Shown one piece after another: positions 1-64,000 of a DNA stretch of 64,000 nt (within the stretch, counting starts at the first letter, position 1; every line of letters begins with the position of its first letter). Under the pieces are notes generated by a model. That model worked only from the letters and a program-made list of their open reading frames with translations, ran no database searches and was not told the origin of the DNA. This DNA is from Hyalangium ruber (lineage in GTDB: Bacteria; Myxococcota; Myxococcia; Myxococcales; Myxococcaceae). The DNA lies in NCBI RefSeq assembly GCF_034259325.1, contig NZ_JAXIVS010000009.1:62001-126000 (forward strand), read 5' to 3'. The position numbers and the translations under genes were made by a program.

Positions 1-2
1 GC

Positions 3-281
3 AAGTGCGAGCTGCGCTTCGCGGATGGAGCAACGGAGCTGCTGTCGGAGCGGGAGATCGAGCTGCTGCGCTACCTCTCGCTCAACCGGGAGCGGGTGGT
101 GTCTCGGGATGAGCTGCTCCAGCGGGTGTGGCGCCTGCCGTCGAGCCTTGGGCGGACAAGGACGGTGGACATGCACGTGGCGCGGTTGCGCGACAAGCTG
201 CGCGATGACGCGGAGGAGCCGCGGATCCTCCTCACGGTGCGAGGCAAGGGCTACCGGTTCGCGGGCGGAGGACCGGGGTGA
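3..281 (+). CDS. Response regulator, OmpR/PhoB type, C-terminal DNA-binding domain (5'-truncated by window edge)
   Basis: Only the winged-helix output domain of a two-component response regulator is present; the receiver domain lies outside the window. The reading frame is open from base 3. It shows the usual features of the OmpR/PhoB C-terminal domain: LSEREIELLRYL in the first helices, VVSRDELLQRVW, a recognition helix around TVDMHVARLRDKL, and the wing motif TVRGKGYRF just before the stop. Its TGA stop overlaps the GTG start of the downstream sensor kinase (GTGA), so the two are translationally coupled and are almost certainly a cognate pair. The regulated genes cannot be inferred. Confidence 0.9.
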   Translation, partial: KCELRFADGATELLSEREIELLRYLSLNRERVVSRDELLQRVWRLPSSLGRTRTVDMHVARLRDKLRDDAEEPRILLTVRGKGYRFAGGGPG

Positions 282-2071
282 AGCGGACGCTGCCCACCTG
301 GATCGCGCTGGCCGCGTGCGTCACGCTCGCCTGTGGCGCGTTGGCGTGGTTGAGCGTCACGACGATGCGGCTCGAACGCGCGGAGGTACGGGCCCGCGCG
401 GAGGCCCTTGTGGAGGAGCGTGTCCGCCTGGCGCTGTGGCGCATGGATGGCCGGCTCGCGAGACTCCTGGCCCAGGAGAGCACTCGTTCCGTGAGTGCAT
501 GGGAGTCGTTCTACGTCCCCGCCCACGCGTTCGATCAGGCGGGAAAGGCACGAGAGCCCTCGACGACCCGGATCGCCTCCGCGCTGCTGTACGGGACGAC
601 CGAGGACGTGCGGCTGCACTTCGCGTTCAATGGGAGTGGTCCGCTGCGCTCGCCCCAGGTTCCCGCACCCGAGCAGCGCCCGCTGGCCTCCTCCGCGGGA
701 ACCACGCGCGAGCAGCTCACGCGGTATGGCGCGCTCCTCTCCGAGCTGGAGGCGAGAATGGATCGCAAGGCGCTGCTAGAGCTCGATCCGGGGACTCCCT
801 CTCCTGAGGTGGTCGTCGCGGTACGTCAGGTCCCGCAGCCCGTGGCTCAGCGGGCAGACCCCGCGCCGGAGTTGACGCAGCAGCAGAACGTCGTCGAGTA
901 CAGCCGTCGCCAGATGCAGGCCTTTGGAAACGCGGCCTACCTCAACGTGCCTCAGGAAGCGGCTCCCACCCAAGAGAAGGTCACGGTGCTGACCGCGGAC
1001 GCGCACGAGGTGCAGGTCTCGCCCATGGCGCCGGTGTGGATGGGGGACGAGCTCCTGCTGGTTCGCCGGGTCGTTCGGGAGTCCGGGGAGGTGGAGATTC
1101 AGGGCGCGTGGTTGGACTGGCCGCGGGTGCGTTCCCTGCTCCTGGAAGAGGTGAAGGACCTGCTGCCCGGCGCCTCGCTCGAACGGGTGGTGCCTGGAAC
1201 GGGAGACCTCCTGGAACGCCGACTGGCCTCGCTTCCGGTGCGGCTCGTGCCTGGAACTGTTCAGGTCGAGGTGGGAGGAAGCACGCCCGTGGCGTGGAGC
1301 CTCGCCGCGGCCTGGGGCGCGGTGGTGCTCGCGCTCGTGGCGGTGGGATTGCTGCTGTTCGGCGCCGTCTCGCTAAGTGAGCGCCGGGCCGCCTTCGTCT
1401 CCGCCGTGACGCACGAGCTGCGCACCCCGCTCACCACCTTCCGGATGTACGCCGAGATGCTGGCGGAGGGCATGGTGACGGATGAGGCGCAGCGCCGGGG
1501 CTACTACGAGACGCTGCAGCGAGAGTCGAACCGGCTGGCGCACCTCGTGGAGAACGTGCTCGCGTATGCGAGGTTGGAGCGCAAGCGGGCGCCGAAGGCA
1601 GCGGAGTCGGTGGAGCTCGGCGCATTCCTCCAGGACAACCTGCGTCGCTCCGAGGAGCGGACAGGGGAAGCGGGGATGTCGCTCGTCCTGGAGCTCGATG
1701 AGGCGCTCGAGGCCGCGCGGGTATACGTGGAGCCCTCCGCAGCGGAACAGGTGCTCTTCAACCTCGTGGACAACGCGTGCAAGTACGCGCGAGGCGCGGA
1801 GGACACCCGGGTTCACGTGTACGCGGAGCGGCGCGGCTCACGCATCGCGGTACTCGTGTCCGACCACGGCCCAGGCGTCTCACGCGTCGATGCGAAGAAC
1901 CTTTTCGAGCCTTTCTCGAAGTCCTCGGAGCGCGCCGCGGAGTCCGCGCCGGGAGTCGGGTTGGGACTCGCGCTGAGCCGTCGACTTGCCCGTGCCATGG
2001 GTGCGGAACTTCGCTACGAAGGGGCGCCAGGGCAGGGGGCCACGTTCGCGCTCCTGCTTCGCGCGGGCTGA
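278..2071 (+). CDS. Membrane sensor histidine kinase
   Basis: 597-residue sensor kinase starting at a GTG that overlaps the regulator's stop. A membrane segment lies near residues 8-28, followed by a long predicted periplasmic region of about 300 residues with no domain I recognise, a second membrane segment near 337-365, and a cytoplasmic kinase core. The HisKA phosphorylation site is in AVTHELRTPLTTF (His near residue 379). The ATPase domain has an N box (LFNLVDNACKYA, near 499), a G1 box (DHGPGVSR) and a G2 box (GVGLGLALSRRLA). It should autophosphorylate and pass phosphate to the upstream regulator. The large unusual sensor region means that the signal is unknown. Confidence 0.93.
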   Translation: MKRTLPTWIALAACVTLACGALAWLSVTTMRLERAEVRARAEALVEERVRLALWRMDGRLARLLAQESTRSVSAWESFYVPAHAFDQAGKAREPSTTRIASALLYGTTEDVRLHFAFNGSGPLRSPQVPAPEQRPLASSAGTTREQLTRYGALLSELEARMDRKALLELDPGTPSPEVVVAVRQVPQPVAQRADPAPELTQQQNVVEYSRRQMQAFGNAAYLNVPQEAAPTQEKVTVLTADAHEVQVSPMAPVWMGDELLLVRRVVRESGEVEIQGAWLDWPRVRSLLLEEVKDLLPGASLERVVPGTGDLLERRLASLPVRLVPGTVQVEVGGSTPVAWSLAAAWGAVVLALVAVGLLLFGAVSLSERRAAFVSAVTHELRTPLTTFRMYAEMLAEGMVTDEAQRRGYYETLQRESNRLAHLVENVLAYARLERKRAPKAAESVELGAFLQDNLRRSEERTGEAGMSLVLELDEALEAARVYVEPSAAEQVLFNLVDNACKYARGAEDTRVHVYAERRGSRIAVLVSDHGPGVSRVDAKNLFEPFSKSSERAAESAPGVGLGLALSRRLARAMGAELRYEGAPGQGATFALLLRAG

Positions 2072-2105
2072 TGGCAGCGCCCATTCCCAACAAGGCGGAG
2101 AGCAC

Positions 2106-2540
2106 ATGGAACAGCGACTGAGCCTCATCACTCTCGGAGTGGCGGACCTCGCCCGGAGTCGGCGTTTCTACGAGCAGGGACTTGGGTGGAAGCGCTCGGA
2201 AACGGGGAGCAACGAGAACGTTTCCTTCTACCAGTTGGGAGGGATCGGTCTCTCCCTCTTCAGCCGCGCGGCACTCGCCGAGGACGCTCATCTGGAAGAT
2301 ACCGGCGGAGGCTCCTTCGGAGGCTTCACCCTCGCGCACAACGTACGCACCCGCGAGGAGGTGGATGCGCTCCTCGCACGGGCGAAGGAGGCGGGGGCCC
2401 GCATCCTGAAGCCCGCGGCGGACGCCTTCTGGGGCGGGTACAACGGCTACTTCGCCGACCCGGATGGCCACCCCTGGGAGGTGGCCTGGAACCCGGGTTT
2501 CCCCTTGGGGCCCGACGGCAGCCTGCAGCTCCCGAAGTAA
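2106..2540 (+). CDS. VOC (glyoxalase/bleomycin-resistance fold) family protein
   Basis: 144-residue single-domain VOC protein. The N-terminal half reads LITLGVADLARSRRFYE, typical of the first beta-alpha-beta-beta-beta module, and the C-terminal half ends with NGYFADPDGHPWEVAWNP, the common second-module signature with the metal-ligand Glu region. The ATG at 2106 has a GGCGGAGAG ribosome-binding sequence; an upstream in-frame ATG would overlap the kinase heavily and gives non-family sequence. It may be co-transcribed with the two-component genes (34-base gap). VOC proteins include glyoxalases, dioxygenases and resistance proteins; the substrate cannot be assigned. Confidence 0.88.
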   Translation: MEQRLSLITLGVADLARSRRFYEQGLGWKRSETGSNENVSFYQLGGIGLSLFSRAALAEDAHLEDTGGGSFGGFTLAHNVRTREEVDALLARAKEAGARILKPAADAFWGGYNGYFADPDGHPWEVAWNPGFPLGPDGSLQLPK

Positions 2541-2544
2541 CGCC

Positions 2545-4179
2545 TCAGCTCAGTTCGGCGGCGCCGCGCCTGGACACATCGTCCCAGCCCAGCCCGAAGC
2601 GGGTGAGGTACTTGCGCAGCCGGTCCGCGTCATTGGTGCTCTGCTTTCGCGCGCGGGACTGCGCGAACAGCAGGCGGCCCGCCTCCGAGAGGGAGCGCGC
2701 TTGCCGGCACACGGAGATGACGTCCGCGAGTTGAACCCTGTCGAACCGATCCAGCTCGGAGGCCAGCTCGGCTCCGAGCACCTCCGCCACGAGATCCACC
2801 GCGCCACTCGGCGCGGTCTTCGTCCACTGTCCTCGAAGCCGCTCCAGCTCCTCGTCCACGTCCTCCCGGGTGATACGCCCGCCCGACGCCAGCGTGCCCA
2901 TGCGCAGTACAGCCGCGTTCAGGTCGCGGAAGTTGCCGCTCCACCGGGCCTCGGGCGATATGGCGAAGCGCAGGAAGTACTCCTGCGCTTCCTTGTTCAT
3001 CGTCACCCGCATCTCCAGCGCCTGGGAGGCCTGATCCAGCTCGTAGAGCAGGTTGGGAGGAATGTCCTCGGGGCGCTCACGTAGGGCCGGCAGCCGGAAG
3101 GTCCACAGGTTGATGCGTGCCAGCAGGTCCTCTCGGAAGCGCCCGCGCTCCACATCCACTTGCAGGTCCCGGTTGGTGCCGGCGATGAGCTGGAAGTCGC
3201 TCTCTACCTCCTTGTCCGAGCCGACGGGCAGGAAGCGCTTGTCCTCCAGCGCCCGCAGCAGCATGGCCTGCTCGTCCGCGCCCAGCTCGCCAATCTCGTC
3301 CAGGAACAGCACGCCGCCGTTCGCCTGCCGCAGCAGCCCCGGCCGGTCTCCCACCGCGCCCGTGAACGCCCCCTTCACGTGGCCGAACAGCGCGGACATG
3401 GCGCCATCTCCGCGCAGCGTGGCGCAGTTGAGGTCCACGAATGGCCCGCTCACCTGCCGTCGCGTCTTCTTCAGCGCGTAGATGCGCCGCGCCAGTTGTG
3501 ACTTGCCCGCCCCCGTGGGCCCGGTGATGAGCAGCGGTGCGCGGGAGCTGATGGCCACCTGCTCGATTCGCTCGATGATCCGGTTGAACGCGGCGTTGCG
3601 CGTGTCGATGCCCGCCTTGAGGAAGGCCAGGCCTTCGCGCTGCTCCTGCTGGAAGCGCGCCGCCAGCGTGTCGTACCGCGACAGGTCCAGGTCGATGAGG
3701 GTGTGCCCGCCCATGCCGCCCAGCCCCTTGTCCCGTCCCGTCGGCGGGGAGGTCTGCACCAGCCGGGCGGGAATGTGCCGGCTCTCCACCAGCAGGAACA
3801 TGCAGATCTGCGCGATGTGCGTCCCGGTGGTGATGTGGACGAGGTAGTCCTCCTGCTCGGGCTGGAACGGGTAGCTCCGCGCGTAGTCGAGCAGGGCTCC
3901 GTAGACCTGCTCCAGGTCCCACGGGTTCTGGATGCCTACCTCCGCTCCCTGCACCTCCGTCTCCGGTGACACCTGGCGGATGTCCTCCGTCACCGTCGCC
4001 GCCAGCACCCCCGCGCTGGGCGGATAGAGCAGCTCCAGGCGGTCCACCAGCAGGTCCTCCTGCTGGCACAGCGCCACGGTGGGGCGCCACTTCTCCCACC
4101 GCTTCGGTCCCTGCCCCTGGTCGATCGTCGTCCCGAGCATCCCGATGACCACCGTCTTGCGCCGCGCGTTCTTCGCCAT
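2545..4179 (-). CDS. rtcR: RtcR, sigma54-dependent activator of the RNA-repair operon
   Basis: 544-residue bacterial enhancer-binding protein. Residues 1-180 match the RtcR regulatory domain, a CARF fold with the motif HITTGTHIAQICMFLL (115-130). The AAA+ domain carries Walker A GPTGAGKS (220-227), the sigma54-contact loop GAFTGA (270-275) and Walker B LFLDE (about 291-295). A C-terminal helical domain probably binds DNA. In known systems RtcR senses RNA ends or tRNA fragments through the CARF domain and activates rtcBA. Here it is divergent from rtcB, with inverted repeats and a sigma54 promoter between them, which fits. Its stop codon lies four bases from that of the convergent VOC gene. 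Confidence 0.95.
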   Translation of the reverse strand: MAKNARRKTVVIGMLGTTIDQGQGPKRWEKWRPTVALCQQEDLLVDRLELLYPPSAGVLAATVTEDIRQVSPETEVQGAEVGIQNPWDLEQVYGALLDYARSYPFQPEQEDYLVHITTGTHIAQICMFLLVESRHIPARLVQTSPPTGRDKGLGGMGGHTLIDLDLSRYDTLAARFQQEQREGLAFLKAGIDTRNAAFNRIIERIEQVAISSRAPLLITGPTGAGKSQLARRIYALKKTRRQVSGPFVDLNCATLRGDGAMSALFGHVKGAFTGAVGDRPGLLRQANGGVLFLDEIGELGADEQAMLLRALEDKRFLPVGSDKEVESDFQLIAGTNRDLQVDVERGRFREDLLARINLWTFRLPALRERPEDIPPNLLYELDQASQALEMRVTMNKEAQEYFLRFAISPEARWSGNFRDLNAAVLRMGTLASGGRITREDVDEELERLRGQWTKTAPSGAVDLVAEVLGAELASELDRFDRVQLADVISVCRQARSLSEAGRLLFAQSRARKQSTNDADRLRKYLTRFGLGWDDVSRRGAAELS

Positions 4180-4181
4180 AC

Positions 4182-4206
4182 GGATACGACTTTATCCCAA
4201 TGGATA
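4182..4206. promoter_or_regulatory. Candidate RtcR binding site: three alternating GGATA/TATCC half-sites
   Basis: GGATA (4182-4186), TATCC (4193-4197) and GGATA (4202-4206) form two overlapping inverted repeats with spacers of 6 and 5 bases. They lie right next to the rtcR start codon and about 45-70 bases upstream of the sigma54 promoter of rtcB, the usual place for an enhancer site that also autoregulates the activator. Function is inferred from position and symmetry. Confidence 0.55.
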
Positions 4207-4249
4207 TGAAAGCGGGCACCCTCCGAGGCCTCTCCCTCGGAACGAGGGC

Positions 4250-4265
4250 TGGCACGCCGGATGCT
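4250..4265 (+). promoter_or_regulatory. Sigma54 (-24/-12) promoter of rtcB
   Basis: TGGCACG-CCGG-ATGCT matches the consensus TGGCACR-N4-TTGCW at all but one position, with exactly ten bases between the -24 GG (4251-4252) and -12 GC (4263-4264). Transcription should start near 4276, leaving a leader of about 45 bases before the rtcB ATG at 4321. The in-frame ATG at 4261 lies inside the -12 element and cannot be the start. Confidence 0.88.
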
Positions 4266-4320
4266 CTATCCCCCTCCGTGCCCGGCGCATGGATCGGGCG
4301 AACGAACGGAAGGCAAGGCC

Positions 4321-5547
<1,227 letters not shown>

Positions 5548-5595
5548 GCCCGGTGGGCAGGCGCGAGGTGACCATGCCGGGATGACGACATTCGA

Positions 5596-5654
5596 GGCGC
5601 CCGCTCCCCCCGAGACTTCGGTCGCTAGGTTGGGGGAGCGGGCGCCGCTATTTT
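5596..5654 (+). terminator. 15-bp perfect hairpin with T-run between rtcB and rtcA (terminator or attenuator)
   Basis: GGCGCCCGCTCCCCC (5596-5610) pairs perfectly with GGGGGAGCGGGCGCC (5632-5646). The 21-base loop contains a smaller GAC-TTCG-GTC stem, a classical stable UUCG tetraloop. It is followed within a few bases by ATTTTT (5649-5654). This has all the parts of an intrinsic terminator, yet sits inside the rtcBA operon. It may lower rtcA expression relative to rtcB, or act as a processing or structured RNA element. Confidence 0.8.
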
Positions 5655-5674
5655 TCGAGTAGAGGGATTCGCAA

Positions 5675-6691
5675 ATGGTCCGTATCGACGGTTCGAAGGG
5701 AGAGGGCGGAGGCCAGGTGCTGCGCACGTCGCTGGCGCTGTCGCTGGTGACGGGTACGCCGTTCGAGATGGTGAACATCCGGGCGGGGCGCGCGAAGCCG
5801 GGGTTGCTGCGCCAGCACCTGACGGCGGTGAAGGCGGCGGCGGAGGTAGGCGCGGCGGAAGTGACGGGCGCGGAGCTGGGCTCGCGGGAGCTGACGTTCA
5901 AGCCGCGCGCGCTGTCGCCGGGCAACTACTACTTCGCGGTGGGCACGGCGGGCAGCGCGACGCTGGTGCTGCAGACGGTGCTGCCGGCGCTGATGATGGC
6001 GAGCGGCCCGTCCACGCTGAGGCTGGAGGGCGGGACGCACAACAAGGCGGCGCCGCCGTTCGACTTCCTGGAGAAGGCCTACCTGCCGCTGGTGCGGCGC
6101 ATGGGGCCGAAGGTGGAGGCGGTGCTGGAGCGCCACGGCTTCTTCCCGGCGGGAGGAGGCAAGCTCCGGGTGAACGTGGATCCCGCGCCGCTCAAGCCGC
6201 TCACGCTGATGGAGCGGGGAAGGGTGACGCGGCGGCAGGGGACGGCGCTGATTGCGCAGATTCCCTTCGACGTGGCGAAGCGGGAGCTGGCCACGGTAGA
6301 GGAGCTGCTGAAGTGGCGGCCGGACGAGCTGCGGACCGAGGAGCTGAAGCGCTCGGTGGGGCCGGGCAACGTGCTGACGCTCGAGGTGGAGAGCGAGCAC
6401 GTGACGGAGGTGTTCACCAGCTTCGGAGAGCGCGGCGTGCGCGCGGAGGATGTCGCGGGGCACGCGGCGGCGGAGGCGAAGCGTTACCTGGACGCGGAGG
6501 TGCCCGTGGGCGAGCACCTGTGCGATCAGCTCCTGCTGCTGCTGGCGCTGGCCAAGGGAGGCTCGTTCCGAACGCTGCCGCTGGACGGGCACTCGGAGAC
6601 GCAGCTCCACACCTTCGCGCACTTCCTGGACGTCAAGGTGGACGTCCGGGAAGTGTCGCCCGAGGTTCGGGAGGTGGAGGTTCGGCCTTAG
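5675..6691 (+). CDS. rtcA: RtcA, RNA 3'-terminal phosphate cyclase
   Basis: 338 residues, normal for the family. RtcA converts RNA 3'-phosphates to 2',3'-cyclic phosphates with ATP, through a covalent His-AMP, supplying ends for RtcB. The N terminus shows the glycine-rich signature SKGEGGGQVLRTSLALS and the C-terminal part has DGHSETQLHTFAHF, which contains the candidate nucleotidylated histidine. The ATG at 5675 follows the hairpin by 20 bases and has a GAGGGATT ribosome-binding sequence. Its stop overlaps that of the convergent S-formylglutathione hydrolase gene by four bases. Confidence 0.96.
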   Translation: MVRIDGSKGEGGGQVLRTSLALSLVTGTPFEMVNIRAGRAKPGLLRQHLTAVKAAAEVGAAEVTGAELGSRELTFKPRALSPGNYYFAVGTAGSATLVLQTVLPALMMASGPSTLRLEGGTHNKAAPPFDFLEKAYLPLVRRMGPKVEAVLERHGFFPAGGGKLRVNVDPAPLKPLTLMERGRVTRRQGTALIAQIPFDVAKRELATVEELLKWRPDELRTEELKRSVGPGNVLTLEVESEHVTEVFTSFGERGVRAEDVAGHAAAEAKRYLDAEVPVGEHLCDQLLLLLALAKGGSFRTLPLDGHSETQLHTFAHFLDVKVDVREVSPEVREVEVRP

Positions 6692-7535
6692 CCGTTTAGC
6701 GCCGCCGCGTGGTGGCGCAGGTGGTCCTCCATGAAGGTGGAGACGAAGTGGTAGCTGTGGTCGTACCCCTCCTGCATCCGCAGCGTGAGCGGCTGCCCCG
6801 CCGCCGCGCACGCTTGTTGGAACAGCTCCGGACGAAGCTGCTCCGTGAGGAACTTGTCCCGGGTGCCCTGGTCCACGAACAGCGTGGGCAGGGGCTGGCG
6901 CAGCGTGCGCACCAGCTCGCTGGCATCCCACTCCCTCCAGGTTTGCGTGTCCGGTCCCAGGTAGCCGCCGAACGCCTTCTGTCCCCAAGGGCACTGCATG
7001 GGCGCGCCAATGGGAGCGAAGGCCGATACCGAGCGATAGCGCCCGGGCTGGCGCAGCGCGCAGATGAGCGCTCCGTGGCCCCCCATGGAGTGGCCGAAGA
7101 TGCCCTCCCGGTCCGCGCGCGCGGGCAGGTGCGCGGCCACCAGCGCCGGCAACTCCCGGGTCACGTACGTGAACATGCGGTAGCGCGAGGACCACGGCGC
7201 CTGCGTGGCATCCAGGTAGAAGCCCGCGCCCACGCCGAAGTCCCACGAGGCATCCTCGCCCGGGAATCCGGCTCCACGGGGGCTGGTGTCCGGAGCCACC
7301 AGCATCAGCCCCAGCTCCGAGGCCATCCGCTGAGCGCCTCCCTTGGCCAGGAACGTCTCCTCCGTGCAGGTGAGGCCCGCCAGGTAGTAGAGCACCGGCA
7401 CCGGGCCCTTGGCCGCCTGGGGAGGCACGTAGACGCCGAAGCGCATCTCCCCACCACACGCCTCGGAGGCGTGGCGGTAGAAGGCCACCGTGCCCCCGAA
7501 GCTGCGGTGCTCCGATATGAGCGTCAGCGGCACTG

Positions 7536-7539
<4 letters not shown>
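6688..7539 (-). CDS. fghA: S-formylglutathione hydrolase
   Basis: 283-residue alpha/beta hydrolase that splits S-formylglutathione into formate and glutathione, the second step of glutathione-dependent formaldehyde detoxification. Diagnostic sequences are [13 protein letters not shown], the oxyanion/strand motif [10 protein letters not shown], the nucleophile elbow [10 protein letters not shown], and the catalytic His region YDHSYHF. The GTG start at 7539 overlaps the stop of the dehydrogenase gene (GTGA), so the two steps of the pathway are translationally coupled. An upstream extension of the frame is antisense/shadow sequence inside adhC. Confidence 0.95.
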
Positions 7540-8651
<1,112 letters not shown>

Positions 8652-8710
8652 ATGTCTCAGTCTCCCGGTGACGTGGCCCTCCCAGGGAATGGGAGCGGCC
8701 GGGGAGCGGA

Positions 8711-9802
8711 CTATAGAGGCGCGGGGGCAGGGGCGGGGGTATCGAAGTACACGCCCCGCACCCAGCGCGCGCCGGTGAACTGCGTGCGCGCGTGGAGCAT
8801 CCGCCAGTTGTCATAGATGAGGAAGTCACCGGCCTGGAGGAGGAAGCGGTACTGGTGGCGCTCATCCCGCACCAGCCGCGCGAAGCGGTTGTAGGCCCGG
8901 TACCACGCCTCCATCTCGGCGAACGGCCGCCGATGGGGCGCGAGCGTGAAGTAGCTGTAGCGGATGCGGAAGCCTCCCGGCGCGTCGAAGTCGAGGATGG
9001 GGGAGACGAGCACCCGCTCGAAGGACTTCTGCTGCCGGTGGAACGTCACCGGCACCGAGCGCAGGAGCTCGAAGGCCGGCCGGTCGAGATCGGCGAGGTA
9101 GTGGGCAGCGGCGAGCGCATCCACCACGGCATTGCCACCGCCCGTGTCCGCGGGCCGCTGGCAGTGGAGCAGCTGGTAGCGCGGCGGCCGGTCGAGGAAG
9201 GGCTGATCCGTGTGCAGCTGAATGGCGCTGTCGGTGTAGCCGAGCTGGTCGGTGTTCTGGTTCGTCGTGTTGTCGGTGCGCAGATCCTCGATGCGCCCGA
9301 AGTGGGTCTCGATGACGGAGAGCCCCTGGCGGCTCAAGGTGTCGATGAGGGCCTCGGTGTCGAGGCCAAAGCCGCGCACCACGAGGATGCCGGTGCGCGC
9401 GAGGGTCCGCAGGGCCTTGGGGCCGAGGGGCTCCTCGAGGTTCGCGAAGTCGACGGTGACGCTTGCGGTGTCGGAAGGAGGCGCGGGCCAGGGCGCGCGG
9501 TCGGTCGCGTAGGCGTGGTGGAGGAGCCAGGCCGCGGTGTAGCGGCTCGCCTGCCCGTCGGAACGGTCGCCCCAGTCGATATCGAGCGCATCGGCGCTCT
9601 CGGAGATGCGTACGTGACGGGGCTGGAGATCGAGCGGGAGCTCGGACGAGTCGACGATGCGCTCGTGCGTGAGCGGGTGCCGGTCGAGCTCGGAGTTGTG
9701 TCGCAGCCAGAACCAGTGGAAGTCGGCGTGGTGGGGGCTCTCTCCGGAGGCGAAGTGGATGCGCAGAAAATCGTCATACGGCTCAAGGCGGGTGATGGGC
9801 AT
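8711..9802 (-). CDS. Gamma-butyrobetaine/trimethyllysine-type Fe(II)/2-oxoglutarate dioxygenase
   Basis: 363 residues. Residues 1-90 form the small N-terminal domain of the BBOX/TMLH family ([13 protein letters not shown], then RHVRISE), although I do not see its usual Cys ligands. The C-terminal TauD/TfdA-like domain has the facial-triad motif QLHTDQPF (His and Asp) and the distal His and 2-oxoglutarate Arg in [20 protein letters not shown]. The ATG at 9802 was chosen because upstream codons give low-complexity Pro/Arg sequence. Substrates in the family are quaternary ammonium compounds. Its position before formaldehyde-oxidation genes raises the possibility of an oxidative demethylase. Family assignment is solid; substrate is inference. 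Confidence 0.85.
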
Positions 9803-10105
9803 GGGGCCTCGGGTGAGACGGGGCAGGTGAGGGGAGGGACGACGGGGCCCACGCACTGGCGCTGGGTCGGTCGCGGCGACAAGGCCGCTACGACGGTGCG
9901 CTCAGTACGTGAAGGGAGGGACGGTTCTCTTCCGCGCCGGCGCTAACAGCGACCACAGCGGCAACAACAGCCGCGGGCGATCGTCAGGGAGCGGGTACAG
10001 AAGGAACGCATCAGTAAGCGAAAGTTAAAGAGGCGCTCCGTGCGAGTCAAGCCGACGTGGAGTCACGGGGAGCGCGTACCGGGCGCTCGGGTTATAGGCT
10101 GAGGC
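9803..10105. other. Intergenic region with an imperfect dyad
   Basis: No convincing gene is seen on either strand. It separates the minus-strand dioxygenase gene from the plus-strand small protein. GCGCTCCGTG (10033-10042) and CACGGGGAGCGC (10064-10075) form an imperfect inverted repeat with a two-base bulge upstream of the small gene; it could be a hairpin or a regulatory site. Confidence 0.4.
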
Positions 10106-10345
10106 GTGCCCGACGTTCCTGAACCCGCGATGGACATGGAGGCCGCTCTCGCCCGCGCCAGCGAGGAGCTCCAGCTTCCCAGCTACTACCAGTCCTCCGT
10201 CCGGCCCCTGGTGCGCAACCCCGAGGGCCACTGGCCCCGGTGCTGTGGAGGCGGTTGTGAGCCGTGTGCGCAGACCCTGGTCCGCGTCGCCGTGCGCACC
10301 TTGGAGCTGATGGGGACTCCGCGACAGGCGCCGCTCCCGGACTGA
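10106..10345 (+). CDS. Small Cys-containing hypothetical protein
   Basis: 79 residues from a GTG start. The protein is acidic at the N terminus (MDMEAALARASEELQLP), followed by SYYQSSVRPLVRNPEGHWPRCCGGGCEPC, which has a CCxxxCxxC cluster that could bind a metal. Codon use has high third-position G+C in this frame. No family is recognised. It lies 58 bases ahead of the mrfA-like helicase in the same direction and may be co-transcribed. There is no clear ribosome-binding sequence, which lowers confidence. Confidence 0.55.
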   Translation: MPDVPEPAMDMEAALARASEELQLPSYYQSSVRPLVRNPEGHWPRCCGGGCEPCAQTLVRVAVRTLELMGTPRQAPLPD

Positions 10346-10377
10346 GGAGCGGGGCTCGCGCGCGTTGCTTCACCGGG

Positions 10378-10391
10378 TGTACGTCTGTACA
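10378..10391. promoter_or_regulatory. TGTAC-N4-GTACA dyad just upstream of the helicase start
   Basis: A perfect 5-bp inverted repeat, TGTAC-GTCT-GTACA, ends 12 bases before the ATG at 10404. Its layout resembles LexA-type boxes with a four-base spacer, but the bases differ from known LexA consensus sequences. A repressor site is possible. Confidence 0.3.
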
Positions 10392-10403
10392 GTGCCCGGC
10401 CCC

Positions 10404-12821
10404 ATGAAGCCTGAGAAGGAACTGGGCGCTTTCACCGGGCCCCGGCGCACCCCGTGGTCAGGGCCCCAAGGGCTCGACGCCGTCCTCCAGCGGTGGCGGG
10501 CGGATCAGCAGCTGTGGCCCTCCTTCGTCCTGGACGAGGCGGTGCCGGCCCGGCAGGGCTCCTACGCGCCCGTGCCGGAGGAAGTGGCACCCCAGGTGCG
10601 CGAGGCGCTCCGCAACCGCGGGATTGAGCAGCTCTTCTCCCACCAGGCGGAGGCCTACCAGCTGGCGCGCGCCGGGAAGAACCTGGTCATCGCCACGCCC
10701 ACGGCCTCGGGCAAGAGCCTCTGCTACAACCTGCCGCTGCTGGACCGCTTCGCCCGCGAGCCCCAGGCGCGTGCCCTGTACCTCTTCCCCACCAAGGCGC
10801 TCTCTCGCGACCAGGAGGAGTCCCTGCGCGTGTTCATGCGCGAGGCAGGGCTGGAGCACGGCGCCATCACCTTCGACGGGGACACGCCGGCCGACGCGCG
10901 CCGGGCCGCTCGGGAGCGCAGCGGGGTGCTGCTCACCAACCCGGACATGCTGCACACCGGCATCCTCCCGCACCACGCGAACTGGGCGCGCCTGTTCTCC
11001 AACCTGCGCTACGTCGTCATCGACGAGCTGCACACGTACCGGGGCGTCTTCGGCTCGCACCTGGCCAACGTGCTGCGCCGGCTGCAGCGAGTGGCGCGCT
11101 TCCACGGCGCCTCGCCCGTGTTCATCTTCGCCTCGGCCACCATCGGTAATCCGAAGGAGCACGCCGCGCGGATGCTGGGCCGGGAGGTAGCGCTCGTCTC
11201 GGAGAGCGGCGCGCCCTCCGGTGAGCGTCGCGTCATGGTCTACAACCCGCCCGTGGTGAACGCGGAGCTGGGCATCCGCGCCAGCTACTTGAAGAGCTCC
11301 GTGCGGCTGGTGGCGGACCTGGTGCGCTCGGGCGTATCCACGCTGCTGTTCGGCCAGTCGCGCAACTCCGTGGAGGTGATGCTGAAGTACCTCCGGGACC
11401 GGTTCGTCGAGGAGAAGCTCGACCCGGCCCTCATCCAGGGCTACCGGGGCGGCTATCTGCCGGGTACGCGCCGGGCCACCGAGGCGGCTCTGCGCGCCGG
11501 AGAGGTGCGCTGCGTGGTGGCCACCAACGCGCTGGAGTTGGGCATCGACATCGGCTCGCTGGACGCGGTGGTGTGCGCCGGGTACCCGGGTTCGGTGGCC
11601 GCGCTCTGGCAGCGCTTCGGACGGGCGGGGCGCCGGGGCGCGAGCAGCCTGTCGCTCCTGGTCACCTCCAGTGGGCCGCTGGACCAGTACTTCGCCGGGG
11701 ACTCGCGCCATCTGCTGGGGGCGCCGGTGGAGCACGCGCGCATCGATCCGGACAATGTGGAGATCCTCGTGCAGCACCTCAAGTGCGCAGCCTTCGAGCT
11801 GCCCTTCGAGGAGGGGGACACCTTCGGAGACGTGCCGGCCGAGTCCACCACGGACGCGCTGGGGTTCCTCGCGCAGCACGAGGTGGTGCATCCGTCCACG
11901 GGAGTCTCGGGACGCCGGGTGTTCCACTGGTCCTCGGACGCGTACCCGGCCAACCACGTCTCGCTGCGCAGCGTGGGCTGGGACAACGTGGTCATCATCG
12001 AGCTGGGCACGGACCGGACGCTGGCGGAGATGGACTTCCGCTCGGCGCACACGATGCTGCACGAGCAGGCCATCTACCAGCACGAGGCCGAGCAGTACCA
12101 GGTGGAGCGCTTCGACTACGACAACCACAAGGCCTACGTGCGCAAGGTGGCGCCGGACTACTTCACGGACGCGATGACCTACGTGCGGGTCAACGTGATT
12201 CAGGAGGACCAGGGCGCGCAGGTGGGCCCGGACCTGCAGTCGGGCATGGGCGAGGTGAGCGTCATCGAGAAGGTGGTGGGCTACAAGAAGATCAAGTTCC
12301 ACACGCACGAGAACGTCGGCTACGGCGAGGTGAACCTGCCGGAGATGCAGATGCACACCACGTCGCTCTGGCTCACGGTGCCGGAAACCGTGGTGCGCTC
12401 GATGGCGGCGCCGCGGCCGGCGGTCATCGATGCCCTGCGTGGTATCGCCACGGCACTGCGGACGGTGGCCTGCGCGGGGTTGATGATCGATCCGCGCGAC
12501 ATCGGCAAGACGCTCGGGAGCAAGGACGACGCCGAAGGACCGCCGCGCAAGGATGGCGGGGTGGGGTTCGATCCGACGATCTTCCTCTATGACAACGTGC
12601 CGGGCGGAGTCGGGCTGGCCGCGCGCCTCTTCGACCAGCGCGAGGAACTGCTGCGCCGGGCGCGGAAGCTGCTGGAGTCGTGCGCGTGTGAGGAGGGCTG
12701 TCCCGCCTGTGTGGGCCCGGCCGCAGGCGTGGTGCCCGGGAGCACGCAGGTGGACCCGCATCCCCGCAAGCGTCTGGGCATCGAGATCCTCTCGGCGCTC
12801 GGAGTCGCTGGCGTTCAATAG
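10404..12821 (+). CDS. MrfA-like DEAD/DEAH-box helicase (DUF1998)
   Basis: 805-residue superfamily 2 helicase. Motif I is TPTASGKSL, motif II VIDELHTY, motif III SATIG, motif VI QRFGRAGRRG. The C-terminal region is the DUF1998 zinc domain with four Cys in SCACEEGCPACVGP. This is the architecture of Bacillus subtilis YprA/MrfA, which acts with the exonuclease MrfB in repair of mitomycin C damage. The next gene here is an MrfB-like exonuclease 12 bases downstream, so the pair is conserved. The ATG at 10404 (MKPEKELGAF) is preferred to a TTG 39 bases earlier because the extension gives non-family sequence and lies across the dyad. Confidence 0.92.
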   Translation: MKPEKELGAFTGPRRTPWSGPQGLDAVLQRWRADQQLWPSFVLDEAVPARQGSYAPVPEEVAPQVREALRNRGIEQLFSHQAEAYQLARAGKNLVIATPTASGKSLCYNLPLLDRFAREPQARALYLFPTKALSRDQEESLRVFMREAGLEHGAITFDGDTPADARRAARERSGVLLTNPDMLHTGILPHHANWARLFSNLRYVVIDELHTYRGVFGSHLANVLRRLQRVARFHGASPVFIFASATIGNPKEHAARMLGREVALVSESGAPSGERRVMVYNPPVVNAELGIRASYLKSSVRLVADLVRSGVSTLLFGQSRNSVEVMLKYLRDRFVEEKLDPALIQGYRGGYLPGTRRATEAALRAGEVRCVVATNALELGIDIGSLDAVVCAGYPGSVAALWQRFGRAGRRGASSLSLLVTSSGPLDQYFAGDSRHLLGAPVEHARIDPDNVEILVQHLKCAAFELPFEEGDTFGDVPAESTTDALGFLAQHEVVHPSTGVSGRRVFHWSSDAYPANHVSLRSVGWDNVVIIELGTDRTLAEMDFRSAHTMLHEQAIYQHEAEQYQVERFDYDNHKAYVRKVAPDYFTDAMTYVRVNVIQEDQGAQVGPDLQSGMGEVSVIEKVVGYKKIKFHTHENVGYGEVNLPEMQMHTTSLWLTVPETVVRSMAAPRPAVIDALRGIATALRTVACAGLMIDPRDIGKTLGSKDDAEGPPRKDGGVGFDPTIFLYDNVPGGVGLAARLFDQREELLRRARKLLESCACEEGCPACVGPAAGVVPGSTQVDPHPRKRLGIEILSALGVAGVQ

Positions 12822-12833
12822 GCGAGGTGGGCC

Positions 12834-14282
12834 GTGGATCTGAAGCGCAAGCTGTCACGGCTCACCCAGGTTGGTCCTGGAGGCAAACCTCCGACGAGAC
12901 CGGCCACGGCTGTCGAGGTGGAAAGCCCCGCGGCCGACAAGGCCGAAGCTTCTCCCACTGCGGACGCTCCGGTGACGGAGGCGGCTCAGGGCTCGCTAAC
13001 ACAAGGTGCTGTTGTTCCCGAGGCTCCCCGGCCGCGTGACCCGCGGATCGATGCGCTGCGCCAGATGCTCACGGATTGGGCGGAGCGCCGGGGCGTGGGC
13101 ACTGCGCGCCAGGCCACGGTCTCCGCGCCGCGTCCGGGGCCACTGCCTGTCGATGCGCGGTTGACGCCTCATGGACCTGTACACGTCTCCGAGCGTGTCC
13201 TGCCGCCGGAGCACCGTCATGGCTCGGCGACGCTCGCGGGAGCGCTGGATGTGGAGGCGCCGCTGATCGCCAGCCTTGCGCTACACCCGGAGCTGGCGGG
13301 CGTGGACTTCCAGCGGATGCTGTTCCTCGACACGGAGACGACGGGGTTGGCGGGGGGAACGGGCACAGTGCCCTTCCTGGTGGGCCTGGCTTGGTTCGAG
13401 GGTCGCTCGCTGCGCGTGCAGCAGCTCTTCCTGCGCCGGCTGGGAGAGGAGGCGCCGATGCTGCAGGTGCTGGCCGAGCGGATGGCGGCCTCCTCCTGCC
13501 TGGTGACGTTCAACGGCAAGAGCTTCGACTGGCCGCTGTTGCGCACGCGCTTCGTGCTCAACCGTGTTCCCACGCCGGAGGTGCTGCCTCACCTGGACCT
13601 GCTGCACTGCGCGCGCCGGGTCTTCAAGCACCGTGGGTCGGGGACACGGCTGGTCCACATCGAGGAGCAGGTCCTGGGCTACCGGCGGGTCGGGGACGTG
13701 GACGGCGCGTTGATTCCAGAGCTCTACTTCCGTTTCCTGCGAGGTGGGGACGGTTCGACCCTGACGCCGGTGCTGGAGCACAACGCGAACGACCTGCTGC
13801 TGCTGGCGGCACTGCTGGGCGAGCTGGGGAGGCGCTTCCGGGCCGTGGGCGCGGAGCCTGAGGACCCGCGGGACCTGCTGGGCTTTGCTGGAGTGGCGGC
13901 ACGGGCGCGGGACTATGCGAGGGCGCAGGCCTTTGCTCGCGCTGCGGCGGAGGGAGGCGGCGCGGTGAGCGTCGAGGCGCTCACGCTGGCCTCCCAGCTG
14001 GCTCGTCGGGCCGGGGATTCCGTGACCGCCGTGGAGCACCTACAGCGGGCGCTCGGGGCCGCGCGGGGGGCCCAGACGGCACCCATCCACCTGACGCTCG
14101 CCAAGCTGTACGAACACTCCATCAAGGATCTCGGACGGGCGCTCCACCACGCACGGCTCGCGGCGCCTGCCGAGTCCTCCGAGGAGCATCGTCTCCGGGT
14201 GGTGCGCCTGGAGGGGAAACTCGCCCGGCGCGGGAAGGCGTCCACGTTGGACTTCAGCGCCCGAGCTCCGAACTCGGGGTGA
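12834..14282 (+). CDS. MrfB-like DEDDh-type exonuclease with C-terminal TPR-like region
   Basis: 482 residues from a GTG start 12 bases after mrfA. The N-terminal 110 residues are low-complexity. The RNase H-fold core (about 155-350) shows MLFLDTETTGLAGG (metal Asp/Glu), a second region LVTFNGKSFDWPLL, then LDLLHCARRVFK and EHNANDLLLLAALL with the third acidic residue. The C terminus has helical repeats resembling TPRs, as in YprB/MrfB. In B. subtilis MrfB is a metal-dependent nuclease working with MrfA outside the UvrABC pathway. Function here is assigned from family and neighbour. Confidence 0.88.
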   Translation: MDLKRKLSRLTQVGPGGKPPTRPATAVEVESPAADKAEASPTADAPVTEAAQGSLTQGAVVPEAPRPRDPRIDALRQMLTDWAERRGVGTARQATVSAPRPGPLPVDARLTPHGPVHVSERVLPPEHRHGSATLAGALDVEAPLIASLALHPELAGVDFQRMLFLDTETTGLAGGTGTVPFLVGLAWFEGRSLRVQQLFLRRLGEEAPMLQVLAERMAASSCLVTFNGKSFDWPLLRTRFVLNRVPTPEVLPHLDLLHCARRVFKHRGSGTRLVHIEEQVLGYRRVGDVDGALIPELYFRFLRGGDGSTLTPVLEHNANDLLLLAALLGELGRRFRAVGAEPEDPRDLLGFAGVAARARDYARAQAFARAAAEGGGAVSVEALTLASQLARRAGDSVTAVEHLQRALGAARGAQTAPIHLTLAKLYEHSIKDLGRALHHARLAAPAESSEEHRLRVVRLEGKLARRGKASTLDFSARAPNSG

Positions 14283-14329
14283 CAGCCCCCAGAGGCGCCC
14301 CCGCCAAAGCTGTCTGGTTGTCTGACAGG

Positions 14330-14632
14330 TTAGCGCGCAGCCTCGTCCTCGCTCCCGTCGCGGATGTCGGACCTGGACTCAGGTTCTGGTTCCAGGCGGG
14401 CCTGACGCTCACTCGCCTCGAGTGATTCTTGCGCGTCTCGGGCATGCACTTGGGCGGCGGCCTCGTCATCCTGCTGGCCGGTCCAGGTGGTGTGCCCGCC
14501 TGCGAAGCCCTCCAAGGGACGTGTACCTCTCTGGGCCTCTACTTTCAGATCCTGTTGTTCTTGATCGCGCAGCCGCTCCCTCTCCTGTTCCCGCTCACGC
14601 TGGTGCTGTTTCTCGATGGGGTTGTCCGCCAT
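14330..14632 (-). CDS. Small charged hypothetical protein
   Basis: 100 residues beginning MADNPIEKQHQRERE. The ATG at 14632 has a very good ribosome-binding site (GGAGG, seven bases upstream on the minus strand), which decides this start against a longer frame. The protein is rich in Arg, Glu, Gln and Asp, has no membrane segment, and is likely helical and partly disordered. No family is recognised. It is divergent from the START-domain gene and converges on the exonuclease gene. Similar small charged proteins are common in myxobacteria, but no function is claimed. Confidence 0.7.
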   Translation of the reverse strand: MADNPIEKQHQREREQERERLRDQEQQDLKVEAQRGTRPLEGFAGGHTTWTGQQDDEAAAQVHARDAQESLEASERQARLEPEPESRSDIRDGSEDEAAR

Positions 14633-14840
14633 GCTCGCCACCTCCGAATTCAAGGTGCGAACCCTGAGCGCCGGTGTCATCCGAGGCCCCGCCCTCATGG
14701 CCGCATACCAGGCGCTCGAGCATGAGTTGGCCCGGTGCGTCGAGAGTCGGTTCGGATGCTTCATGAATCGGAGGACGCCGGACCCGTCAAAGTCTCGCGC
14801 TATGGCGACGGCTCACGCCATTCATCCCAAGGAGAAGCGC

Positions 14841-15500
14841 ATGCTCGACGTGAAGTGGCTGGGCTGGTGTGGGGCGGTGGCGCTGGTGCTGGGGGCAGGA
14901 GTGGCGGGAGCCGCGGACGAGTGGAAGACCGTGGAGGACGATCCCGTTGTCATCAAGGTGCGCCCCCGGCCCGACGGCGACGGCAAGGAGGTCTGGGCAG
15001 AAGGGGACGTGGAGGCTGACGCCTACGATGTCCAGACGGCGCTCAGGGACGCGGAGTCGTTTCGGCTGTGGATGCCGTACGTGAAGGAATCCCGGCGGGT
15101 ATCCACGCGCGAAGATGGCTCATGGGTGGCCTACGCGAAGCTGAACCTGCCGGTCATCACCGCGCGCGACTACGCGGTGCATATCGTGGAAGAGCGGACG
15201 CTGTCAGAGGACGGCCAGGGTGAGTACCTCCAGCGCTGGAAGGCCGCCGAAGGGGAAGTGCCCGAGCGTCAGGGCGTGGTGCGGCTCAAGCACAACGAGG
15301 GTATCTGGCAAGTGACCTCGAAGGGCGAGGGCAAGGCGCACATCGTCTACAAGTTCAGCGTCGATCCCGGAGGCTCCATTCCGAAATGGGCGGCGAACTT
15401 CGGCCAGAAGGACGGCGTGCTGAAGACGCTTGAAGCAGTCGAGGAGCGAGCAAAGAAGCTGGGACAGGAACGCAAGAAGGGAAGCTCCGCCGGCAATTGA
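14841..15500 (+). CDS. Exported START-domain (lipid-binding) protein
   Basis: 219 residues. A signal peptide (MLDVKWLGWCGAVALVLGAG to about residue 25, ending AGAADEW) is followed by one START/SRPBCC domain: DAYDVQTALRDAESFRLWMP, then VAYAKLNLPVITARDYAVH and a C-terminal helix GVLKTLEAVEERAKKLG. START domains hold lipids or other hydrophobic ligands; secreted bacterial forms have unknown ligands. The ATG at 14841 follows AAGGAG by six bases; earlier in-frame starts would disrupt the signal peptide. The following regulator gene begins 52 bases later. Confidence 0.88.
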   Translation: MLDVKWLGWCGAVALVLGAGVAGAADEWKTVEDDPVVIKVRPRPDGDGKEVWAEGDVEADAYDVQTALRDAESFRLWMPYVKESRRVSTREDGSWVAYAKLNLPVITARDYAVHIVEERTLSEDGQGEYLQRWKAAEGEVPERQGVVRLKHNEGIWQVTSKGEGKAHIVYKFSVDPGGSIPKWAANFGQKDGVLKTLEAVEERAKKLGQERKKGSSAGN

Positions 15501-15552
15501 CCCGGAGGAGGAGACGCGCTTCCCAGCGCATGATGAAGTAGGGGGCCTTCTC

Positions 15553-16929
15553 ATGAGCCCCTCATCGCACCCGCTCCTCCTCGTCGATGACGACGCCGCC
15601 TTTCGCAAGGTCTACGGCGCGCTCCTGCGTGACGCGGGCCATGAGGTCCACGAGGCCGCCGATCGCTCCTCCGCTCGCGCCGCCGTGGAGGCCCGCGCCT
15701 TTCCGCTCATCCTGCTCGACCTCATGCTCCCGCCTGACGGCAGCGTGTCCACAGGGCTGGAGCAGCTCGGAGCCCTGATCGCCGCCCGCCCCGGCACCAA
15801 GGTCATTGTCATCTCCGGGGCAGGAGACACGCGCCACTCGCTCGAGGCCATCCGCCTGGGCGCCTATGACTTTCTCACCAAGCCCGTGGACCCCGACGTG
15901 CTCCTCGTCGTCGTCCAGCGCGCCATGGCTCGCATCGCCCTGGAGCGGCAGGTGGAGGCCCTCCAGTCTTCGCTCGCCCACGTCGGCGGGGACTCCGCCA
16001 TGGTGGGGCAGAGCGCCCCGTTCCTCGCCGCCGTCTCCCTCGCCGAGCGAATCGCCGCCAGCGATCTGCCCGTCCTCGTCACCGGCGAGAACGGCACCGG
16101 CAAGGAGTTGCTCGCCCGCTCACTGCACCTCAAGAGCCGCCGCCGTACGGGGCCCTTCATCCCCGTCAACTGCGGGGCCCTTCCGGAGAACCTCTTGGAG
16201 AGCGCCCTGTTCGGTCATGTGAAGGGCTCGTTCACCGGCGCCACCCGCGACCACAAGGGGCTGTTCTCCGAGGCCGACGGCGGCACGCTCTTCCTCGACG
16301 AGATCGGCGACATGACGCCCTCGCTCCAGGTGAAGGTGCTGCGCGCCCTGGAGACCGGAGACATCCTCCCCGTGGGCGCCGACCGCCCCGTTCACGTGGA
16401 CGTGCGCTGCGTCTCCGCCACCAACAAGGACCTGGGTGCCATGCAGCAGGCCGGCACCTTCCGCGAGGACCTCTACTGGCGCATCAAGGGTGTCGAGGTC
16501 CACCTGCCGCCCCTACGCCAGCGCGCCGCGGACCTGCCGCTACTCGCCCGGCACTTCCTCAACCAGTGCGCCCACCTGTGCCCCGACGGCCGCGCCAAGC
16601 TGCTCTCGGATGCAGCCACCGAGGCGCTCCTGGCGCACACCTGGCCCGGCAACCTGCGTGAGCTGCGCCACGAGATGCAGCGCGCCTCCGTGCTCGCGGG
16701 GGACCGGCGCGAAGTCCAACCCGAGGATCTCTCCTTCACTGGAAGCGAGCGCCTGCGCGCCCCCGCACCGGGCGCCACCACGCTCCAACAGAAGGTGGAG
16801 GCACTGGAACGGCGGGAGATCGAAGAGGCCCTCCGCCGCTGCAACAACAACCGCACCCACACCGCCGAGGCGCTCGGGCTCTCGCGCCAGGGGCTGCTCA
16901 AGAAGCTCGAGCGCTACGGGCTGACGTGA
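15553..16929 (+). CDS. NtrC-type sigma54-dependent response regulator
   Basis: 458 residues. The receiver domain (1-125) has the acidic pocket LLVDDDAAF, phosphoacceptor LILLDLMLP and FLTKPV lysine. The AAA+ domain shows Walker A TGENGTGKELLA, GHVKGSFTGATRD and Walker B GTLFLDEIGDM. The C-terminal Fis-type HTH reads IEEALRRCNNNRTHTAEALG. The sigma54-contact loop is GSFTGA rather than GAFTGA, a tolerated variant in some activators. No kinase gene is adjacent, so it is an orphan regulator here. An in-frame upstream extension lies inside the START gene and is not family sequence. Confidence 0.93.
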   Translation: MSPSSHPLLLVDDDAAFRKVYGALLRDAGHEVHEAADRSSARAAVEARAFPLILLDLMLPPDGSVSTGLEQLGALIAARPGTKVIVISGAGDTRHSLEAIRLGAYDFLTKPVDPDVLLVVVQRAMARIALERQVEALQSSLAHVGGDSAMVGQSAPFLAAVSLAERIAASDLPVLVTGENGTGKELLARSLHLKSRRRTGPFIPVNCGALPENLLESALFGHVKGSFTGATRDHKGLFSEADGGTLFLDEIGDMTPSLQVKVLRALETGDILPVGADRPVHVDVRCVSATNKDLGAMQQAGTFREDLYWRIKGVEVHLPPLRQRAADLPLLARHFLNQCAHLCPDGRAKLLSDAATEALLAHTWPGNLRELRHEMQRASVLAGDRREVQPEDLSFTGSERLRAPAPGATTLQQKVEALERREIEEALRRCNNNRTHTAEALGLSRQGLLKKLERYGLT

Positions 16930-16932
16930 GGC

Positions 16933-17595
16933 TCAGAACAGCCGCGTGCCGATGCCCAGCTTCAACTGGTAGCCCAGCCGCGTCTCCGCCGGCTCCCGTG
17001 GCGCCTTGAAGCTCTCCACGCCGAGCTGCCCCGCGATCAGCAGCGACACGTCCTGCCCGAGGTAGATCTCCGTGCCGCCGCCCGCGAGCGCCTGGATGCG
17101 CCGCGCTCCCGTGGGGCTCAGGCCCAGATCGAGCGGCACATCCACCAACCCCACCACCGTCACCGTCTCCGCCGCGCGATAACCGGCGATGACTCCCGGG
17201 GTGAGGCGCAGCAGCACGCCGCCGAAGTTGTCCGCGTCCAGGTACGCGCTGCCCGAGTTGAACACCAACCCCAGGCTCAGCGTGGGCGCCAGGGACGCAT
17301 CCCCCTGCCGCCACACCTCTTTGCGCATCCCGCCCTCGAGGATGCCCGCCACCCGGAAGTAGTCCAGCTTCGCTCGCGCCTCGACCTCGAAGCCGCCGAT
17401 GCCCTGGCGAAACCCCGTCCCCATCTCAGGCACACCCACATACCCGTACAGGGCGGTGACACCGTCCGGCATGACCGTCGGGGCGAGCACCGCGCCGAAG
17501 GACCACGCCTCGCGTGCAGGGGAGGCGCCTTCCTGGGCCACCGAGGCGACAGGGAGGGCAAGGACCAGGGCGAACAACCAGACCGGGCGCGTCAT
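16933..17595 (-). CDS. Probable outer-membrane beta-barrel protein
   Basis: 220 residues with a signal peptide (MTRPVWLFALVLALPVASVAQ). The mature part is rich in alternating hydrophobic/polar strands and glycine (for example GGVLLRLTPGVIAGYRAAETV) and ends in Phe (LGIGTRLF), the usual outer-membrane insertion signal. It converges with the NtrC-type regulator with only three bases between stops. No named family is recognised. Confidence 0.72.
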   Translation of the reverse strand: MTRPVWLFALVLALPVASVAQEGASPAREAWSFGAVLAPTVMPDGVTALYGYVGVPEMGTGFRQGIGGFEVEARAKLDYFRVAGILEGGMRKEVWRQGDASLAPTLSLGLVFNSGSAYLDADNFGGVLLRLTPGVIAGYRAAETVTVVGLVDVPLDLGLSPTGARRIQALAGGGTEIYLGQDVSLLIAGQLGVESFKAPREPAETRLGYQLKLGIGTRLF

Positions 17596-17805
17596 GCGCC
17601 CACCTTACGCCCCCACGCCGGGCCGTCGACTTTCCGCTGAGGTCCGCTCAATTCCAGACAAACGGGGTGAGGCATCGAAAAAAGCGAACCCGGGTCTTTC
17701 TCGGAGAGTGAGATTGAGCCAGAATGGACAGTAGTTCGGCTATTTCAGATTATTACCGCACAGGCTGACAGGTCCCGCTTCACTCTTCGCCCTCCGGAGT
17801 CCCTC

Positions 17806-19110
17806 ATGGCCGCCCGCACCCATCGCGCGACCATTCTCGAGCCCACCGCCACCGCGTCCGGACTGAGCCCCCGAGGCCGCCGCGCCCGCCGTCTGCGCGT
17901 GCTGCTGGTGGAGCCGGATGCGCGCTACCAGTCGTTGCTGGGGACGGGGCTGGCCGAGGCGGGCTTCGAGGTGGTGGTGGTGCCCTCGGCGGAGGATGCC
18001 CGCGCGGAGCTGGCGGCTTCCCAGGTGTTGCCGCACCTCGTCATCGCGGAGACGGAGCTGGAGGGCTTCGACGGCTTCAGCTTCTGCACCCAGCTGCGTG
18101 CCGAGGCGCGCACGGCGCAGCTTCCGGTTTTCCTCATGGCCAGCCGGCGCGAGCCATTCCACGCCGAGCTGGCCCACAGCGTGGGCGCGGACGACTTCCT
18201 GCCCAAGCCGGTAGCGGCGCAGGACCTGGTCGCGTTGGCGCGGCTGAAGGCGGGCCGACGCACCGGGGAGCTGTCCTACGAGGCGCACTCGGCGCGGCTG
18301 CCGTTGACGCATATCGCCCGCGCGCTCTTGACCGGAGCACGCTCTGGGCGCGTGGTGCTCAAGGACTGTGACGGCTTCTTCGCCTTCCGCGAAGGCAAGG
18401 TGGTGGATGCCTCCTTCCAGGGCGCGCGCGGGGTGATGGCGTTCCGGCGCCTGCTGTCCTTCGGCAGCGGCGTGTACGCGGCGTTCTTCGGGCCCGAGCT
18501 GCACCGGGGCTCGCTGTTGATGGATCTGCCGTACCTGAGCCAGCAGGTGCTGCCCGCGCTGGAGCGCTTCGAGCGGCTGCGCGAGGTGGGCGTGCCGCTG
18601 GTGGCGCGCCTGGCGGTGGACTTCCCGAAGCTGGCCGAGCACCTGGACGCGCTGCCTGAGGACGTCATCTCCCTGGTGCGCCTGTTCGACGGCCGGCGCA
18701 CGGTGCGCACGGTGCTGGAGGAGTGCCGCTTCACGGAGGTGGTGGCCTTCGAGGCCATTACCCGGCTGTTCGTCCTCGGGGTGCTGGTGCCCGCCAGCCA
18801 CGTGGAGGAGCGCGAGCGCGTGCAGGACCCGCAGCGCCTGGGCTCCGAGGCGGCCGAGGCGTGGCGGGCCGCGTTCGCCGCCGAGGAGCGCGCCGCCGAC
18901 GAGCGGGAGGCCGACGAGCATGAGGCCCGGCTCCATGAGGCCGCGGAGCGCCAGGCCGCCGGGACCGAGCCGGAAGCGAAGGTGCTGGCCTTCCCCACGC
19001 CCCCGTCCCGGCGTCGGGAAGAGGAGCCGGCCGAGGACGCTCCGGCCGAGCGGTTCAATCTGGCCTCCGGGGCCGAGTCGACCAGTCCGCGCACAGCGGA
19101 CAAGGTTTGA
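17806..19110 (+). CDS. Pseudo-receiver plus DUF4388 (PATAN) regulatory protein
   Basis: 434 residues. Residues about 30-150 are a CheY-like receiver (RVLLVEPDARYQSLL ... DDFLPKPVAAQDL). The residue at the phosphoacceptor position is Glu, not Asp: LVIAETELEGFDG. The middle part (about 160-330) is a DUF4388/PATAN domain (LPLTHIARALLTGARSGRVV, FREGKVVDASFQG). The C terminus is an Ala/Glu-rich, probably coiled or disordered tail. A Glu in place of Asp can mimic a permanently phosphorylated receiver, or mark a scaffold role. PATAN proteins are common in myxobacterial signalling and motility. Upstream is an AT-rich stretch (17650-17765) likely to hold the promoter. Confidence 0.85.
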   Translation: MAARTHRATILEPTATASGLSPRGRRARRLRVLLVEPDARYQSLLGTGLAEAGFEVVVVPSAEDARAELAASQVLPHLVIAETELEGFDGFSFCTQLRAEARTAQLPVFLMASRREPFHAELAHSVGADDFLPKPVAAQDLVALARLKAGRRTGELSYEAHSARLPLTHIARALLTGARSGRVVLKDCDGFFAFREGKVVDASFQGARGVMAFRRLLSFGSGVYAAFFGPELHRGSLLMDLPYLSQQVLPALERFERLREVGVPLVARLAVDFPKLAEHLDALPEDVISLVRLFDGRRTVRTVLEECRFTEVVAFEAITRLFVLGVLVPASHVEERERVQDPQRLGSEAAEAWRAAFAAEERAADEREADEHEARLHEAAERQAAGTEPEAKVLAFPTPPSRRREEEPAEDAPAERFNLASGAESTSPRTADKV

Positions 19111-19188
19111 CTCCTCGGGTCGGATTAAGGGAGAAGTCGCCGCACGTTGGACTCCACCCGCTGAGCATCCGCGAGGGGCGACACTCCC

Positions 19189-19935
19189 ATGTCCGGTCAC
19201 AACCGATGGTCGAAGATCAAGCGCCAGAAGGCCGCCATGGGCGCGACCAAGGGCAAGCTGTACTCGAAGGTCATCAAGGAGATCACCGTCGCCGCCCGTC
19301 TGGGCGGAGGCGATCCCGCTGGTAATGCCCGCCTGCGCGCCGCCATCCTCGCGGCGAAAGAGGCGAACATGCCCAAGGACTCCATCGAGCGTGCCGTCAA
19401 GAAGGGCACGGGCGAGCTGGAGGGCGAGAGCTACGAAGAGGTGATGTACGAGGGCTATGGCCCGGGCGGCGTGGCGGTGCTCGTCGAGTGCCTCACGGAC
19501 AACCGCAACCGCACCTCTGGGGAGGTGCGCGCCACCTTCGGCCGGGGCGGTGGCAACCTGGGCGCCGAGGGCGCGGTGAGCTGGATGTTCCAGAAGAAGG
19601 GCGTCATCACCGTGAAGCCCGGCCCCACCGAGGACCAGGTGATGGAGAAGGCCATCGAGGCGGGCGCCGAGGACGTCATCAACCACGGCGCCGACGGCTT
19701 CGAGGTGCGCACCACACCCGTCGACCTGCACACCGTGGCGGTGAGCCTGGAGGGCGCGGGGCTGCAGCTGGGCGAGCAGAAGTGGAGCTTCTTCCCGCAG
19801 ACCACCGTGAAGCTCGAGGGCGAGAACGCCCAGAAGATGCTCAAGCTGCTGGACGCGCTGGAGGACAACGACGATGTCCAGAACGTCCACGCGAACTTCG
19901 AGATCGACGAAGCGCTGATGGAGTCCCTGCAGTAG
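19189..19935 (+). CDS. yebC: YebC/PmpR family protein (TACO1-like)
   Basis: 248 residues with the invariant N terminus [16 protein letters not shown] and the typical [22 protein letters not shown] segment. YebC proteins were long described as transcription regulators; recent work supports a role in translation of proline-rich stretches, like mitochondrial TACO1. Gene order yebC-ruvC-ruvA is conserved across many bacteria and is present here. The start is fixed by family alignment and a GAGGGGCGA ribosome-binding sequence. Confidence 0.96.
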
Positions 19936-20024
19936 CTCGCCCAGCAGGCGAGGGGGATCGACAGGGGCGGGCTCACACGTTACAAGGGCTGAACACCCGT
20001 CTCGTTGTCCCGGTGGAGAGGAAC

Positions 20025-20597
20025 TTGCGCGTCCTTGGAGTCGATCCCGGCAGCCGCTTCATGGGCTATGGCGTGGTGGAGGAGCGGCGCGGCCGCCTCG
20101 TGCATGTGGGGCACGGGGTCATCAAGGTCGACCCCGAGGCTCCGCTCCACCAGCGCCTGATGGTGCTGCACGCCGACCTGTCGGCCCGGCTGAGGCAGTA
20201 CAAGCCGGACGCGGTAGCGGTGGAGGGCGTCTTTACCTTCCGCAATGCGCGCAGCGCCCTGGTGCTGGGGCACGCCCGAGGCGTGGCGCTGCTGGCAGCG
20301 GCGCAGGCGCAGCTGTCCGTCCACGAGTACCCGCCGGCGAAGGTGAAGCGCTCGGTGGGAGCGGGCGGCGCGGATGGCAAGGATGCCGTCGCGCGCATGG
20401 TGTGTGCGCTCTTGAAGCTCGAAGCCATTGAACGGGCGGACGCCAGCGACGCCCTCGCGGTGGCGCTCTGCCACCTCAACCACGGACGGATGGGGGCCCT
20501 CGTCGCGAGCGGTACGGGCGGCAAGCGTCGCAAGGGTGCCGCCGCGCTGCTCGCGGATCGGCTCAGCCCGTCCTACCGGCGCCCGGAGGCGCGATGA
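20025..20597 (+). CDS. ruvC: RuvC, Holliday-junction resolvase
   Basis: 190 residues from a TTG start (MRVLGVDPGSRFMGYGV). RuvC is the RNase H-fold endonuclease that cuts Holliday junctions with RuvAB. The catalytic Asp is in LGVDPGSR, the Glu in VAVEGVF, and the last acidic pair in DASDALAVALCH. A GTG twelve bases upstream is the alternative start. The TTG is preferred because GGAGAGG lies just before it and the product then begins as in other family members. The stop overlaps the ruvA start (ATGA). Confidence 0.95.
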   Translation: MRVLGVDPGSRFMGYGVVEERRGRLVHVGHGVIKVDPEAPLHQRLMVLHADLSARLRQYKPDAVAVEGVFTFRNARSALVLGHARGVALLAAAQAQLSVHEYPPAKVKRSVGAGGADGKDAVARMVCALLKLEAIERADASDALAVALCHLNHGRMGALVASGTGGKRRKGAAALLADRLSPSYRRPEAR

Positions 20598-21205
20598 TCG
20601 CCGCACTGCGCGGAACCCTTGTAGAGAAGAGCCTGGAAGAAGCCGTCATCGACGTGGGGGGCGTGGGCTACCGCGTTGCCTTCTCCACGCTGACGCTGGG
20701 GAAGCTGCCCGAGGAGGGCCAGCCCGTCCAGGTGCGGGTGCGCACGGTGGTGCGCGAGGACGCCTTCGAGCTGTTCGGCTTCCTGTCGCGCGCCGAGGAG
20801 GAGATGTTCCTCATGCTCACCTCCGTGTCCCACGTGGGGCCGAGGCTGGCGCTCACGGTGCTCTCCGGCATGGAGGTCTCGGAGCTGGCCGTGGCGCTGG
20901 GCAAGAGCGAGGTGTCGCGGCTCACGAAGATCCACGGCATCGGGAAGAAGACGGCCGAGCGGCTGGTGCTGGAGCTCAAGGACAAGGTGAAGGAACTGCA
21001 CCTGGAGGCCGTGGCCAAGGGTGCAACGGCGACGCCTCCGGCCGGTGGGCCGAAGGCGGACCTCGTCTCTGCGCTGCTCAACCTGGGCTACAAGGCGCCG
21101 CAGGCGGAGAAGGCGGCGGAGCTGGCCGGAGAGCGGCTGGGCCCCGAGGCGGCCTTCCAGGCCCTGTTCCGCGAGGCCCTCAAGGCGCTGCGCTCGGGGG
21201 CCTGA
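20594..21205 (+). CDS. ruvA: RuvA, Holliday-junction-binding protein
   Basis: 203 residues, standard length. RuvA tetramers bind four-way junctions and load RuvB. Domain I starts MIAALRGTLVEKSLEEAV; the paired helix-hairpin-helix motifs are in SHVGPRLALTVLSG and IHGIGKKTAERLVLELKDK; domain III (LVSALLNLGYKAPQAEKA) contacts RuvB. Coupled to ruvC by a four-base overlap. RuvB is not here but at 35.7 kb, so the ruv genes are split. Confidence 0.97.
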   Translation: MIAALRGTLVEKSLEEAVIDVGGVGYRVAFSTLTLGKLPEEGQPVQVRVRTVVREDAFELFGFLSRAEEEMFLMLTSVSHVGPRLALTVLSGMEVSELAVALGKSEVSRLTKIHGIGKKTAERLVLELKDKVKELHLEAVAKGATATPPAGGPKADLVSALLNLGYKAPQAEKAAELAGERLGPEAAFQALFREALKALRSGA

Positions 21206-21219
21206 GCCGCGCTGCTCAG
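21202..21219. terminator. Hairpin holding both stop codons of ruvA and the CotH gene
   Basis: CTGAGC (21202-21207) pairs with GCTCAG (21214-21219). The TGA of ruvA and the TGA of the convergent minus-strand gene are both within the stem. It probably serves as a short bidirectional terminator. No T-run is present. Confidence 0.5.
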
Positions 21220-22946
21220 TGGCGCTCCCAGCGGGAGTCGCTGCCCTGGCTCCGGACGTAGAAGCTGCCTGCGGGCAGGGCGCCGTAGAAGAGCACATCC
21301 AGGGCGCCCACCACCGACTTGCCGTCGAACAGCCCCAGCTCGCCCTGCGGCGGGAGGGTGAAGCCCAGCTCCTCGCGGGTGAGCCGCACCGTGCCACCGG
21401 CGGGGACCAGGCGCGCGGCGAGCACCGTGCTCGTGTGGCTCTGGCGCAGCGAGGCGGTGGTGCGCCGCAGGTCCGCCGTGAGGACGAGCCCGTCGGTGGA
21501 GAGCGCGTGGTCGGTCGGGTTGTGCAGCTCCACCCAGCCCTCGGAGGGGCTCACCGCGTTCAGCCGCAGCGTCTGGGGCGGGGCTTCGAAGCGCGCCAGC
21601 TGGGCGCGGACGAAGTCGGCCCGGCGCTCCGCGTAGGCCTTGAGGAAGGGCAGCCCCTCGTGGAACTTCGCCAGCCCGTCCGGGTCATACTGGCCCTCGG
21701 GGCCCAGGTTCAGGTACGGGTCGGCCACCATGTACGGGGCGATCAGCGCGTGCATCGCGTCCAGCCGCGGGTGGAGCACCTCGGGGGCGAACAGCTCGTT
21801 GAAGCCCCGGTCGATGAGGGCCACCAACTGCGCGCGCAGCTCGGGGTTGTAGGTGATGCGGGTGTTGAGGTTGGAGAAGGTCGGCAGGAAGTCCGGGCGG
21901 TTCGCGCGCTTCACGTACATCTTCTCCACCCAGCCGTCCGCGAGGCTGAAGGGGAACAGCGGGTGCTCCACCACCGGCTTCATCCCCAGCCCGTAGGTGG
22001 GCCACCAGCGCGCGTCGTTGTTGTTGAGGTCCCACGCCACGTACGTCCACTTGCCCGTGACGCGGTCGTGGATGAGGTAGCTCTGCGAGTCCTCGCTGAT
22101 GTTGTTGGAGATGAGCACCTCCACCGCCAGCGTGCGCAGGTAGCGCTCCAGCTCCAGGTTCTCGGCCAGCACGCGCGGCAGGTCCGGCTCGGGCGTGTGG
22201 TTGATGACGCGCATCAGCGCCTCGATGTCCTTCTTGCCCACCTCCTTCTTCTCGTTGGTCTCCTTCTGCCAGTCCTGCTGGTAGTCGGTGCGCCACAGCT
22301 TCATCTCGCAGTCCTTGGCGCCGCACCGGTAGATGGTCGGATCCGGATCCGCGAAGCCGTGGGCCTCGGCGAAGCTGTTATCCACGCGCTCGATGTCGAG
22401 GTAGACGCCCTGGTACAGATCATTGATGGCCAGGCGCACGTACTTCGTGCGCGGCGCGGGCAGACCCATGGCCAGCATGGAGTCGTACGCGAGCTTCTCC
22501 GTCATGAGCGTACGGTCCTGGAACTCCGCCACGAGGTTGTGCTTTCGCCGGCCGTCGAACTCCGTGTCCTTGGGGAACTCGATGCGCCAGCTCTTCTTCG
22601 GGAAGAAGCGTGAGCTGGAGCCTCTCAGGCGGACCTTCACGTCATAGGACTGCTTGTTGATGACGAGCCGCGCCGGCTGCTCGTCCAGGTACGGATCCGC
22701 CTCGAACTTCGCCAGCGTCTCCGGAGGAATGTAGAGCTGGTAGATGGGCACCTCCTGCTGCAGCTCGGGGAAGGTGAAGGTGTCCTGCTGCGTGGACTCC
22801 TCCTCCTGCCCGGGCTGCTCCTGCCCGCAGCCGCTGAGCGCCATCAGCAGCACCGTGCCCACCAGCGCGATCCACCACACCGCGCGCTCCTGCGTGTCCT
22901 TCTGCCCCCCGCCCGCCATCACCACCACCGCCTTCATGGGTTTCAT
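21216..22946 (-). CDS. CotH-like protein-kinase-fold lipoprotein with lamin-tail-like C terminus
   Basis: 576 residues. The N terminus has a membrane segment ending in the lipobox MALSGCG, so it is probably a lipoprotein. The CotH domain is recognised from YQLYIPPETLAKF, VKVRLRGSSSRFFPKKSW, DLYQGVYLDIERVDNSF and the late VAWDLNNNDARWWP. CotH proteins are atypical kinases, first known from Bacillus spore coats. The C-terminal 110 residues (LNAVSPSEGWVELHNPTDH) look like a lamin-tail/LTD domain, often found on exported proteins. It is divergent from the sigma-factor operon with a 212-base shared upstream region. Confidence 0.87.
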   Translation of the reverse strand: MKPMKAVVVMAGGGQKDTQERAVWWIALVGTVLLMALSGCGQEQPGQEEESTQQDTFTFPELQQEVPIYQLYIPPETLAKFEADPYLDEQPARLVINKQSYDVKVRLRGSSSRFFPKKSWRIEFPKDTEFDGRRKHNLVAEFQDRTLMTEKLAYDSMLAMGLPAPRTKYVRLAINDLYQGVYLDIERVDNSFAEAHGFADPDPTIYRCGAKDCEMKLWRTDYQQDWQKETNEKKEVGKKDIEALMRVINHTPEPDLPRVLAENLELERYLRTLAVEVLISNNISEDSQSYLIHDRVTGKWTYVAWDLNNNDARWWPTYGLGMKPVVEHPLFPFSLADGWVEKMYVKRANRPDFLPTFSNLNTRITYNPELRAQLVALIDRGFNELFAPEVLHPRLDAMHALIAPYMVADPYLNLGPEGQYDPDGLAKFHEGLPFLKAYAERRADFVRAQLARFEAPPQTLRLNAVSPSEGWVELHNPTDHALSTDGLVLTADLRRTTASLRQSHTSTVLAARLVPAGGTVRLTREELGFTLPPQGELGLFDGKSVVGALDVLFYGALPAGSFYVRSQGSDSRWERH

Positions 22947-23158
22947 CCTCCAGCGCGTTTTCGTTCTTCGTCGCTCTCACCTTTGGAAATGCGCGAGGCC
23001 CGTCACGTGGACGAACTCCTTTTTCCGGCGGATTTTTCGCGGCGGGGGCGTCGCGGGTTGAACACGCACCGCGAGTGGGGTGGGGGGTGGGGTTGTCTCC
23101 AGGTCTGGAGCACCTAGATCCCTTCCAGGGGCCGTTGGTGAACGGGGAAGGGGTCGGC

Positions 23159-23758
23159 GTGCAGGCGGATATCGACAATGCGCTCTGCGTCGAACTCGGC
23201 GAGACCGGTTCGGACCGTTGGCTCGTGGACTTTCACGCGGGCCGCCGCTCCGTTCTGGAGCAGTGCTACCGGGAGCTCTATCCCACGGTGCAGCGGGCGG
23301 TGGGGCGGGTGCTCTCCGGGGCGGACCAGGAGACCGTCATCCATGAGGTCTTCTATCGATTGATCTCCCGCGAGGAGCTTCGGCGGAGCTTCCGGGGTGG
23401 CGCCCTCAAGGCGTGGATCGCCACGGTGGCCTACCACCTTGCGCTCGAGTTCGTGCGTCGCCAGCAGCGCGAGAAGGGCGCGCTGGAGCAGGCGCGGGAG
23501 CTCGGGGGAGATGAAGCCACCACGGTGGCGGAGGCCTCCGAGGAGTGCGAGGCCCGCATCCTGGTGGAGCGCTTCCGGCGCGAGTGCCTGCCGGAGAAGT
23601 GGCAGGGCGTGTTCGAGGCGCGCTTCCTGCGCCAGTTGCCGCAGCGGGACGCCGCGCGGGAGCTGGGTATCCACCGCACGACATTGGCCTACCAGGAGAT
23701 GCGGATCCGTTCGCTGCTCCGCCGCTTCTTGCTGCGCGAAGGGAGTACACCGTCATGA
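23159..23758 (+). CDS. ECF-like sigma70-family factor (cluster 1)
   Basis: 199 residues. Region 2 is seen in VLEQCYRELYPTVQRAVGRV through KAWIATVAYHLALEFVRRQQ; region 4 ends with a HTH (LPQRDAARELGIHRTTLAYQ). The GTG at 23159 is chosen since GGGGAAGGGG lies five bases upstream; earlier in-frame starts have no such site. The stop overlaps the next gene (ATGA). The gene order sigma / zinc-finger membrane protein / caspase-fold protease / lipoprotein is repeated at 55.7-59.8 kb. Promoter targets cannot be read from the sequence. Confidence 0.88.
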   Translation: MQADIDNALCVELGETGSDRWLVDFHAGRRSVLEQCYRELYPTVQRAVGRVLSGADQETVIHEVFYRLISREELRRSFRGGALKAWIATVAYHLALEFVRRQQREKGALEQARELGGDEATTVAEASEECEARILVERFRRECLPEKWQGVFEARFLRQLPQRDAARELGIHRTTLAYQEMRIRSLLRRFLLREGSTPS

Positions 23759-24528
23759 AGAACGTCGTCTGCCCCATGCGTGGTCGCGTGGACGACCACT
23801 TCGCGCGCCGGCTGAAGCTGGGCGCCGAGCACGCGCTGCGGGAGCACCTGCCGAACTGTGTCTCCTGCAAGACGTTCTATGATCGTCACCTGCTGCTGCG
23901 GAGGCTGGACCCGAAAGCGTCGGGAGATGCACAGGCGCGACTGGGGCAGGCGCTGGGCCTGGTCCGCCCGCCGGTACCGGTAACGCAGGGCGCGGTGGCG
24001 CTGGCGGTGGTGGCGCTGCTCGTGGTGGGAGTCGTGGCGACGCGGACCCAGCCGTTCGGGCAGCCGGAGCCGGAGGGCTTCACGGCGCGCGGTGGCCCGG
24101 TGGTGACTTCGTCCGAGGCGCTGCGTGTCTTCCGGGTGCGGCCGGGAGTGGCCGCCGAGCCCGTGGAGGGAGAGCTGCGCGCGGGGGATGAGCTGGCCTT
24201 CGCGTACCAGAACCCGAAGGGCCGGAAGTGGCTCCTCATCTATGGAGTGGACGAGCACCAGCACGTGTACTGGTTCCACCCGAGCTGGTCCAACCCGGAC
24301 GAGGACCCCGGTGCGGTGCAGGCGTTTGGCGGCACGGCGCTGCACGAGCTGCCCGAGGCCATCTCGCACACCTTTGATGGAGAGCGGCTGGTGGTGCATA
24401 GCGTCCTGGCGGACGAGCGGCTCACGGTGCAGCGGGCCGAGGCGCTACTGAAGGGGCGAGACCCGACGCAGCCGCTGCCGCTGCCTGGCGCGGAGCACAC
24501 CTCCTTCTCGCTGAAGGTGAGGAAATGA
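23755..24528 (+). CDS. Single-TM zinc-finger anti-sigma-type protein with DUF4384-like C-terminal domain (cluster 1)
   Basis: 257 residues. The cytoplasmic N terminus has a compact H-x3-C-x2-C motif (REHLPNCVSCK, His31, Cys35, Cys38) typical of zf-HC2 anti-sigma factors. One membrane segment spans about 77-97 (GAVALAVVALLVVGVVATRT). The periplasmic C-terminal domain (ALRVFRVRPG, ELRAGDELAFAYQNPKGRKW, YGVDEHQHVYWFHP) resembles DUF4384 domains in myxobacterial envelope proteins. The ATG overlaps the sigma stop and its own stop overlaps the caspase start, both as ATGA. Anti-sigma role is inferred from motif, topology and position. Confidence 0.82.
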   Translation: MKNVVCPMRGRVDDHFARRLKLGAEHALREHLPNCVSCKTFYDRHLLLRRLDPKASGDAQARLGQALGLVRPPVPVTQGAVALAVVALLVVGVVATRTQPFGQPEPEGFTARGGPVVTSSEALRVFRVRPGVAAEPVEGELRAGDELAFAYQNPKGRKWLLIYGVDEHQHVYWFHPSWSNPDEDPGAVQAFGGTALHELPEAISHTFDGERLVVHSVLADERLTVQRAEALLKGRDPTQPLPLPGAEHTSFSLKVRK

Positions 24529-26048
24529 GCAGGGGGAGCCTGGCGCTAACACTGGCGCTGGTGGCACTGCCCGCGCTGGCGGAGGAGCGCCCGCGCGCGG
24601 CCTTCGCGTTCATCGTCGGGGTGAACCAGAGCGTGGACCCGAACGAGCCGGCGCTGCGCTACGCGGATGACGATGCGGCGCGCTACTTGGACCTGTTCCG
24701 CCTGCTCGGGGCGCGCACGTACCTGCTGGCGCGGTTGGATGAGAACACGGAGCGGCTGCACCCGCAGGCTGCGGCCGAGGCGAGCGCGCCACGGTGGGCC
24801 GAGTGGCAGCGGCTGGTGGACCAGCTCGCGCATGACGTGGAGCAGGCGCGGGCGCGCGACCTGGGGACGGTCATCTACTTCGTCTATGCGGGCCACGGCA
24901 GCGTGCGCAACGGCCAGGGCTACGTGACGCTCGAGGACCGGCGGCTCACGGGCAGGGATCTGGCCGAAGGACTGATCGAGCGGGTAAAGGCCGACCAGGC
25001 GCACCTCATCGTGGATGCGTGCTCCTCGTACTTCCTGGCGTATGGGCGTGGGCCGGGGGGACAGCGTCGCCCGCTGCAGGGCTTCAGCGAGGTGGCGCGC
25101 CTGTCGGACGACGGCCGTGTGGGGCTGCTGCTGTCCACCTCTAGTGTGCGCGAGAGCCACGAGTGGGAGGCCTTCCAGGCGGGGGTCTTCAGCCACGAGG
25201 TGCGCTCGGGGCTCTACGGGGCGGCGGACGCGGATGGGGACGGGCGGGTGAGCTACAAGGAGATCGCCGCCTTCGTGGAGCGGGCGAACGCGGCCATCCC
25301 CAACGAGCGCTTCCGGCCCGAGGTCCACGCGCGCCCACCGAAGGACGGGCAGTGGCTGGTGGAGCTGGGCAATGCGCTCGAGCACCGCATCGAGGTGGAC
25401 GGGCGCGAGGCCATGCACCTGCGGCTCGAGGACAGCAAGGGTGTGCGCCTGGCCGACTTCCACAACGCCTCCGGGCAGCGGCTCTGGGTGGCGAGGCCCA
25501 TCGGCACGGGCCCGCTGTACGTGCGGCGCGTGGTGGACGGGCAGGAGTACCGCATCGACGCGATGCCTCAGGTGGTCCAGCTCGCCGCGCTCACGCCGCA
25601 GGCGCCGCGCGTGGGGGCCCGTGGCGCGGAGCACGAGGCGTTCAGCCTCATCTTCTCGTTGCCGTATGACCGGCAGACGGTCGACACGTACGACTTCCGG
25701 ATGCCGGTGCTCATCGAGCCCGCAGAGTCCACGGTCCCCGCATGGCGGCGCGTGGCGGGCTGGAGCGCGGTCGGGCTGGCGGGAGCGAGCCTGGGCGGAG
25801 GCGTGTGGACGACGATGTCCGCGCGCGGCGTGCGATCGGGAGGCATGAACGGGCTGCCCCAGGCCGAGGTCATGCGCCGCAACCAGCGCATCCAGTCGCT
25901 GAACCGACGGTCCACCACGCTGTACGCGGCGGGAGCCGTGGCGGGTGCGGTGGGGCTCGGCTTGTTGCTGTGGCCCGGGGCGAACGCCGAGGCCGCTCCT
26001 GTCGTCGGACCGGGCACCGCGGGACTGCAACTGGGAGGTCAGTTTTGA
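24525..26048 (+). CDS. Exported caspase-fold (peptidase C14) protein with EF-hand-like loop (cluster 1)
   Basis: 507 residues. Signal peptide (LALTLALVALPALAEE), then a caspase p20-type domain: IVGVNQSVDPNEP, DDDAARYLDLFRLLGART, catalytic His124 in YFVYAGHGS and Cys166 in HLIVDACSS. A calcium-loop-like DADGDGRVSYKE follows near 235-246. The C-terminal half has beta-rich segments and two hydrophobic stretches near 410-430 and 465-485, likely membrane-associated. Both catalytic residues are present, so it should be an active Cys protease. It overlaps the anti-sigma gene upstream and the lipoprotein gene downstream (TTGA). Confidence 0.88.
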   Translation: MSRGSLALTLALVALPALAEERPRAAFAFIVGVNQSVDPNEPALRYADDDAARYLDLFRLLGARTYLLARLDENTERLHPQAAAEASAPRWAEWQRLVDQLAHDVEQARARDLGTVIYFVYAGHGSVRNGQGYVTLEDRRLTGRDLAEGLIERVKADQAHLIVDACSSYFLAYGRGPGGQRRPLQGFSEVARLSDDGRVGLLLSTSSVRESHEWEAFQAGVFSHEVRSGLYGAADADGDGRVSYKEIAAFVERANAAIPNERFRPEVHARPPKDGQWLVELGNALEHRIEVDGREAMHLRLEDSKGVRLADFHNASGQRLWVARPIGTGPLYVRRVVDGQEYRIDAMPQVVQLAALTPQAPRVGARGAEHEAFSLIFSLPYDRQTVDTYDFRMPVLIEPAESTVPAWRRVAGWSAVGLAGASLGGGVWTTMSARGVRSGGMNGLPQAEVMRRNQRIQSLNRRSTTLYAAGAVAGAVGLGLLLWPGANAEAAPVVGPGTAGLQLGGQF

Positions 26049-28027
26049 AGCGCCTGCTCGCGGTGCTCGGGGTGCTGCTAGGGGCGTGCGTGGCGCCGGT
26101 GTCGCTGGACGAGCGCGCCTGCCCGTGTGCCGACGGGTGGACCTGCTGCGAGGCGACGCAGATGTGCATGCGGGCGGCGGATCAGTGCCCCCAGTCCATC
26201 GAGAACCCCGCGACTCCCACGGAAGAGGACGGAGGAACCGACGGAGGCTTCGACGGCGGAACGGATGGAGGGTACGACGGCGGGCCAGACGGAGGAGGCG
26301 ACCCTGAGCCCGACGAACCGGATGCGGGCTATCTGGACCTCGCAGGCCGCTGCTTCGATGAGCACTGGTGCTGGGAGAACCCGTCTCCCCACGCGCGCTA
26401 CTACGAGGCGGTCTGGGCGTCGGGGCCCAACGACGTCTGGGTGGTAGGGGCGGCGGGGATCGCCACGCGGTGGGATGGCGACGGCTGGAAGGTCTACCGC
26501 TCCGCCACGACGCAGCAGCTCCTGGCCATCTGGGGGACGCGTCCTGATGACGTCTGGGCGGTGGGCAACCGGGGCGCGGTGGTGCGGTGGAACGGGGTTG
26601 CCTGGCAGCCCGTGGCCACGGGCCTGAAGCAACACCTGGTGGCCGTCTGGGGCAGCAGCCCGAGCGACGTCTGGGTGGCGGGGTTCGATGGGGCCCTGCT
26701 TCACTGGGACGGAGCGGAGTGGACGAAGCCGGAGAGCGTGCCTCCGCACTACTTCACGGGGCTCTGGGGCTCGGCTCCCAATGATGTGTGGGTCGTCACC
26801 GCGGAGGGTGCGCTGCTGCGCTGGGACGGCCAGGCCTGGGTGCAGCAGCCGAGATTCCAGGGGGAGCTCGTCCTGAGCCTCAGCGGCGCGGACGGGGTGC
26901 TGTGGGCACTCGATAAGCGAGCCACCACCGGGACGTGGCGCGTGCTGCGCTACAGCGAGAGCGTGTGGAGCGTGGTCCACGAGGGGACCGAGCCACTGAA
27001 CAGCCTCATGGCGCTCGGGCCGAACGAAGTCTGGGGAGTGGGCGACGCCGGAAACGTTCTCCGCATCGATGAGAACGGGCCGGTGTGGACTTCGCTGGGC
27101 ATCTCCGAGGACCTCGCGAATATCTGGGGCACACGCGATTGGGGACTCTGGGCGGTGGGTAGCCGGGGCCAGATCCTTCGGATGAACGGCGACGGGTGGA
27201 CCTCTCTCCGCGAGGGTTCGTATGCCCCGGTGCTGGGGGGCTACGCCCTGAGTGACAGGGAGGCGTGGACCTCTGGAGACCTCGGCGCGTTGCTGCGCTG
27301 GCGCGACGGGCGGTGGGACGTCATTCCCACCGGCACGACCGCCGCGCTGAATGATGTCTGGGGCTCGGGCTCAGAGGAGATCTGGGCGGTCGGGGAGGGC
27401 GGAAGGATCGTGCGCTCCGACGGCACGACCGCCGCGCCCTGGCCGGAGTCCCTCGTCCCGGAGACGTTGCGAAGCGTCTGGGGCACGGGCCGAGAGGACG
27501 TGTGGGCGGTGGGAGATGCGGGCCGCATCCTCCACTACGACGGCCAGCGCTGGACCGTGAGTCCCAGCCCGACTGGCGCCACGCTGCACCGCGTGTGGGG
27601 GACGAGCTCCGGGGCGGTATGGGCGGTGGGGGAGTCCGGCACGCTTCTCCGCCAGGACGGGAGCGGCTGGAGGACCGTTCCGCTGGACCCGCCGACCACC
27701 CATGCCTTCTATGGATTGTGGGGTTCGGGCCCGAGCGACATCTGGGCCGTCGGCGCGCAAGGTGTCGTCCGGCACTACGACGGGCAGCGCTGGTCGCCCG
27801 TGGTCCCGTTCGCGGAAGGCGAACTCATCGACATCTGGGGCACAGGGCCTTCGGACGTCTACGTGTTGGAGCGGCACGCGGAGGGAACGACCCTGTTCCA
27901 CTTCAACGGGCTGACCTGGGTGCCGGAGCCCGTGCCGTACGGAGGGCGCTTCAGCGCCCTCTGGGGCATGGGGATGGTGCCGCGAATCGGCGGCTTCGGC
28001 GGCTCCATCCTCCGTTACAGACCCTGA
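26045..28027 (+). CDS. Surface lipoprotein with Asp/Gly linker and double beta-propeller (cluster 1)
   Basis: 660 residues from a TTG start overlapping the caspase stop. Lipobox LLGACVAP in the signal peptide. A Cys-rich patch (ACPCADGWTCCEATQMC) and a low-complexity D/G/P linker (about 60-100) precede about 14 repeats of the type WGSGPSDVWAVGAQG...W, from nucleotide 26400 to the end. Fourteen short repeats could make two seven-bladed propellers. Such domains bind proteins or glycans on the surface. With the sigma, anti-sigma and caspase genes it completes a four-gene overlapping operon, and it is a plausible sensor. An upstream extension of the frame is antisense to nothing known and lies inside the caspase gene. 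Confidence 0.88.
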   Translation: MKRLLAVLGVLLGACVAPVSLDERACPCADGWTCCEATQMCMRAADQCPQSIENPATPTEEDGGTDGGFDGGTDGGYDGGPDGGGDPEPDEPDAGYLDLAGRCFDEHWCWENPSPHARYYEAVWASGPNDVWVVGAAGIATRWDGDGWKVYRSATTQQLLAIWGTRPDDVWAVGNRGAVVRWNGVAWQPVATGLKQHLVAVWGSSPSDVWVAGFDGALLHWDGAEWTKPESVPPHYFTGLWGSAPNDVWVVTAEGALLRWDGQAWVQQPRFQGELVLSLSGADGVLWALDKRATTGTWRVLRYSESVWSVVHEGTEPLNSLMALGPNEVWGVGDAGNVLRIDENGPVWTSLGISEDLANIWGTRDWGLWAVGSRGQILRMNGDGWTSLREGSYAPVLGGYALSDREAWTSGDLGALLRWRDGRWDVIPTGTTAALNDVWGSGSEEIWAVGEGGRIVRSDGTTAAPWPESLVPETLRSVWGTGREDVWAVGDAGRILHYDGQRWTVSPSPTGATLHRVWGTSSGAVWAVGESGTLLRQDGSGWRTVPLDPPTTHAFYGLWGSGPSDIWAVGAQGVVRHYDGQRWSPVVPFAEGELIDIWGTGPSDVYVLERHAEGTTLFHFNGLTWVPEPVPYGGRFSALWGMGMVPRIGGFGGSILRYRP

Positions 28028-28044
28028 GCGGGACTCCGCTCAGG
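28023..28044. terminator. Bidirectional hairpin between the propeller lipoprotein gene and ileS
   Basis: CCTGAGCGG (28023-28031) and CCGCTCAGG (28036-28044) form a perfect nine-bp stem with loop GACT. The TGA stops of both convergent genes are inside the stem. No T-run follows on either side. Confidence 0.65.
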
Positions 28045-31000
28045 CCCGCTCCACGCGCAGACGCGCGGGCAGGCCGTTGAGGCTGAACTCCTCCTCCTTG
28101 CCCGTGAGCCCCTCGGGGCCCACGTGCAGCTCCGAGGTGAGCGTCTCGCGGGTGATGAGGTCCTTGGCCTCTTGCGTCACCTTCTTCACCCGCGCGTCAC
28201 CGTCCACCCACAGGCGGATGCGGTCCGTGTAGCCCAGCGCCATGTCCTTGCGCGCCGCCTGCACGCGGGCGAGCAGCTCGCGCACGAGTCCCTCGTCCAC
28301 CAGCGCCTCGGTCAGCTCCGTGTGCAGCACCACCACGCCCACGCTCGCGCCCGCCGCCGCGTAGCCGGGGTTGGCCTCCACGAGCACCTCCAGCTCCTCG
28401 GCGGGGAACACCATCCGCTCCCCGTCCACGGTCAGCGCCACCATGCCCTTCAGCGCCAGCTCCCGCTGGAGGATGCGCCCATCCGCCGCGTCGAACGCCT
28501 TGCGCACTGGGGCCAGCTTGGGCCCCAGCCGACTGCCCATCGCGCGCAGGTTGGGCCGGACCTTGTAGCGCACCACGTCCGCCTCTTGTCCCGTCTCCAG
28601 GAAGCGCACCTCGTGGACGTTCAGCTCGTCGTTGATGAGGTCCTTGTAGACGGCCACGCGCTCCTGCAGCTCGCGGCGCGCGAGGATGACGTCCGCGCTG
28701 GAGAGCGGCTGGCGCACCTTGAGCCGGTTGTCCGTGCGGACCTTGAGGCCCAGGGACACCAGCTCGCGCACCGCGCCCATCTCCGCCGAGAGCCCCTCGT
28801 CGATGAGCCCCGTCTCCGCGTCCGGGAAGCGGCCCAGGTGGACGCTCTCCGGCTGGGACGTGGGCCAAGGCTTGCGCACCAGGTTGCCCCACATCTCATC
28901 AGCGAAGAACGGGATGAAGGGTGCCGACATCGCGGCGATCGTCGTGAGCGCCTCGTACAGCGTGTAGTAGGCGTCGAGCTTGTCCTGCTCCATGCCGGGC
29001 GCCCAGAAGCGGTCACGGCTGCGGCGCAGGTACCAGTTGGACAGCGCGTCCACGAGCGCCACCATCCGCTGGGCCGCCTCGTAGACGTGGTAGCTGTCCA
29101 GCGAGCGGGACACATCGCGCAGGGCGAGCTGCACCTCGGAGAGGATCCACCGGTCCAGCACCGTGCGGGACTTCGGCTCGCGCCAGCCCTCGCTCTTGCG
29201 GATGGCACGCCAGGGCGCCTCGGAGGAGTCCGGGTTGCCCCGCGCCGGCGAGAAGCCGTCGATGTTCGCGTAGATGGTGAAGAACGAGTAGACGTTGCGC
29301 AGCTTGACCTGGAAGTCCTTCTGCAGGAGCCGCACGTTGCTCAGCGAGTGGCGCGTGTTGGACCAGGTGGGGCTCGCCGCGTAGAAGAACCAGCGGAACG
29401 CGTCCGCGCCCGGCGCGCGGCTGGCCGGATCCTTGAGCACCACGCGCTCGGAGGTCGCCAGCCGGGGCACCTCCACCGGCATCACGTCCGCGCCACGGGC
29501 CGAGGGCGCCACGCCCAGCGCCTCCAGGTCCTTCTTGGCCAGCAGCAGCACGCGCCGCTTGAGCTTCTTGTGCGCCTTCACCGTGAGGGTGAGCGCCGTA
29601 CCCGGGTTGTCCGGGCGGAAGACCTGCACCTTCGCGCCCTCCTGGATGTCCAGGCCCTCTAGGTCCTCGCGGGCGATGAGCGCTTCGCCGGCCACGCCCA
29701 GCACGCCCGCCGCCTTGTCATCCAGCACGGCGAAGTCCATGCGGACCTCGTCGAGGATGATCTCCGGCGGGGTGTAGTTGCCCTTGGACTTGGACTCCTT
29801 CTTGCCCTCCTTGTCGGAGACGTGCCCCAGCACGATGCAGCTCTTGTACGGGATCGGCCACTCGCGGCGGGGGGTGATGCCCTCGCGCTTCTGCGTCTCC
29901 TCATCGAAGACGAGCGTGCTGATCATCAGCAGCGAGTAGAACCAGCCACGCGTCTGGTCGATGGCCTCGGAGATGAAGTCCGCGGGGAAGGCCTGAGCGA
30001 ACTTCTCGCGCGAGCCCGGCGCGTGCGGGTAGCCCCACTGCGCGAAGGGCATGCAGCCCGAGTCGAACCACACATCCACCACCTCGGGCACGCGCACGAA
30101 GCGGCCCGGGGTGCCGGGCTTCTCGAAGGTGACCTTGTCGATCCACGGCTTGTGGACGATGAGGTGCTCGACGGCGGTGGCGCCCGGCTTCTTGGCGAGG
30201 AACGCCTTCAGCTCGGCCTCCACCTCGGCCAGGTTGTTGCCGGGCTTGCCGCGCAGCTCCTGGAGCGAGGAGATGGACTCCACCTCGCCCGTCTCCTGGT
30301 GGACCCAGAGGGGCAGGGGCGTGCCCCAGTAGCGCTCGCGCGACAGGGCCCAGTCCACGTTGTTGGCCAGGAAGTCGCCGAAGCGGCCCTCCTTGATGTG
30401 CTCGGGCACCCAGTTGACCGCGCGGTTGTTGGCGATCGCCTTGTCCTTCACGGACGTGGTGCGGATGTACCAGGCCGGGCGGGCGAACTGGATGAGCGGG
30501 TCGTCATCGGCGCGCCAGCAGAACGGGTACTCGTGGCGGTACTGCTCGATGAGCAGCATGCGCCCGCGCTCCTTGAGCTCGCGCTGGATGTCCTTGTCCG
30601 CGTCCTTGACGAACTTGCCCGTGAGCGAGGGCACGTCCTCGGAGAAGGTGCCGTCCGAGCGGATGGCGCAGAACAGCTCCAGCGCCTCGGGATTGCTGAA
30701 GCGGGTGCGCTCCTTGCGGAAGGCGTCGTAGTCGTCCTCGCCGAAGGCCGGGGCGATGTGGACGATGCCCGTGCCGCTGCTGAGGGTGACGAAGTCCGCG
30801 CCGATGACGCGCCACGCGGGCGAGTCGCTGCCGCCCTCCTTCAGGGGCAGCTCCGTGTCGGCCACGCGCTTGAAGTACATGTCATAGGGCGGCGTGTAGC
30901 GCAGGCCCACCAGCGCGCTGCCCTTCTGCGTCTCGAGGACGGGCAGGTCCTTCTTGAGCTTCTTGGCCAGCTCCTCGCGCAGCGCGGCGGCGAGGATGAA

Positions 31001-31780
31001 CTTGCGGTCACCCGCGTCCACCGTGACGTAGTCCACCGTGGGGTTCACCGCCGCGTACATGTTGGACGGCAGCGTCCAGGGCGTGGTGGTCCAGATGACC
31101 AGCGAGGTGTCCGGCGCGTTGACCAGCGGGAAGGCGACGTAGGCGCTGGGGTCGTCCACCGTGCGGTAGCCCATGCCCACCTCGCCCGAGCTGAGCGCGG
31201 TGCCACCCTGCGGCCACCACCAGACGATCTTGTGGCCCTGGTAGAGCAGGCCCTTGCGGTACAGCTCGGCCAGCGCCCACCACACGCTCTCCACGTAGCT
31301 GCGGTGGTAGGTGACGTAGGCCTCGGGCAGGTCCACCCAGAAGCCGATGCGCTCGGTCAGCCGCTCCCACTCGTTGGTGTAGCGGAAGACGGACTCGATG
31401 CAGCGCTCGGTGAAGGGCTCCACGCCGTAGCGCTCGATCTCGGCCTTGCCGTGGATGCGCAGCTCCTTCTCCACCTCCACCTCGACGGGCAGGCCGTGGG
31501 TGTCCCAGCCCGCTTTGCGAGGCACGCGGAAGCCGCGCATCGTCTTGTAGCGGGGGAACAGGTCCTTGATGACGCGGGTGAGCACGTGCCCGTTGTGGGG
31601 CAGGCCGTTGGCGGTGGGCGGGCCCTCGTAGAACACGAAGGCGGGAGCCTCATCCCGCCCCTGGAGCGTCTGCTCGAAGATGCGGCGCTCCTTCCAGAAG
31701 GCGAGGATGCGGCGCTCGTCAGCCGGGAAGTCGATCTCGTTGGGGACCGTGGAGAACAGAGGGGTAGGAGACTGGGACAT
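28040..31780 (-). CDS. ileS: Isoleucyl-tRNA synthetase with ~110-residue insertion after KMSKS
   Basis: 1246 residues; attaches Ile to tRNA-Ile with editing. The HIGH motif is HNGH (62-65) in PPTANGLPHNGHVLT; the KMSKS signature is KESKSKGN (near 660). Type II (eukaryote-like) features include the long C terminus and WWWPQGGTALSSGEVG. In usual enzymes the KSKGN segment is followed within a few residues of the helix by GADALRW; here about 111 extra residues (680-790, nucleotides about 29411-29743) separate NYTPPEIILDEV from GADAFRWFF. The frame is intact throughout. Start ATG at 31780 (MSQSPTPLF) is chosen by family fit; the upstream extension is not family sequence. Confidence 0.96.
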   Translation of the reverse strand: MSQSPTPLFSTVPNEIDFPADERRILAFWKERRIFEQTLQGRDEAPAFVFYEGPPTANGLPHNGHVLTRVIKDLFPRYKTMRGFRVPRKAGWDTHGLPVEVEVEKELRIHGKAEIERYGVEPFTERCIESVFRYTNEWERLTERIGFWVDLPEAYVTYHRSYVESVWWALAELYRKGLLYQGHKIVWWWPQGGTALSSGEVGMGYRTVDDPSAYVAFPLVNAPDTSLVIWTTTPWTLPSNMYAAVNPTVDYVTVDAGDRKFILAAALREELAKKLKKDLPVLETQKGSALVGLRYTPPYDMYFKRVADTELPLKEGGSDSPAWRVIGADFVTLSSGTGIVHIAPAFGEDDYDAFRKERTRFSNPEALELFCAIRSDGTFSEDVPSLTGKFVKDADKDIQRELKERGRMLLIEQYRHEYPFCWRADDDPLIQFARPAWYIRTTSVKDKAIANNRAVNWVPEHIKEGRFGDFLANNVDWALSRERYWGTPLPLWVHQETGEVESISSLQELRGKPGNNLAEVEAELKAFLAKKPGATAVEHLIVHKPWIDKVTFEKPGTPGRFVRVPEVVDVWFDSGCMPFAQWGYPHAPGSREKFAQAFPADFISEAIDQTRGWFYSLLMISTLVFDEETQKREGITPRREWPIPYKSCIVLGHVSDKEGKKESKSKGNYTPPEIILDEVRMDFAVLDDKAAGVLGVAGEALIAREDLEGLDIQEGAKVQVFRPDNPGTALTLTVKAHKKLKRRVLLLAKKDLEALGVAPSARGADVMPVEVPRLATSERVVLKDPASRAPGADAFRWFFYAASPTWSNTRHSLSNVRLLQKDFQVKLRNVYSFFTIYANIDGFSPARGNPDSSEAPWRAIRKSEGWREPKSRTVLDRWILSEVQLALRDVSRSLDSYHVYEAAQRMVALVDALSNWYLRRSRDRFWAPGMEQDKLDAYYTLYEALTTIAAMSAPFIPFFADEMWGNLVRKPWPTSQPESVHLGRFPDAETGLIDEGLSAEMGAVRELVSLGLKVRTDNRLKVRQPLSSADVILARRELQERVAVYKDLINDELNVHEVRFLETGQEADVVRYKVRPNLRAMGSRLGPKLAPVRKAFDAADGRILQRELALKGMVALTVDGERMVFPAEELEVLVEANPGYAAAGASVGVVVLHTELTEALVDEGLVRELLARVQAARKDMALGYTDRIRLWVDGDARVKKVTQEAKDLITRETLTSELHVGPEGLTGKEEEFSLNGLPARLRVERA

Positions 31781-31922
31781 AGCGTCGCAGAGATAGCACC
31801 TGACGCGCCCGGTCGGCCTCTTTCCTGTGAGGTTCGACCGCTGTAGGACGACCCACACGGTACGTGAACTTCGGGAAGCATTCGGGTGATAATGGTTTTG
31901 AACCCCCTGCTCCGAGGTCCGC

Positions 31923-33311
31923 GTGTCGAACACCATCCTCCCGAAGCTGTTCCAGGTGGGGGTCACCGCCCTGGCGAAGAGCGGCGGGGACCCGGTCCAG
32001 ACGGTGCAGAACGCGGTGACCCAGGTGCGCCAGGCGGTGGACACCTTCGCCACCACGGTGTCGCAGCGGGCGCAGGAGGGGCGGCTGTTCTCCCAGTTCG
32101 CCTGGGGGCCGATGGGTGAGCCGTTTGCCCGGCAGCTGACGGGGGTGAACGTCGGAGGACCGAACCAGCGGTTGGATCCGGTGGGGCCGGAGGACAGCGT
32201 CGCCCACGGGGTCGAGATCGTTCAGCGGTTCCTGGACCGACTGGGCTACCTGGACGCGGACCACCAGCTGATGGGCACCTTCAACGGAGACACGGAGGAG
32301 GCCGTCCGACAGTTCCAGCGGGACAACGGCCTGGAGCCCACGGGCATCGTGGATGACGCCACGGTGGCGGCCATGCAGAACCCGAGGCCGCGCCCGGGCT
32401 ACGGCATGCCGACCACCAACGGCCGGTTCGATCCGAACGGGGCCATCGCCCTGTCTCAGACGCTCTTCCAGGAGGCGGCCAACGTCTATGGCGCGCAACT
32501 GGGGTTGGCTACCTCGGCCGCCGTCACCCAGCCGGACGGTTCCGTGAGGCAGTCGTTCGAGAACGGCACCCTGGTCATGGGACCCCAAGGCGGCTTCCGC
32601 ATGCTGGACCGGGAGGGAAACAGCCTGCTCTCGCCGCAGGATTATGCGGCGACACAGGCACGGGCGGGCAGCCACTTCATCAACCAGCTCGAGGGAGACC
32701 CGGACCGCGCCGTGGATGGCAACCAGAACTGCGGCTACGCCTCCGCCAACATGGCCTTGAGCTACCTGGGAGTGCCGGGCTGGAGCGTGGAGGGCATGAC
32801 GCCGGCGCAGAGCTACGAGTCCACCCTGCGGCTGCGGGAGATGGGGCAGCCCGGCAGCGATGAGCTCGACGACTCGACTCCCGACGGTATCGAGGATGCC
32901 CTCCTCAAGCCCGAGATGCAGGCGGCGGGAGTCGAGGTCACGGTCTGGGAAAATGATTACAACGGCGCGCGCCAGTCCGATGCGGATCGCATGGCGCTGG
33001 CCTTCATGAACGGAGAGAACGACAACATCGCCTTCGTGGTGGCGGGCAACCCCAACTCAGGGTGGGGTGAGACGGAGGGCATGGACGCGCACTACGCCTC
33101 CCCCAAGGGGGTGTTTGACGGAGGCCACTTCGTCTCGGTGGTGGGCTACAACGCGGACACCGACACCTTCCTGGTGCTCGACCCCATGGCCACGGGGCCC
33201 ATTGAGGTGCCCCGGAACGACATGGCCACGTACATGGAGAACCAGCTTGTCGTTTCGGGCGAGGTGCTGCAGATCACCTACAACCCGTCCGCGACTCAGG
33301 CCCAGCCGTAA
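31923..33311 (+). CDS. Peptidoglycan-binding protein with C39-like peptidase domain
   Basis: 462 residues from a GTG start. Residues about 88-150 are a PG_binding_1 domain (VEIVQRFLDRLGYLDADHQ, AVRQFQRDNGLEPTGIVDDAT). The middle (165-225) resembles an LGFP-type repeat. The C-terminal domain is papain-like, C39 family: Cys270 in NQNCGYASANMAL, His402 in GGHFVSVVGY and Asp420 in LVLDPM. There is no Sec signal peptide at the N terminus (MSNTILPKLFQVG), unusual for a wall-binding peptidase; export by another route is possible. It is divergent from ileS with a 142-base gap. Could be a wall hydrolase or predation effector. Confidence 0.83.
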   Translation: MSNTILPKLFQVGVTALAKSGGDPVQTVQNAVTQVRQAVDTFATTVSQRAQEGRLFSQFAWGPMGEPFARQLTGVNVGGPNQRLDPVGPEDSVAHGVEIVQRFLDRLGYLDADHQLMGTFNGDTEEAVRQFQRDNGLEPTGIVDDATVAAMQNPRPRPGYGMPTTNGRFDPNGAIALSQTLFQEAANVYGAQLGLATSAAVTQPDGSVRQSFENGTLVMGPQGGFRMLDREGNSLLSPQDYAATQARAGSHFINQLEGDPDRAVDGNQNCGYASANMALSYLGVPGWSVEGMTPAQSYESTLRLREMGQPGSDELDDSTPDGIEDALLKPEMQAAGVEVTVWENDYNGARQSDADRMALAFMNGENDNIAFVVAGNPNSGWGETEGMDAHYASPKGVFDGGHFVSVVGYNADTDTFLVLDPMATGPIEVPRNDMATYMENQLVVSGEVLQITYNPSATQAQP

Positions 33312-33315
33312 GGAG

Positions 33316-34389
33316 TCACGCGGCGCGGCGAGAGGCGGCCGAGGAGCGCACATCCCCGAAGTTCGGCGGCGGCAGCACCACCGTGGGAGACAGGCCCGGC
33401 GCCAGCATCGACGTCGTCAGCAGCGACGAGGGGTGGAAGTTCACGAACGCCCCCTCCACCGGAGAGGGCCCCGCGAACAGCTTCTCCACCACCATGGAGG
33501 AGTACTGGTCCAACGAGTGCTCGCGGGTATTGCCGTTGAGCACCACCTCCAACCCCATGTGCTCGGCGAAGCCTCGGATGCCCGGGATGGCCGACTGCAG
33601 CGGCGTGTAGCTCTCCGTCGCCACGCCGTTCTCGCTCACCACGAACACCTCGCGGTCCGTGGCCACCGCCAGCGACATGTTCCCCAGCGTGTGCCCCGGC
33701 GTGGACAGGATGGCCGCTCCCGGCCCCAGCCACACGTCCCCCTCCAGCAGCACCACCCGGTCCTCGGGCACGCCCGCCGTGCCGTTGGGCACGTACCAGG
33801 CCTTCTGCATCGGGTGCAGGTTCTTCACGCCCTCCCACTCGGCGCGCTGCACCAGCAGCTTCGCCCGCGGGAAGTACGCCGACTCGCCCGCCCCGCCCAC
33901 CCAACGGCGGACGTCCTGCACGTGCAGATGGTCGAAGGCCAGGTAGTCCACGTCCGCTGGCTTCAGCCCCAGCGCCTCCAGGTGGCTCTCCACCGAGCCG
34001 TGCCGCGTGGACATCACCTTGTCCGAGACGAACGCCCCGTAGCGTTCGCGCAGGCTCCGGAAGAAGGGCGCCGCGTACCCCCGCTCGTAGTCACTGGGGT
34101 TGAAGAGCAGCGTGCGCAGCTCGCCGTCCTCCAGGAACTGCACCACCTGCATCCGGTTCGTCATCATCACGTACGGCGCCGGCGACATCGCCGCCCCGCT
34201 GAAGGCGAACTGGGTGGGGTAGGGGAACGTAATGAGGTCGCACGTGGTCACCGAGGCCACCGGGCCGCCTGCTACGAAGGCCTCGCGCGCCTCCAGCGTG
34301 GCGCGGCGCAACTGCTGCAGCTTGACGCCCGGCACGCTCTCGGCGCGGGCCTCGGTCAGGGAGGGCAGGGGGCGGAAGTTCGAGGTCAT
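33316..34389 (-). CDS. Metallo-beta-lactamase-fold hydrolase
   Basis: 357 residues. The metal-site motif is DHLHVQDVRRW (H-x-H-x2-D), followed by STPGHTLGNMSLAV and a later region NGNTREHSLDQYS. There is no signal peptide. MBL-fold proteins hydrolyse lactones, thioesters, phosphodiesters and more; this one is not close to a named family I recognise. Its ATG overlaps the stop of the upstream dehydrogenase gene (ATGA), so the two probably act on the same compound. Confidence 0.82.
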   Translation of the reverse strand: MTSNFRPLPSLTEARAESVPGVKLQQLRRATLEAREAFVAGGPVASVTTCDLITFPYPTQFAFSGAAMSPAPYVMMTNRMQVVQFLEDGELRTLLFNPSDYERGYAAPFFRSLRERYGAFVSDKVMSTRHGSVESHLEALGLKPADVDYLAFDHLHVQDVRRWVGGAGESAYFPRAKLLVQRAEWEGVKNLHPMQKAWYVPNGTAGVPEDRVVLLEGDVWLGPGAAILSTPGHTLGNMSLAVATDREVFVVSENGVATESYTPLQSAIPGIRGFAEHMGLEVVLNGNTREHSLDQYSSMVVEKLFAGPSPVEGAFVNFHPSSLLTTSMLAPGLSPTVVLPPPNFGDVRSSAASRRAA

Positions 34390-35624
34390 GCGTTCACCGT
34401 CAGATCGAAAGCCGTCTTCACGGATTGGTAGCGTCCACGCGCCAGATTCGCCTCGATGGCCTCTCGGTATCTCGAGAGCGGAAAGGTATGGGTAACGAGC
34501 ACGGAGGGGTCCGGCCCCTCCCGGCGGGCGAGCAACTCCAGTACCAGATCGAAGGTGTGCTTGCGCCCTCCACGGAAGCTCTCGGGCCCATAGACGTAAG
34601 AGCCGAGCAGCGTTAGTTCATTCCGCCACACTGTGGTCCAGTCCACCCGCTCCAGGATGCCCGCCGCACCCACCAGCACCACCCGGCCGAGCGCCCGCGT
34701 GTAGCGCAGCGAGTCCTGCACGGACGCCGCGCTGCCGATGCAGTCGATCGTCACCTCGAAGCCCCCCGTGAGCGCCGGCGGGCCGATGACGGGCTGGTAG
34801 ACCCGAGCGCCGGTCCTCCGGGCCACCTCCTGGGCCTCGGCCACGTCGCCCTGGACCCGGAAGGCCTCGTCCGCCCCAAGCAGGCGGGCGAGCTTGAGCT
34901 GGTACTCCTCCGTCGCCAGCAGCGTCACGTGGCTGCGGTGCCCCAGCGCTCGGATGGCCCACAGCGCCGCGAATGCCACCGGCCCGCCGCCGATGACGAG
35001 CACCCGGTCCTCGTCCTTCAACCCCGCTTTGAGCACCGCATGCAGGCTCACCGCCAGCGGTTCCACCAGCACCCCCGCCTTGTTCGACACCGACGCCGGC
35101 ACCAGGTGGAGCTGGGAGGGGTGGGCCACCATCTCCGTACCCATGCCTCCTGGCAGGTCCTTCTGGTAGCCGAGCATCTGCCCGGCCGCGAGGCAGCCAT
35201 CCGCCGTCCGCTCGCAGCCGTTCTCCAGCCCCGCCGCGCAGGGCTTGCACGGGGGGTGGATGCCGCGAAGCCGGCACGGCAGCAGCGGGTTCACCGCCAC
35301 GCGCTGTCCCACCTCGACTCCGCGTGTCTCCGGGCCCAGCGCCGTCACCTCGGCCAGGATTTCGTGCCCCAGCACCGCGGGGAAGCTATTGAAGGGCTCG
35401 AGCTGGGGACTGGCCTTGAAGAAGACGGTGGCCATGTCCGAGCCGCACAGGCCCGTGAGCAGCGGCCTCAGGCGTACCCACTCCGGGCCGGGCGGGGTAG
35501 GGGAGGGCAGCTTGCGCAGGGACAGGCAGCTCCCCGGGCCATAGTGGACCTTCGGGTACATCCCTCCGATGCCCTTGGCGAGGACGTACTTGGGGATGGA
35601 CAAGTCGAACACGAGACCCTTCAC
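34386..35624 (-). CDS. Zinc-dependent medium-chain dehydrogenase
   Basis: 412 residues. Catalytic zinc ligands are in [12 protein letters not shown] and [10 protein letters not shown]; a Cys-containing structural lobe ([24 protein letters not shown]) has four Cys. The nucleotide-binding motif is [21 protein letters not shown]. Resembles threonine/sorbitol dehydrogenase-like members. The GTG at 35624 ([14 protein letters not shown]) gives the normal family start; a much longer open frame reaching 36797 is shadow of ruvB. It is followed by the overlapping MBL gene. Substrate unknown. Confidence 0.87.
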
Positions 35625-35626
35625 GT

Positions 35627-35638
35627 GGAGCGCGCTCC
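35627..35638. promoter_or_regulatory. 12-base palindrome at the dehydrogenase start
   Basis: GGAGCGCGCTCC is a perfect palindrome ending two bases from the GTG start of the minus-strand dehydrogenase gene. GGAG within it could be the ribosome-binding sequence; the palindrome could hide it in a hairpin or be an operator. Confidence 0.3.
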
Positions 35639-35726
35639 CTGGCCAGCCAACCGGCGTAACCCGCGAGTCTACCGCTGGGAGATGGACGGCGACACGCGCG
35701 CCGTTCTTGCTAGGGTGAACCCTGAC

Positions 35727-36761
35727 ATGGCTACGAAGCGGAAGTCCGACACGCTGTCGGAAGAGGTGCTGACGGATGACGTCCGTCTGGAAGCCTCTTT
35801 GCGGCCGCGCACCTTCGACGAGTACGTGGGCCAGGGGGCCGTCGTCGAGAAGCTCAAGGTCTACGTCCAGGCCTCGGCCCGCCGCGGGGACGCGCTCGAC
35901 CACTGCCTCTTCTCCGGCCCTCCCGGCCTGGGCAAGACGTCGCTGGCCCACATCATCGCCTCCGAGCTGGGCGTGGGCATCCACGTCACCAGTGGGCCCG
36001 CCCTGGAGCGCAAGGGCGACCTGGCCGGTCTGCTCACCAACCTCAACGAGCGCGACGTCCTCTTCATCGACGAGATCCACCGCCTCAACGCCGCCGTCGA
36101 GGAGTACCTCTATCCTGCCATGGAGGACTTCCGGCTGGACATCACCATCGACACCGGCCCCGCCGCGCGCGCGATGAAGATCGACCTGCCGCCCTTCACC
36201 CTCATCGGTGCCACCACCCGCACGGGCCTGCTCACCTCGCCCCTCCGGGACCGGTTCCAGATCCAGGAGCGGCTCGAGTACTACGAGCCCAAGTACCTGG
36301 AGATGATCATCAACCGCTCCGGGAAGATCCTCGGGGTGCCCCTGGACCGCGACGCCAGCAAGGAGATCTCCACCCGCTCGCGCGGCACGCCCCGAATCGC
36401 CAACCGGCTGCTGCGAAGGCTTCGCGACTTCGCCCAGGTGGAGGGCGAGGGCCACGTCACCCTGGAGCTGGCCCGCTCCTCGCTGGACCGGCTCGGCGTG
36501 GACGCCAGCGGCCTGGACTCCATGGACCGCAAGATTCTGCTGACCATCATCGACAAGTTCGGCGGAGGCCCGGTGGGCGTGGAGACCATCGCCGCCAGCG
36601 TGGGCGAGCAGCGCGACACCATCGAGGACGTGTACGAGCCCTACCTCCTCCAAGAAGGCTTCCTGCAGCGCACCCCGCGAGGTCGCATGGCCACGCACCG
36701 CGCCTACGGTTATTTCAAGAAGGCACCGCCGCCCGCCTCGCCCCAGGGCAGCCTCTTCTGA
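35727..36761 (+). CDS. ruvB: RuvB, Holliday-junction branch-migration motor
   Basis: 344 residues. AAA+ ATPase driving branch migration with RuvA. Walker [13 protein letters not shown], Walker [11 protein letters not shown], sensor region [18 protein letters not shown], and C-terminal winged helix ([20 protein letters not shown]). The ATG at 35727 ([14 protein letters not shown]) is chosen by family fit. RuvB is separated from ruvCA by 14.5 kb, and is followed after 16 bases by a conserved-looking helical gene. Confidence 0.97.
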
Positions 36762-36777
36762 TAGGGGATCGCTTCCG

Positions 36778-38268
36778 ATGAGCCAGGCACGCACCAAGGA
36801 GCCGGTGAAGACGACCCCTCGGGTCGCGCGGGACTTCTATGCGGACCTGATGCGCACCACCCAGGCCTCGCGCTCCGGAGTGCTCGCCGAGCGCGAGCGC
36901 TGGCTGCGCGGTATCTCCGTGGAGGGACGCGAGGAGCAGCTCTTCGAGTTCGAGATGCTGCTGCGCGGCGTGGAGCGCTACTTCAACCTCCACAACGTGG
37001 TGGTGGACGCGCACGAGCGGCCTCTCGTCACCCGCGACTTCCACGAGGAGCTGGAGGATGTGCGCGACGCCATCCAGCGCGCCATCCGCATCGCCCGCCG
37101 GCTGCAGGACCCGGACTCGGACTCGAAGATGGTCTTCCGCAAGTACGTGGAGACCCAGCTGGCCGATGACCGCATCCGCCGCGCCTTCCTCGAGGAAGAG
37201 CTGGACCAGGACACGCCCCAGGAGAGCCTCTTCGTGCTGCGCGAGGCCTTCGAGGCGCTGCGCAACCTCATCGACCACCTGCTCAAGCTGCCGGTGTGCA
37301 GCCTCGCCCTCTTCACGGACGTGGGCAACCTGGCCCTGCGGGAGATCGTCCTCAACCGCTACTTCCGCCCGTTCCGTCCGCTGGAGTTCCGCATCGAGTA
37401 CGACCGCGTCCGCTCGGTGCGGGTGCTCGATCTGCTCGCCACGCAGCCGAAGGACATCCGCGCTCCCTTCACCACCGCGTTCCTCGCGCTCTTCCGCCTG
37501 CTGCACTACCTCTCCTATGTCGGCCAGGAGGGCGAGGACGCCCCGCCTCGGCGCTCGCGCGTGGTGCTCGCCCTGGTGCGCAGCGAGGCGGTGAGCCTGG
37601 TGGGCTACCTGCGCCAGGAGTTGGCCACCCAGGTGGGCCCCAAGCGCCTCAAGGCCGCGGGCCTGCGCGCCGCGCGCGACATCGCCAAGGAGAGCAACCG
37701 CATCGCCCGCGAGGTGCTGGCGGAGCTCAACGGCTCCCAGGACACCTCCATGAAGGCCGCCGTCGCCTTCACGGCGCTCTTCCGCGGGCAGGTGCTGGCC
37801 CTGGTGGAGGCGCTCGAGCCCGGCGCCGCCTCCGGTGAGGGCGCCTTCACCGCGCTGGCGGCCCCGGAGGCCATGGCCCAGCGGCTGCGCAAGGACCTGT
37901 GGGTCTTCGGCCAGCTGTGCCGCACCACCGAGGTGGCCCTGCGTCGCGAGGACGTGCCGGTCTCGGAGAGCGCCCTGGCGCCCCTCAAGGCCTACCTCGG
38001 CTACTTCCAGGACGTGAGCTACCAGCTGCTGCGCTACTCCGACTACGAGCCCTTCGACCGCTTCGCGGCGCTGCTCACGGAGCTGCCCTGGCCTCCCGAG
38101 GGCCCCAGCATCCGGCTGCGCCTGGCCGAGGACCTGCGTCAGTTCACACAGACGCTGGAGAACGCCTTCACCTCCATCAGCCGCCGGGTGCTGCTGCAGG
38201 GCCGCTCCTTCGACCGCAAGGACGCCGAGGCCCTGCGGGACCGTTTCCTGGCTCCCACCCGCCGCTAA
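36778..38268 (+). CDS. Large helical hypothetical protein
   Basis: 496 residues with start ATG 16 bases after ruvB and probably co-transcribed. The sequence is almost wholly alpha-helical, charged, with no signal peptide, membrane segment or catalytic motif I can name. Representative segments: DFHEELEDVRDAIQRAIRIA and LAEDLRQFTQTLENAFTSIS. Codon use and length make it a sure gene; the family is unknown to me. Its position suggests no specific role in recombination beyond co-expression. Confidence 0.85.
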   Translation: MSQARTKEPVKTTPRVARDFYADLMRTTQASRSGVLAERERWLRGISVEGREEQLFEFEMLLRGVERYFNLHNVVVDAHERPLVTRDFHEELEDVRDAIQRAIRIARRLQDPDSDSKMVFRKYVETQLADDRIRRAFLEEELDQDTPQESLFVLREAFEALRNLIDHLLKLPVCSLALFTDVGNLALREIVLNRYFRPFRPLEFRIEYDRVRSVRVLDLLATQPKDIRAPFTTAFLALFRLLHYLSYVGQEGEDAPPRRSRVVLALVRSEAVSLVGYLRQELATQVGPKRLKAAGLRAARDIAKESNRIAREVLAELNGSQDTSMKAAVAFTALFRGQVLALVEALEPGAASGEGAFTALAAPEAMAQRLRKDLWVFGQLCRTTEVALRREDVPVSESALAPLKAYLGYFQDVSYQLLRYSDYEPFDRFAALLTELPWPPEGPSIRLRLAEDLRQFTQTLENAFTSISRRVLLQGRSFDRKDAEALRDRFLAPTRR

Positions 38269-38692
38269 AGCCCTGAACACTCCGGAGTCCGCGCTTTCGC
38301 CGGGGCAGTGTTTGCTTCTGGGCGGTCGCTTGCGCTATGGACCGACGCATCGCACCACGGGGTTGTGTCCAGTAGGTCACAGCTCCGTGAACGGCGAATG
38401 ATGGATCTCGGACACCAATGTCACGGTGGATGGGTGGAGTCTTGGCGACCTGAGGGGGGAGGCCCCAACCGGAATGGGGCTCAGCGCATGCGTCGAAAAA
38501 AAGCCCAAGGAATTCAAAGGGCTGTGAGCACTCCTGGCTGCCTGCTCGAGGGCAGGCCCAGCGATGGGATGGCATACGGTTTGCTCACTTCAACGCGGCG
38601 TACCAGCAGCGGCAGTGAACGTTTCGGTCCGGTTCCGGACGGTCCGAACGGCGAGCAAAGCCGTACCGAGCTGTGAGAGAGGCGACACCGCA
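38269..38692 (+). promoter_or_regulatory. 424-base gene-free region upstream of lpxC with an inverted repeat
   Basis: Short frames here do not show myxobacterial codon bias, so I see no gene. The region likely holds the lpxC promoter and leader. GTCCGG-TT-CCGGAC (38627-38640) is a perfect inverted repeat directly followed by GGTCCG, giving alternative pairings about 55 bases before the lpxC start. No promoter with good -35/-10 match can be named. Confidence 0.4.
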
Positions 38693-39637
38693 ATGCCTTT
38701 GGCTTCTGACAACCAGCGCACCCTGAGCCATCCCATCTCCTGCCAGGGGGTAGGTCTTCACTCGGGGGCGAGGGTGAATCTCACCCTGCGGCCGGCTCCG
38801 GCCCATCACGGCATCGTCTTCGTCCGCACCGACACGCCGCGCCCGGTGACCATTCCCGCGCTGTCCGAGTACGTGGTGGATACGGCGCTGGCCACCACGC
38901 TGGGCAAGGACGGGGTGAAGGTGGGCACGGTGGAGCACCTGCTGTCGGCGCTGGCCGGCCTGGGCATCGACAACGTGCGCGTGGAGCTGGATGGCCCCGA
39001 GGTGCCGGTGATGGACGGCAGCGCCGCGCACTTCGTGCAGATGGTGACGAGCGCCGGCGTGCGCGAGCTGGACGAGAAGCGCACCTACCTCGTCATCACG
39101 AAGCCCGTCACCGTGGCGGATGGCGACAAGGAGGCCTCGCTGACGCCGGCCCGCCGCCTGCGCGTGAGCTGCACCATCGACTTCAAGCACCCGCTCATCT
39201 CCAGCCAGTCCTATGAGATGGAGCTGAGCGACCGGGGCTTCTCCGGGGAGATCTCCCGGGCGCGCACCTTCGGCTTCCTGCGCGACGTGGAGATGCTCAA
39301 GAAGCTGGGCCTGGCGCGCGGCGGCTCGCTGGAGAACGCCATCGTCGTGGACGAGTCCTCCATCCTCAACCCGGAGGGGCTGCGCTTCGCGGACGAGTTC
39401 GTCCGGCACAAGATCCTCGACGCCATCGGCGATGTGTCCCTGTTCGGGCGCCCGGTGGTGGGCCACCTGAAGGTCTTCAAGACGGGCCACGCGCTCAACC
39501 ACAAGCTGGTGCAGAAGGTGCTGTCGGATCCGAGCTGCTACGCGCTCGTCGAGGGTCGCCCGGCGGAGCTGGAGCTGGCCGACGTCCGCCTGTCCGAGCT
39601 CGCGGGCGGTCTGGAACTGGAGCCGCTGGTCGCCTGA
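38693..39637 (+). CDS. lpxC: LpxC, UDP-3-O-acyl-GlcNAc deacetylase
   Basis: 314 residues. Zinc enzyme for the committed step of lipid A synthesis. Landmarks are SCQGVGLHSG near the N terminus, the zinc-ligand His in GTVEHLLSAL, ISRARTFGFL, and FVRHKILDAIGDVSLFG with the second zinc His/Asp pair; the general base region GHALNHKLV is near the end. The ATG at 38693 is preferred to an earlier in-frame codon since only this gives the family N terminus. It is not beside other lipid A genes here. Confidence 0.97.
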   Translation: MPLASDNQRTLSHPISCQGVGLHSGARVNLTLRPAPAHHGIVFVRTDTPRPVTIPALSEYVVDTALATTLGKDGVKVGTVEHLLSALAGLGIDNVRVELDGPEVPVMDGSAAHFVQMVTSAGVRELDEKRTYLVITKPVTVADGDKEASLTPARRLRVSCTIDFKHPLISSQSYEMELSDRGFSGEISRARTFGFLRDVEMLKKLGLARGGSLENAIVVDESSILNPEGLRFADEFVRHKILDAIGDVSLFGRPVVGHLKVFKTGHALNHKLVQKVLSDPSCYALVEGRPAELELADVRLSELAGGLELEPLVA

Positions 39638-39689
39638 GCCGAAGAATCTTTTGCGAGGTCCTGGACACCTCGATTAAGACCCCCGGCTT

Positions 39690-40778
39690 ATGTCCAAGCT
39701 TCCCCTTCGTCTCGTCCTGACCGCGCTCGTCGCGGTCTCCTTTACCGCCGGCTGCAACAAGCAGTCGTCGCCGGCGGCCTCTGCCACGAACACCTCCGCC
39801 GCGGGTGGCCAGTGCGAGCCGCCGGCCGACACCGTGGTCGCCACCTACAAGGTGGATGGCGCCGAGCAGAAGGTCACCTACGGTGAGCTCACCGGCCGCC
39901 TGGGTGCCCCGCTGGCGGACCTGGAGAAGCGCAAGCAGGAGATGATCAAGCGCGGCCTCGAGGGCTACGTGCTCGAGAAGCTCGTGCAGGCCGAGGCCAA
40001 GAAGCGCGGGCTGCCCAACGAGGACGCCCTCATCAAGGCCGAGATCGAGGACAAGGTCCCCCAGCCCAGCGACGAGGAGATCAACAAGGTCTTCGAGCAG
40101 GCCAAGGGCGGCGGCCAGCTGCCTCCGGACGTCACCCTGGAGCAGGTGAAGCCGGAGATCATCAAGATGCTCACCGAGCAGAACAAGCGCGAGAAGGCCC
40201 AGGCGCTGTTCACCGACCTGAAGTCCAAGGCGGACCTGCAGACGATGCTGCCCGAGAAGCGCATCGAGGTTGCGGCCATTGGCCCCGCGAAGGGCCCGGA
40301 GGGCGCCCCCATCACCATCGTGGAGTTCAGCGACTTCCAGTGCCCGTTCTGCAGCAAGGCCAACGCGAGCGTGAACGAGGTGCTCAAGAGCTACGAGGGC
40401 AAGGTGCGGCTGGTCTTCCGCCACTTCCCGCTGAGCTTCCACGCCGAGGCGCCCAAGGCCGCCGAGGCCTCCCTGTGCGCCCAGGACCAGAACAAGTTCT
40501 GGGAGTACCACGACAAGCTGTTCGCCAATCAGCAGGCGCTCAAGGTGGACGACCTCAAGAAGCACGCGGTTGACCTGGGCCTGGACGCCGCCCGCTTCAA
40601 CGAGTGCCTGGACTCCGGCAAGAAGGCCGAGCTCGTCAAGAAGGACATGGCGGACGGTGAAAAGGTGGGGGTCACGGGTACCCCAGCGTTCTTCATCAAC
40701 GGTGTCGCCCTCTCGGGTGCGGTGCCGGCTGAAGAGTTCAAGTCCATCATCGACGCCGAACTGAAGAAGAAGAAGTAG
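39690..40778 (+). CDS. Lipoprotein with SurA-N-like region and DsbA-type thioredoxin domain
   Basis: 362 residues. Lipobox SFTAGCNK. Residues about 50-185 resemble the SurA/PpiC N-terminal helical chaperone region (VTYGELTGRLGAPL, EGYVLEKLVQAEAKKRGLP). The C-terminal 170 residues are a DsbA/Thioredoxin_4 domain with redox motif CPFC in EFSDFQCPFCSKAN and cis-Pro segment VTGTPAFFINGV. It probably handles disulfide formation or isomerisation in the envelope, with the N-terminal part guiding client binding. Gene follows lpxC by 52 bases. Confidence 0.9.
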   Translation: MSKLPLRLVLTALVAVSFTAGCNKQSSPAASATNTSAAGGQCEPPADTVVATYKVDGAEQKVTYGELTGRLGAPLADLEKRKQEMIKRGLEGYVLEKLVQAEAKKRGLPNEDALIKAEIEDKVPQPSDEEINKVFEQAKGGGQLPPDVTLEQVKPEIIKMLTEQNKREKAQALFTDLKSKADLQTMLPEKRIEVAAIGPAKGPEGAPITIVEFSDFQCPFCSKANASVNEVLKSYEGKVRLVFRHFPLSFHAEAPKAAEASLCAQDQNKFWEYHDKLFANQQALKVDDLKKHAVDLGLDAARFNECLDSGKKAELVKKDMADGEKVGVTGTPAFFINGVALSGAVPAEEFKSIIDAELKKKK

Positions 40779-40787
40779 ACTGGTGGC

Positions 40788-42029
40788 GTGGCACCTCCAC
40801 GCCCCAAAGCCACTCCTCGCATCACCGGTGAAACGGTCGCTCTCGAATTGGAGCGACCGCTCGCCGCGGGCTTATCGCCCACCCGCCCCTTCGCGGCGCA
40901 CTTCCATGCGCCCGAGGGGATGGTCCTCCTGCGGGAGCCGCCGGACCTGATCGGCTTCTTCGCCGGCAGTCTCGGCTCGCTCTTCATGGAGGATGTGTTT
41001 GCCTACATCCTCTCTGGCATCCGCAGCGGACACCTGATCGTCCAGCACCAGACGCTGAGACGGGCGGTGACGTTCCGAGATGGACAGGTCATCTTCGCCA
41101 CCTCCAGTGAGCGCTACGAGCGGCTGGGCGCGGTGCTCGTCAAGTTGGGCATCATCACCTCGGACCAGCTCACCCGCGCCGTGAGCCTGGTGACGCCCAC
41201 GCGGCGCATCGGTCAGGTGCTCACCACCGAGGGCATGGTCTCCGAGGCCAACCTCTACAACGCGATGACGTACCTGGTGCGCGAGGTGGTGCTGAACCTC
41301 TTCGACATGGTGGAGGGCAGCTTCCTCTTCCAGGAGGCGCAGCCGCCGCTGGGCGATGTCGTCAAGCTGCCCGAGCGCACAAGGGACCTGGTCATCCAGG
41401 GCATCAAACGCGGCGAGGCGACGACCCGCCTGCGTCGGCAGTTCCCGGATGATGTGCGCGTGGGGCCCGGGCCGGATGGCCTGCCGCCGGGAGAAGAGGC
41501 GCTGCTGGCCCGGCTGCGGCAGGGGGTGACGGTCAAGGAGCTGCGCACCTCGTACGAGGGCAGCATGCACGCCTATCTCACCTGGGCGGAGGAGCGGGTG
41601 CGTGATGGCTCGCTCGTGCTGGAGCCCGCGGTGCCCGCCGCGCCGCCGCCCCGCTCCATGGGAGAGGTGCTGGGCTCGGAGATGCTCAGCCCCGAGGAGC
41701 GCTACAACCTGCTGCTCTCGCTGGTGTACCGCGCCGTCGAGGAGGAGGGCCGCGACGTGGGCATGCTGCGCGGCTTCCTCAAGGCACCGCCGCCCGGGCT
41801 CGAGGAGGCGTATGCCGGCGTGGAGCTCGATGTGGACGGGCGCGTGGATGTGAGCCGCATCCGCCACAACGTGTCCGGAGGCGACGAGGCGCTGGCGCGC
41901 GCGCTGACGATGGAGGCGCTCGATGCGTTCGTCTCCTACGCGCTCTTCTCCGCGCAGAACGTGCTGCCCAAGCACATCGCCGATCAGCTCTCCATCACCT
42001 ATCGCGCCCTCCAGGAAGGATTGACGTGA
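40788..42029 (+). CDS. DUF4388 (PATAN) domain protein
   Basis: 413 residues from a GTG start nine bases after the Dsb-like gene. Residues about 60-180 hold a PATAN/DUF4388 domain ([34 protein letters not shown]) plus repeated helical segments ([40 protein letters not shown]) often found with such domains. The C-terminal 120 residues ([19 protein letters not shown]) are helical and resemble regulators in myxobacterial motility. The stop overlaps pyrF (GTGA). A signalling or scaffold role is inferred. Confidence 0.8.
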
Positions 42030-42751
42030 GCAACCCCATCCCCGCCCGGGAGCGGCTCGCCCTCGCCGCGGATCTGCCGCTGGACCAGGGGCTCTCGCTG
42101 TACTCGCGCGTGGCCGAGCACGTGGCCTTCGCCAAGGTGGGCCTCTCGCTCTTCGTCGAGCATGGCCCGGCGGCGGTGAGCGCCTTCCAGAAGCTGGGCG
42201 CGCGGGTGTTCCTCGACTTGAAGCTGCACGACATCCCCAACACCGTGGAGCTGGCCGCCGCTCGCGCCGGAGCGCTCGGCGTGGCGCTGCTCACCGTGCA
42301 TGCCGCCGGGGGCGAGGCCATGCTGAAGGCCGCGGTGCGCGGGGCGCGAGAGGGGGCTCGGACGCAGGGCCACGCTCCTCCCCGGGTGCTCGCGGTGACG
42401 GTGCTCACCTCGCTGTCCGCCGAGGACGTGGCGGCGGTGGGCTTCAGCGGAACGCCCGAGGGTGCGGCCCAGCGGCTGGCGCGGCTGGCGATCGACGCGG
42501 GAGTGGATGGGCTGGTGTGCTCGCCTCGGGAGGCCGAGGGACTGCGCCGCTTGCTTGGTTCCTCGCCCTTCCTCTGCACGCCCGGCATCCGTCCCGCGGG
42601 CGCGGAGAAGGGGGATCAGGCTCGCGCCGAGACGCCTGCCTTCGCGGTGCGGGCGGGAGCCGATCTGCTGGTGGTGGGCCGTCCGGTGCATGCCGCCGCG
42701 GATCCGGTGGCCGCTGCCCGCGCCATCGCCGAGGAAGTTTCCTCCGCCTGA
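42026..42751 (+). CDS. pyrF: PyrF, orotidine-5'-phosphate decarboxylase
   Basis: 241 residues. Last step of UMP synthesis. The catalytic signature Asp-x-Lys-x2-Asp is in [27 protein letters not shown] is the phosphate-binding region. TIM-barrel order is intact. The GTG start overlaps the DUF4388 gene's stop, so this housekeeping enzyme is coupled to a PATAN gene, an arrangement without obvious metabolic reason. Confidence 0.96.
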
Positions 42752-42843
42752 CAGCCGCCTTGCCCTGAGCGCGGACACCACTGGTCACGCGTGGGACGTG
42801 TGTCCACCTTCGGCTCTCTGGGTTTGGGGCGCGGGGGGCGGAC

Positions 42844-43434
42844 ATGCGGCGAATGCTGGGGTGGGGGCTGTTGGTGCTGTGCGCGGCTTGCGGGGCTTCG
42901 CGGCCCGCGGTGGTGAGGGCTCCAGCGGCGCAGGCGTCCGTCGAGGAGTCGAGTCCCACCTTCGAGGAGCCTCGCTCCACGGCGCGCCGCTATGTGGATG
43001 AAGACCTCGGCTTCGAGATCATCCGTCCTGGCGCGGAGTGGCAGCTCGCGGAGAAGGAGGAGCAGAACACTCCGGAGGGGCTCACCATCCCCGTCGTCCT
43101 CCGCCACCGGGCCACCCGCGCCGAGGTGGTGTTGCAGGTGGCTCCGGCCGTCGCCACGCCCATCCAGTTCGCCGAGCGGCTGAATCAGGGCCTGCGCGAG
43201 CAGCCGGGCTTCATTGCCTCGGAGCTCGAGCCCCTGGCCCTGTCCGACAGCGCCGTGGGCTTCAACTTCGAGGTGGGCGCCGACGTGCGGGGGCGGGTCG
43301 CGGTGACGGAGGGAAGCCCTGGCCGCGTCTTCATGATGCTCGCCACCTGGCCGTCGGATGCGCCCGCGGGTGTCTCCCAGAGTGTGGAGACCCTCTTCGG
43401 GGCCGTGCGCCCGCTGCCCGAGCGCGGGTTGTAG
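42844..43434 (+). CDS. Hypothetical lipoprotein
   Basis: 196 residues. Signal peptide MRRMLGWGLLVLCAACGAS with lipobox LCAAC. The mature part begins with a short Ala/Pro/Ser linker, followed by a globular domain (YVDEDLGFEIIRPGAEWQLA ... VETLFGAVRPL) that looks like a PsbP/Mog1-type small alpha/beta fold, often seen in bacterial envelope proteins. No exact family is named. Confidence 0.75.
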   Translation: MRRMLGWGLLVLCAACGASRPAVVRAPAAQASVEESSPTFEEPRSTARRYVDEDLGFEIIRPGAEWQLAEKEEQNTPEGLTIPVVLRHRATRAEVVLQVAPAVATPIQFAERLNQGLREQPGFIASELEPLALSDSAVGFNFEVGADVRGRVAVTEGSPGRVFMMLATWPSDAPAGVSQSVETLFGAVRPLPERGL

Positions 43435-43456
43435 CCGCGGCCTCCTGAGCCGCGGC
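43434..43456. terminator. Hairpin after the lipoprotein gene
   Basis: GCCGCGGC (43434-43441) and GCCGCGGC (43449-43456) pair as an eight-bp stem with loop CTCCTGA. It begins at the last base of the lipoprotein stop and lies between convergent genes. No T-run is present. Confidence 0.45.
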
Positions 43457-43512
43457 CCACCAGGCGGTCCTTGACCTCCACGAAGCGGAGGGTCGGGCCA
43501 TCCATCACTGTT

Positions 43513-45117
43513 TCAGCCCCGAGCCGACTTGCCCTTGCCGGCCTTGGCGCCCTTGGCGGGCTTCACCGGCGCGGCGGTCTCGGGCTCGGGCTGGCTCTCC
43601 TGCGTGGCCGCGCGAGCGCGCACGTACTCGACCAGCGTGCGCACGCCCACGCCCGTGGCGCCCTTGTTGAAGTAGCCCCGCTCCTTGGGGCTCGTCGACG
43701 GGCCAGCGATGTCCAGGTGTACCCACGGCGTGTCGCCCACGAACTCCTTGAGGAAGAGCGCCGCGTTGATGGCGCCGCCCCAGCGCTCGCCGGCGTTCTT
43801 CATGTCCGCCACCTCCGAGCGCAGCGCGTCCTTCTGCAGATCCGTCACCGGCATCCGCCACATCTCCTCGCCCGCCGTGCGCGCCGCCTCCAGCACGCCC
43901 TGCACCGTGGTGTCGTGCTCGCCGAACGCCCCCACGATGTAGTTGCCCAGGGCCACCACGCACGCCCCCGTCAGCGTGGCCAGATCGATGACCGCCGCCG
44001 GCTTGTGCTCGCACGCCCAGGTGAGGATGTCGCCCAGCACCAGTCGCCCCTCGGCGTCCGTGTTGGTGATCTCCACCGTCTTGCCCGCGCGCGAGGTGAG
44101 GATGTCTCCCGGCCGGTAGGCCGTGCCCGAGGGCATGTTCTCGCACGCGCCGATGAAGGCATGCACCGGGAAGGGCGGTTTGATTTCACCAATCACCCGC
44201 ATGGCCGCCATCACCGCCGCTGAGCCCGCCATGTCCGTCTTCATCTCGATCATCGAGTCGGCCGGCTTGAGCGACAGGCCGCCCGAGTCGAAGGTGATCG
44301 CCTTGCCCACCAGCGCCACCGGCGCGCGCTTCGCGTCCTTCGCGTTCTTGGGCACGTAGGCCAAGTGGATCAGCCGCGGCTCGTTGGCGCTGCCCTGGGC
44401 CACTCCCAGGAACATGCCCATGTTCAGCCGCTCGATCTCGCGGCGCCCGCCGATGGTGGCCTTGATGCCCGTCTCCTTCGCCACCTCCTGCGCGGCCTCG
44501 GCCAGCCGCTCCGGGTTCACCACGTTGGGCGGCTCATTGACGAGATCCCTCGCCCAGTTGGTGGCCTCGGCCACTCGCTGGCCCAGCTTCACCGCCGCCT
44601 CGAGCTCGCGGCTCTTGCTCGTGCCCTCGGGCAGCGCCAGCCGCACCGTGTTCAGCCGCGGCGCGTTCTTCTCTTCCTTGCCGGACGTCTTGTACCGGTC
44701 GAACCGGTAGGCGCCCAGCAGCAGCCCCTCGACGATGGCGCGCACGGTCGCCTCGGAGGCCTCCGTGGAGGGCAGGGTGAAGGTGAGCTCGGTCACCTTG
44801 AGCTTCTGCGCTGTCTTGGCCACGCGACCGGCGGCCTGCCGGAGCACCTCGGGGGTGAACCGGGCCCGGGCCCCCAGGCCGAGCAGCACCACGCGCGCGG
44901 TCTCGAGCTTCCCCAGCGTGTGCAGCACCAGCGTCTGATCCGCCTTGCCCTTGAAGCCCTCCTGCGAGGCGGCGGCGCGCAGCTGACCCTCCAGGGCCTT
45001 GTCGGCGGCGATCAGCGGAGCGGGAGCGCTGTCGCCGAGGTCTCCATCGAACAGGGGAATGACGAGCAAGGTGCCGCCGGCGCGCACCACGTCACCCGAG
45101 ACGAAGCTGAAATTCAT
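43513..45117 (-). CDS. pepA: PepA, cytosol (leucyl) aminopeptidase
   Basis: 534 residues. Di-zinc exopeptidase of M17. The C-terminal catalytic half holds VGKAITFDSGGLSLKP (Lys and Asp ligands), MKTDMAGSAAV, and the signature NTDAEGRLVLGD. The N-terminal macro-like domain starts MNFSFVSGDVVRAGG. A C-terminal tail of about 30 residues rich in Pro, Ala, Lys and Gly is an extension beyond the usual family end. The ATG at 45117 is preferred over an upstream in-frame start by family fit. Confidence 0.95.
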   Translation of the reverse strand: MNFSFVSGDVVRAGGTLLVIPLFDGDLGDSAPAPLIAADKALEGQLRAAASQEGFKGKADQTLVLHTLGKLETARVVLLGLGARARFTPEVLRQAAGRVAKTAQKLKVTELTFTLPSTEASEATVRAIVEGLLLGAYRFDRYKTSGKEEKNAPRLNTVRLALPEGTSKSRELEAAVKLGQRVAEATNWARDLVNEPPNVVNPERLAEAAQEVAKETGIKATIGGRREIERLNMGMFLGVAQGSANEPRLIHLAYVPKNAKDAKRAPVALVGKAITFDSGGLSLKPADSMIEMKTDMAGSAAVMAAMRVIGEIKPPFPVHAFIGACENMPSGTAYRPGDILTSRAGKTVEITNTDAEGRLVLGDILTWACEHKPAAVIDLATLTGACVVALGNYIVGAFGEHDTTVQGVLEAARTAGEEMWRMPVTDLQKDALRSEVADMKNAGERWGGAINAALFLKEFVGDTPWVHLDIAGPSTSPKERGYFNKGATGVGVRTLVEYVRARAATQESQPEPETAAPVKPAKGAKAGKGKSARG

Positions 45118-45241
45118 GGTGGAGAGAGGCTCCTGGGTAGGGAGAAAGGCGCGGAATCTAGCGCCCCCCCTGTTACGCGCAAGGCTTCGGTTGCACGTGG
45201 TCATTGCATTGACGCGTCGCGCTGGATAGCTGTTGTCCTGC

Positions 45242-46135
45242 ATGCCCACGCTGCTGCTTCACCTGACAGCCATCGAGCGGCTCGCCACCCAACCGGGCAA
45301 CCTGCCGGCGGACGTCGCTCGTGCCTTGTCCGAGGATCTGCCGTACGCGCGCTTTGGCGCGGCGCTGCCGGATCTGCCGCTGTGCGAAGGCGTTCGCGGC
45401 GGCCTCTCGGCGCTGCTGCCCGAGCGGGAGCTGCCGCTCTTCGCGCGCCTGTACCATGAGCGTGCCCCGGTGGGGTTGGGGCTGAAGATGGCGGAGCTGG
45501 TGGCCACCGGCGCCCTGGTGGGCACCGAGGCGGGATTGGCGCTGCTGGCCGGCTACTTCACGCACCTGTGCCTGGACCGACGGCTGCACCCGGAGGTGGA
45601 TCGGCTGGTAGCGCGCCACCGGCGCCGGGCCGAGAGCGCGCTGGTGGCGCACCGGCAGATCGAATGGGCGCAGACGCTCTTCTACCTGCGCGAGCTGCAC
45701 GGCATGGAGGTGCTGGGCACGCCGGAGCTGCGCGAGCGCTTCCAGGTCATCAAGAGCACGGGCTTTCCGTACCGGGGCATCGGCCGCGGCATCTACGAGC
45801 TGGTGCGGCTGGCCTCCCAGGAGCGAGTGGGGCAGGCCCCCACCAAGGCGCAGCTGGATGGGTGGGTGCGCGGCCTCTATATGACGGGGCTGCTGCTCTC
45901 GAGTCCGCTGGGGCGCACGCGGGCCCTGCCGGCCTATTCGCAGCTGAGCTTCCACGAGCTGTACCGCCAGGATGGCTTCGACTTCGCCGCCGAGGTGGAC
46001 GGCGCGCTGGAGCAGGCGCGGGGCGTGCTGCGGCGACTGCTGGCATACATGGCGCGTGGCACCTTCACACCGCGTACGCGCTCACGTTTCCTGGAAGAGT
46101 TCCCCGAGGGCACCATCGGCGCCTGCGCGGCCTGA
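45242..46135 (+). CDS. Zinc-dependent phospholipase C-like protein
   Basis: 297 residues. The sequence ARFGAALPDLPL and LLAGYFTHLCLDRRLHPEVD fits the zinc-dependent phospholipase C/D family (PF00882), with the His and Asp residues of the metal site. There is no signal peptide, so it may be intracellular or a domain with another use. The ATG at 45242 is used; a TTG nine bases earlier is an alternative. The gene is divergent from pepA, with 124 bases between. Confidence 0.7.
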   Translation: MPTLLLHLTAIERLATQPGNLPADVARALSEDLPYARFGAALPDLPLCEGVRGGLSALLPERELPLFARLYHERAPVGLGLKMAELVATGALVGTEAGLALLAGYFTHLCLDRRLHPEVDRLVARHRRRAESALVAHRQIEWAQTLFYLRELHGMEVLGTPELRERFQVIKSTGFPYRGIGRGIYELVRLASQERVGQAPTKAQLDGWVRGLYMTGLLLSSPLGRTRALPAYSQLSFHELYRQDGFDFAAEVDGALEQARGVLRRLLAYMARGTFTPRTRSRFLEEFPEGTIGACAA

Positions 46136-46285
46136 GGCGGCATTGGCGTCGCCCGCTTCCGAACGCTTGGATCGTCCTGAGGTCCCAGGGCTGAGTCACA
46201 GGACAGCAGCCATCCAGGCGAGCATCGGGGGTGGGTGGGAATGCCGCTATCCGATCCTGGGGAGCACTCCTATCCTCCCTGGGCA

Positions 46286-47065
46286 ATGACGGTGCTTCTC
46301 CTCATCGCCGCGGGTGGACTGGCGGGCCTTGCCGGCGCGCTGCTCGGCATCGGCGGCGGTGTGGTGCTGGTGCCCGCGCTGGTGATCGGCCTGGGCATTC
46401 CCCTCGAAGATGCGGTGCCTGCGAGCCTGATGTGCGTGGTGGCCGGCTCGTGTGCGTCCGCTGCAAGCTATGTCGACAAGCGCCTGAGTGACATCCGCCT
46501 GGGGCTGACGCTGGAGCTGGCCACGGTGCTGGGCGCCATCGGCGGAGGGCTGGTGGCCGCCTACATCGCCCCGGCCATGGTGGCGGTGGTGTTCGGCCTG
46601 TTCACCTTCTATGTGGGGCTGCACAGCCTGCTGGCCCGCTCGCGGCGCCAGGAGCCAGTGGACGCCGCGTACACGCCGATGAACTACCCGCTGGGCGTGT
46701 CCGGCTCGTTCGTGGCGGGCGGGTTGTCGGCGCTGCTGGGCGTGGGCGGCGGCCCGCTGAAGGTGCCGCTGATGAACTCGGGGATGCGGGTGCCCTTCAA
46801 GGTGGCCACCGCCACGAGCAACCTGATGGTGGGCGTGACGGGGGCCGCCAGCGTGGCCTCCTATGCCTGGCGCGGGCACGTGAAGCTGGAGCTCGTCTCG
46901 CCGCTGGTGGTGGGGGTGCTCGGTGGCGCGTACCTGGGCACGCGGGTCATGCCGCGCGTGCCCACGGCGGTGCTCAAGAAGGTGTTCGCGATCGTGCTGC
47001 TGCTGGTGGCCGGACAGATGTTGTGGAAGGGAGGCGTGGGATTGTGGCCGAGCATGTGGAAGTAA
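46286..47065 (+). CDS. TSUP-family (TauE/SafE) membrane transporter
   Basis: 259 residues with about eight membrane segments and two internal repeats: GLAGALLGIGGGVVLVPALV and GGLSALLGVGGGPLKVPLMN, the paired signature of sulfite/organosulfonate exporters. It is followed by an overlapping DUF1634 gene, a common partner of TSUP genes. The ATG at 46286 removes a non-hydrophobic extension. Confidence 0.9.
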   Translation: MTVLLLIAAGGLAGLAGALLGIGGGVVLVPALVIGLGIPLEDAVPASLMCVVAGSCASAASYVDKRLSDIRLGLTLELATVLGAIGGGLVAAYIAPAMVAVVFGLFTFYVGLHSLLARSRRQEPVDAAYTPMNYPLGVSGSFVAGGLSALLGVGGGPLKVPLMNSGMRVPFKVATATSNLMVGVTGAASVASYAWRGHVKLELVSPLVVGVLGGAYLGTRVMPRVPTAVLKKVFAIVLLLVAGQMLWKGGVGLWPSMWK

Positions 47066-47481
47066 GCGGCTCCGTGGCGCCGGTGACGCTGTCGGCGAAG
47101 TCGGTGACCGGAGTGAACGCGGTGGTGGTTCCGGAGTCGGCGCGCAACACCGTGTCTCCCCGCTCCACGACGATGCGGGTGGGGCGCGCGGCGGCCGGAG
47201 AGCGGTGGATCGCCCGGCTCCTCCGGGGTGGAGCGCTGATCAGCGGCGGGATGTTCCTCGCGTCGCTGGGGCTGGAGGCGCTGCCCCAGTCCCTGGACTC
47301 GCACGTGGCCATCGACACCCTGCGCAAGGGCGCCGCCTCGCTGCTGCTGGTGACGCCCGTGGCGCGCCTGGCCGTGGCGGGCACCATGCTGGGGCTGCGC
47401 GGCGAGTGGCGCTACACCCTCTACGCCGCGGGCGTGCTGGCGCTGCTGGCGCTCGCGGTGGGCGCCGGCCTCCAGGCCTGA
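47044..47481 (+). CDS. DUF1634 membrane protein, partner of TSUP transporter
   Basis: 145 residues with three predicted membrane segments (RLLRGGALISGGMFLASLG, GAASLLLVTPVARLAVAGTM, YTLYAAGVLALLALAVGAGL). The GTG at 47044 has GGGAGG nine bases upstream and overlaps the end of the TSUP gene by 22 bases. DUF1634 proteins are usually beside TSUP genes; the exact role is unknown. Its stop lies one base from that of the convergent TPR gene. Confidence 0.8.
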   Translation: MAEHVEVSGSVAPVTLSAKSVTGVNAVVVPESARNTVSPRSTTMRVGRAAAGERWIARLLRGGALISGGMFLASLGLEALPQSLDSHVAIDTLRKGAASLLLVTPVARLAVAGTMLGLRGEWRYTLYAAGVLALLALAVGAGLQA

Positions 47482-47482
47482 C

Positions 47483-48358
47483 TCACACGCCGCGCGCGGT
47501 GAAGTGCGCCAGCACGTTGCGCACCTTGGCCACTTCGTCCGCGCGGCCCTGCTCCTCGTAGAGCGGCAGCAGCGCTTCGAACTGGGAGCGCGCCGCCGGC
47601 CAGTCCTGCTGGTAGTAGCAGGCCAGGCCCAGGTCCCACCGGGCGCGGGCCTCGAAGACGTGCTCGTGCAGTTGCGTGTACAGCTCCACCGCCTGCAGCA
47701 GGTGGGGCCGCGCCGCCTCGTGGTTGCCCATGAGCCCCTCCGCCTCGCCCAACAGCAACTGGCAGAGCGCCAGCGGCTCCGGCTCCGGGTGCTCGGCCTT
47801 CTCCAGCAGCGTCAGCGCCTCCAGGAAGCGCTCGCGGGCGCGCTTGTAGTCAGCGGCCTCCATGCGGATGTCGCCGATGTCCATCAGCAGCGCGGCCACC
47901 CGCTCCGTGTTGCGCGTCTGCCGGAAGAGGATCAGCGCCTCCTGGTACTTCTCCTCGGCGCCGTCCGTGTGGCCCAACGCGCGCAGGGACTCGCCGATGC
48001 AGGCGCGGCAGAGCGCCTCGCCCTCGCGGTCCTTCACCTCGTTGTAGAGGGCGGCCGCCTGCGCCATGCGCTCGATGGAGCCCTTGTGGTCCTCGAACTG
48101 GGCGCGCGCCACGCCCAGCCCGTAGAGCGCCTGCGCCTGGCCGGCCTTGTTGTTCGCCGACTGGAAGTGGCCCAGCGCCTCTTCGTAGCTCTGCCGGCTG
48201 GCGGCGTGGTCCTCGAGCAGCCCGTGCAGCTCGGCGAGCTGGATCAGCCCCTGGCCGATCTCCACCGGGCTGGCGGTGAAACGCATGGCGGCCAGCGCGT
48301 CGCGCTGCTTCTGGAGGGCGGATTGGAGGTGGGCGCGTTCAGTGTCCGTCAGGCTCAT
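47483..48358 (-). CDS. TPR-repeat protein
   Basis: 291 residues of consecutive tetratricopeptide repeats (for example RQSYEEALGHFQSANNKAGQ, GEALCRACIGESLRALGHTD, RWDLGLACYYQQDWPAARSQ), about six units. There is no signal peptide. TPRs mediate protein contacts; no client is evident. It lies 35 bases downstream of the RamB-like regulator on the same strand and may be co-transcribed. Confidence 0.85.
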   Translation of the reverse strand: MSLTDTERAHLQSALQKQRDALAAMRFTASPVEIGQGLIQLAELHGLLEDHAASRQSYEEALGHFQSANNKAGQAQALYGLGVARAQFEDHKGSIERMAQAAALYNEVKDREGEALCRACIGESLRALGHTDGAEEKYQEALILFRQTRNTERVAALLMDIGDIRMEAADYKRARERFLEALTLLEKAEHPEPEPLALCQLLLGEAEGLMGNHEAARPHLLQAVELYTQLHEHVFEARARWDLGLACYYQQDWPAARSQFEALLPLYEEQGRADEVAKVRNVLAHFTARGV

Positions 48359-48393
48359 CGGGGGTATTTCTCACGAAAGAGGGCGACGAGGCG

Positions 48394-49980
48394 TCAGCTC
48401 TCGCCCCCCTTGTTGCGGCGCCGGGCCTGCTTGTCCAGCAGTTCCTGTCGGGCGTCCCGGTCGGCGGCGGACCGCTCGCCCTTGCCGGCCTCGTGGACCA
48501 GCAGCGGCGAGAAGAAGCAGTCCTTCTTGGTGTACTCATCGAAGGCGAAGGCGAAGCGGTAGCTGGCCGCCGCGCGCTGGTTGCAGTCGGTGCGCTCGCA
48601 GAAGCGGCACGTGATTCCGGTGGACACCGCGTCCTTGCGCAAGTCGTTGGTGGGCAGCCCATAGGCCAGGTACTTCGCGTTCTCCGCGTGCGTGCCCAGG
48701 CCGATGGAGTAGGCGGTGCCCTTGACGATGGAGCCCTCGATGGGTTGCAGCTGCACCTTGGCGAAGCAGAAGTAGGTGGTGCCGTCCGGCATCATCGAAT
48801 ACTGCCGGGTGAGCTGGCCCGGGTTGAGGAAGGCCAGGTGTACGGCCCACTTGCCGCACGAGCCGCCGCCCGAGGCGAACTTCAGGCCCGTGCCGCTGTA
48901 GCGCTTGGAGATGTTGCCGGCGATGTCCGCGCGCAGGAAGTGGAAGGGCAGCCCCTGGCGCTTGGGATCCGAGAGGTTGCACAGCCGGTGGGCCACCGTC
49001 TCGTACGTGCTGCCGAAGATGCTGGAGAGCAGCTCCACGTCGTAGCGCGTGCGCTCCACCTCCTTGAAGAAGTCCCCGTAGGGCAGCATCAGCGCGCCAG
49101 CGAAGTAGTTGGACAGGTTCACCTTGATGAGGCGCAGCGTCTCCGCGTGGCGCGTGCGGCCGCCGCCGACGATGCGCTCCACCAGCCGCTCCCGGTCCAT
49201 CAGCAGCAGCCCCAGCGAGGTGGCCACCTGGAACTTCAGCGGCTGCTCGGTCAGGTCCGGAGACAGCGTGAGGATCTGCTCCTCCCGGTCCAGCCGCCGC
49301 ACCACCGACGAGCCGCTGGCGGCCCGTTCGAACTGCACCCGGTAGCCGAAGCGCTCTTCCATGAGCCGGATGAGCTGCGAGCTGGTGAGCAGGCGCTCGA
49401 GCTTGAAGTCCCGGCGCAGCGCCTCCGCGTGCTCCTCCAGCTCCGGGAAGTAGTTGCGGTGCGACTCCAGGAAGTCGCTCACCTCGTCGAAGGGCGAGTA
49501 GTCCAGGCGCACGCCCTGGTCGTTGCCGTGGCCATTGCCGCCGCTGCTGCCCTGGGCGCGCGCGCGCTCCTCGGCGGACAGCTGCGCCAGCACGTTCTCC
49601 AGCTGCGTGCGCGTGTTCTTGTAGAGGTTGAAGAGCGCGGCCACCGTGCCGGCCAGCTTCGGCTCCGCCGACAGGCTCTGGATGGACTCCGAGTCGATGT
49701 CCAGGCTCTTGAGCAGCGGCTCGTCCAGCAGCTTCGCCAGCGCCTCGTCCACCCGGCCCTCGCCCAGGGTGGACATGAACTGCTCCGGGTCCTGATCGAA
49801 GTAGCGCAGCGCCTTCCACAGCAGCGGGAAGGGCATCACCCGCTTGCCCTTCTCGATGAGGTTCAGGTACGCCGGGGACACCCCCAGGTCCTTCGCCGCA
49901 TCCGTCTGCTTGATGTTGCGCGCGAGCCGCAGGCCCCGAAGCTTCAGGCCCACGTTCGCGTTGAGTGCGTTTTCGTTCAT
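48394..49980 (-). CDS. RamB/PrpR/ScfR-family regulator (HTH, IrrE-like, DUF2083)
   Basis: 528 residues. An XRE HTH (about 10-65; LRGLRLARNIKQTDAAKDLG) is followed by a degenerate IrrE/M78-like domain without a HEXXH motif (NYFAGALMLPYGDF) and the C-terminal DUF2083 with Cys in GGGSCGKW and TCRFCERTDC. Family members control propionate, acetate and acyl-CoA metabolism; Mycobacterium PrpR binds acyl-CoA and an Fe-S cluster through such Cys. A perfect TTGCAAATCG dyad lies upstream of its start at 50038-50063, the motif expected for RamB/PrpR binding. The ATG at 49980 is used; an in-frame ATG at 50043 would overlap that dyad. Confidence 0.9.
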   Translation of the reverse strand: MNENALNANVGLKLRGLRLARNIKQTDAAKDLGVSPAYLNLIEKGKRVMPFPLLWKALRYFDQDPEQFMSTLGEGRVDEALAKLLDEPLLKSLDIDSESIQSLSAEPKLAGTVAALFNLYKNTRTQLENVLAQLSAEERARAQGSSGGNGHGNDQGVRLDYSPFDEVSDFLESHRNYFPELEEHAEALRRDFKLERLLTSSQLIRLMEERFGYRVQFERAASGSSVVRRLDREEQILTLSPDLTEQPLKFQVATSLGLLLMDRERLVERIVGGGRTRHAETLRLIKVNLSNYFAGALMLPYGDFFKEVERTRYDVELLSSIFGSTYETVAHRLCNLSDPKRQGLPFHFLRADIAGNISKRYSGTGLKFASGGGSCGKWAVHLAFLNPGQLTRQYSMMPDGTTYFCFAKVQLQPIEGSIVKGTAYSIGLGTHAENAKYLAYGLPTNDLRKDAVSTGITCRFCERTDCNQRAAASYRFAFAFDEYTKKDCFFSPLLVHEAGKGERSAADRDARQELLDKQARRRNKGGES

Positions 49981-50337
49981 TACTTTGTCCCACACGGTGG
50001 TGCGCGCAGGCCCGCGCCCGACCTTGTCGGGTTCACTTTGCAAATCGATTTACCGATTTGCAATCAACGTTTTGGGAGCGCTGTCACCCTGTTGGAGTGG
50101 CAACGAAGAGGCCCCCCCGGCCTACTCCCCGAACGTTGAGTGGCCCGGGAAGCGCTAATATTTACAGTCGGTTACAGCGGGTGAACGGATGTGTGTCCCG
50201 CCGATCTCCCCCACCGCTGTCAACGTTTTACTGACACGGTGCGCCATGAAAAAGGGAGCGGGCTCGGATGGCGCTCGCATCGCCGGGGGCTTTGGGCCAG
50301 CCTCCGGGCCTCGAACTCTCTGCCCTGGAGTGAAGCC
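49981..50337. other. Gene-free divergent region between the RamB-like regulator and the DUF1015 gene
   Basis: Contains the TTGCAAATCG dyad and an AT-rich TAATAT (50156-50161) that could be a -10 element. No short gene with good codon use was found. It probably carries divergent promoters for both neighbours. Confidence 0.5.
50038..50063. promoter_or_regulatory. Operator: TTGCAAATCG-N6-CGATTTGCAA, RamB/PrpR-like site
   Basis: A perfect ten-bp inverted repeat with six-base spacer. The half-site context CACTTTGCAAA fits the TTTGCAAA core bound by corynebacterial RamB and mycobacterial PrpR. It sits 58 bases upstream of the regulator's start, suggesting autoregulation, and may also affect the divergent DUF1015 gene. 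Confidence 0.8.
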
Positions 50338-51555
50338 TTGGCTGAACTTCGCCCGTTTCGTGGCGTACGCCCTCCGAAGGACTCGGTGCTGCAGATCGCG
50401 GCGCCTCCCTATGACGTGGTGAACGCCGAGGAGGCGCGCGCCTACGCGAAGGGCAACACGCGCAGCTTCTTCCGCGTGTCTCGGCCCGAGATCGACCTGC
50501 CCGCCGGCACGGACGAGCATGCGGACGAGGTGTACGACAAGGGCCGGGAGAACCTGGCGCTCTTCCAGCGCGAGGGTTGGTTGCGGCAGGACGGGGAGCC
50601 GAGCTTCTACCTCTACCGGCAGCGGATGGGCGCGCACGTGCAGACGGGCGTGGTGGCCGCCGCGAGCGTGGAGGAGTACGACGCGGGGCGCATCAAGAAG
50701 CACGAGCTGACGCGCGCCGACAAGGAGGACGACCGGACGCGGCACGTGGACGTGCTCGGCGGCAATGACGAGCCGGTGTTCCTGACCTACCGCGCCTCGC
50801 CAGCCATCAGCGCGCTGGTGGAGGAGGGGACGCGCGGCGCGCCCGAGTACGACTTCACCACCGAGGACGGCATCGGCCACACCTTCTGGGTGGTGCGTGG
50901 CGAGCTCAACGCCCGGCTGGAGGAGGCGTTTCGCGCGGTGCCGGCGCTGTACATCGCCGACGGGCACCACCGCTCGGCGGCGGCCTCTCGCGTCCACGCG
51001 CTGCGCCGCCAGCGAGGGGAGAGCGGCGGTCACGCGCGCTTCCTCGCGGTGGTCTTCCCGCACGATCAGATGCAGATCCTCGACTACAACCGGGTGGTGA
51101 AGGATCTGAACGGGCTGAGCTCGGAGGAGCTGCTGCGCCGGCTGGGTGAGCGCTTCGAGGTGAAGAAGGGCGCGCAGAAGAAGCCCTCGCAGGCGCACCA
51201 CTTCGGCATGTACCTGGGCGGAGCGTGGTACCAGCTCACGGCGAAGCCCGGCACGTTCGAGCCGACGCCCACGGGTGTGCTGGACGTGACGATCCTCCAA
51301 CGCAACGTGCTCGAGCCGCTGCTCGGCATCGGCGATCCGCGTAAGGACGCGCGCATCCACTTCGTGGGCGGCATCCGCGGCATGGAGGAGCTGGAACGAC
51401 TGGTGGACGGCGGGGCCTACAAGGTGGCCTTCTCCATGTTCCCGACGAGCCTGGATCAGCTCATGGCCATCTCGGACGCGGGGGAGATCATGCCGCCCAA
51501 GTCCACCTGGTTCGAGCCGAAGCTGCGCAGCGGCCTGGTGCTGCACCTGTTCTAG
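50338..51555 (+). CDS. DUF1015 family protein
   Basis: 405 residues from a TTG start with GGAG seven bases upstream. Family landmarks are LRPFRGVRPPKDSVLQ, AAPPYDVVNAEEA, the ALYIADGHHRSAAA motif and PKSTWFEPKLRSGLVLHLF at the C terminus. DUF1015 proteins are widespread and often near serine biosynthesis genes; serC lies 8 kb away here. The enzyme activity is not established to my knowledge. Longer in-frame starts give Arg/Trp-rich non-family sequence. Confidence 0.9.
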   Translation: MAELRPFRGVRPPKDSVLQIAAPPYDVVNAEEARAYAKGNTRSFFRVSRPEIDLPAGTDEHADEVYDKGRENLALFQREGWLRQDGEPSFYLYRQRMGAHVQTGVVAAASVEEYDAGRIKKHELTRADKEDDRTRHVDVLGGNDEPVFLTYRASPAISALVEEGTRGAPEYDFTTEDGIGHTFWVVRGELNARLEEAFRAVPALYIADGHHRSAAASRVHALRRQRGESGGHARFLAVVFPHDQMQILDYNRVVKDLNGLSSEELLRRLGERFEVKKGAQKKPSQAHHFGMYLGGAWYQLTAKPGTFEPTPTGVLDVTILQRNVLEPLLGIGDPRKDARIHFVGGIRGMEELERLVDGGAYKVAFSMFPTSLDQLMAISDAGEIMPPKSTWFEPKLRSGLVLHLF

Positions 51556-51565
51556 AGCGCCGCGC

Positions 51566-52984
51566 ATGTCCGGAGTCCTGCGTCTGTGCCTCGTGGCCCT
51601 GGCGGTGGGGATGTGTTCCTGCCGCCCGGAGGTGCTGCGCGCGCCCCGGCCCTCGGTGGATCCGGCGGCGCTGCGCTACAACGTCACCTACGTCCGCGAG
51701 CCCGAGCACGCCCTCGACGTGGAGGTGGTGCTCGTCAGGGGCACGCCCCGCGACTTCTTCTTCACCCGCTCCGGCGGAGTGGAGACCGTCTGGGCCTACA
51801 GCGAGACGGGCGAGGAGCATGAGCTGACGGTGGACCGGGACGGGGTGCGGTTGCCGAAGGACACGCGCTTCCTGCGCTACCGCTTCCCGATGGACGCGCT
51901 CATCCGTCGGCGCGGGCCGGACTTCTTCGCGGGAATGCCCCAGGAGGACGCGCGCCTCATCGCGGGGCGCTCCTGGCTGATCCGCCCTCGGGTGGCTCCT
52001 CCGGACCTGCTCGTGGAGCTCACCGTGACAGGAGTGAACGCGCTGCTGCCCTGGCAGCGCGGCCCCGGAGGGGTGTACCGCCTGAGCGCCGAGGACCTTG
52101 TGGACTCGGGCTTCCACGGCTTTGGCGGCCGCCGCTGTGAGGTGCGGCTGCGGGACGCGGTGCTGCAGGTGGCCATCCTCGGGCACATGACGCACCTCAA
52201 GGACAAGGAGCTCTGCGAGTGGCTGCGGCGCACCGCCGAAGAGGTGCGCACGGTGCGGCGCGCCTTTCCGCACCCGCGCATCACCGTGCTCGTCTACCCG
52301 GTGCCGAACCGAAAGACGGCGGACGTGTTCGGCATGGTGATGTGGAGCTCGCCTCCCAGCATCGCGCTGCTGGTGGGCCAGGACGCCGAGCCCTCGGACC
52401 TCGTCCAGGACTGGGTCGCCCTCCATGAGATGCTGCACCTGACCCACCCGGCCATCCTCCCGCGCGCGCCGTGGATCTCCGAGGGGCTGGCCACCTACTT
52501 CACCGAGGTGGCGAAGTCGCGCTCGGGGCGCCAGTCGCCGGAGCAGAGCTGGCAGGAGCTGATCACCGGCTTCGAGCGCGGCAGGAGGCAGGCCGGCGGG
52601 CGGACGATGGAGGAGATGCTCGAGGAGAACGCCCCGCCGGGCATCTACTGGGTGGGGGCCTACTTCGCCTTGCTTCTCGATGTGGAGCTGCGCCGGCACA
52701 CGGGCAACCAGCGCCAGTTGGATGATGTGCTGGAGTTGTTGGCCACACAGGGACCCACGTCCACGGTGAGTGCGTATGGCGCGGCCGTGGACGCGGTGGC
52801 CGGGCGCCCACTCTTCAATTCTCTGCTGTCAGAGAAACTACGTCTTCCTGCTTTTTCCGGCCTCGAACGTCTGCTAGAAGAGTTGGGCGTGACGACCACT
52901 CCGGGCGGCGTCAAGCTTCAACTTGCCCGGGACAGCTTGCTGCGTGAAGCTTTGGACGGACAGCGCGCCAGCAGCGCCCAATAG
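51566..52984 (+). CDS. HEXXH metallopeptidase lipoprotein
   Basis: 472 residues. Signal peptide MSGVLRLCLVALAVGMCSC with Cys at the expected place for lipid attachment. The N-terminal half is beta-rich, resembling M61-type N domains; the C-terminal half has HEMLHLTHP and, downstream, WISEGLATYFTE, the gluzincin pair of zinc ligands (two His, then Glu). It should be a zinc peptidase at the envelope. The gene starts ten bases after the DUF1015 gene and may be in the same transcript. Confidence 0.83.
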   Translation: MSGVLRLCLVALAVGMCSCRPEVLRAPRPSVDPAALRYNVTYVREPEHALDVEVVLVRGTPRDFFFTRSGGVETVWAYSETGEEHELTVDRDGVRLPKDTRFLRYRFPMDALIRRRGPDFFAGMPQEDARLIAGRSWLIRPRVAPPDLLVELTVTGVNALLPWQRGPGGVYRLSAEDLVDSGFHGFGGRRCEVRLRDAVLQVAILGHMTHLKDKELCEWLRRTAEEVRTVRRAFPHPRITVLVYPVPNRKTADVFGMVMWSSPPSIALLVGQDAEPSDLVQDWVALHEMLHLTHPAILPRAPWISEGLATYFTEVAKSRSGRQSPEQSWQELITGFERGRRQAGGRTMEEMLEENAPPGIYWVGAYFALLLDVELRRHTGNQRQLDDVLELLATQGPTSTVSAYGAAVDAVAGRPLFNSLLSEKLRLPAFSGLERLLEELGVTTTPGGVKLQLARDSLLREALDGQRASSAQ

Positions 52985-52987
52985 CGG

Positions 52988-53009
52988 ACGCCGGGGGAAT
53001 CGCCGGCGT
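52988..53009. terminator. Hairpin after the metallopeptidase gene
   Basis: ACGCCGG (52988-52994) and CCGGCGT (53003-53009) make a perfect seven-bp stem with an eight-base loop, five bases after the stop codon. No T-run follows, so termination is possible but unproven. Confidence 0.45.
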
Positions 53010-53078
53010 GTAACCGGAAGGGCTGCCTCCGCGTAGAACATGCATCCATCTCTCCATTGGCTTCGTAAAGAGGTTCAC

Positions 53079-53714
53079 ATGTTCGCCCGTCGCGCTGTCT
53101 TGATGGCTGCCTTGCTCCTGGCCCTGTCCGTGAGCGCCCAGCAGCCGCCGCCCGCAGCAGCCGCCCAGACGTTCACCTTCAATGATCCGGGCAGCCGCGA
53201 CACCGTCGCGCTGATGCTGGACGCGCCGCTGGAGGTCATCAACGGGCTGTCCAACGCGCTCAAGGGCACGGTGGTGGTGCAGGGCACCAAGGCGACCGGG
53301 CGGCTCACCGTGCCGGTGAACACCCTCAAGACGGGCAACGAGACGCGGGATGGCCACCTGCAGAACGACCGGTGGCTGGACGCGGCGAAGCACCCGGACA
53401 TCATCTTCGAGTTCAAGGACATCGCGCTGCCCGCCGCGCTCGAGCCGGGCAAGCCGTTGAAGCTGCAGACCAAGGGCAAGTTCACCATCCGCGGCGTGAC
53501 GCGGGAGGAGCCCGTGGAGGTCACCGCCATGCTCTTCAAGGAGAGCGCCGAGACCAAGAATCGCGCGACGGGTGATCTGCTGCGGCTGCGTGCCAAGTTC
53601 CGCATCCCGCTGGAGGCCTACGGCATCAAGCGGACGGAGGCGTTGCTGCTCAAGGTAGGTGAAGTCGCCGAGGTCACGGTCGACGCCTGGGGCTCGACGC
53701 AGTTCAAGCTGTAG
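53079..53714 (+). CDS. Exported YceI-family protein
   Basis: 211 residues. Signal peptide MFARRAVLMAALLLALSVSAQ, then a YceI lipocalin-like barrel (GTVVVQGTKATGRLTVPVNT, NETRDGHLQNDRWLDAAKHP, TIRGVTREEPVEVTAMLF). YceI proteins bind isoprenoid or similar lipids in the periplasm. AAGAGG precedes the ATG at 53079. The MNIO RiPP locus starts 47 bases downstream on the same strand; the two could be co-transcribed, since no hairpin separates them. Confidence 0.9.
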   Translation: MFARRAVLMAALLLALSVSAQQPPPAAAAQTFTFNDPGSRDTVALMLDAPLEVINGLSNALKGTVVVQGTKATGRLTVPVNTLKTGNETRDGHLQNDRWLDAAKHPDIIFEFKDIALPAALEPGKPLKLQTKGKFTIRGVTREEPVEVTAMLFKESAETKNRATGDLLRLRAKFRIPLEAYGIKRTEALLLKVGEVAEVTVDAWGSTQFKL

Positions 53715-53761
53715 TAACACATGCAGTACTCCCCCCAATGCAGTCCTGAAAGGAAGCATCC

Positions 53762-54010
53762 ATGAACGTCAAGGCTCTGGCCGCTATCGTTGGTACCCTG
53801 TCCCTCGGCGCGCTGGCCACCGGCTGCGCGTCCAACAAGGCCGCCACCACGGACGCCGAGAAGGGCGCCCAGGCTTCTTGTGGCGCCAAGGAGGGCGCTG
53901 CCACCGACGCCAAGGGCGCCGAGGGCTCCTGTGGCGCGAAGCCCGCCGCCACCCCCGAGAAGGGTGAGCAGGGCTCGTGCGGTGAGGGTTCCTGTGGCGG
54001 CAAGAAGTAG
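53762..54010 (+). CDS. MNIO-type RiPP precursor with four Ser-Cys-Gly motifs (HvfA/BufA-like)
   Basis: 82 residues. A Sec-type signal peptide with lipobox-like LATGCAS (Cys22) leads into a Lys/Ala/Asp linker and a Cys-bearing region: SCG at 39-41, 56-58, 72-74 and 77-79. Two are in EGSCG, close to the EGKCG motifs of Haemophilus HvfA. With DUF692 and DUF2063 genes downstream, it fits a bufferin or HvfA precursor whose Cys are changed to thiooxazole, oxazolone or thioamide groups and that binds copper. The signal and core organisation matches such families. Modification and metal are inferred, not seen. Confidence 0.85.
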   Translation: MNVKALAAIVGTLSLGALATGCASNKAATTDAEKGAQASCGAKEGAATDAKGAEGSCGAKPAATPEKGEQGSCGEGSCGGKK

Positions 54011-54030
54011 TCTTCTGCCGTAGCGAATTC

Positions 54031-54070
54031 GGGCGGTGGGAAGGGAACTTCCCGCCGCCCGTGTTGTTTT
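54031..54070 (+). terminator. Intrinsic terminator between RiPP precursor and maturase genes
   Basis: A 13-bp stem, GGGCGGTGGGAAG (54031-54043) with CTTCCCGCCGCCC (54048-54060), one G-U pair, loop GGAA, followed by GTGTTGTTTT. It would give abundant precursor mRNA with only limited read-through to the maturation genes. It also argues against a start codon at 54061 for the next gene. Confidence 0.85.
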
Positions 54071-54087
54071 CACCCAAGGAGTTCCCG

Positions 54088-54933
54088 GTGTCCGAGAGCT
54101 ACGCGCAGAGACATGGGTTGAAGCCGCTCGGAGCCGGCATCGGACTGCGGCGCGAGTTCTATGATTCGCTGCCGCTCACCGAGCGGACGCTCGACTGGTT
54201 GGAGATCGTCCCGGAGAACTTCCTGAGCATGGGCGGTCGCGCCCAGCGCACCCTGGACGTCTGCGCCGAGCGCTGGACGCTGTTGCCGCACGGCGTGGGG
54301 CTCAACATCGGCGGACCGGATCCGGTGGATGAGGACTACCTCACCCGGCTTGCGGCGCTGGTGAAGCGGCTGAAGGCGCCCTTCTTCTCGGATCACCTGT
54401 GCTACTCGCGGCTCGGCGGGGTGTACCTGCACGACCTGCTGCCGCTGCCCTTCAACGACGAGGCGGTGGAGCACGTGGTGCCCCGCGTGCGCGAGGTGAT
54501 GGCGCGGGTAGGTCGGCCCTTCCTGCTGGAGAACCCCAGCTATTACGCGCGCATGCCAGGGGGCACGCTGGCCGAGGCGGACTTCCTGCGCCACGTGGCC
54601 GAGCAGGCCGACTGTGGCCTGCTGCTGGACGTGAACAACGTCTACGTCAACGCGCAGAACCACGCGTATGACCCGCGGGCCTTCATCGACGCGCTGCCGC
54701 TGGAGCGGGTGGTGCAGATCCACCTGGCCGGGCACCACCGCCGGCCGGACGTCATCATCGACACGCACGGCGCCGCCGTCTGCGACGAGGTGTGGGAGCT
54801 CTACCGCTACGTGCTGAAGCGCACCGGGCCGGTGTCCACGCTGATCGAATGGGACCAGGACATTCCCTCCCTGGAGGCCGTGCTGGAGCAGGCGGACACA
54901 GCGCGCGGGGCCCTGGGCGAGGTGGCGCCATGA
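54088..54933 (+). CDS. DUF692 multinuclear non-heme iron oxidase (HvfB/BufB/MbnB-like)
   Basis: 281 residues. TIM-barrel family related to MbnB that uses a multi-iron site to modify Cys in RiPP precursors. Metal-site segments are all visible: LKAPFFSDHLCYSR, FLLENPSYYA, LLLDVNNVYVNA, IHLAGHH, IIDTHGA and LIEWDQDIPS. The GTG at 54088 has AAGGAG six bases upstream; the earlier GTG at 54061 is inside the terminator tail. The stop overlaps the DUF2063 start (ATGA), so the two maturation proteins are coupled. Confidence 0.93.
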   Translation: MSESYAQRHGLKPLGAGIGLRREFYDSLPLTERTLDWLEIVPENFLSMGGRAQRTLDVCAERWTLLPHGVGLNIGGPDPVDEDYLTRLAALVKRLKAPFFSDHLCYSRLGGVYLHDLLPLPFNDEAVEHVVPRVREVMARVGRPFLLENPSYYARMPGGTLAEADFLRHVAEQADCGLLLDVNNVYVNAQNHAYDPRAFIDALPLERVVQIHLAGHHRRPDVIIDTHGAAVCDEVWELYRYVLKRTGPVSTLIEWDQDIPSLEAVLEQADTARGALGEVAP

Positions 54934-55643
54934 AGCCCGGACTGCGGCACTTCTTCGACACGATGGACGGCTACCTCGCGGCGCCCGGAGGGCTGGAGCG
55001 GCTGCGCGCGGCGCACCCGGGCTGGGACGCGAAGGACTCGCGGGTGGCGCTCTATGAGGAGTTCGTTCGCCACCATGTCAGCGCGACGGTGGAGAAGCTC
55101 TACCCGCTGACGCTCGCGTGCCTGGGGCCGGAGCGCTGGGCGGAGCTCGTGCGGGCGTATGACGCCACGCGGCCAGCGCGGCACTTCGAGGTGAACCGGC
55201 TGGGCGAGGGCTTCCCCGCCTTCGTCGCGGACGTGGCGGCGGCCCGGGGGCTGCCGGAGTTCGTCCCCGCGCTGGTGCGCTTCGAGTGGGCCGACTGGGC
55301 GGTGTACGCCTCGGAGGAGCAGGTGCCGGAGCGGGTGGAGCGGCTCACGGTGAACCCGACGCTCACGGTGTTGCAGCACCCGTTCCGCCTCGCGCCCTAC
55401 ATCCACGCGAAGGCGACAGGCCCGGCCCCGGCGCCGGGGGATGAGATGTTGCTGCTGTGGCGCCACCCCCAGCATCACCGCACGTGGTTCCTGGCGGCGC
55501 ACGAGCAGGCCCTGCTGGTGCTCAAGATGGCGCTGGAGGGGCTGTCCGCGCAGGACGTGGCGGCGGCGACGGGTGTGGCGGAGGACCACGTGCGGCGGGC
55601 CGTGGAGGAGTGTACCCGCGACGGTCTGGTCCTCGCGCCCTGA
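54930..55643 (+). CDS. DUF2063 RiPP-partner protein (HvfC/BufC/MbnC-like)
   Basis: 237 residues. N-terminal DUF2063 domain (RVALYEEFVRHHVSATVEKL YP region, then ARHFEVNRLGEGFPAFV) and a C-terminal region with a winged-helix-like end (GLSAQDVAAATGVAEDHVRR). Family members form a complex with the DUF692 enzyme and bind the precursor leader. The start overlaps the DUF692 gene by four bases and the stop is in a hairpin with the next convergent gene. Assignment relies on family sequence and context. Confidence 0.9.
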   Translation: MKPGLRHFFDTMDGYLAAPGGLERLRAAHPGWDAKDSRVALYEEFVRHHVSATVEKLYPLTLACLGPERWAELVRAYDATRPARHFEVNRLGEGFPAFVADVAAARGLPEFVPALVRFEWADWAVYASEEQVPERVERLTVNPTLTVLQHPFRLAPYIHAKATGPAPAPGDEMLLLWRHPQHHRTWFLAAHEQALLVLKMALEGLSAQDVAAATGVAEDHVRRAVEECTRDGLVLAP

Positions 55644-55675
55644 GTCAGCGGACGGCTTCGGCCGTTACGCCTCAG
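55640..55675. terminator. Bidirectional hairpin between DUF2063 and the Cys-rich lipoprotein genes
   Basis: Outer arms CTGAG (55640-55644) and CTCAG (55671-55675) enclose ACGGC-TTCG-GCCGT (55652-55665), a stem with a UUCG tetraloop. Both convergent TGA stops lie in the outer arms. Confidence 0.6.
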
Positions 55676-56751
55676 TCGTCCGATTGGCACACGCGGCCGC
55701 CCGGGGCTTCCTCGCAGACGAGGGAGTCCGGGCACTGCGAGTCGGAGGTGCAGCGGTAGGTGCAGGCCCCCTCGATGCACAGCCCATTGGGGAGGCCCCG
55801 CTCGCGGCAGCTCGCGTCGCCGGTGCAGGCCGCCCCCACCTGGCGGTAGGCGCCGCAGCCCGAGAACTGGGCCGCATCGGGCAGGCAGCGGTCGCCCTGA
55901 CACGTGAAACCCCGCGCGCAATCCTCGCTGTCGGTACAACGCTCCACGCAGGCCGAGCTCCCCTCGGGCAACGACTGACAGCTCGCGCCGGAGCGGCACT
56001 GCCAGTTCCCGGCGCACGGCGCGCATAGCGGCCCCGAGCCCTCGCAGCGGAAGCCTCGGCAGCTGAGGCCGGAGCCGCAATGCGCGTCCTCGAGGCACTC
56101 GACGCACCGGCCATCCTGCGCGCACTGCAGCGCTTCCTCGCACCCCGTCTCCATGCAGCCGTGGTGGCCGTTGCCGCCATCCGGCTTGGGGAGGTTCACC
56201 TTCACCTCCTTGGTCTCGCCGGCGCTCACGCACGTCTCGGAGGAGACGTCCGGGAAGCCGGGGAGGGTGATGCTCAGCATGAAGCAGCCATCGGGCAGGG
56301 GGCCCACGCTCACGCGCCCCTGCTCATCCATGTCCAGCTCCTGAAGGGGCGTGCCCAGCACGGACAGCTTCGCCGCGCCCACGAGCTGCTTGTCCGGGGA
56401 CTTTACCCGCACCTCCAGGAAGCTGGCCGCCTGGGGCTGCAGCTCGCCCAGCGAGAGGGACTGTCCGCTCGGGACGGTGAGGGGGACGCGCAGGGCGCGT
56501 TGCGCCGAGGCGACGATGAACAGCTCGGTCCTGCCCGCGGGGATGTTCTCCAGGGTGAACTGGCCATCCGGTGCCACGCTGCTGCGCAGCTCTGGGGCTC
56601 CCACCACGGACACGAGCGCCATGGCCGAGTCACTCTCGGTGAGCCGGCCATGCACCGAGCCCACGAGGAAGGGCGCGTTGTCCAGCCCGCCACACCCGCT
56701 CGCGATCAGGGCGAGCAGGGCGACCATAGAGATGTGCAGTGTGTGGCGCAT
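55672..56751 (-). CDS. Cys-rich surface lipoprotein (cluster 2)
   Basis: 359 residues. Lipobox LIASGCGG. Residues about 30-190 contain carboxypeptidase-regulatory-like beta domains (GQFTLENIPAGRTELFIVAS, GRVSVGPLPDGCFMLSITLP). The last 160 residues hold some 25 Cys in repeats such as CVECLEDAHCGSGLSCRGFRC and CTDSEDCARGFTC, like the Dickkopf/MYXO-type Cys-rich modules of myxobacterial surface proteins. The ATG overlaps the caspase gene's stop by one base (TGATG). In cluster 1 the same slot is filled by a beta-propeller lipoprotein; a surface-sensor or adhesin role is inferred. Confidence 0.87.
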   Translation of the reverse strand: MRHTLHISMVALLALIASGCGGLDNAPFLVGSVHGRLTESDSAMALVSVVGAPELRSSVAPDGQFTLENIPAGRTELFIVASAQRALRVPLTVPSGQSLSLGELQPQAASFLEVRVKSPDKQLVGAAKLSVLGTPLQELDMDEQGRVSVGPLPDGCFMLSITLPGFPDVSSETCVSAGETKEVKVNLPKPDGGNGHHGCMETGCEEALQCAQDGRCVECLEDAHCGSGLSCRGFRCEGSGPLCAPCAGNWQCRSGASCQSLPEGSSACVERCTDSEDCARGFTCQGDRCLPDAAQFSGCGAYRQVGAACTGDASCRERGLPNGLCIEGACTYRCTSDSQCPDSLVCEEAPGGRVCQSDD

Positions 56752-58391
56752 CAGAAGCGATACCCCATTCCGGCCCAGCCGCTGGTGAAGCCCACCGCCT
56801 GTCCCTGCCCATCCACGACCACGTACGTGAGCATGAGCTGCATCTGCGAGGTGAGCTCCAGCCGTTCACCCAGGCGCCACACCACGCCGCCCACCACGCC
56901 GGGACTCAGGGTGAAGTACTGCTGCCCGCCCACGAAGGCCTCCACATCAAAGGACCGCCTCAGGTACAGAGCGGCCACACGGGGCCCGGCGTAGAGGGAC
57001 AGCCGCTCCCAGCGCCACAGGTAGGGCATCCCCACACCCAGGGAGAGGCGGGTGTAGCCGAAGGGCACCGAGGTGCCCGGCACGAGCTGGAGGTTGCGCC
57101 GTCCCATGCTCCCGCTCAGGTCCAGCAGCAGGCTGAAGTCCTGCAGCGGCCGGTCCTCCAGCCGCAGCGCCACCGCCACCTCCGGGGAGGCCGGCAGCAG
57201 CTCCTTGCGGCTGCTGGCGTCCACGAACGAGAACATGCCGCCCAGCAGCGACAGGGAGCGGCTCGGGAAGGTCTCCGCCAGCAGCCGCTCCAGAGGCAGC
57301 CGATCGCCCTGGGCCACCTCCACCTCGCGGCGCACCAGCACCGAGTCTCCCTTGGTCAGCTCCACGGTGCGGCGCCCAGCGGGCACGGCCGCGCCTCCGG
57401 GCAGCTCCGTGCGCGGCTCTCCATCCACCTTGAGGGTGAAGCCGTCCAGGCGCGGGTTGTAGGAGAACAGCTCGGGCCGGCCCACGCGGTTGATGCTGCC
57501 GGAGAGCACCACGGGGTCCGCGCCCACCTCCAGAATCTCCGCGGAGGGGCGCTGCCGGCCCTCGGTGAAGGCGAAGGTGCGGCGGCGCGCATGGTCATGC
57601 GCCTCGGTGGCGGTGACGGCGCCGTCCGCGTTCCGGTCCGCCGCGCCGTTGAGTCCCTCGATGAGGAAGTGGGTATAGATGTCGTTGCGCAGCCCCTCGT
57701 CCTCGCGCGCCGTCTCGCCCCAGTCGCACGCGGCGAACACCATGGAGGCACGGCTCGACTCCTCCAGGGGGCGCGCGTAGAAGCCGGACTTGATGCCCGT
57801 CAGCTCGGCCTCGAGTTCCTTGGGGAGCAGCGACTTGCCGCTGCCGCTGTGACAGGTGGCCAGCACCAGCAGCCGGCGCCGGCTGGGCAGTTGGTCGAAC
57901 TCGGCCTTGAGTTCGTCCATGCCAAGTGCCGTCTGCGGGATGTCGCGGTAGGCGGCGTCCCGGGTGACGAGGTAGCGCTTGAGCTCGCCCCGGCCATCTC
58001 GGGCCAGCGTGCCGTGCGCGGAGAAGTACACCACCACCACGTCATCCGGCCGGGTGGCCTCTCGCCGCAGCTCGCGCAGCGCCGCGAGGATCGCCGTGCG
58101 CGTCGTCTCCTCCGGGCGGGAGAGCAGGCGCACCTGATCGAAGCGCCCCCGCGCCGGGTCCTTCAGGGCGGCGGCGAGGTCGGTCGCGTCCTTCCCCGAG
58201 TAGCGCAGGTTGCGCCACTGCGGATCCTGGAACTGGGAGATGCCCACGAGCAGCGCGAGGCGCCGGGGGGCATAGGCGTTGGACAGGGCCGTCTCGTCGA
58301 GCTTGAGCGGCACCAGCCCGCCCTTCTCCTGGGAGGCGGGGCCCGCACAGGCCACGAGGGTGCCCAGCAGCATGAGGACGAGGCGCTTCAC
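56751..58391 (-). CDS. Exported caspase-fold protease with PEGA-like and beta-barrel C-terminal parts (cluster 2)
   Basis: 546 residues from a GTG start. Lipobox-like LVACAGP near residue 15. Caspase domain: LALLVGISQFQDP, catalytic His126 in VYFSAHGT and Cys180 in VLATCHSGSG; a calcium-loop-like DRNADGAVTATE follows at about 252-263. Then a PEGA-like segment (FTLKVDGEPRTELPGGAAVP), and a C-terminal region of amphipathic strands ending GMGYRF, typical of an outer-membrane barrel. Parallel to the caspase in cluster 1 in size, order, and EF-hand-like loop. If right, the protease domain is fixed in the outer membrane. Confidence 0.88.
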   Translation of the reverse strand: MKRLVLMLLGTLVACAGPASQEKGGLVPLKLDETALSNAYAPRRLALLVGISQFQDPQWRNLRYSGKDATDLAAALKDPARGRFDQVRLLSRPEETTRTAILAALRELRREATRPDDVVVVYFSAHGTLARDGRGELKRYLVTRDAAYRDIPQTALGMDELKAEFDQLPSRRRLLVLATCHSGSGKSLLPKELEAELTGIKSGFYARPLEESSRASMVFAACDWGETAREDEGLRNDIYTHFLIEGLNGAADRNADGAVTATEAHDHARRRTFAFTEGRQRPSAEILEVGADPVVLSGSINRVGRPELFSYNPRLDGFTLKVDGEPRTELPGGAAVPAGRRTVELTKGDSVLVRREVEVAQGDRLPLERLLAETFPSRSLSLLGGMFSFVDASSRKELLPASPEVAVALRLEDRPLQDFSLLLDLSGSMGRRNLQLVPGTSVPFGYTRLSLGVGMPYLWRWERLSLYAGPRVAALYLRRSFDVEAFVGGQQYFTLSPGVVGGVVWRLGERLELTSQMQLMLTYVVVDGQGQAVGFTSGWAGMGYRF

Positions 58392-58394
58392 GGG

Positions 58395-59180
58395 TCAGCG
58401 CGGATTGTGACCGGTCTGAACGAAGACGTCGAACTGCGCGATGGCGAGCGGATTCTGGCCCTGGGCTGTTCCGTTCCCCAGCGCCGCCCGGACCTGCTCC
58501 TCCGACAGTTCCACACCGGGCGCGGAGGCCACCAGCCACAGCGTCATCGCGCCGGACTCCCCAGTGAGGCTCACGCCCGCGAGCCCCTGGGGGCCTTGGA
58601 GATCATGCGTCCCGGCCTGCAGGGAGAAGGCGCCGAGCAGCTCGGGCGTGCCCCCTTCCTGCTGCTGGAAGAGCAGGGCGCTGCCCGCCTCGGTGGCGTG
58701 GTAGCGCAGCAGCAGCACCTCGTCCGGCAGCACCGAGGCGCCAAAGTCCAGGCGGCGGAGCTCTCCCTGGGCGCTTCGAGCCACCACGGCCAGCTCCAGC
58801 GCGATGCGGTTCGAGCCCTTCACCCCATCCCACGCAGCCTCCCTTGGTGGAGAGGCGATCAGGCGGGGGACGAAGACGACCGCCAGCAGGCATGCGGCCA
58901 GCGCCGCGGCGGCTCCAGCCCAGCGCCCCGTACGGGAGGGCGCGCGCAGGTGGCGTCGCAGCCGCATCCAACCCACTTCATTCCGAGGGGCCTCCGGACG
59001 CGGGGCCAACCCGAGCAGGAGCGCGTCCACCTGGCCATCGAGCCCGTCCGTGTCGGCGCTCTGGGCGAGGAACTCCTCGCAGGTGTCGCACGGGGCGGCG
59101 AGGTGCTCGCGGAAGTAGGCCACCGCCTCGGGTTCCCGGGCGGAGAGGGCGCGCATCGCGTTGGCATCGAGGTGCTTCAT
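58395..59180 (-). CDS. Single-TM zinc-finger anti-sigma-type protein (cluster 2)
   Basis: 261 residues from ATG at 59180. N-terminal zinc motif REHLAAPCDTC (His26, Cys31, Cys34), membrane segment about 88-108 (WAGAAAALAACLLAVVFVP), then a periplasmic domain with KGSNRIALELAVVARSAQG and GVELSEEQVRAALGNG. Its start is four bases after the sigma gene's TAA, with GGGAGTAAGG as ribosome-binding sequence. It matches the cluster 1 protein in topology. The caspase gene starts three bases after its stop. Confidence 0.83.
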   Translation of the reverse strand: MKHLDANAMRALSAREPEAVAYFREHLAAPCDTCEEFLAQSADTDGLDGQVDALLLGLAPRPEAPRNEVGWMRLRRHLRAPSRTGRWAGAAAALAACLLAVVFVPRLIASPPREAAWDGVKGSNRIALELAVVARSAQGELRRLDFGASVLPDEVLLLRYHATEAGSALLFQQQEGGTPELLGAFSLQAGTHDLQGPQGLAGVSLTGESGAMTLWLVASAPGVELSEEQVRAALGNGTAQGQNPLAIAQFDVFVQTGHNPR

Positions 59181-59184
59181 GGCC

Positions 59185-59760
59185 TTACTCCCAGCGTCCG
59201 GCGAGGACACGCCGGAGCAGCTCCCGCTTGATGCGTGCCCGGAACCGCTCGAGCCGCATGGTCACCGCGCTCTTGCCCACACCGAGCTTCTCGGCGATCT
59301 CGCGCGCGGACAGCTCTCCCTCCAGGTAGAAGAGCTGCACGGTCTTCTTCTCCTCGCCCTCGGGCAGCTCGGCGATGAGTTGACGCACCACGGCGATGTC
59401 CCGCTCCACCTGGAGCGCCTCGGGCAGCGGAGGCACGGCCTCGGGCTCGGGGTCCGCCGCTTCGTCCTCCATGCGCCGCAGGTGGCTCTTGCGCTCCAAG
59501 CGGGTGCGGGCCCGGTTGCGGGCGATGGACAGCAGCCAGGCCTCGAAGGCTCCGGGCTCCTTGAGGCGGGGCAGGGCCTTGAATGCCCGGACGTATGTCT
59601 CCTGGATCACGTCTTCCACCTCGTCGGCGTCCAGCGTGGCGAATCCGGCGGTGAGACGGGCCACGAGGGGCCGGGTGCGCCGATACAGCTCTCCATAGGC
59701 GGACTCCTCCCCACGCGCGGCCCGCCGCACCCACTGCGCCAGTTCCTCCGAGGAACCCAC
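59185..59760 (-). CDS. ECF-type sigma factor (cluster 2)
   Basis: 191 residues. Region 2 spans [20 protein letters not shown] to [20 protein letters not shown], including the [18 protein letters not shown] segment; region 4 is [20 protein letters not shown] followed by the [23 protein letters not shown]. The GTG at 59760 is chosen because AGGAGGACAG lies immediately upstream; an in-frame GTG at 59796 lacks such a site. First gene of the second sigma/anti-sigma/caspase/lipoprotein operon; divergent from serC. Confidence 0.9.
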
Positions 59761-59891
59761 CTGTCCTCCTGACCTCCGTACCTGCCTGCCGGCCACACGC
59801 TACCTGCTGGACACCGTCTTCGCTTCCTACTGGCCCTTGGAAGCATGTGGGAGAGAATGGCGGCGCCGTTCACTTCCTAAAGGACACAGCC

Positions 59892-60980
59892 ATGCGCGTC
59901 ATCAACTTCAATGCCGGTCCCGCGGGTCTCCCCCAGCCCGCGTTGGAGCGGGCCCGGGAGGAGCTGCTCGACTTCCAGGGCACGGGAATGTCCATCATGG
60001 AGCACAGCCACCGGGGCAAGGACTACGAGGCCGTCCACGACGAGGCCATCTCCCTGCTTACCGGGCTGCTAGGCATCCCGGCCACGCACCAGGTGCTGTT
60101 CCTGCAGGGCGGGGCCTCGCAGCAGTTCGCCCAGATTCCGATGAACTTCCTCACCCCGGAGAAGAGCGCGGACTTCCTGATGACGGGGGTGTGGAGCGAG
60201 AAGGCGCTGGACGAGGCGAAGTACTACGGCAAGCCGCGCATCGCGGCGACGACGGTGATGGCGGACAAGCGCTACACGCGGGTGCCGAAGCAGGCCGAGC
60301 TGCAGCTGGATCCGAAGGCGGCCTACGTCCACATGACGACCAACAACACCATCTACGGGACGCAGTGGCACACGTTCCCGGAGGTGGGAGGCGTGCCGCT
60401 GGTCGCGGACATGAGCTCGGACATCCTGTGGAAGCCGATCGACGTGAGCCGGTTCGCGTTCATCTACGCGGGGGCGCAGAAGAACATCGGGCCCTCGGGG
60501 ATTGTCCTGGTGGTGGTGGACAAGGAGTTCATGGCGAAGGGGAGCCAGAACATCCCGAAGATCTTCCGCTACAGCACGTACGCGGAGAACAACTCGCTGT
60601 ACAACACGCCGCCGACGTTCTCGATCTACCTGTGCCGCAACGTGCTGGCGTGGATCAAGAGCGTGGGAGGGCTGACGCAGCTGGAGAAGTGGAACCGGGA
60701 GAAGGGCGAGACGTTGTACGCGGCGATCGATCGGCACCCGGACTTCTATCGGGCGCCGGTGGAGAAGGAGTCGCGCTCGTACATGAACGTGGTGTTCCGG
60801 CTGCCGAGCGAGGCGTTGGAGGACACGTTCGTGGCGGAGGCGAAGAAGGCGGGGATGGTGGGGCTCAAGGGGCACCGCAGCGCGGGAGGCATCCGCGTCT
60901 CGCTCTACAACGCGGTGTCGGTGGAGAACGTGAAGACGCTGGTGTCCTTCATGGACCAGTTCGTCAAGACTCGCGGTTAA
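59892..60980 (+). CDS. serC: SerC, phosphoserine aminotransferase
   Basis: 362 residues. PLP enzyme of serine synthesis (and of pyridoxal synthesis in many bacteria). Landmarks are [48 protein letters not shown] and the PLP Lys in [14 protein letters not shown]. The ATG at 59892 gives the family N terminus; earlier starts do not. 95 bases separate it from the divergent sigma operon at the GTG start used here (131). Confidence 0.97.
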
Positions 60981-61016
60981 GCCAGGCCTGCACGCCTGAC
61001 CCATAGGGAGGAATCC

Positions 61017-61583
61017 ATGAAAGTGACACTATCTGCCCTCGTGCTGTCCCTCACCCTCGCGCTGCCGGCCTTGGCCAAGGAGAAGGAAGTCGCGGGAGTG
61101 AAGTTCCCCGAGACCATCTCGGTCGAGGGCAAGGAGCTGAAGCTCAATGGTGCCGGCCTACGCACCAAGGCCATCTTCAAGGTCTACACCGCAGGGCTCT
61201 ATGTGGAGACGACCAGCAAGGACTCCCAGCAGCTCATCAGCTCGGACCAGGTCAAGCGCGTGCGCATGACGATGCTGCGCGACCTCGAGAAGTCGAAGAT
61301 CACCGACGCCATCAGCGATGGCATCGAAAAGAACAACAAGGCGCAGATGGCGGCGTTGAAGCAGCGACTGGACACCTTCAACGCGGCCATCCCGGACCTG
61401 AAGAAGGGTGATGAGCTGCTGCTCACCTACGTACCGGGCCAGGGCACCACGGTGGAGAGCAAGGCGGGCCAGAAGATCTCCGTGGAGGGCAAGGACTTCG
61501 CGGACGCGCTCTTCGGGGTGTGGCTGGGCAAGAACCCCGTGGACGGCGACCTCAAGGACGGGATGCTCGGCAAGGAAGACTGA
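61017..61583 (+). CDS. Exported chalcone-isomerase-like protein
   Basis: 188 residues. Signal peptide (MKVTLSALVLSLTLALPALA), then a chalcone-isomerase-like domain: EVAGVKFPETISVEGKELKL, TKAIFKVYTAGLYVE, ADALFGVWLGKNPVDGDLKD. Bacterial members do not make flavonoids; some bind fatty acids. The gene begins 36 bases after serC with AGGAGGAATCC upstream, and ends before a hairpin. Confidence 0.92.
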   Translation: MKVTLSALVLSLTLALPALAKEKEVAGVKFPETISVEGKELKLNGAGLRTKAIFKVYTAGLYVETTSKDSQQLISSDQVKRVRMTMLRDLEKSKITDAISDGIEKNNKAQMAALKQRLDTFNAAIPDLKKGDELLLTYVPGQGTTVESKAGQKISVEGKDFADALFGVWLGKNPVDGDLKDGMLGKED

Positions 61584-61595
61584 GTCACGCTGCGC

Positions 61596-61629
61596 GAAGC
61601 CCTGCCTGGAAGCGAACGGGCAGGGCTTC
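61596..61629. terminator. Hairpin after the chalcone-isomerase-like gene
   Basis: GAAGCCCTGCC (61596-61606) and GGCAGGGCTTC (61619-61629) form an 11-bp perfect stem with a 12-base loop. It lies between convergent genes and could serve both; no T-run is seen. Confidence 0.65.
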
Positions 61630-61674
61630 TCCAGTTGGAGCGCATCCAACCCATTAGGGAACTGACTCGAAGCA

Positions 61675-62646
61675 TCATGGCAGAGGACCTGAGTCGGTCT
61701 GAGCCACTCGTTGAACTTCACTGCTGAGCCAAGCTCGATAAGGCTGGAGGCCTGTGAAAGCAGGTTCCTTGCCCAGGCTTCTGCTTGAGATTCCCACGAG
61801 TGAGAGGCCCTGCGTGCTTTGTCGAAAGCAAGGACCGCCGCTGTCTCCCGTATAGGCGTGTCGCTGAGGCTGGTGAAACAGGAATCGATCTTCCCCTGCC
61901 GCTGGAAGTCGAGTCACCGGGTACTCCTTGATCCGGCGATCGCCACCCAGTGTTCCCAGATCCAAGTCGTAACCGTAGCTGACCATGAGGATGGACTCGC
62001 CGGCCTCTATCCCTGTCTCTGCAAGAGTGACGGGGATGAGTTCCCCTCTGACGGGGAACTCAAGACGGACGAAAGCCAGGTCGGCCTTGGTGGAGACGAC
62101 GTTACCTTGGGCGTCGAGCAGGAGTTTGAAGTCGGGATGGGGCTGAATCCTCCCATTGTAAGTTCTACGGGAGAGGTTCAGCTCGGCTTCCGGAGTGGGC
62201 GGCTCGTAGATGACCGTGCTCACGGAAGCGCTGGGGACGCAGGATGAGCCGTCGATCAAGGTCGTATTACCTTGCCCAGATTCATGAATCTCCTGGCTCT
62301 TGCAGACACAATGGCCAGCGGTCAACACCAGTCGAGGAGCAACGAGGACACCACTGCACTGCGTGCCGCTTCCGCGCCCATTCGGAACTTGGGTGATGAC
62401 GGAGACCGTCGACTGGAAGCGGTTCTCGATGTCGATCTCACCTGCGAGCAGGGCGAGTCCTCCGGCGGGGCGCCGCAGCCCCTGTGCTTCCGCGGACGAA
62501 CTGGCCCTACCGTCACCTGGTGAACTGGATTCTGGGAGAGGAGGGGCCGGTTTGGGCTCGTCTCCTCGCTTTGTGCAACTCCCGCTCAGGAGTAGCAGTG
62601 CCCACAGTGAGCATGCAGCCAGGGGGGATGTCCGGAGGAAAAGCAT
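61675..62646 (-). CDS. Trypsin-like serine protease lipoprotein
   Basis: 323 residues. Lipobox LLLSGSCTK, then a Ser/Pro linker and an S1 protease domain with full triad: His in LTAGHCVC, Asp in TKADLAFVRL, Ser in TGDSGGPCF. Six Cys suggest disulfides. The gene's G+C is lower than elsewhere (35/60 and 34/60 G+C in two 60-base lines counted at 61741 and 62101), suggesting recent acquisition. Could be a predation or defence protease. Confidence 0.9.
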   Translation of the reverse strand: MLFLRTSPLAACSLWALLLLSGSCTKRGDEPKPAPPLPESSSPGDGRASSSAEAQGLRRPAGGLALLAGEIDIENRFQSTVSVITQVPNGRGSGTQCSGVLVAPRLVLTAGHCVCKSQEIHESGQGNTTLIDGSSCVPSASVSTVIYEPPTPEAELNLSRRTYNGRIQPHPDFKLLLDAQGNVVSTKADLAFVRLEFPVRGELIPVTLAETGIEAGESILMVSYGYDLDLGTLGGDRRIKEYPVTRLPAAGEDRFLFHQPQRHAYTGDSGGPCFRQSTQGLSLVGISSRSLGKEPAFTGLQPYRAWLSSEVQRVAQTDSGPLP

Positions 62647-62683
62647 CCGTCAGGCACGATATGCGTTCTCCCTCCCCTGAGCC

Positions 62684-63712
62684 TCAGAAGAGGCTGAGCT
62701 GGGCAGAGGGCCGTGTCGGCCGCCGGAAGGTGCTCGGCTCGGCCTCGGTCACCGAGGACATGCGCATGCCCACCTTGCGCGCCGCTGTGTCGAAGAGGCG
62801 GTGGATGGTCTCCGCGTAAATCCCCTCACCCCGCATGCGGTGCTTGAACCGCGCGTCGGAGAGTTCCCCGCCACGCGTCTCACGGATTCGATGCAGCACC
62901 CGCTCCGCACGCAGGGGCAGCTTCGCCCGCAGCCGCTCCTCGAATACCTCCTTTACCGGGCCGGGTAGGCGCAGCAGAGTGTAGTGCGTTCGGGTAGCTC
63001 CCGCCTCCCGCGCCGAGGCCAGCACCTTGGCGATGTCCTCGTCATTGAGTCCTGGGATGATGGGCGCTACTGACACCGCCACGGAGATGCCCGCTGCCGC
63101 CAGCCGCTCGATGGTGAGCAGGCGCCGCTTCGGCGTGGCCACATAGGGCTCCATTGCTCGTGCCAGCTCCGGGTTGTGGAAGGGCAGGCTGATGCTCACC
63201 CAGAGCCGAGCCTCGCGCGCCAGCGTCTGCAGCACATCGATGTCCCGCTCGATTAACGGTGCCTTGGTGATGATGCCCACCGGGTTGCGGTACTCGGCGC
63301 AAACCTCCAGGCACCGGCGAGTGAGCTTCAGTGAGGCCTCCAACGGCTGAAAGCAGTCGGTGACGCCACTGAAGACCAGCGTTTCCCCCTGCCAGCGCGG
63401 GCGTTCGAAGGCTTCGCGCAAGAGTTCCGGGGCGTGGGGCTTCACCACGATGCGCGTCTCGAAGTCCGTGCCCGCCCCCAGGCTCAGGTACTCGTGGGTG
63501 GGGCGCGCGTAGCAGTACGCGCAGGCATGCATGCAGCCTCGGTACGGGTTGATGCTCCAGGAGAAGCACACGTCCGGGCTGCTGTTGCGCGCCAGCACCT
63601 CGCGGCTGTGGTCCTCCAGCACCTCCAGCCGAGAGGGTGGAACCTCGTCGAGGTACTCCACCTCGGTGCTCGCCCAGGGGTTGGGAGGATTGGAGACGGG
63701 ACGCGGCTTCAC
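62684..63712 (-). CDS. PA0069-type radical SAM protein
   Basis: 342 residues from a GTG start. The [4Fe-4S] motif is CMHACAYCYARPTHEYL (C-x3-C-x2-C), with the conserved lead-in SINPYRGC and GVTDCFQPLE, IITKAPLIERDIDVL. The family (PA0069/SplB-like Rv2578c relatives) is widespread but of unknown reaction. The C terminus (PTRPSAQLSLF) has a QLSLF-like end, which resembles the beta-clamp-binding peptide, found on some DNA-repair proteins. Confidence 0.92.
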   Translation of the reverse strand: MKPRPVSNPPNPWASTEVEYLDEVPPSRLEVLEDHSREVLARNSSPDVCFSWSINPYRGCMHACAYCYARPTHEYLSLGAGTDFETRIVVKPHAPELLREAFERPRWQGETLVFSGVTDCFQPLEASLKLTRRCLEVCAEYRNPVGIITKAPLIERDIDVLQTLAREARLWVSISLPFHNPELARAMEPYVATPKRRLLTIERLAAAGISVAVSVAPIIPGLNDEDIAKVLASAREAGATRTHYTLLRLPGPVKEVFEERLRAKLPLRAERVLHRIRETRGGELSDARFKHRMRGEGIYAETIHRLFDTAARKVGMRMSSVTEAEPSTFRRPTRPSAQLSLF

Positions 63713-63773
63713 CGGCTCAAGGTGAACCTGAAAGCACGTTCAGTCAAGCGCCGGCCAAGGTCCCGGAACCACG

Positions 63774-63814
63774 AAGGCCGGTAGCCCCAAGTTTCCCCAC
63801 GAACTACCGGCCTT
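63774..63814. terminator. 11-bp inverted repeat between the radical SAM gene and the last gene
   Basis: AAGGCCGGTAG (63774-63784) and CTACCGGCCTT (63804-63814) form a perfect stem with a 19-base loop. It lies downstream of the minus-strand gene fragment at the window end and upstream of the radical SAM gene, so it may terminate the former. Confidence 0.55.
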
Positions 63815-63893
63815 TGCGACGGAGAGGCGGACGGGATGCGAACCAGTGCTTGGGAAGCGCACCACTTTCGGAAGCGGGCACTCCACGACGCGC

Positions 63894-64000
63894 TCAGCCC
63901 GTCGTGATGTCGTCCTGGGAGCGCTGACGACGCGGAGGAGAGGCGCAGCCTTCCAGGCCCACCAACTGCTCTCCGACCTCCGTAAGCACCTTGCCGATCT
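63894..64000 (-). CDS. 3' end of a minus-strand gene cut by the window edge
   Basis: The last 34 codons and a TGA stop of a frame with strong third-position G+C: IGKVLTEVGEQLVGLEG, then a polar tail ending DDITTG. Too little is present to name the family. The hairpin at 63774-63814 could be its terminator. Confidence 0.45.
   Translation of the reverse strand, partial: IGKVLTEVGEQLVGLEGCASPPRRQRSQDDITTG

Follow-up and report, generated by a model that had tools for sequence, protein, structure and literature searches.

A caspase-like protease encoded with an ECF sigma factor and a membrane anti-sigma factor in Hyalangium ruber: a candidate envelope signalling module

Little is settled about what bacterial caspases do, and most guesses point to cell death. 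The window analysed here, a 64,000-nucleotide stretch of Hyalangium ruber DNA (contig NZ_JAXIVS010000009.1, positions 62,001 to 126,000), encodes two caspase-like proteases, each preceded by genes for an ECF sigma factor and an anti-sigma factor and followed by a lipoprotein gene. A probable substrate of the protease, with a two-residue candidate cut site, is encoded next door, in a genus with good genetics.

Two sigma factor/caspase operons in one window

A sequence-only reading of the window had described copy B as a minus-strand operon with the order sigma factor, anti-sigma factor, caspase and lipoprotein and with gaps of 4, 3 and -1 bases; both order and spacing were confirmed from the open reading frames. 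Copy A (23075-28027) has the identical order, but is located on the plus strand (Table 1).

Table 1. Features of the two operons, in window coordinates
Feature	Position	Strand	Basis
Copy B ECF sigma factor	59760-59185	-	Sigma70_r2 E 1.3e-15; sigma70-ECF E 1.1e-23
Copy B anti-sigma factor	59180-58395	-	Alignments; leave-out profile E 1.5e-10; no Pfam match of its own
Copy B caspase-like protease, predicted export signal	58391-56751	-	Peptidase_C14 E 5.3e-15
Copy B lipoprotein	56751-55672	-	CarboxypepD_reg part and Cys-rich repeats; lipobox-like N terminus
Lys121-Gly122 of the copy B anti-sigma, putative site of caspase cleavage	58815..58820	-	Codons checked; linker after membrane helix
Caspase B catalytic His126 codon	58014..58016	-	Invariant in paralog alignments
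Caspase B catalytic Cys180 codon	57852..57854	-	Invariant in paralog alignments
Caspase B EF-hand-like loop, residues 252-263	57603..57638	-	Four invariant residues, five paralogs
Candidate self-regulated promoter upstream of sigma B, GTGGCC[AG]-N15-GGTC	59771..59796	-	17/17 B-type upstream regions
Copy A ECF sigma factor, tentative start	23075..23758	+	Sigma70_r2 E 8.9e-6; sigma70-ECF E 7.3e-13
Copy A anti-sigma factor, HLPNCVSC motif, one membrane helix	23755..24528	+	Alignments
Copy A anti-sigma Arg112-Gly113, counterpart of Lys-Gly	24088..24093	+	TARGG after membrane helix; codons checked
Copy A caspase-like protease, predicted export signal	24525..26048	+	Peptidase_C14 E 1.1e-5
Copy A lipoprotein, propeller-like repeats	26045..28027	+	Lipobox-like N terminus; weak sub-cut-off Tectonin match only

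Both sigma proteins exceed the sigma70-ECF cut-off of 42.9 bits (B 83.6, A 48.5) and the region 2 cut-off, while Sigma70_r4_2 scores (B 23.6, A 17.5 bits) lie under the cut-off of 25.7. Sigma B starts at a GTG (59760) preceded by AGGAGG, and a further GTG upstream, at 59796, falls inside the candidate promoter. This promoter has G at its seventh base in 12 of the 17 B-type upstream regions, and by our estimate about 38 chance matches to its exact form are expected in the genome.

Caspases B and A match Peptidase_C14 (PF00656) with 56.2 and 25.7 bits (curated cut-off 21.4). Among their paralogs in the host genome, caspases C, E and L028 also exceed this cut-off and D falls below it (17.8). PF00656 is the only Pfam match of caspase B, caspase A having additional weak EF-hand and TAT-type matches; neither protein has a CHAT or TPR match in Pfam. 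The dyad residues that had been assigned, His126 and Cys180, are both invariant among five paralogs, as are D252, D256, G257 and E263 of the EF-hand-like loop, where a family profile aligns to EF-hand chains. The PEGA-like part described for caspase B was not confirmed, the Pfam search giving no PEGA match. For the possible barrel-like C terminus, Pfam gave no barrel family, and the AlphaFold structure, predicted from an 18-row alignment with a mean pLDDT of 51.5, was too poor to use. PADLOC assigned a generic caspase profile to caspases B and C and matched the sigma factor weakly to Csa3.

All 159 aligned caspase domains have an intact His-Cys dyad (some represent the same place fetched twice, and two of 161 matches were dropped as too short). 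An acidic residue occupies the Asp68 position, which we take to have a role in the S1 pocket, in 158 of the 159; this conserved position hints at proteolysis after Lys or Arg. In type B caspases (14/159), Ala replaces the usual Asp two residues before the catalytic Cys, which counts against the cleavage mechanism proposed below. The N terminus of caspase B is hydrophobic (MKRLVLMLLGTLVACAG), and a hydrophobic segment precedes the domain in 65 of 87 caspases, versus 0 of 55 sigma proteins.

The copy B anti-sigma has a zinc-finger-like N terminus (H-x4-C-x2-C), one membrane helix and a putative DUF4384-type outer domain. The His and both Cys of H-x3-C-x2-C are invariant in the anti-sigmas of the five paralogs, B having one extra residue; a clean motif is missing in 13 of 76 rows of a wider set. 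A helix-like segment (19 residues, score above 1.6) is present in 93 of 95 anti-sigmas. The E-type anti-sigma matches DUF4384 (PF14326) at 28.6 bits (cut-off 27) and the C type scores below the cut-off; A and B have no Pfam match and are joined to this domain only through family profiles. In a fold search of PDB with the anti-sigma B model (mean pLDDT 68.8), no match reached E 0.001. Many of the 50 matches listed are Ig-like sandwiches.

Aligning the two caspases bears out their description as paralogs (BLASTP E 7e-7, 27% over 276 aa), although neither retrieved the other in whole-genome searches. The two anti-sigmas show no detectable similarity head to head (E 0.36) and are connected only via other family members. 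With types A, B and D left out, a profile retrieves B at 1.5e-10; with A and D left out, it misses A itself and retrieves an A-type relative (in L115) at 1.4e-14. With caspases of such low identity and anti-sigmas that cannot be aligned alone, recent duplication of A and B was rejected.

The lipoproteins differ between the copies as had been noted, B combining Cys-rich modules with CarboxypepD_reg (E 8.5e-9; a Myxo_Cys_RPT repeat is just below cut-off) and A having propeller-like repeats. The wider claim of a constant core with a variable end is supported, with limits. The core of each operon (sigma factor, anti-sigma and caspase) is constant and the next gene varies between paralogs: it belongs to an unnamed family in type C and encodes a membrane protein, together with an Ig-like lipoprotein, in type D. 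However, the fourth gene is kept within B orthologs, where it is the fastest-changing gene (43-61% identity over the best segment, versus 66-89% for the caspase), and it is not universal, none being seen directly behind caspases E or L028. By a crude test, a lipobox-like gene follows 41 of 73 module caspases. In the module proposed below, this variable last gene, often encoding a lipoprotein, would be the likely input or docking part.

Co-inheritance of the three core genes

The guess that many such modules exist in the genome was borne out by a whole-genome scan: of ten caspase genes found in the host, six adjoin genes for an ECF sigma factor and a membrane anti-sigma. A, B, C, E and L028 are operons and D is a divergent pair. 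A sigma gene lies on the same strand within 2.5 kb upstream of 5/10 host caspase genes. With 46 sigma-70 region-2 matches in 10.8 Mb, our arithmetic gives about 0.5% for random genes; thus, the linkage goes beyond chance.

Among relatives, 67 of 81 caspase places in 80 regions chosen from among the matches listed lie beside an ECF sigma gene and a membrane anti-sigma gene (60 operons, 7 divergent); the search profile, built from caspases linked to sigma genes, is biased towards such cases. In the five genomes for which every counted match was fetched (G007, G008, G014, G016 and G022; 38 matches), 27 matches are operons and three are divergent. Of the rest, L112 shows the usual order, with a sigma gene but a cut-short anti-sigma match, L149 has the sigma/anti-sigma pair downstream, two have an anti-sigma only and four have neither partner. 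The four-gene copy B operon is conserved in 16/16 related loci, three of which coincide with regions fetched for the census (L092/L107, L098/L111 and L100/L123).

Judged from their sequences, the sigma, anti-sigma and caspase genes descend together: across 73 modules their distances correlate with r of 0.81-0.91 (0.81 for anti-sigma versus caspase), and in 1000 within-genome reshufflings r was at most 0.35. Each anti-sigma presumably binds and inhibits the sigma factor beside which it is encoded and with which it is co-inherited.

A basic-Gly motif in the anti-sigma linker and the proposed mechanism

The linker between membrane helix and outer domain contains a conserved motif, [R/G]-x-[K/R]-[G/S], in 88 of 91 distinct anti-sigmas. 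It was scored as KG, [AS]RG or ARS in the 45 residues that follow the helix, a pattern picked after inspection of these sequences, which are related to each other; in 1000 shuffles of the anti-sigmas the mean was 28.6 and the maximum 44. The motif lies 2-25 residues from the helix, with Lys (73) or Arg (15) at P1 and Gly (84) or Ser (4) at P1'. All 17 aligned B-type anti-sigmas have Lys-Gly, A has Arg-Gly, and the B-type alignment shows the motif to be a conserved spot within a linker of varying length. The L098 (= L111) anti-sigma carries it twice, in tandem. Bacterial caspases are reported to cut after basic residues (PMC6426788; PMC7475262); the basic residue of the motif matches this preference, suggesting that the caspase may cut there.

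In the mechanism that we propose, each operon would form an envelope signalling module complete in itself. Its anti-sigma would keep the ECF sigma factor at the inner membrane by means of a cytoplasmic zinc-finger-type domain, with the DUF4384-type domain outside. Upon a signal, the exported caspase of the same operon would cut the short outer linker that directly follows the membrane helix, on the C-terminal side of the motif's conserved Lys or Arg. With the outer domain lost, the stub would be degraded by intramembrane and cytoplasmic proteases, and the freed sigma factor would activate its genes, probably including its own operon. That the caspase serves in this way, as a first-step (site-1) protease that frees the sigma factor, is the reading we lean towards, with slightly more confidence than doubt.

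Alternatively, the caspase and lipoprotein may be outputs. The anti-sigma would then sense stress by itself, using its outer domain, and the sigma factor would induce its own operon so that an envelope protease is made that acts on other proteins (in self-repair, or on prey or kin). The caspase gene lies downstream in the sigma operon and the candidate promoter precedes sigma B, as would suit an operon of this kind, and sigma factors commonly drive their own operons. We nevertheless consider this unlikely: alone, it leaves unexplained the pairing in the divergent D type, the correlation between anti-sigma and caspase distances, and the basic-Gly motif of the linker. Another possibility is a death module whose caspase executes developmental lysis and is produced at a time set by the sigma factor, a role deemed conceivable for Myxococcus metacaspases (PMC3501461). 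It appears highly improbable here, since predicted export signals and several caspases per genome, each with its own sigma factor and anti-sigma, fit parallel sensors better, and Pfam found no toxin-like domain in the operon proteins scanned.

A further alternative concerns the motif itself: the caspase may act on the anti-sigma by docking on the DUF4384 domain under the control of a signal, or by cutting elsewhere, with Lys-Gly belonging to the domain or serving another protease. In the anti-sigma B model the motif lies in a low-confidence linker and precedes the first strand by only a few residues, which leaves room for a structural role. The motif is present in 63 of 65 anti-sigmas with a caspase nearby, and, counted by position, in 5 of 10 without one (L183, L226, L245, L253 and L271), in a survey of 94 of the DUF4384 places listed (L195/L271 being one place) in which a caspase was sought within 2.6 kb. 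These retentions, one of them in the host genome with no caspase within 13 kb, mean that the motif may serve the domain or another protease. Moreover, among 473 cyanobacterial orthocaspases, 23 (including 4 pseudo forms) are reported to have DUF4384 as an accessory domain (PMC8283722), so contact between caspase and DUF4384 may be old.

Other counts point away from the motif as a mere part of DUF4384. The five losses among caspase-less anti-sigmas count against it, all falling within one family of the same order, where they may represent a single event. By our reading, the motif is absent from that position in six non-anti-sigma DUF4384 proteins (L188, L189, L190, L194, L198 and L201), the loose pattern firing elsewhere in two of them. 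Counting against the proposed cut site, the pattern also matches 9 of 16 other rows with DUF4384: L230 and L272 are anti-sigma-like and beside a caspase, with no sigma gene seen, and most others fire elsewhere by our reading. The match in L237 is a later Lys-Gly or Lys-Ser pair and was counted as lost by position; L241 (Thr-Arg-Gly) and L247 (Met-Arg-Gly) were counted as present despite later matches. As controls, a caspase-less second anti-sigma in L143 and three host zinc-finger anti-sigma-like proteins outside the family (L039, L040 and L047) are without the motif. L038, the orphan anti-sigma of the host, keeps it; the remaining rows compared are not readable as anti-sigmas. Also against the proposed cut site, Met-Gly replaces the motif in the caspase-linked anti-sigmas L257 and L270, and their caspases retain both acidic residues. 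A dyad intact throughout would be unexpected in a mere scaffold. Overall, a caspase that acts without cutting at the motif seems distinctly unlikely.

If site-1 cleavage by the caspase is correct, bacterial caspases gain a signalling job rather than a killing job, ECF sigma factor activation gains a new class of protease outside CRISPR, and there is a reason for myxobacteria to keep many caspases. We would extend the proposal only tentatively, with slightly more doubt than confidence, to Myxococcota caspases in general: that they act mainly in signalling, each a dedicated site-1 protease cutting its own membrane anti-sigma after the Lys or Arg of a short linker, with parallel copies bearing different surface parts forming many envelope sensors. 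The caspase fold may have served to switch genes by a single linker cut before it was put to use in cell death.

Comparison with known systems

Linkage of sigma factors and metacaspases in Myxococcus was published in 2012 (Asplund-Samuelsson, PMC3501461): four of the five metacaspases of M. xanthus DK 1622 are in operons with sigma factors, and sigma-70/metacaspase operons are also described in Anaeromyxobacter, Haliangium, Sorangium, Ralstonia and Fibrobacter. The linkage is the same as here; the main text of that paper never uses the word anti-sigma, its passages on these operons give no topology, DUF4384 or cut-site motif, and its discussion leans to cell death. No description of the putative DUF4384-type outer domain and linker motif on these anti-sigmas was found in the literature searched.

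The EACC2-caspase system likewise has a caspase gene beside an ECF sigma gene and a variable sensory end. It has a constant EACC2 part and a TPR partner, and the passages describing it mention no zinc-finger anti-sigma or DUF4384. The best NCBIfam profile for caspase B is that of EACC1-associated caspases (NF047832, E 1.4e-28), with 99.8 bits under a curated cut-off of 140; caspase A has no match to it. Orthocaspases and metacaspases share with the proteins described here the caspase family, the His-Cys dyad and, where the metacaspase position aligns, an acidic residue (Metacaspase-4 is a weak match of the family, E 9.4e-6). The caspases here differ in their predicted N-terminal export signal, the EF-hand-like loop after the domain and their operon partners.

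In RseA/RsiW-type regulation, a membrane anti-sigma is cut outside, near the membrane, and further proteolysis frees the sigma factor; a membrane anti-sigma and an outer cut near the membrane are likewise features of our proposal. The site-1 protease of that type is not known to be a caspase and in E. coli is encoded outside the sigma operon. A caspase-like protease that cuts a sigma factor inhibitor is found in Craspase/DiCASP (Csx29, Csx30 and CASP-sigma), where the protease is of the CHAT type; CASP-sigma resembles an ECF sigma factor, the kind of sigma factor seen here (PMC10028731, which also names RseA/DegS/sigma-E and RsiW-type regulated proteolysis). Craspase is RNA-activated and part of a CRISPR effector, whereas the module described here has a Peptidase_C14 caspase with a predicted export signal and a membrane-spanning candidate inhibitor.

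The copy B operon and its paralogs

The four genes of copy B have the order, strand and positions proposed in the sequence-only reading, with gaps of 4, 3 and -1 bases. His126 and Cys180 of caspase B and four residues of its EF-hand-like loop, both noted in that reading, are invariant in five paralogs; the PEGA-like part that it also described has no PEGA match in a Pfam scan. The best NCBIfam profile for caspase B is of the EACC1-associated type, under the cut-off (99.8 vs 140 bits). The predicted structure against which its putative barrel-like C terminus would be judged is a poor model.

Coordinates of the copy B genes and of other features (window positions, except as named)
Feature	Position	Strand	Remarks
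ECF sigma factor, copy B	59760-59185	minus	named by Pfam and NCBIfam
Membrane anti-sigma, copy B	59180-58395	minus	no Pfam or NCBIfam match of its own
Caspase-like protease, copy B	58391-56751	minus	named by Pfam and NCBIfam
Lipoprotein, copy B	56751-55672	minus	parts named by Pfam and NCBIfam
GTGGCC[AG]-N15-GGTC, candidate promoter	59771-59796	minus	ahead of sigma B; present in 17/17 B-type upstream regions
Peptide, MNIO and DUF2063 genes	53762-55643	plus	RiPP-type locus
Sigma and DUF4384 anti-sigma pair	L186 5013-6307		C2, near 910 kb
C-type module with lipoprotein-like genes	L023 4208-9702		C9

The sequence ahead of sigma B is a candidate sigma-specific, self-activating promoter. The form with G occurs in 12 of the 17 B-type regions (chance per sequence approximately 0.0009, from shuffles); because these regions are related by descent, conservation by itself is weak evidence. 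By our reading, the proximity of this sequence to the start codon would give an almost leaderless message. A RiPP-type locus, presumably bufferin-like, converges on copy B. In it, a gene for a small Cys-rich peptide (signal-like N terminus, SCG repeats) is followed by genes for an MNIO enzyme (PF05114, E 7.9e-103) and a DUF2063 protein (PF09836).

Alignment of copies A and B supports only part of their proposed relationship: homology is evident between the caspases (27% over 276 aa, E 7e-7), but the anti-sigmas show no similarity head to head (E 0.36). This divergence rules out a recent duplication. Judged by sequence, the two copies are old paralogs. Leave-out profiles join anti-sigma B (E 1.5e-10) and the A-like anti-sigma of locus L115 (E 1.4e-14) to the family; the profile that catches L115 misses anti-sigma A itself.

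Distribution and co-inheritance of the module

The guess that many such modules exist was borne out by a whole-genome scan: of ten caspase genes detected in H. ruber, six lie beside genes for an ECF sigma factor and a membrane anti-sigma, five in one direction (types A, B, C and E, and L028) and one as a divergent pair (type D). The other four have neither neighbour. With 46 sigma region-2 matches across the genome, we estimate that approximately 1 gene in 200 would by chance have a sigma gene on its own strand in the 2.5 kb upstream. A seventh sigma and DUF4384 anti-sigma pair (L186) has no caspase within the 13 kb fetched; its anti-sigma has no clear zinc-finger motif, yet its linker contains TVKGS. 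The C-type module (L023) has lipoprotein-like genes on either side; the gene ahead of the module and the gene after the caspase seem to encode similar N termini.

The four-gene B operon is present in all 16 loci recovered by protein search (Myxococcus, Archangium, Hyalangium, Citreicoccus and other Myxococcota records, and one record labelled Comamonas). Best-segment identities to the window are 62-91% for sigma, 41-68% for anti-sigma, 66-89% for the caspase and 43-61% for the lipoprotein. The lipoprotein is the fastest-changing in the operon and differs between paralogs, from which we infer that it may be the sensor.

Caspase profile matches were found in 36 of 40 genomes, including H. ruber. 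Within 80 fetched regions, the 81 caspase places comprise 60 same-order operons, 7 divergent arrangements, 5 with an anti-sigma in position where no sigma gene was counted (some are truncated at the end of a contig; L112 has a sigma gene close by), 4 with another nearby layout and 5 with neither partner. At one locus (L149, genome G007), the order is altered: the caspase gene comes first, and the sigma and anti-sigma genes lie behind it on that strand. Across 73 modules from 31 genomes, distance correlations are 0.89 (sigma/anti-sigma), 0.91 (sigma/caspase) and 0.81 (anti-sigma/caspase), compared to at most 0.35 in 1000 within-genome reshuffles, which argues that the three genes descend together.

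The anti-sigma linker as a candidate cut site

An H-x3/4-C-x2-C motif is found at the cytoplasmic end of all five paralogous anti-sigmas (a clean form is missing in 13 of 76 wider rows), and 93 of 95 have a single strong hydrophobic segment. There are four DUF4384 matches in this genome (E up to 10), every one an anti-sigma of this kind, and that of the E type exceeds the curated cut-off; by these matches, the outer domain is probably of DUF4384 type. The linker between membrane helix and outer domain varies in length and content, and in the predicted model of anti-sigma B it has low confidence (108-122; first strand from 128). By pattern matching, 88 of the 91 distinct sequences have a basic-Gly motif, [R/G]-x-[K/R]-[G/S], in this linker, versus a mean of 28.6 and a maximum of 44 in shuffled sequences. 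P1 is Lys (73) or Arg (15), P1' is Gly (84) or Ser (4), and P3 is often Arg (44) or Gly (26). Two of the three motif-less anti-sigmas retain a basic residue there (L118, Lys-Ser; L127, Arg-Ala); the third (L143) comes from a pair that lacks a caspase of its own. In one lineage (L098, fetched again as L111), the site occurs twice in tandem.

The His and Cys dyad is kept in 159 of 159 aligned caspase domains; some of these caspases are unlinked, and a few loci entered the set twice. At the position matching B Asp68, 149 have Asp, 9 have Glu and 1 has Asn. Two residues ahead of the catalytic Cys, 145 have Asp and 14, type B among them, have Ala; from metacaspase work, we take both to be pocket residues. 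Of 87 caspases, 65 have a hydrophobic stretch ahead of the domain, compared to 0 of 55 sigma proteins; the former is probably an undercount, as the caspase profile begins close behind this stretch in several. Bacterial caspases reportedly cut after basic residues (PMC6426788; PMC7475262). We propose that the exported caspase would make the site-1 cut in its own anti-sigma, directly behind the basic linker residue (Lys or Arg), and that intramembrane and cytoplasmic proteolysis would then free the sigma factor.

Among 94 DUF4384 places examined, 65 anti-sigmas have an upstream sigma gene and a nearby caspase, and 63 of these carry the motif. In the other two (L257 and L270), R-x-Met-Gly replaces R-x-Lys-Gly; the dyad and acidic positions of their caspases are unchanged. 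For ten distinct anti-sigmas, the DNA retrieved contains no caspase gene. Judged by position, the motif is retained in five of them (L183, L226, L245, L253 and L271) and lost in the other five, which are from sigma and DUF4384 anti-sigma pairs (L208, L209 and L211, each with 1.5 kb of downstream DNA seen, L232 and L237). The bare pattern is positive in 7 of 11 caspase-less rows. In four of the motif-losing proteins the first strand lies almost directly behind the membrane helix, and the five losses may be one event, since all belong to a single family in the same order. Elsewhere the bare pattern fires in 9 of 16 DUF4384 rows, including the anti-sigma-like L230 and L272, which lie beside a caspase, and is absent from both DUF4384-caspase fusions. 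By these sequence counts, the motif-caspase association is real, though not exclusive.

Comparison with known systems

Linkage of caspase and sigma genes is already known: a 2012 paper reports metacaspase/sigma-70 linkage for 4 of the 5 metacaspases in M. xanthus, with further cases outside the genus (PMC3501461), and the word anti-sigma is absent from its main text. According to the respective papers, the caspase-like protease of type III-E CRISPR cuts a sigma inhibitor (PMC10028731), EACC2-caspase neighbourhoods also contain ECF sigma genes (PMC8195603), and ECF54 groups have CHAT-domain neighbours and no anti-sigma (2022 review, PMC8999054). Among the open-licence literature matches listed, we recognised no description of a DUF4384 membrane anti-sigma together with an exported caspase. 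Four features appear to be new: the membrane anti-sigma, the DUF4384 domain that it carries, the candidate cleavage site and the large number of family members. With them, a direct test becomes possible. We class the module as a variant of protease-controlled ECF sigma signalling.
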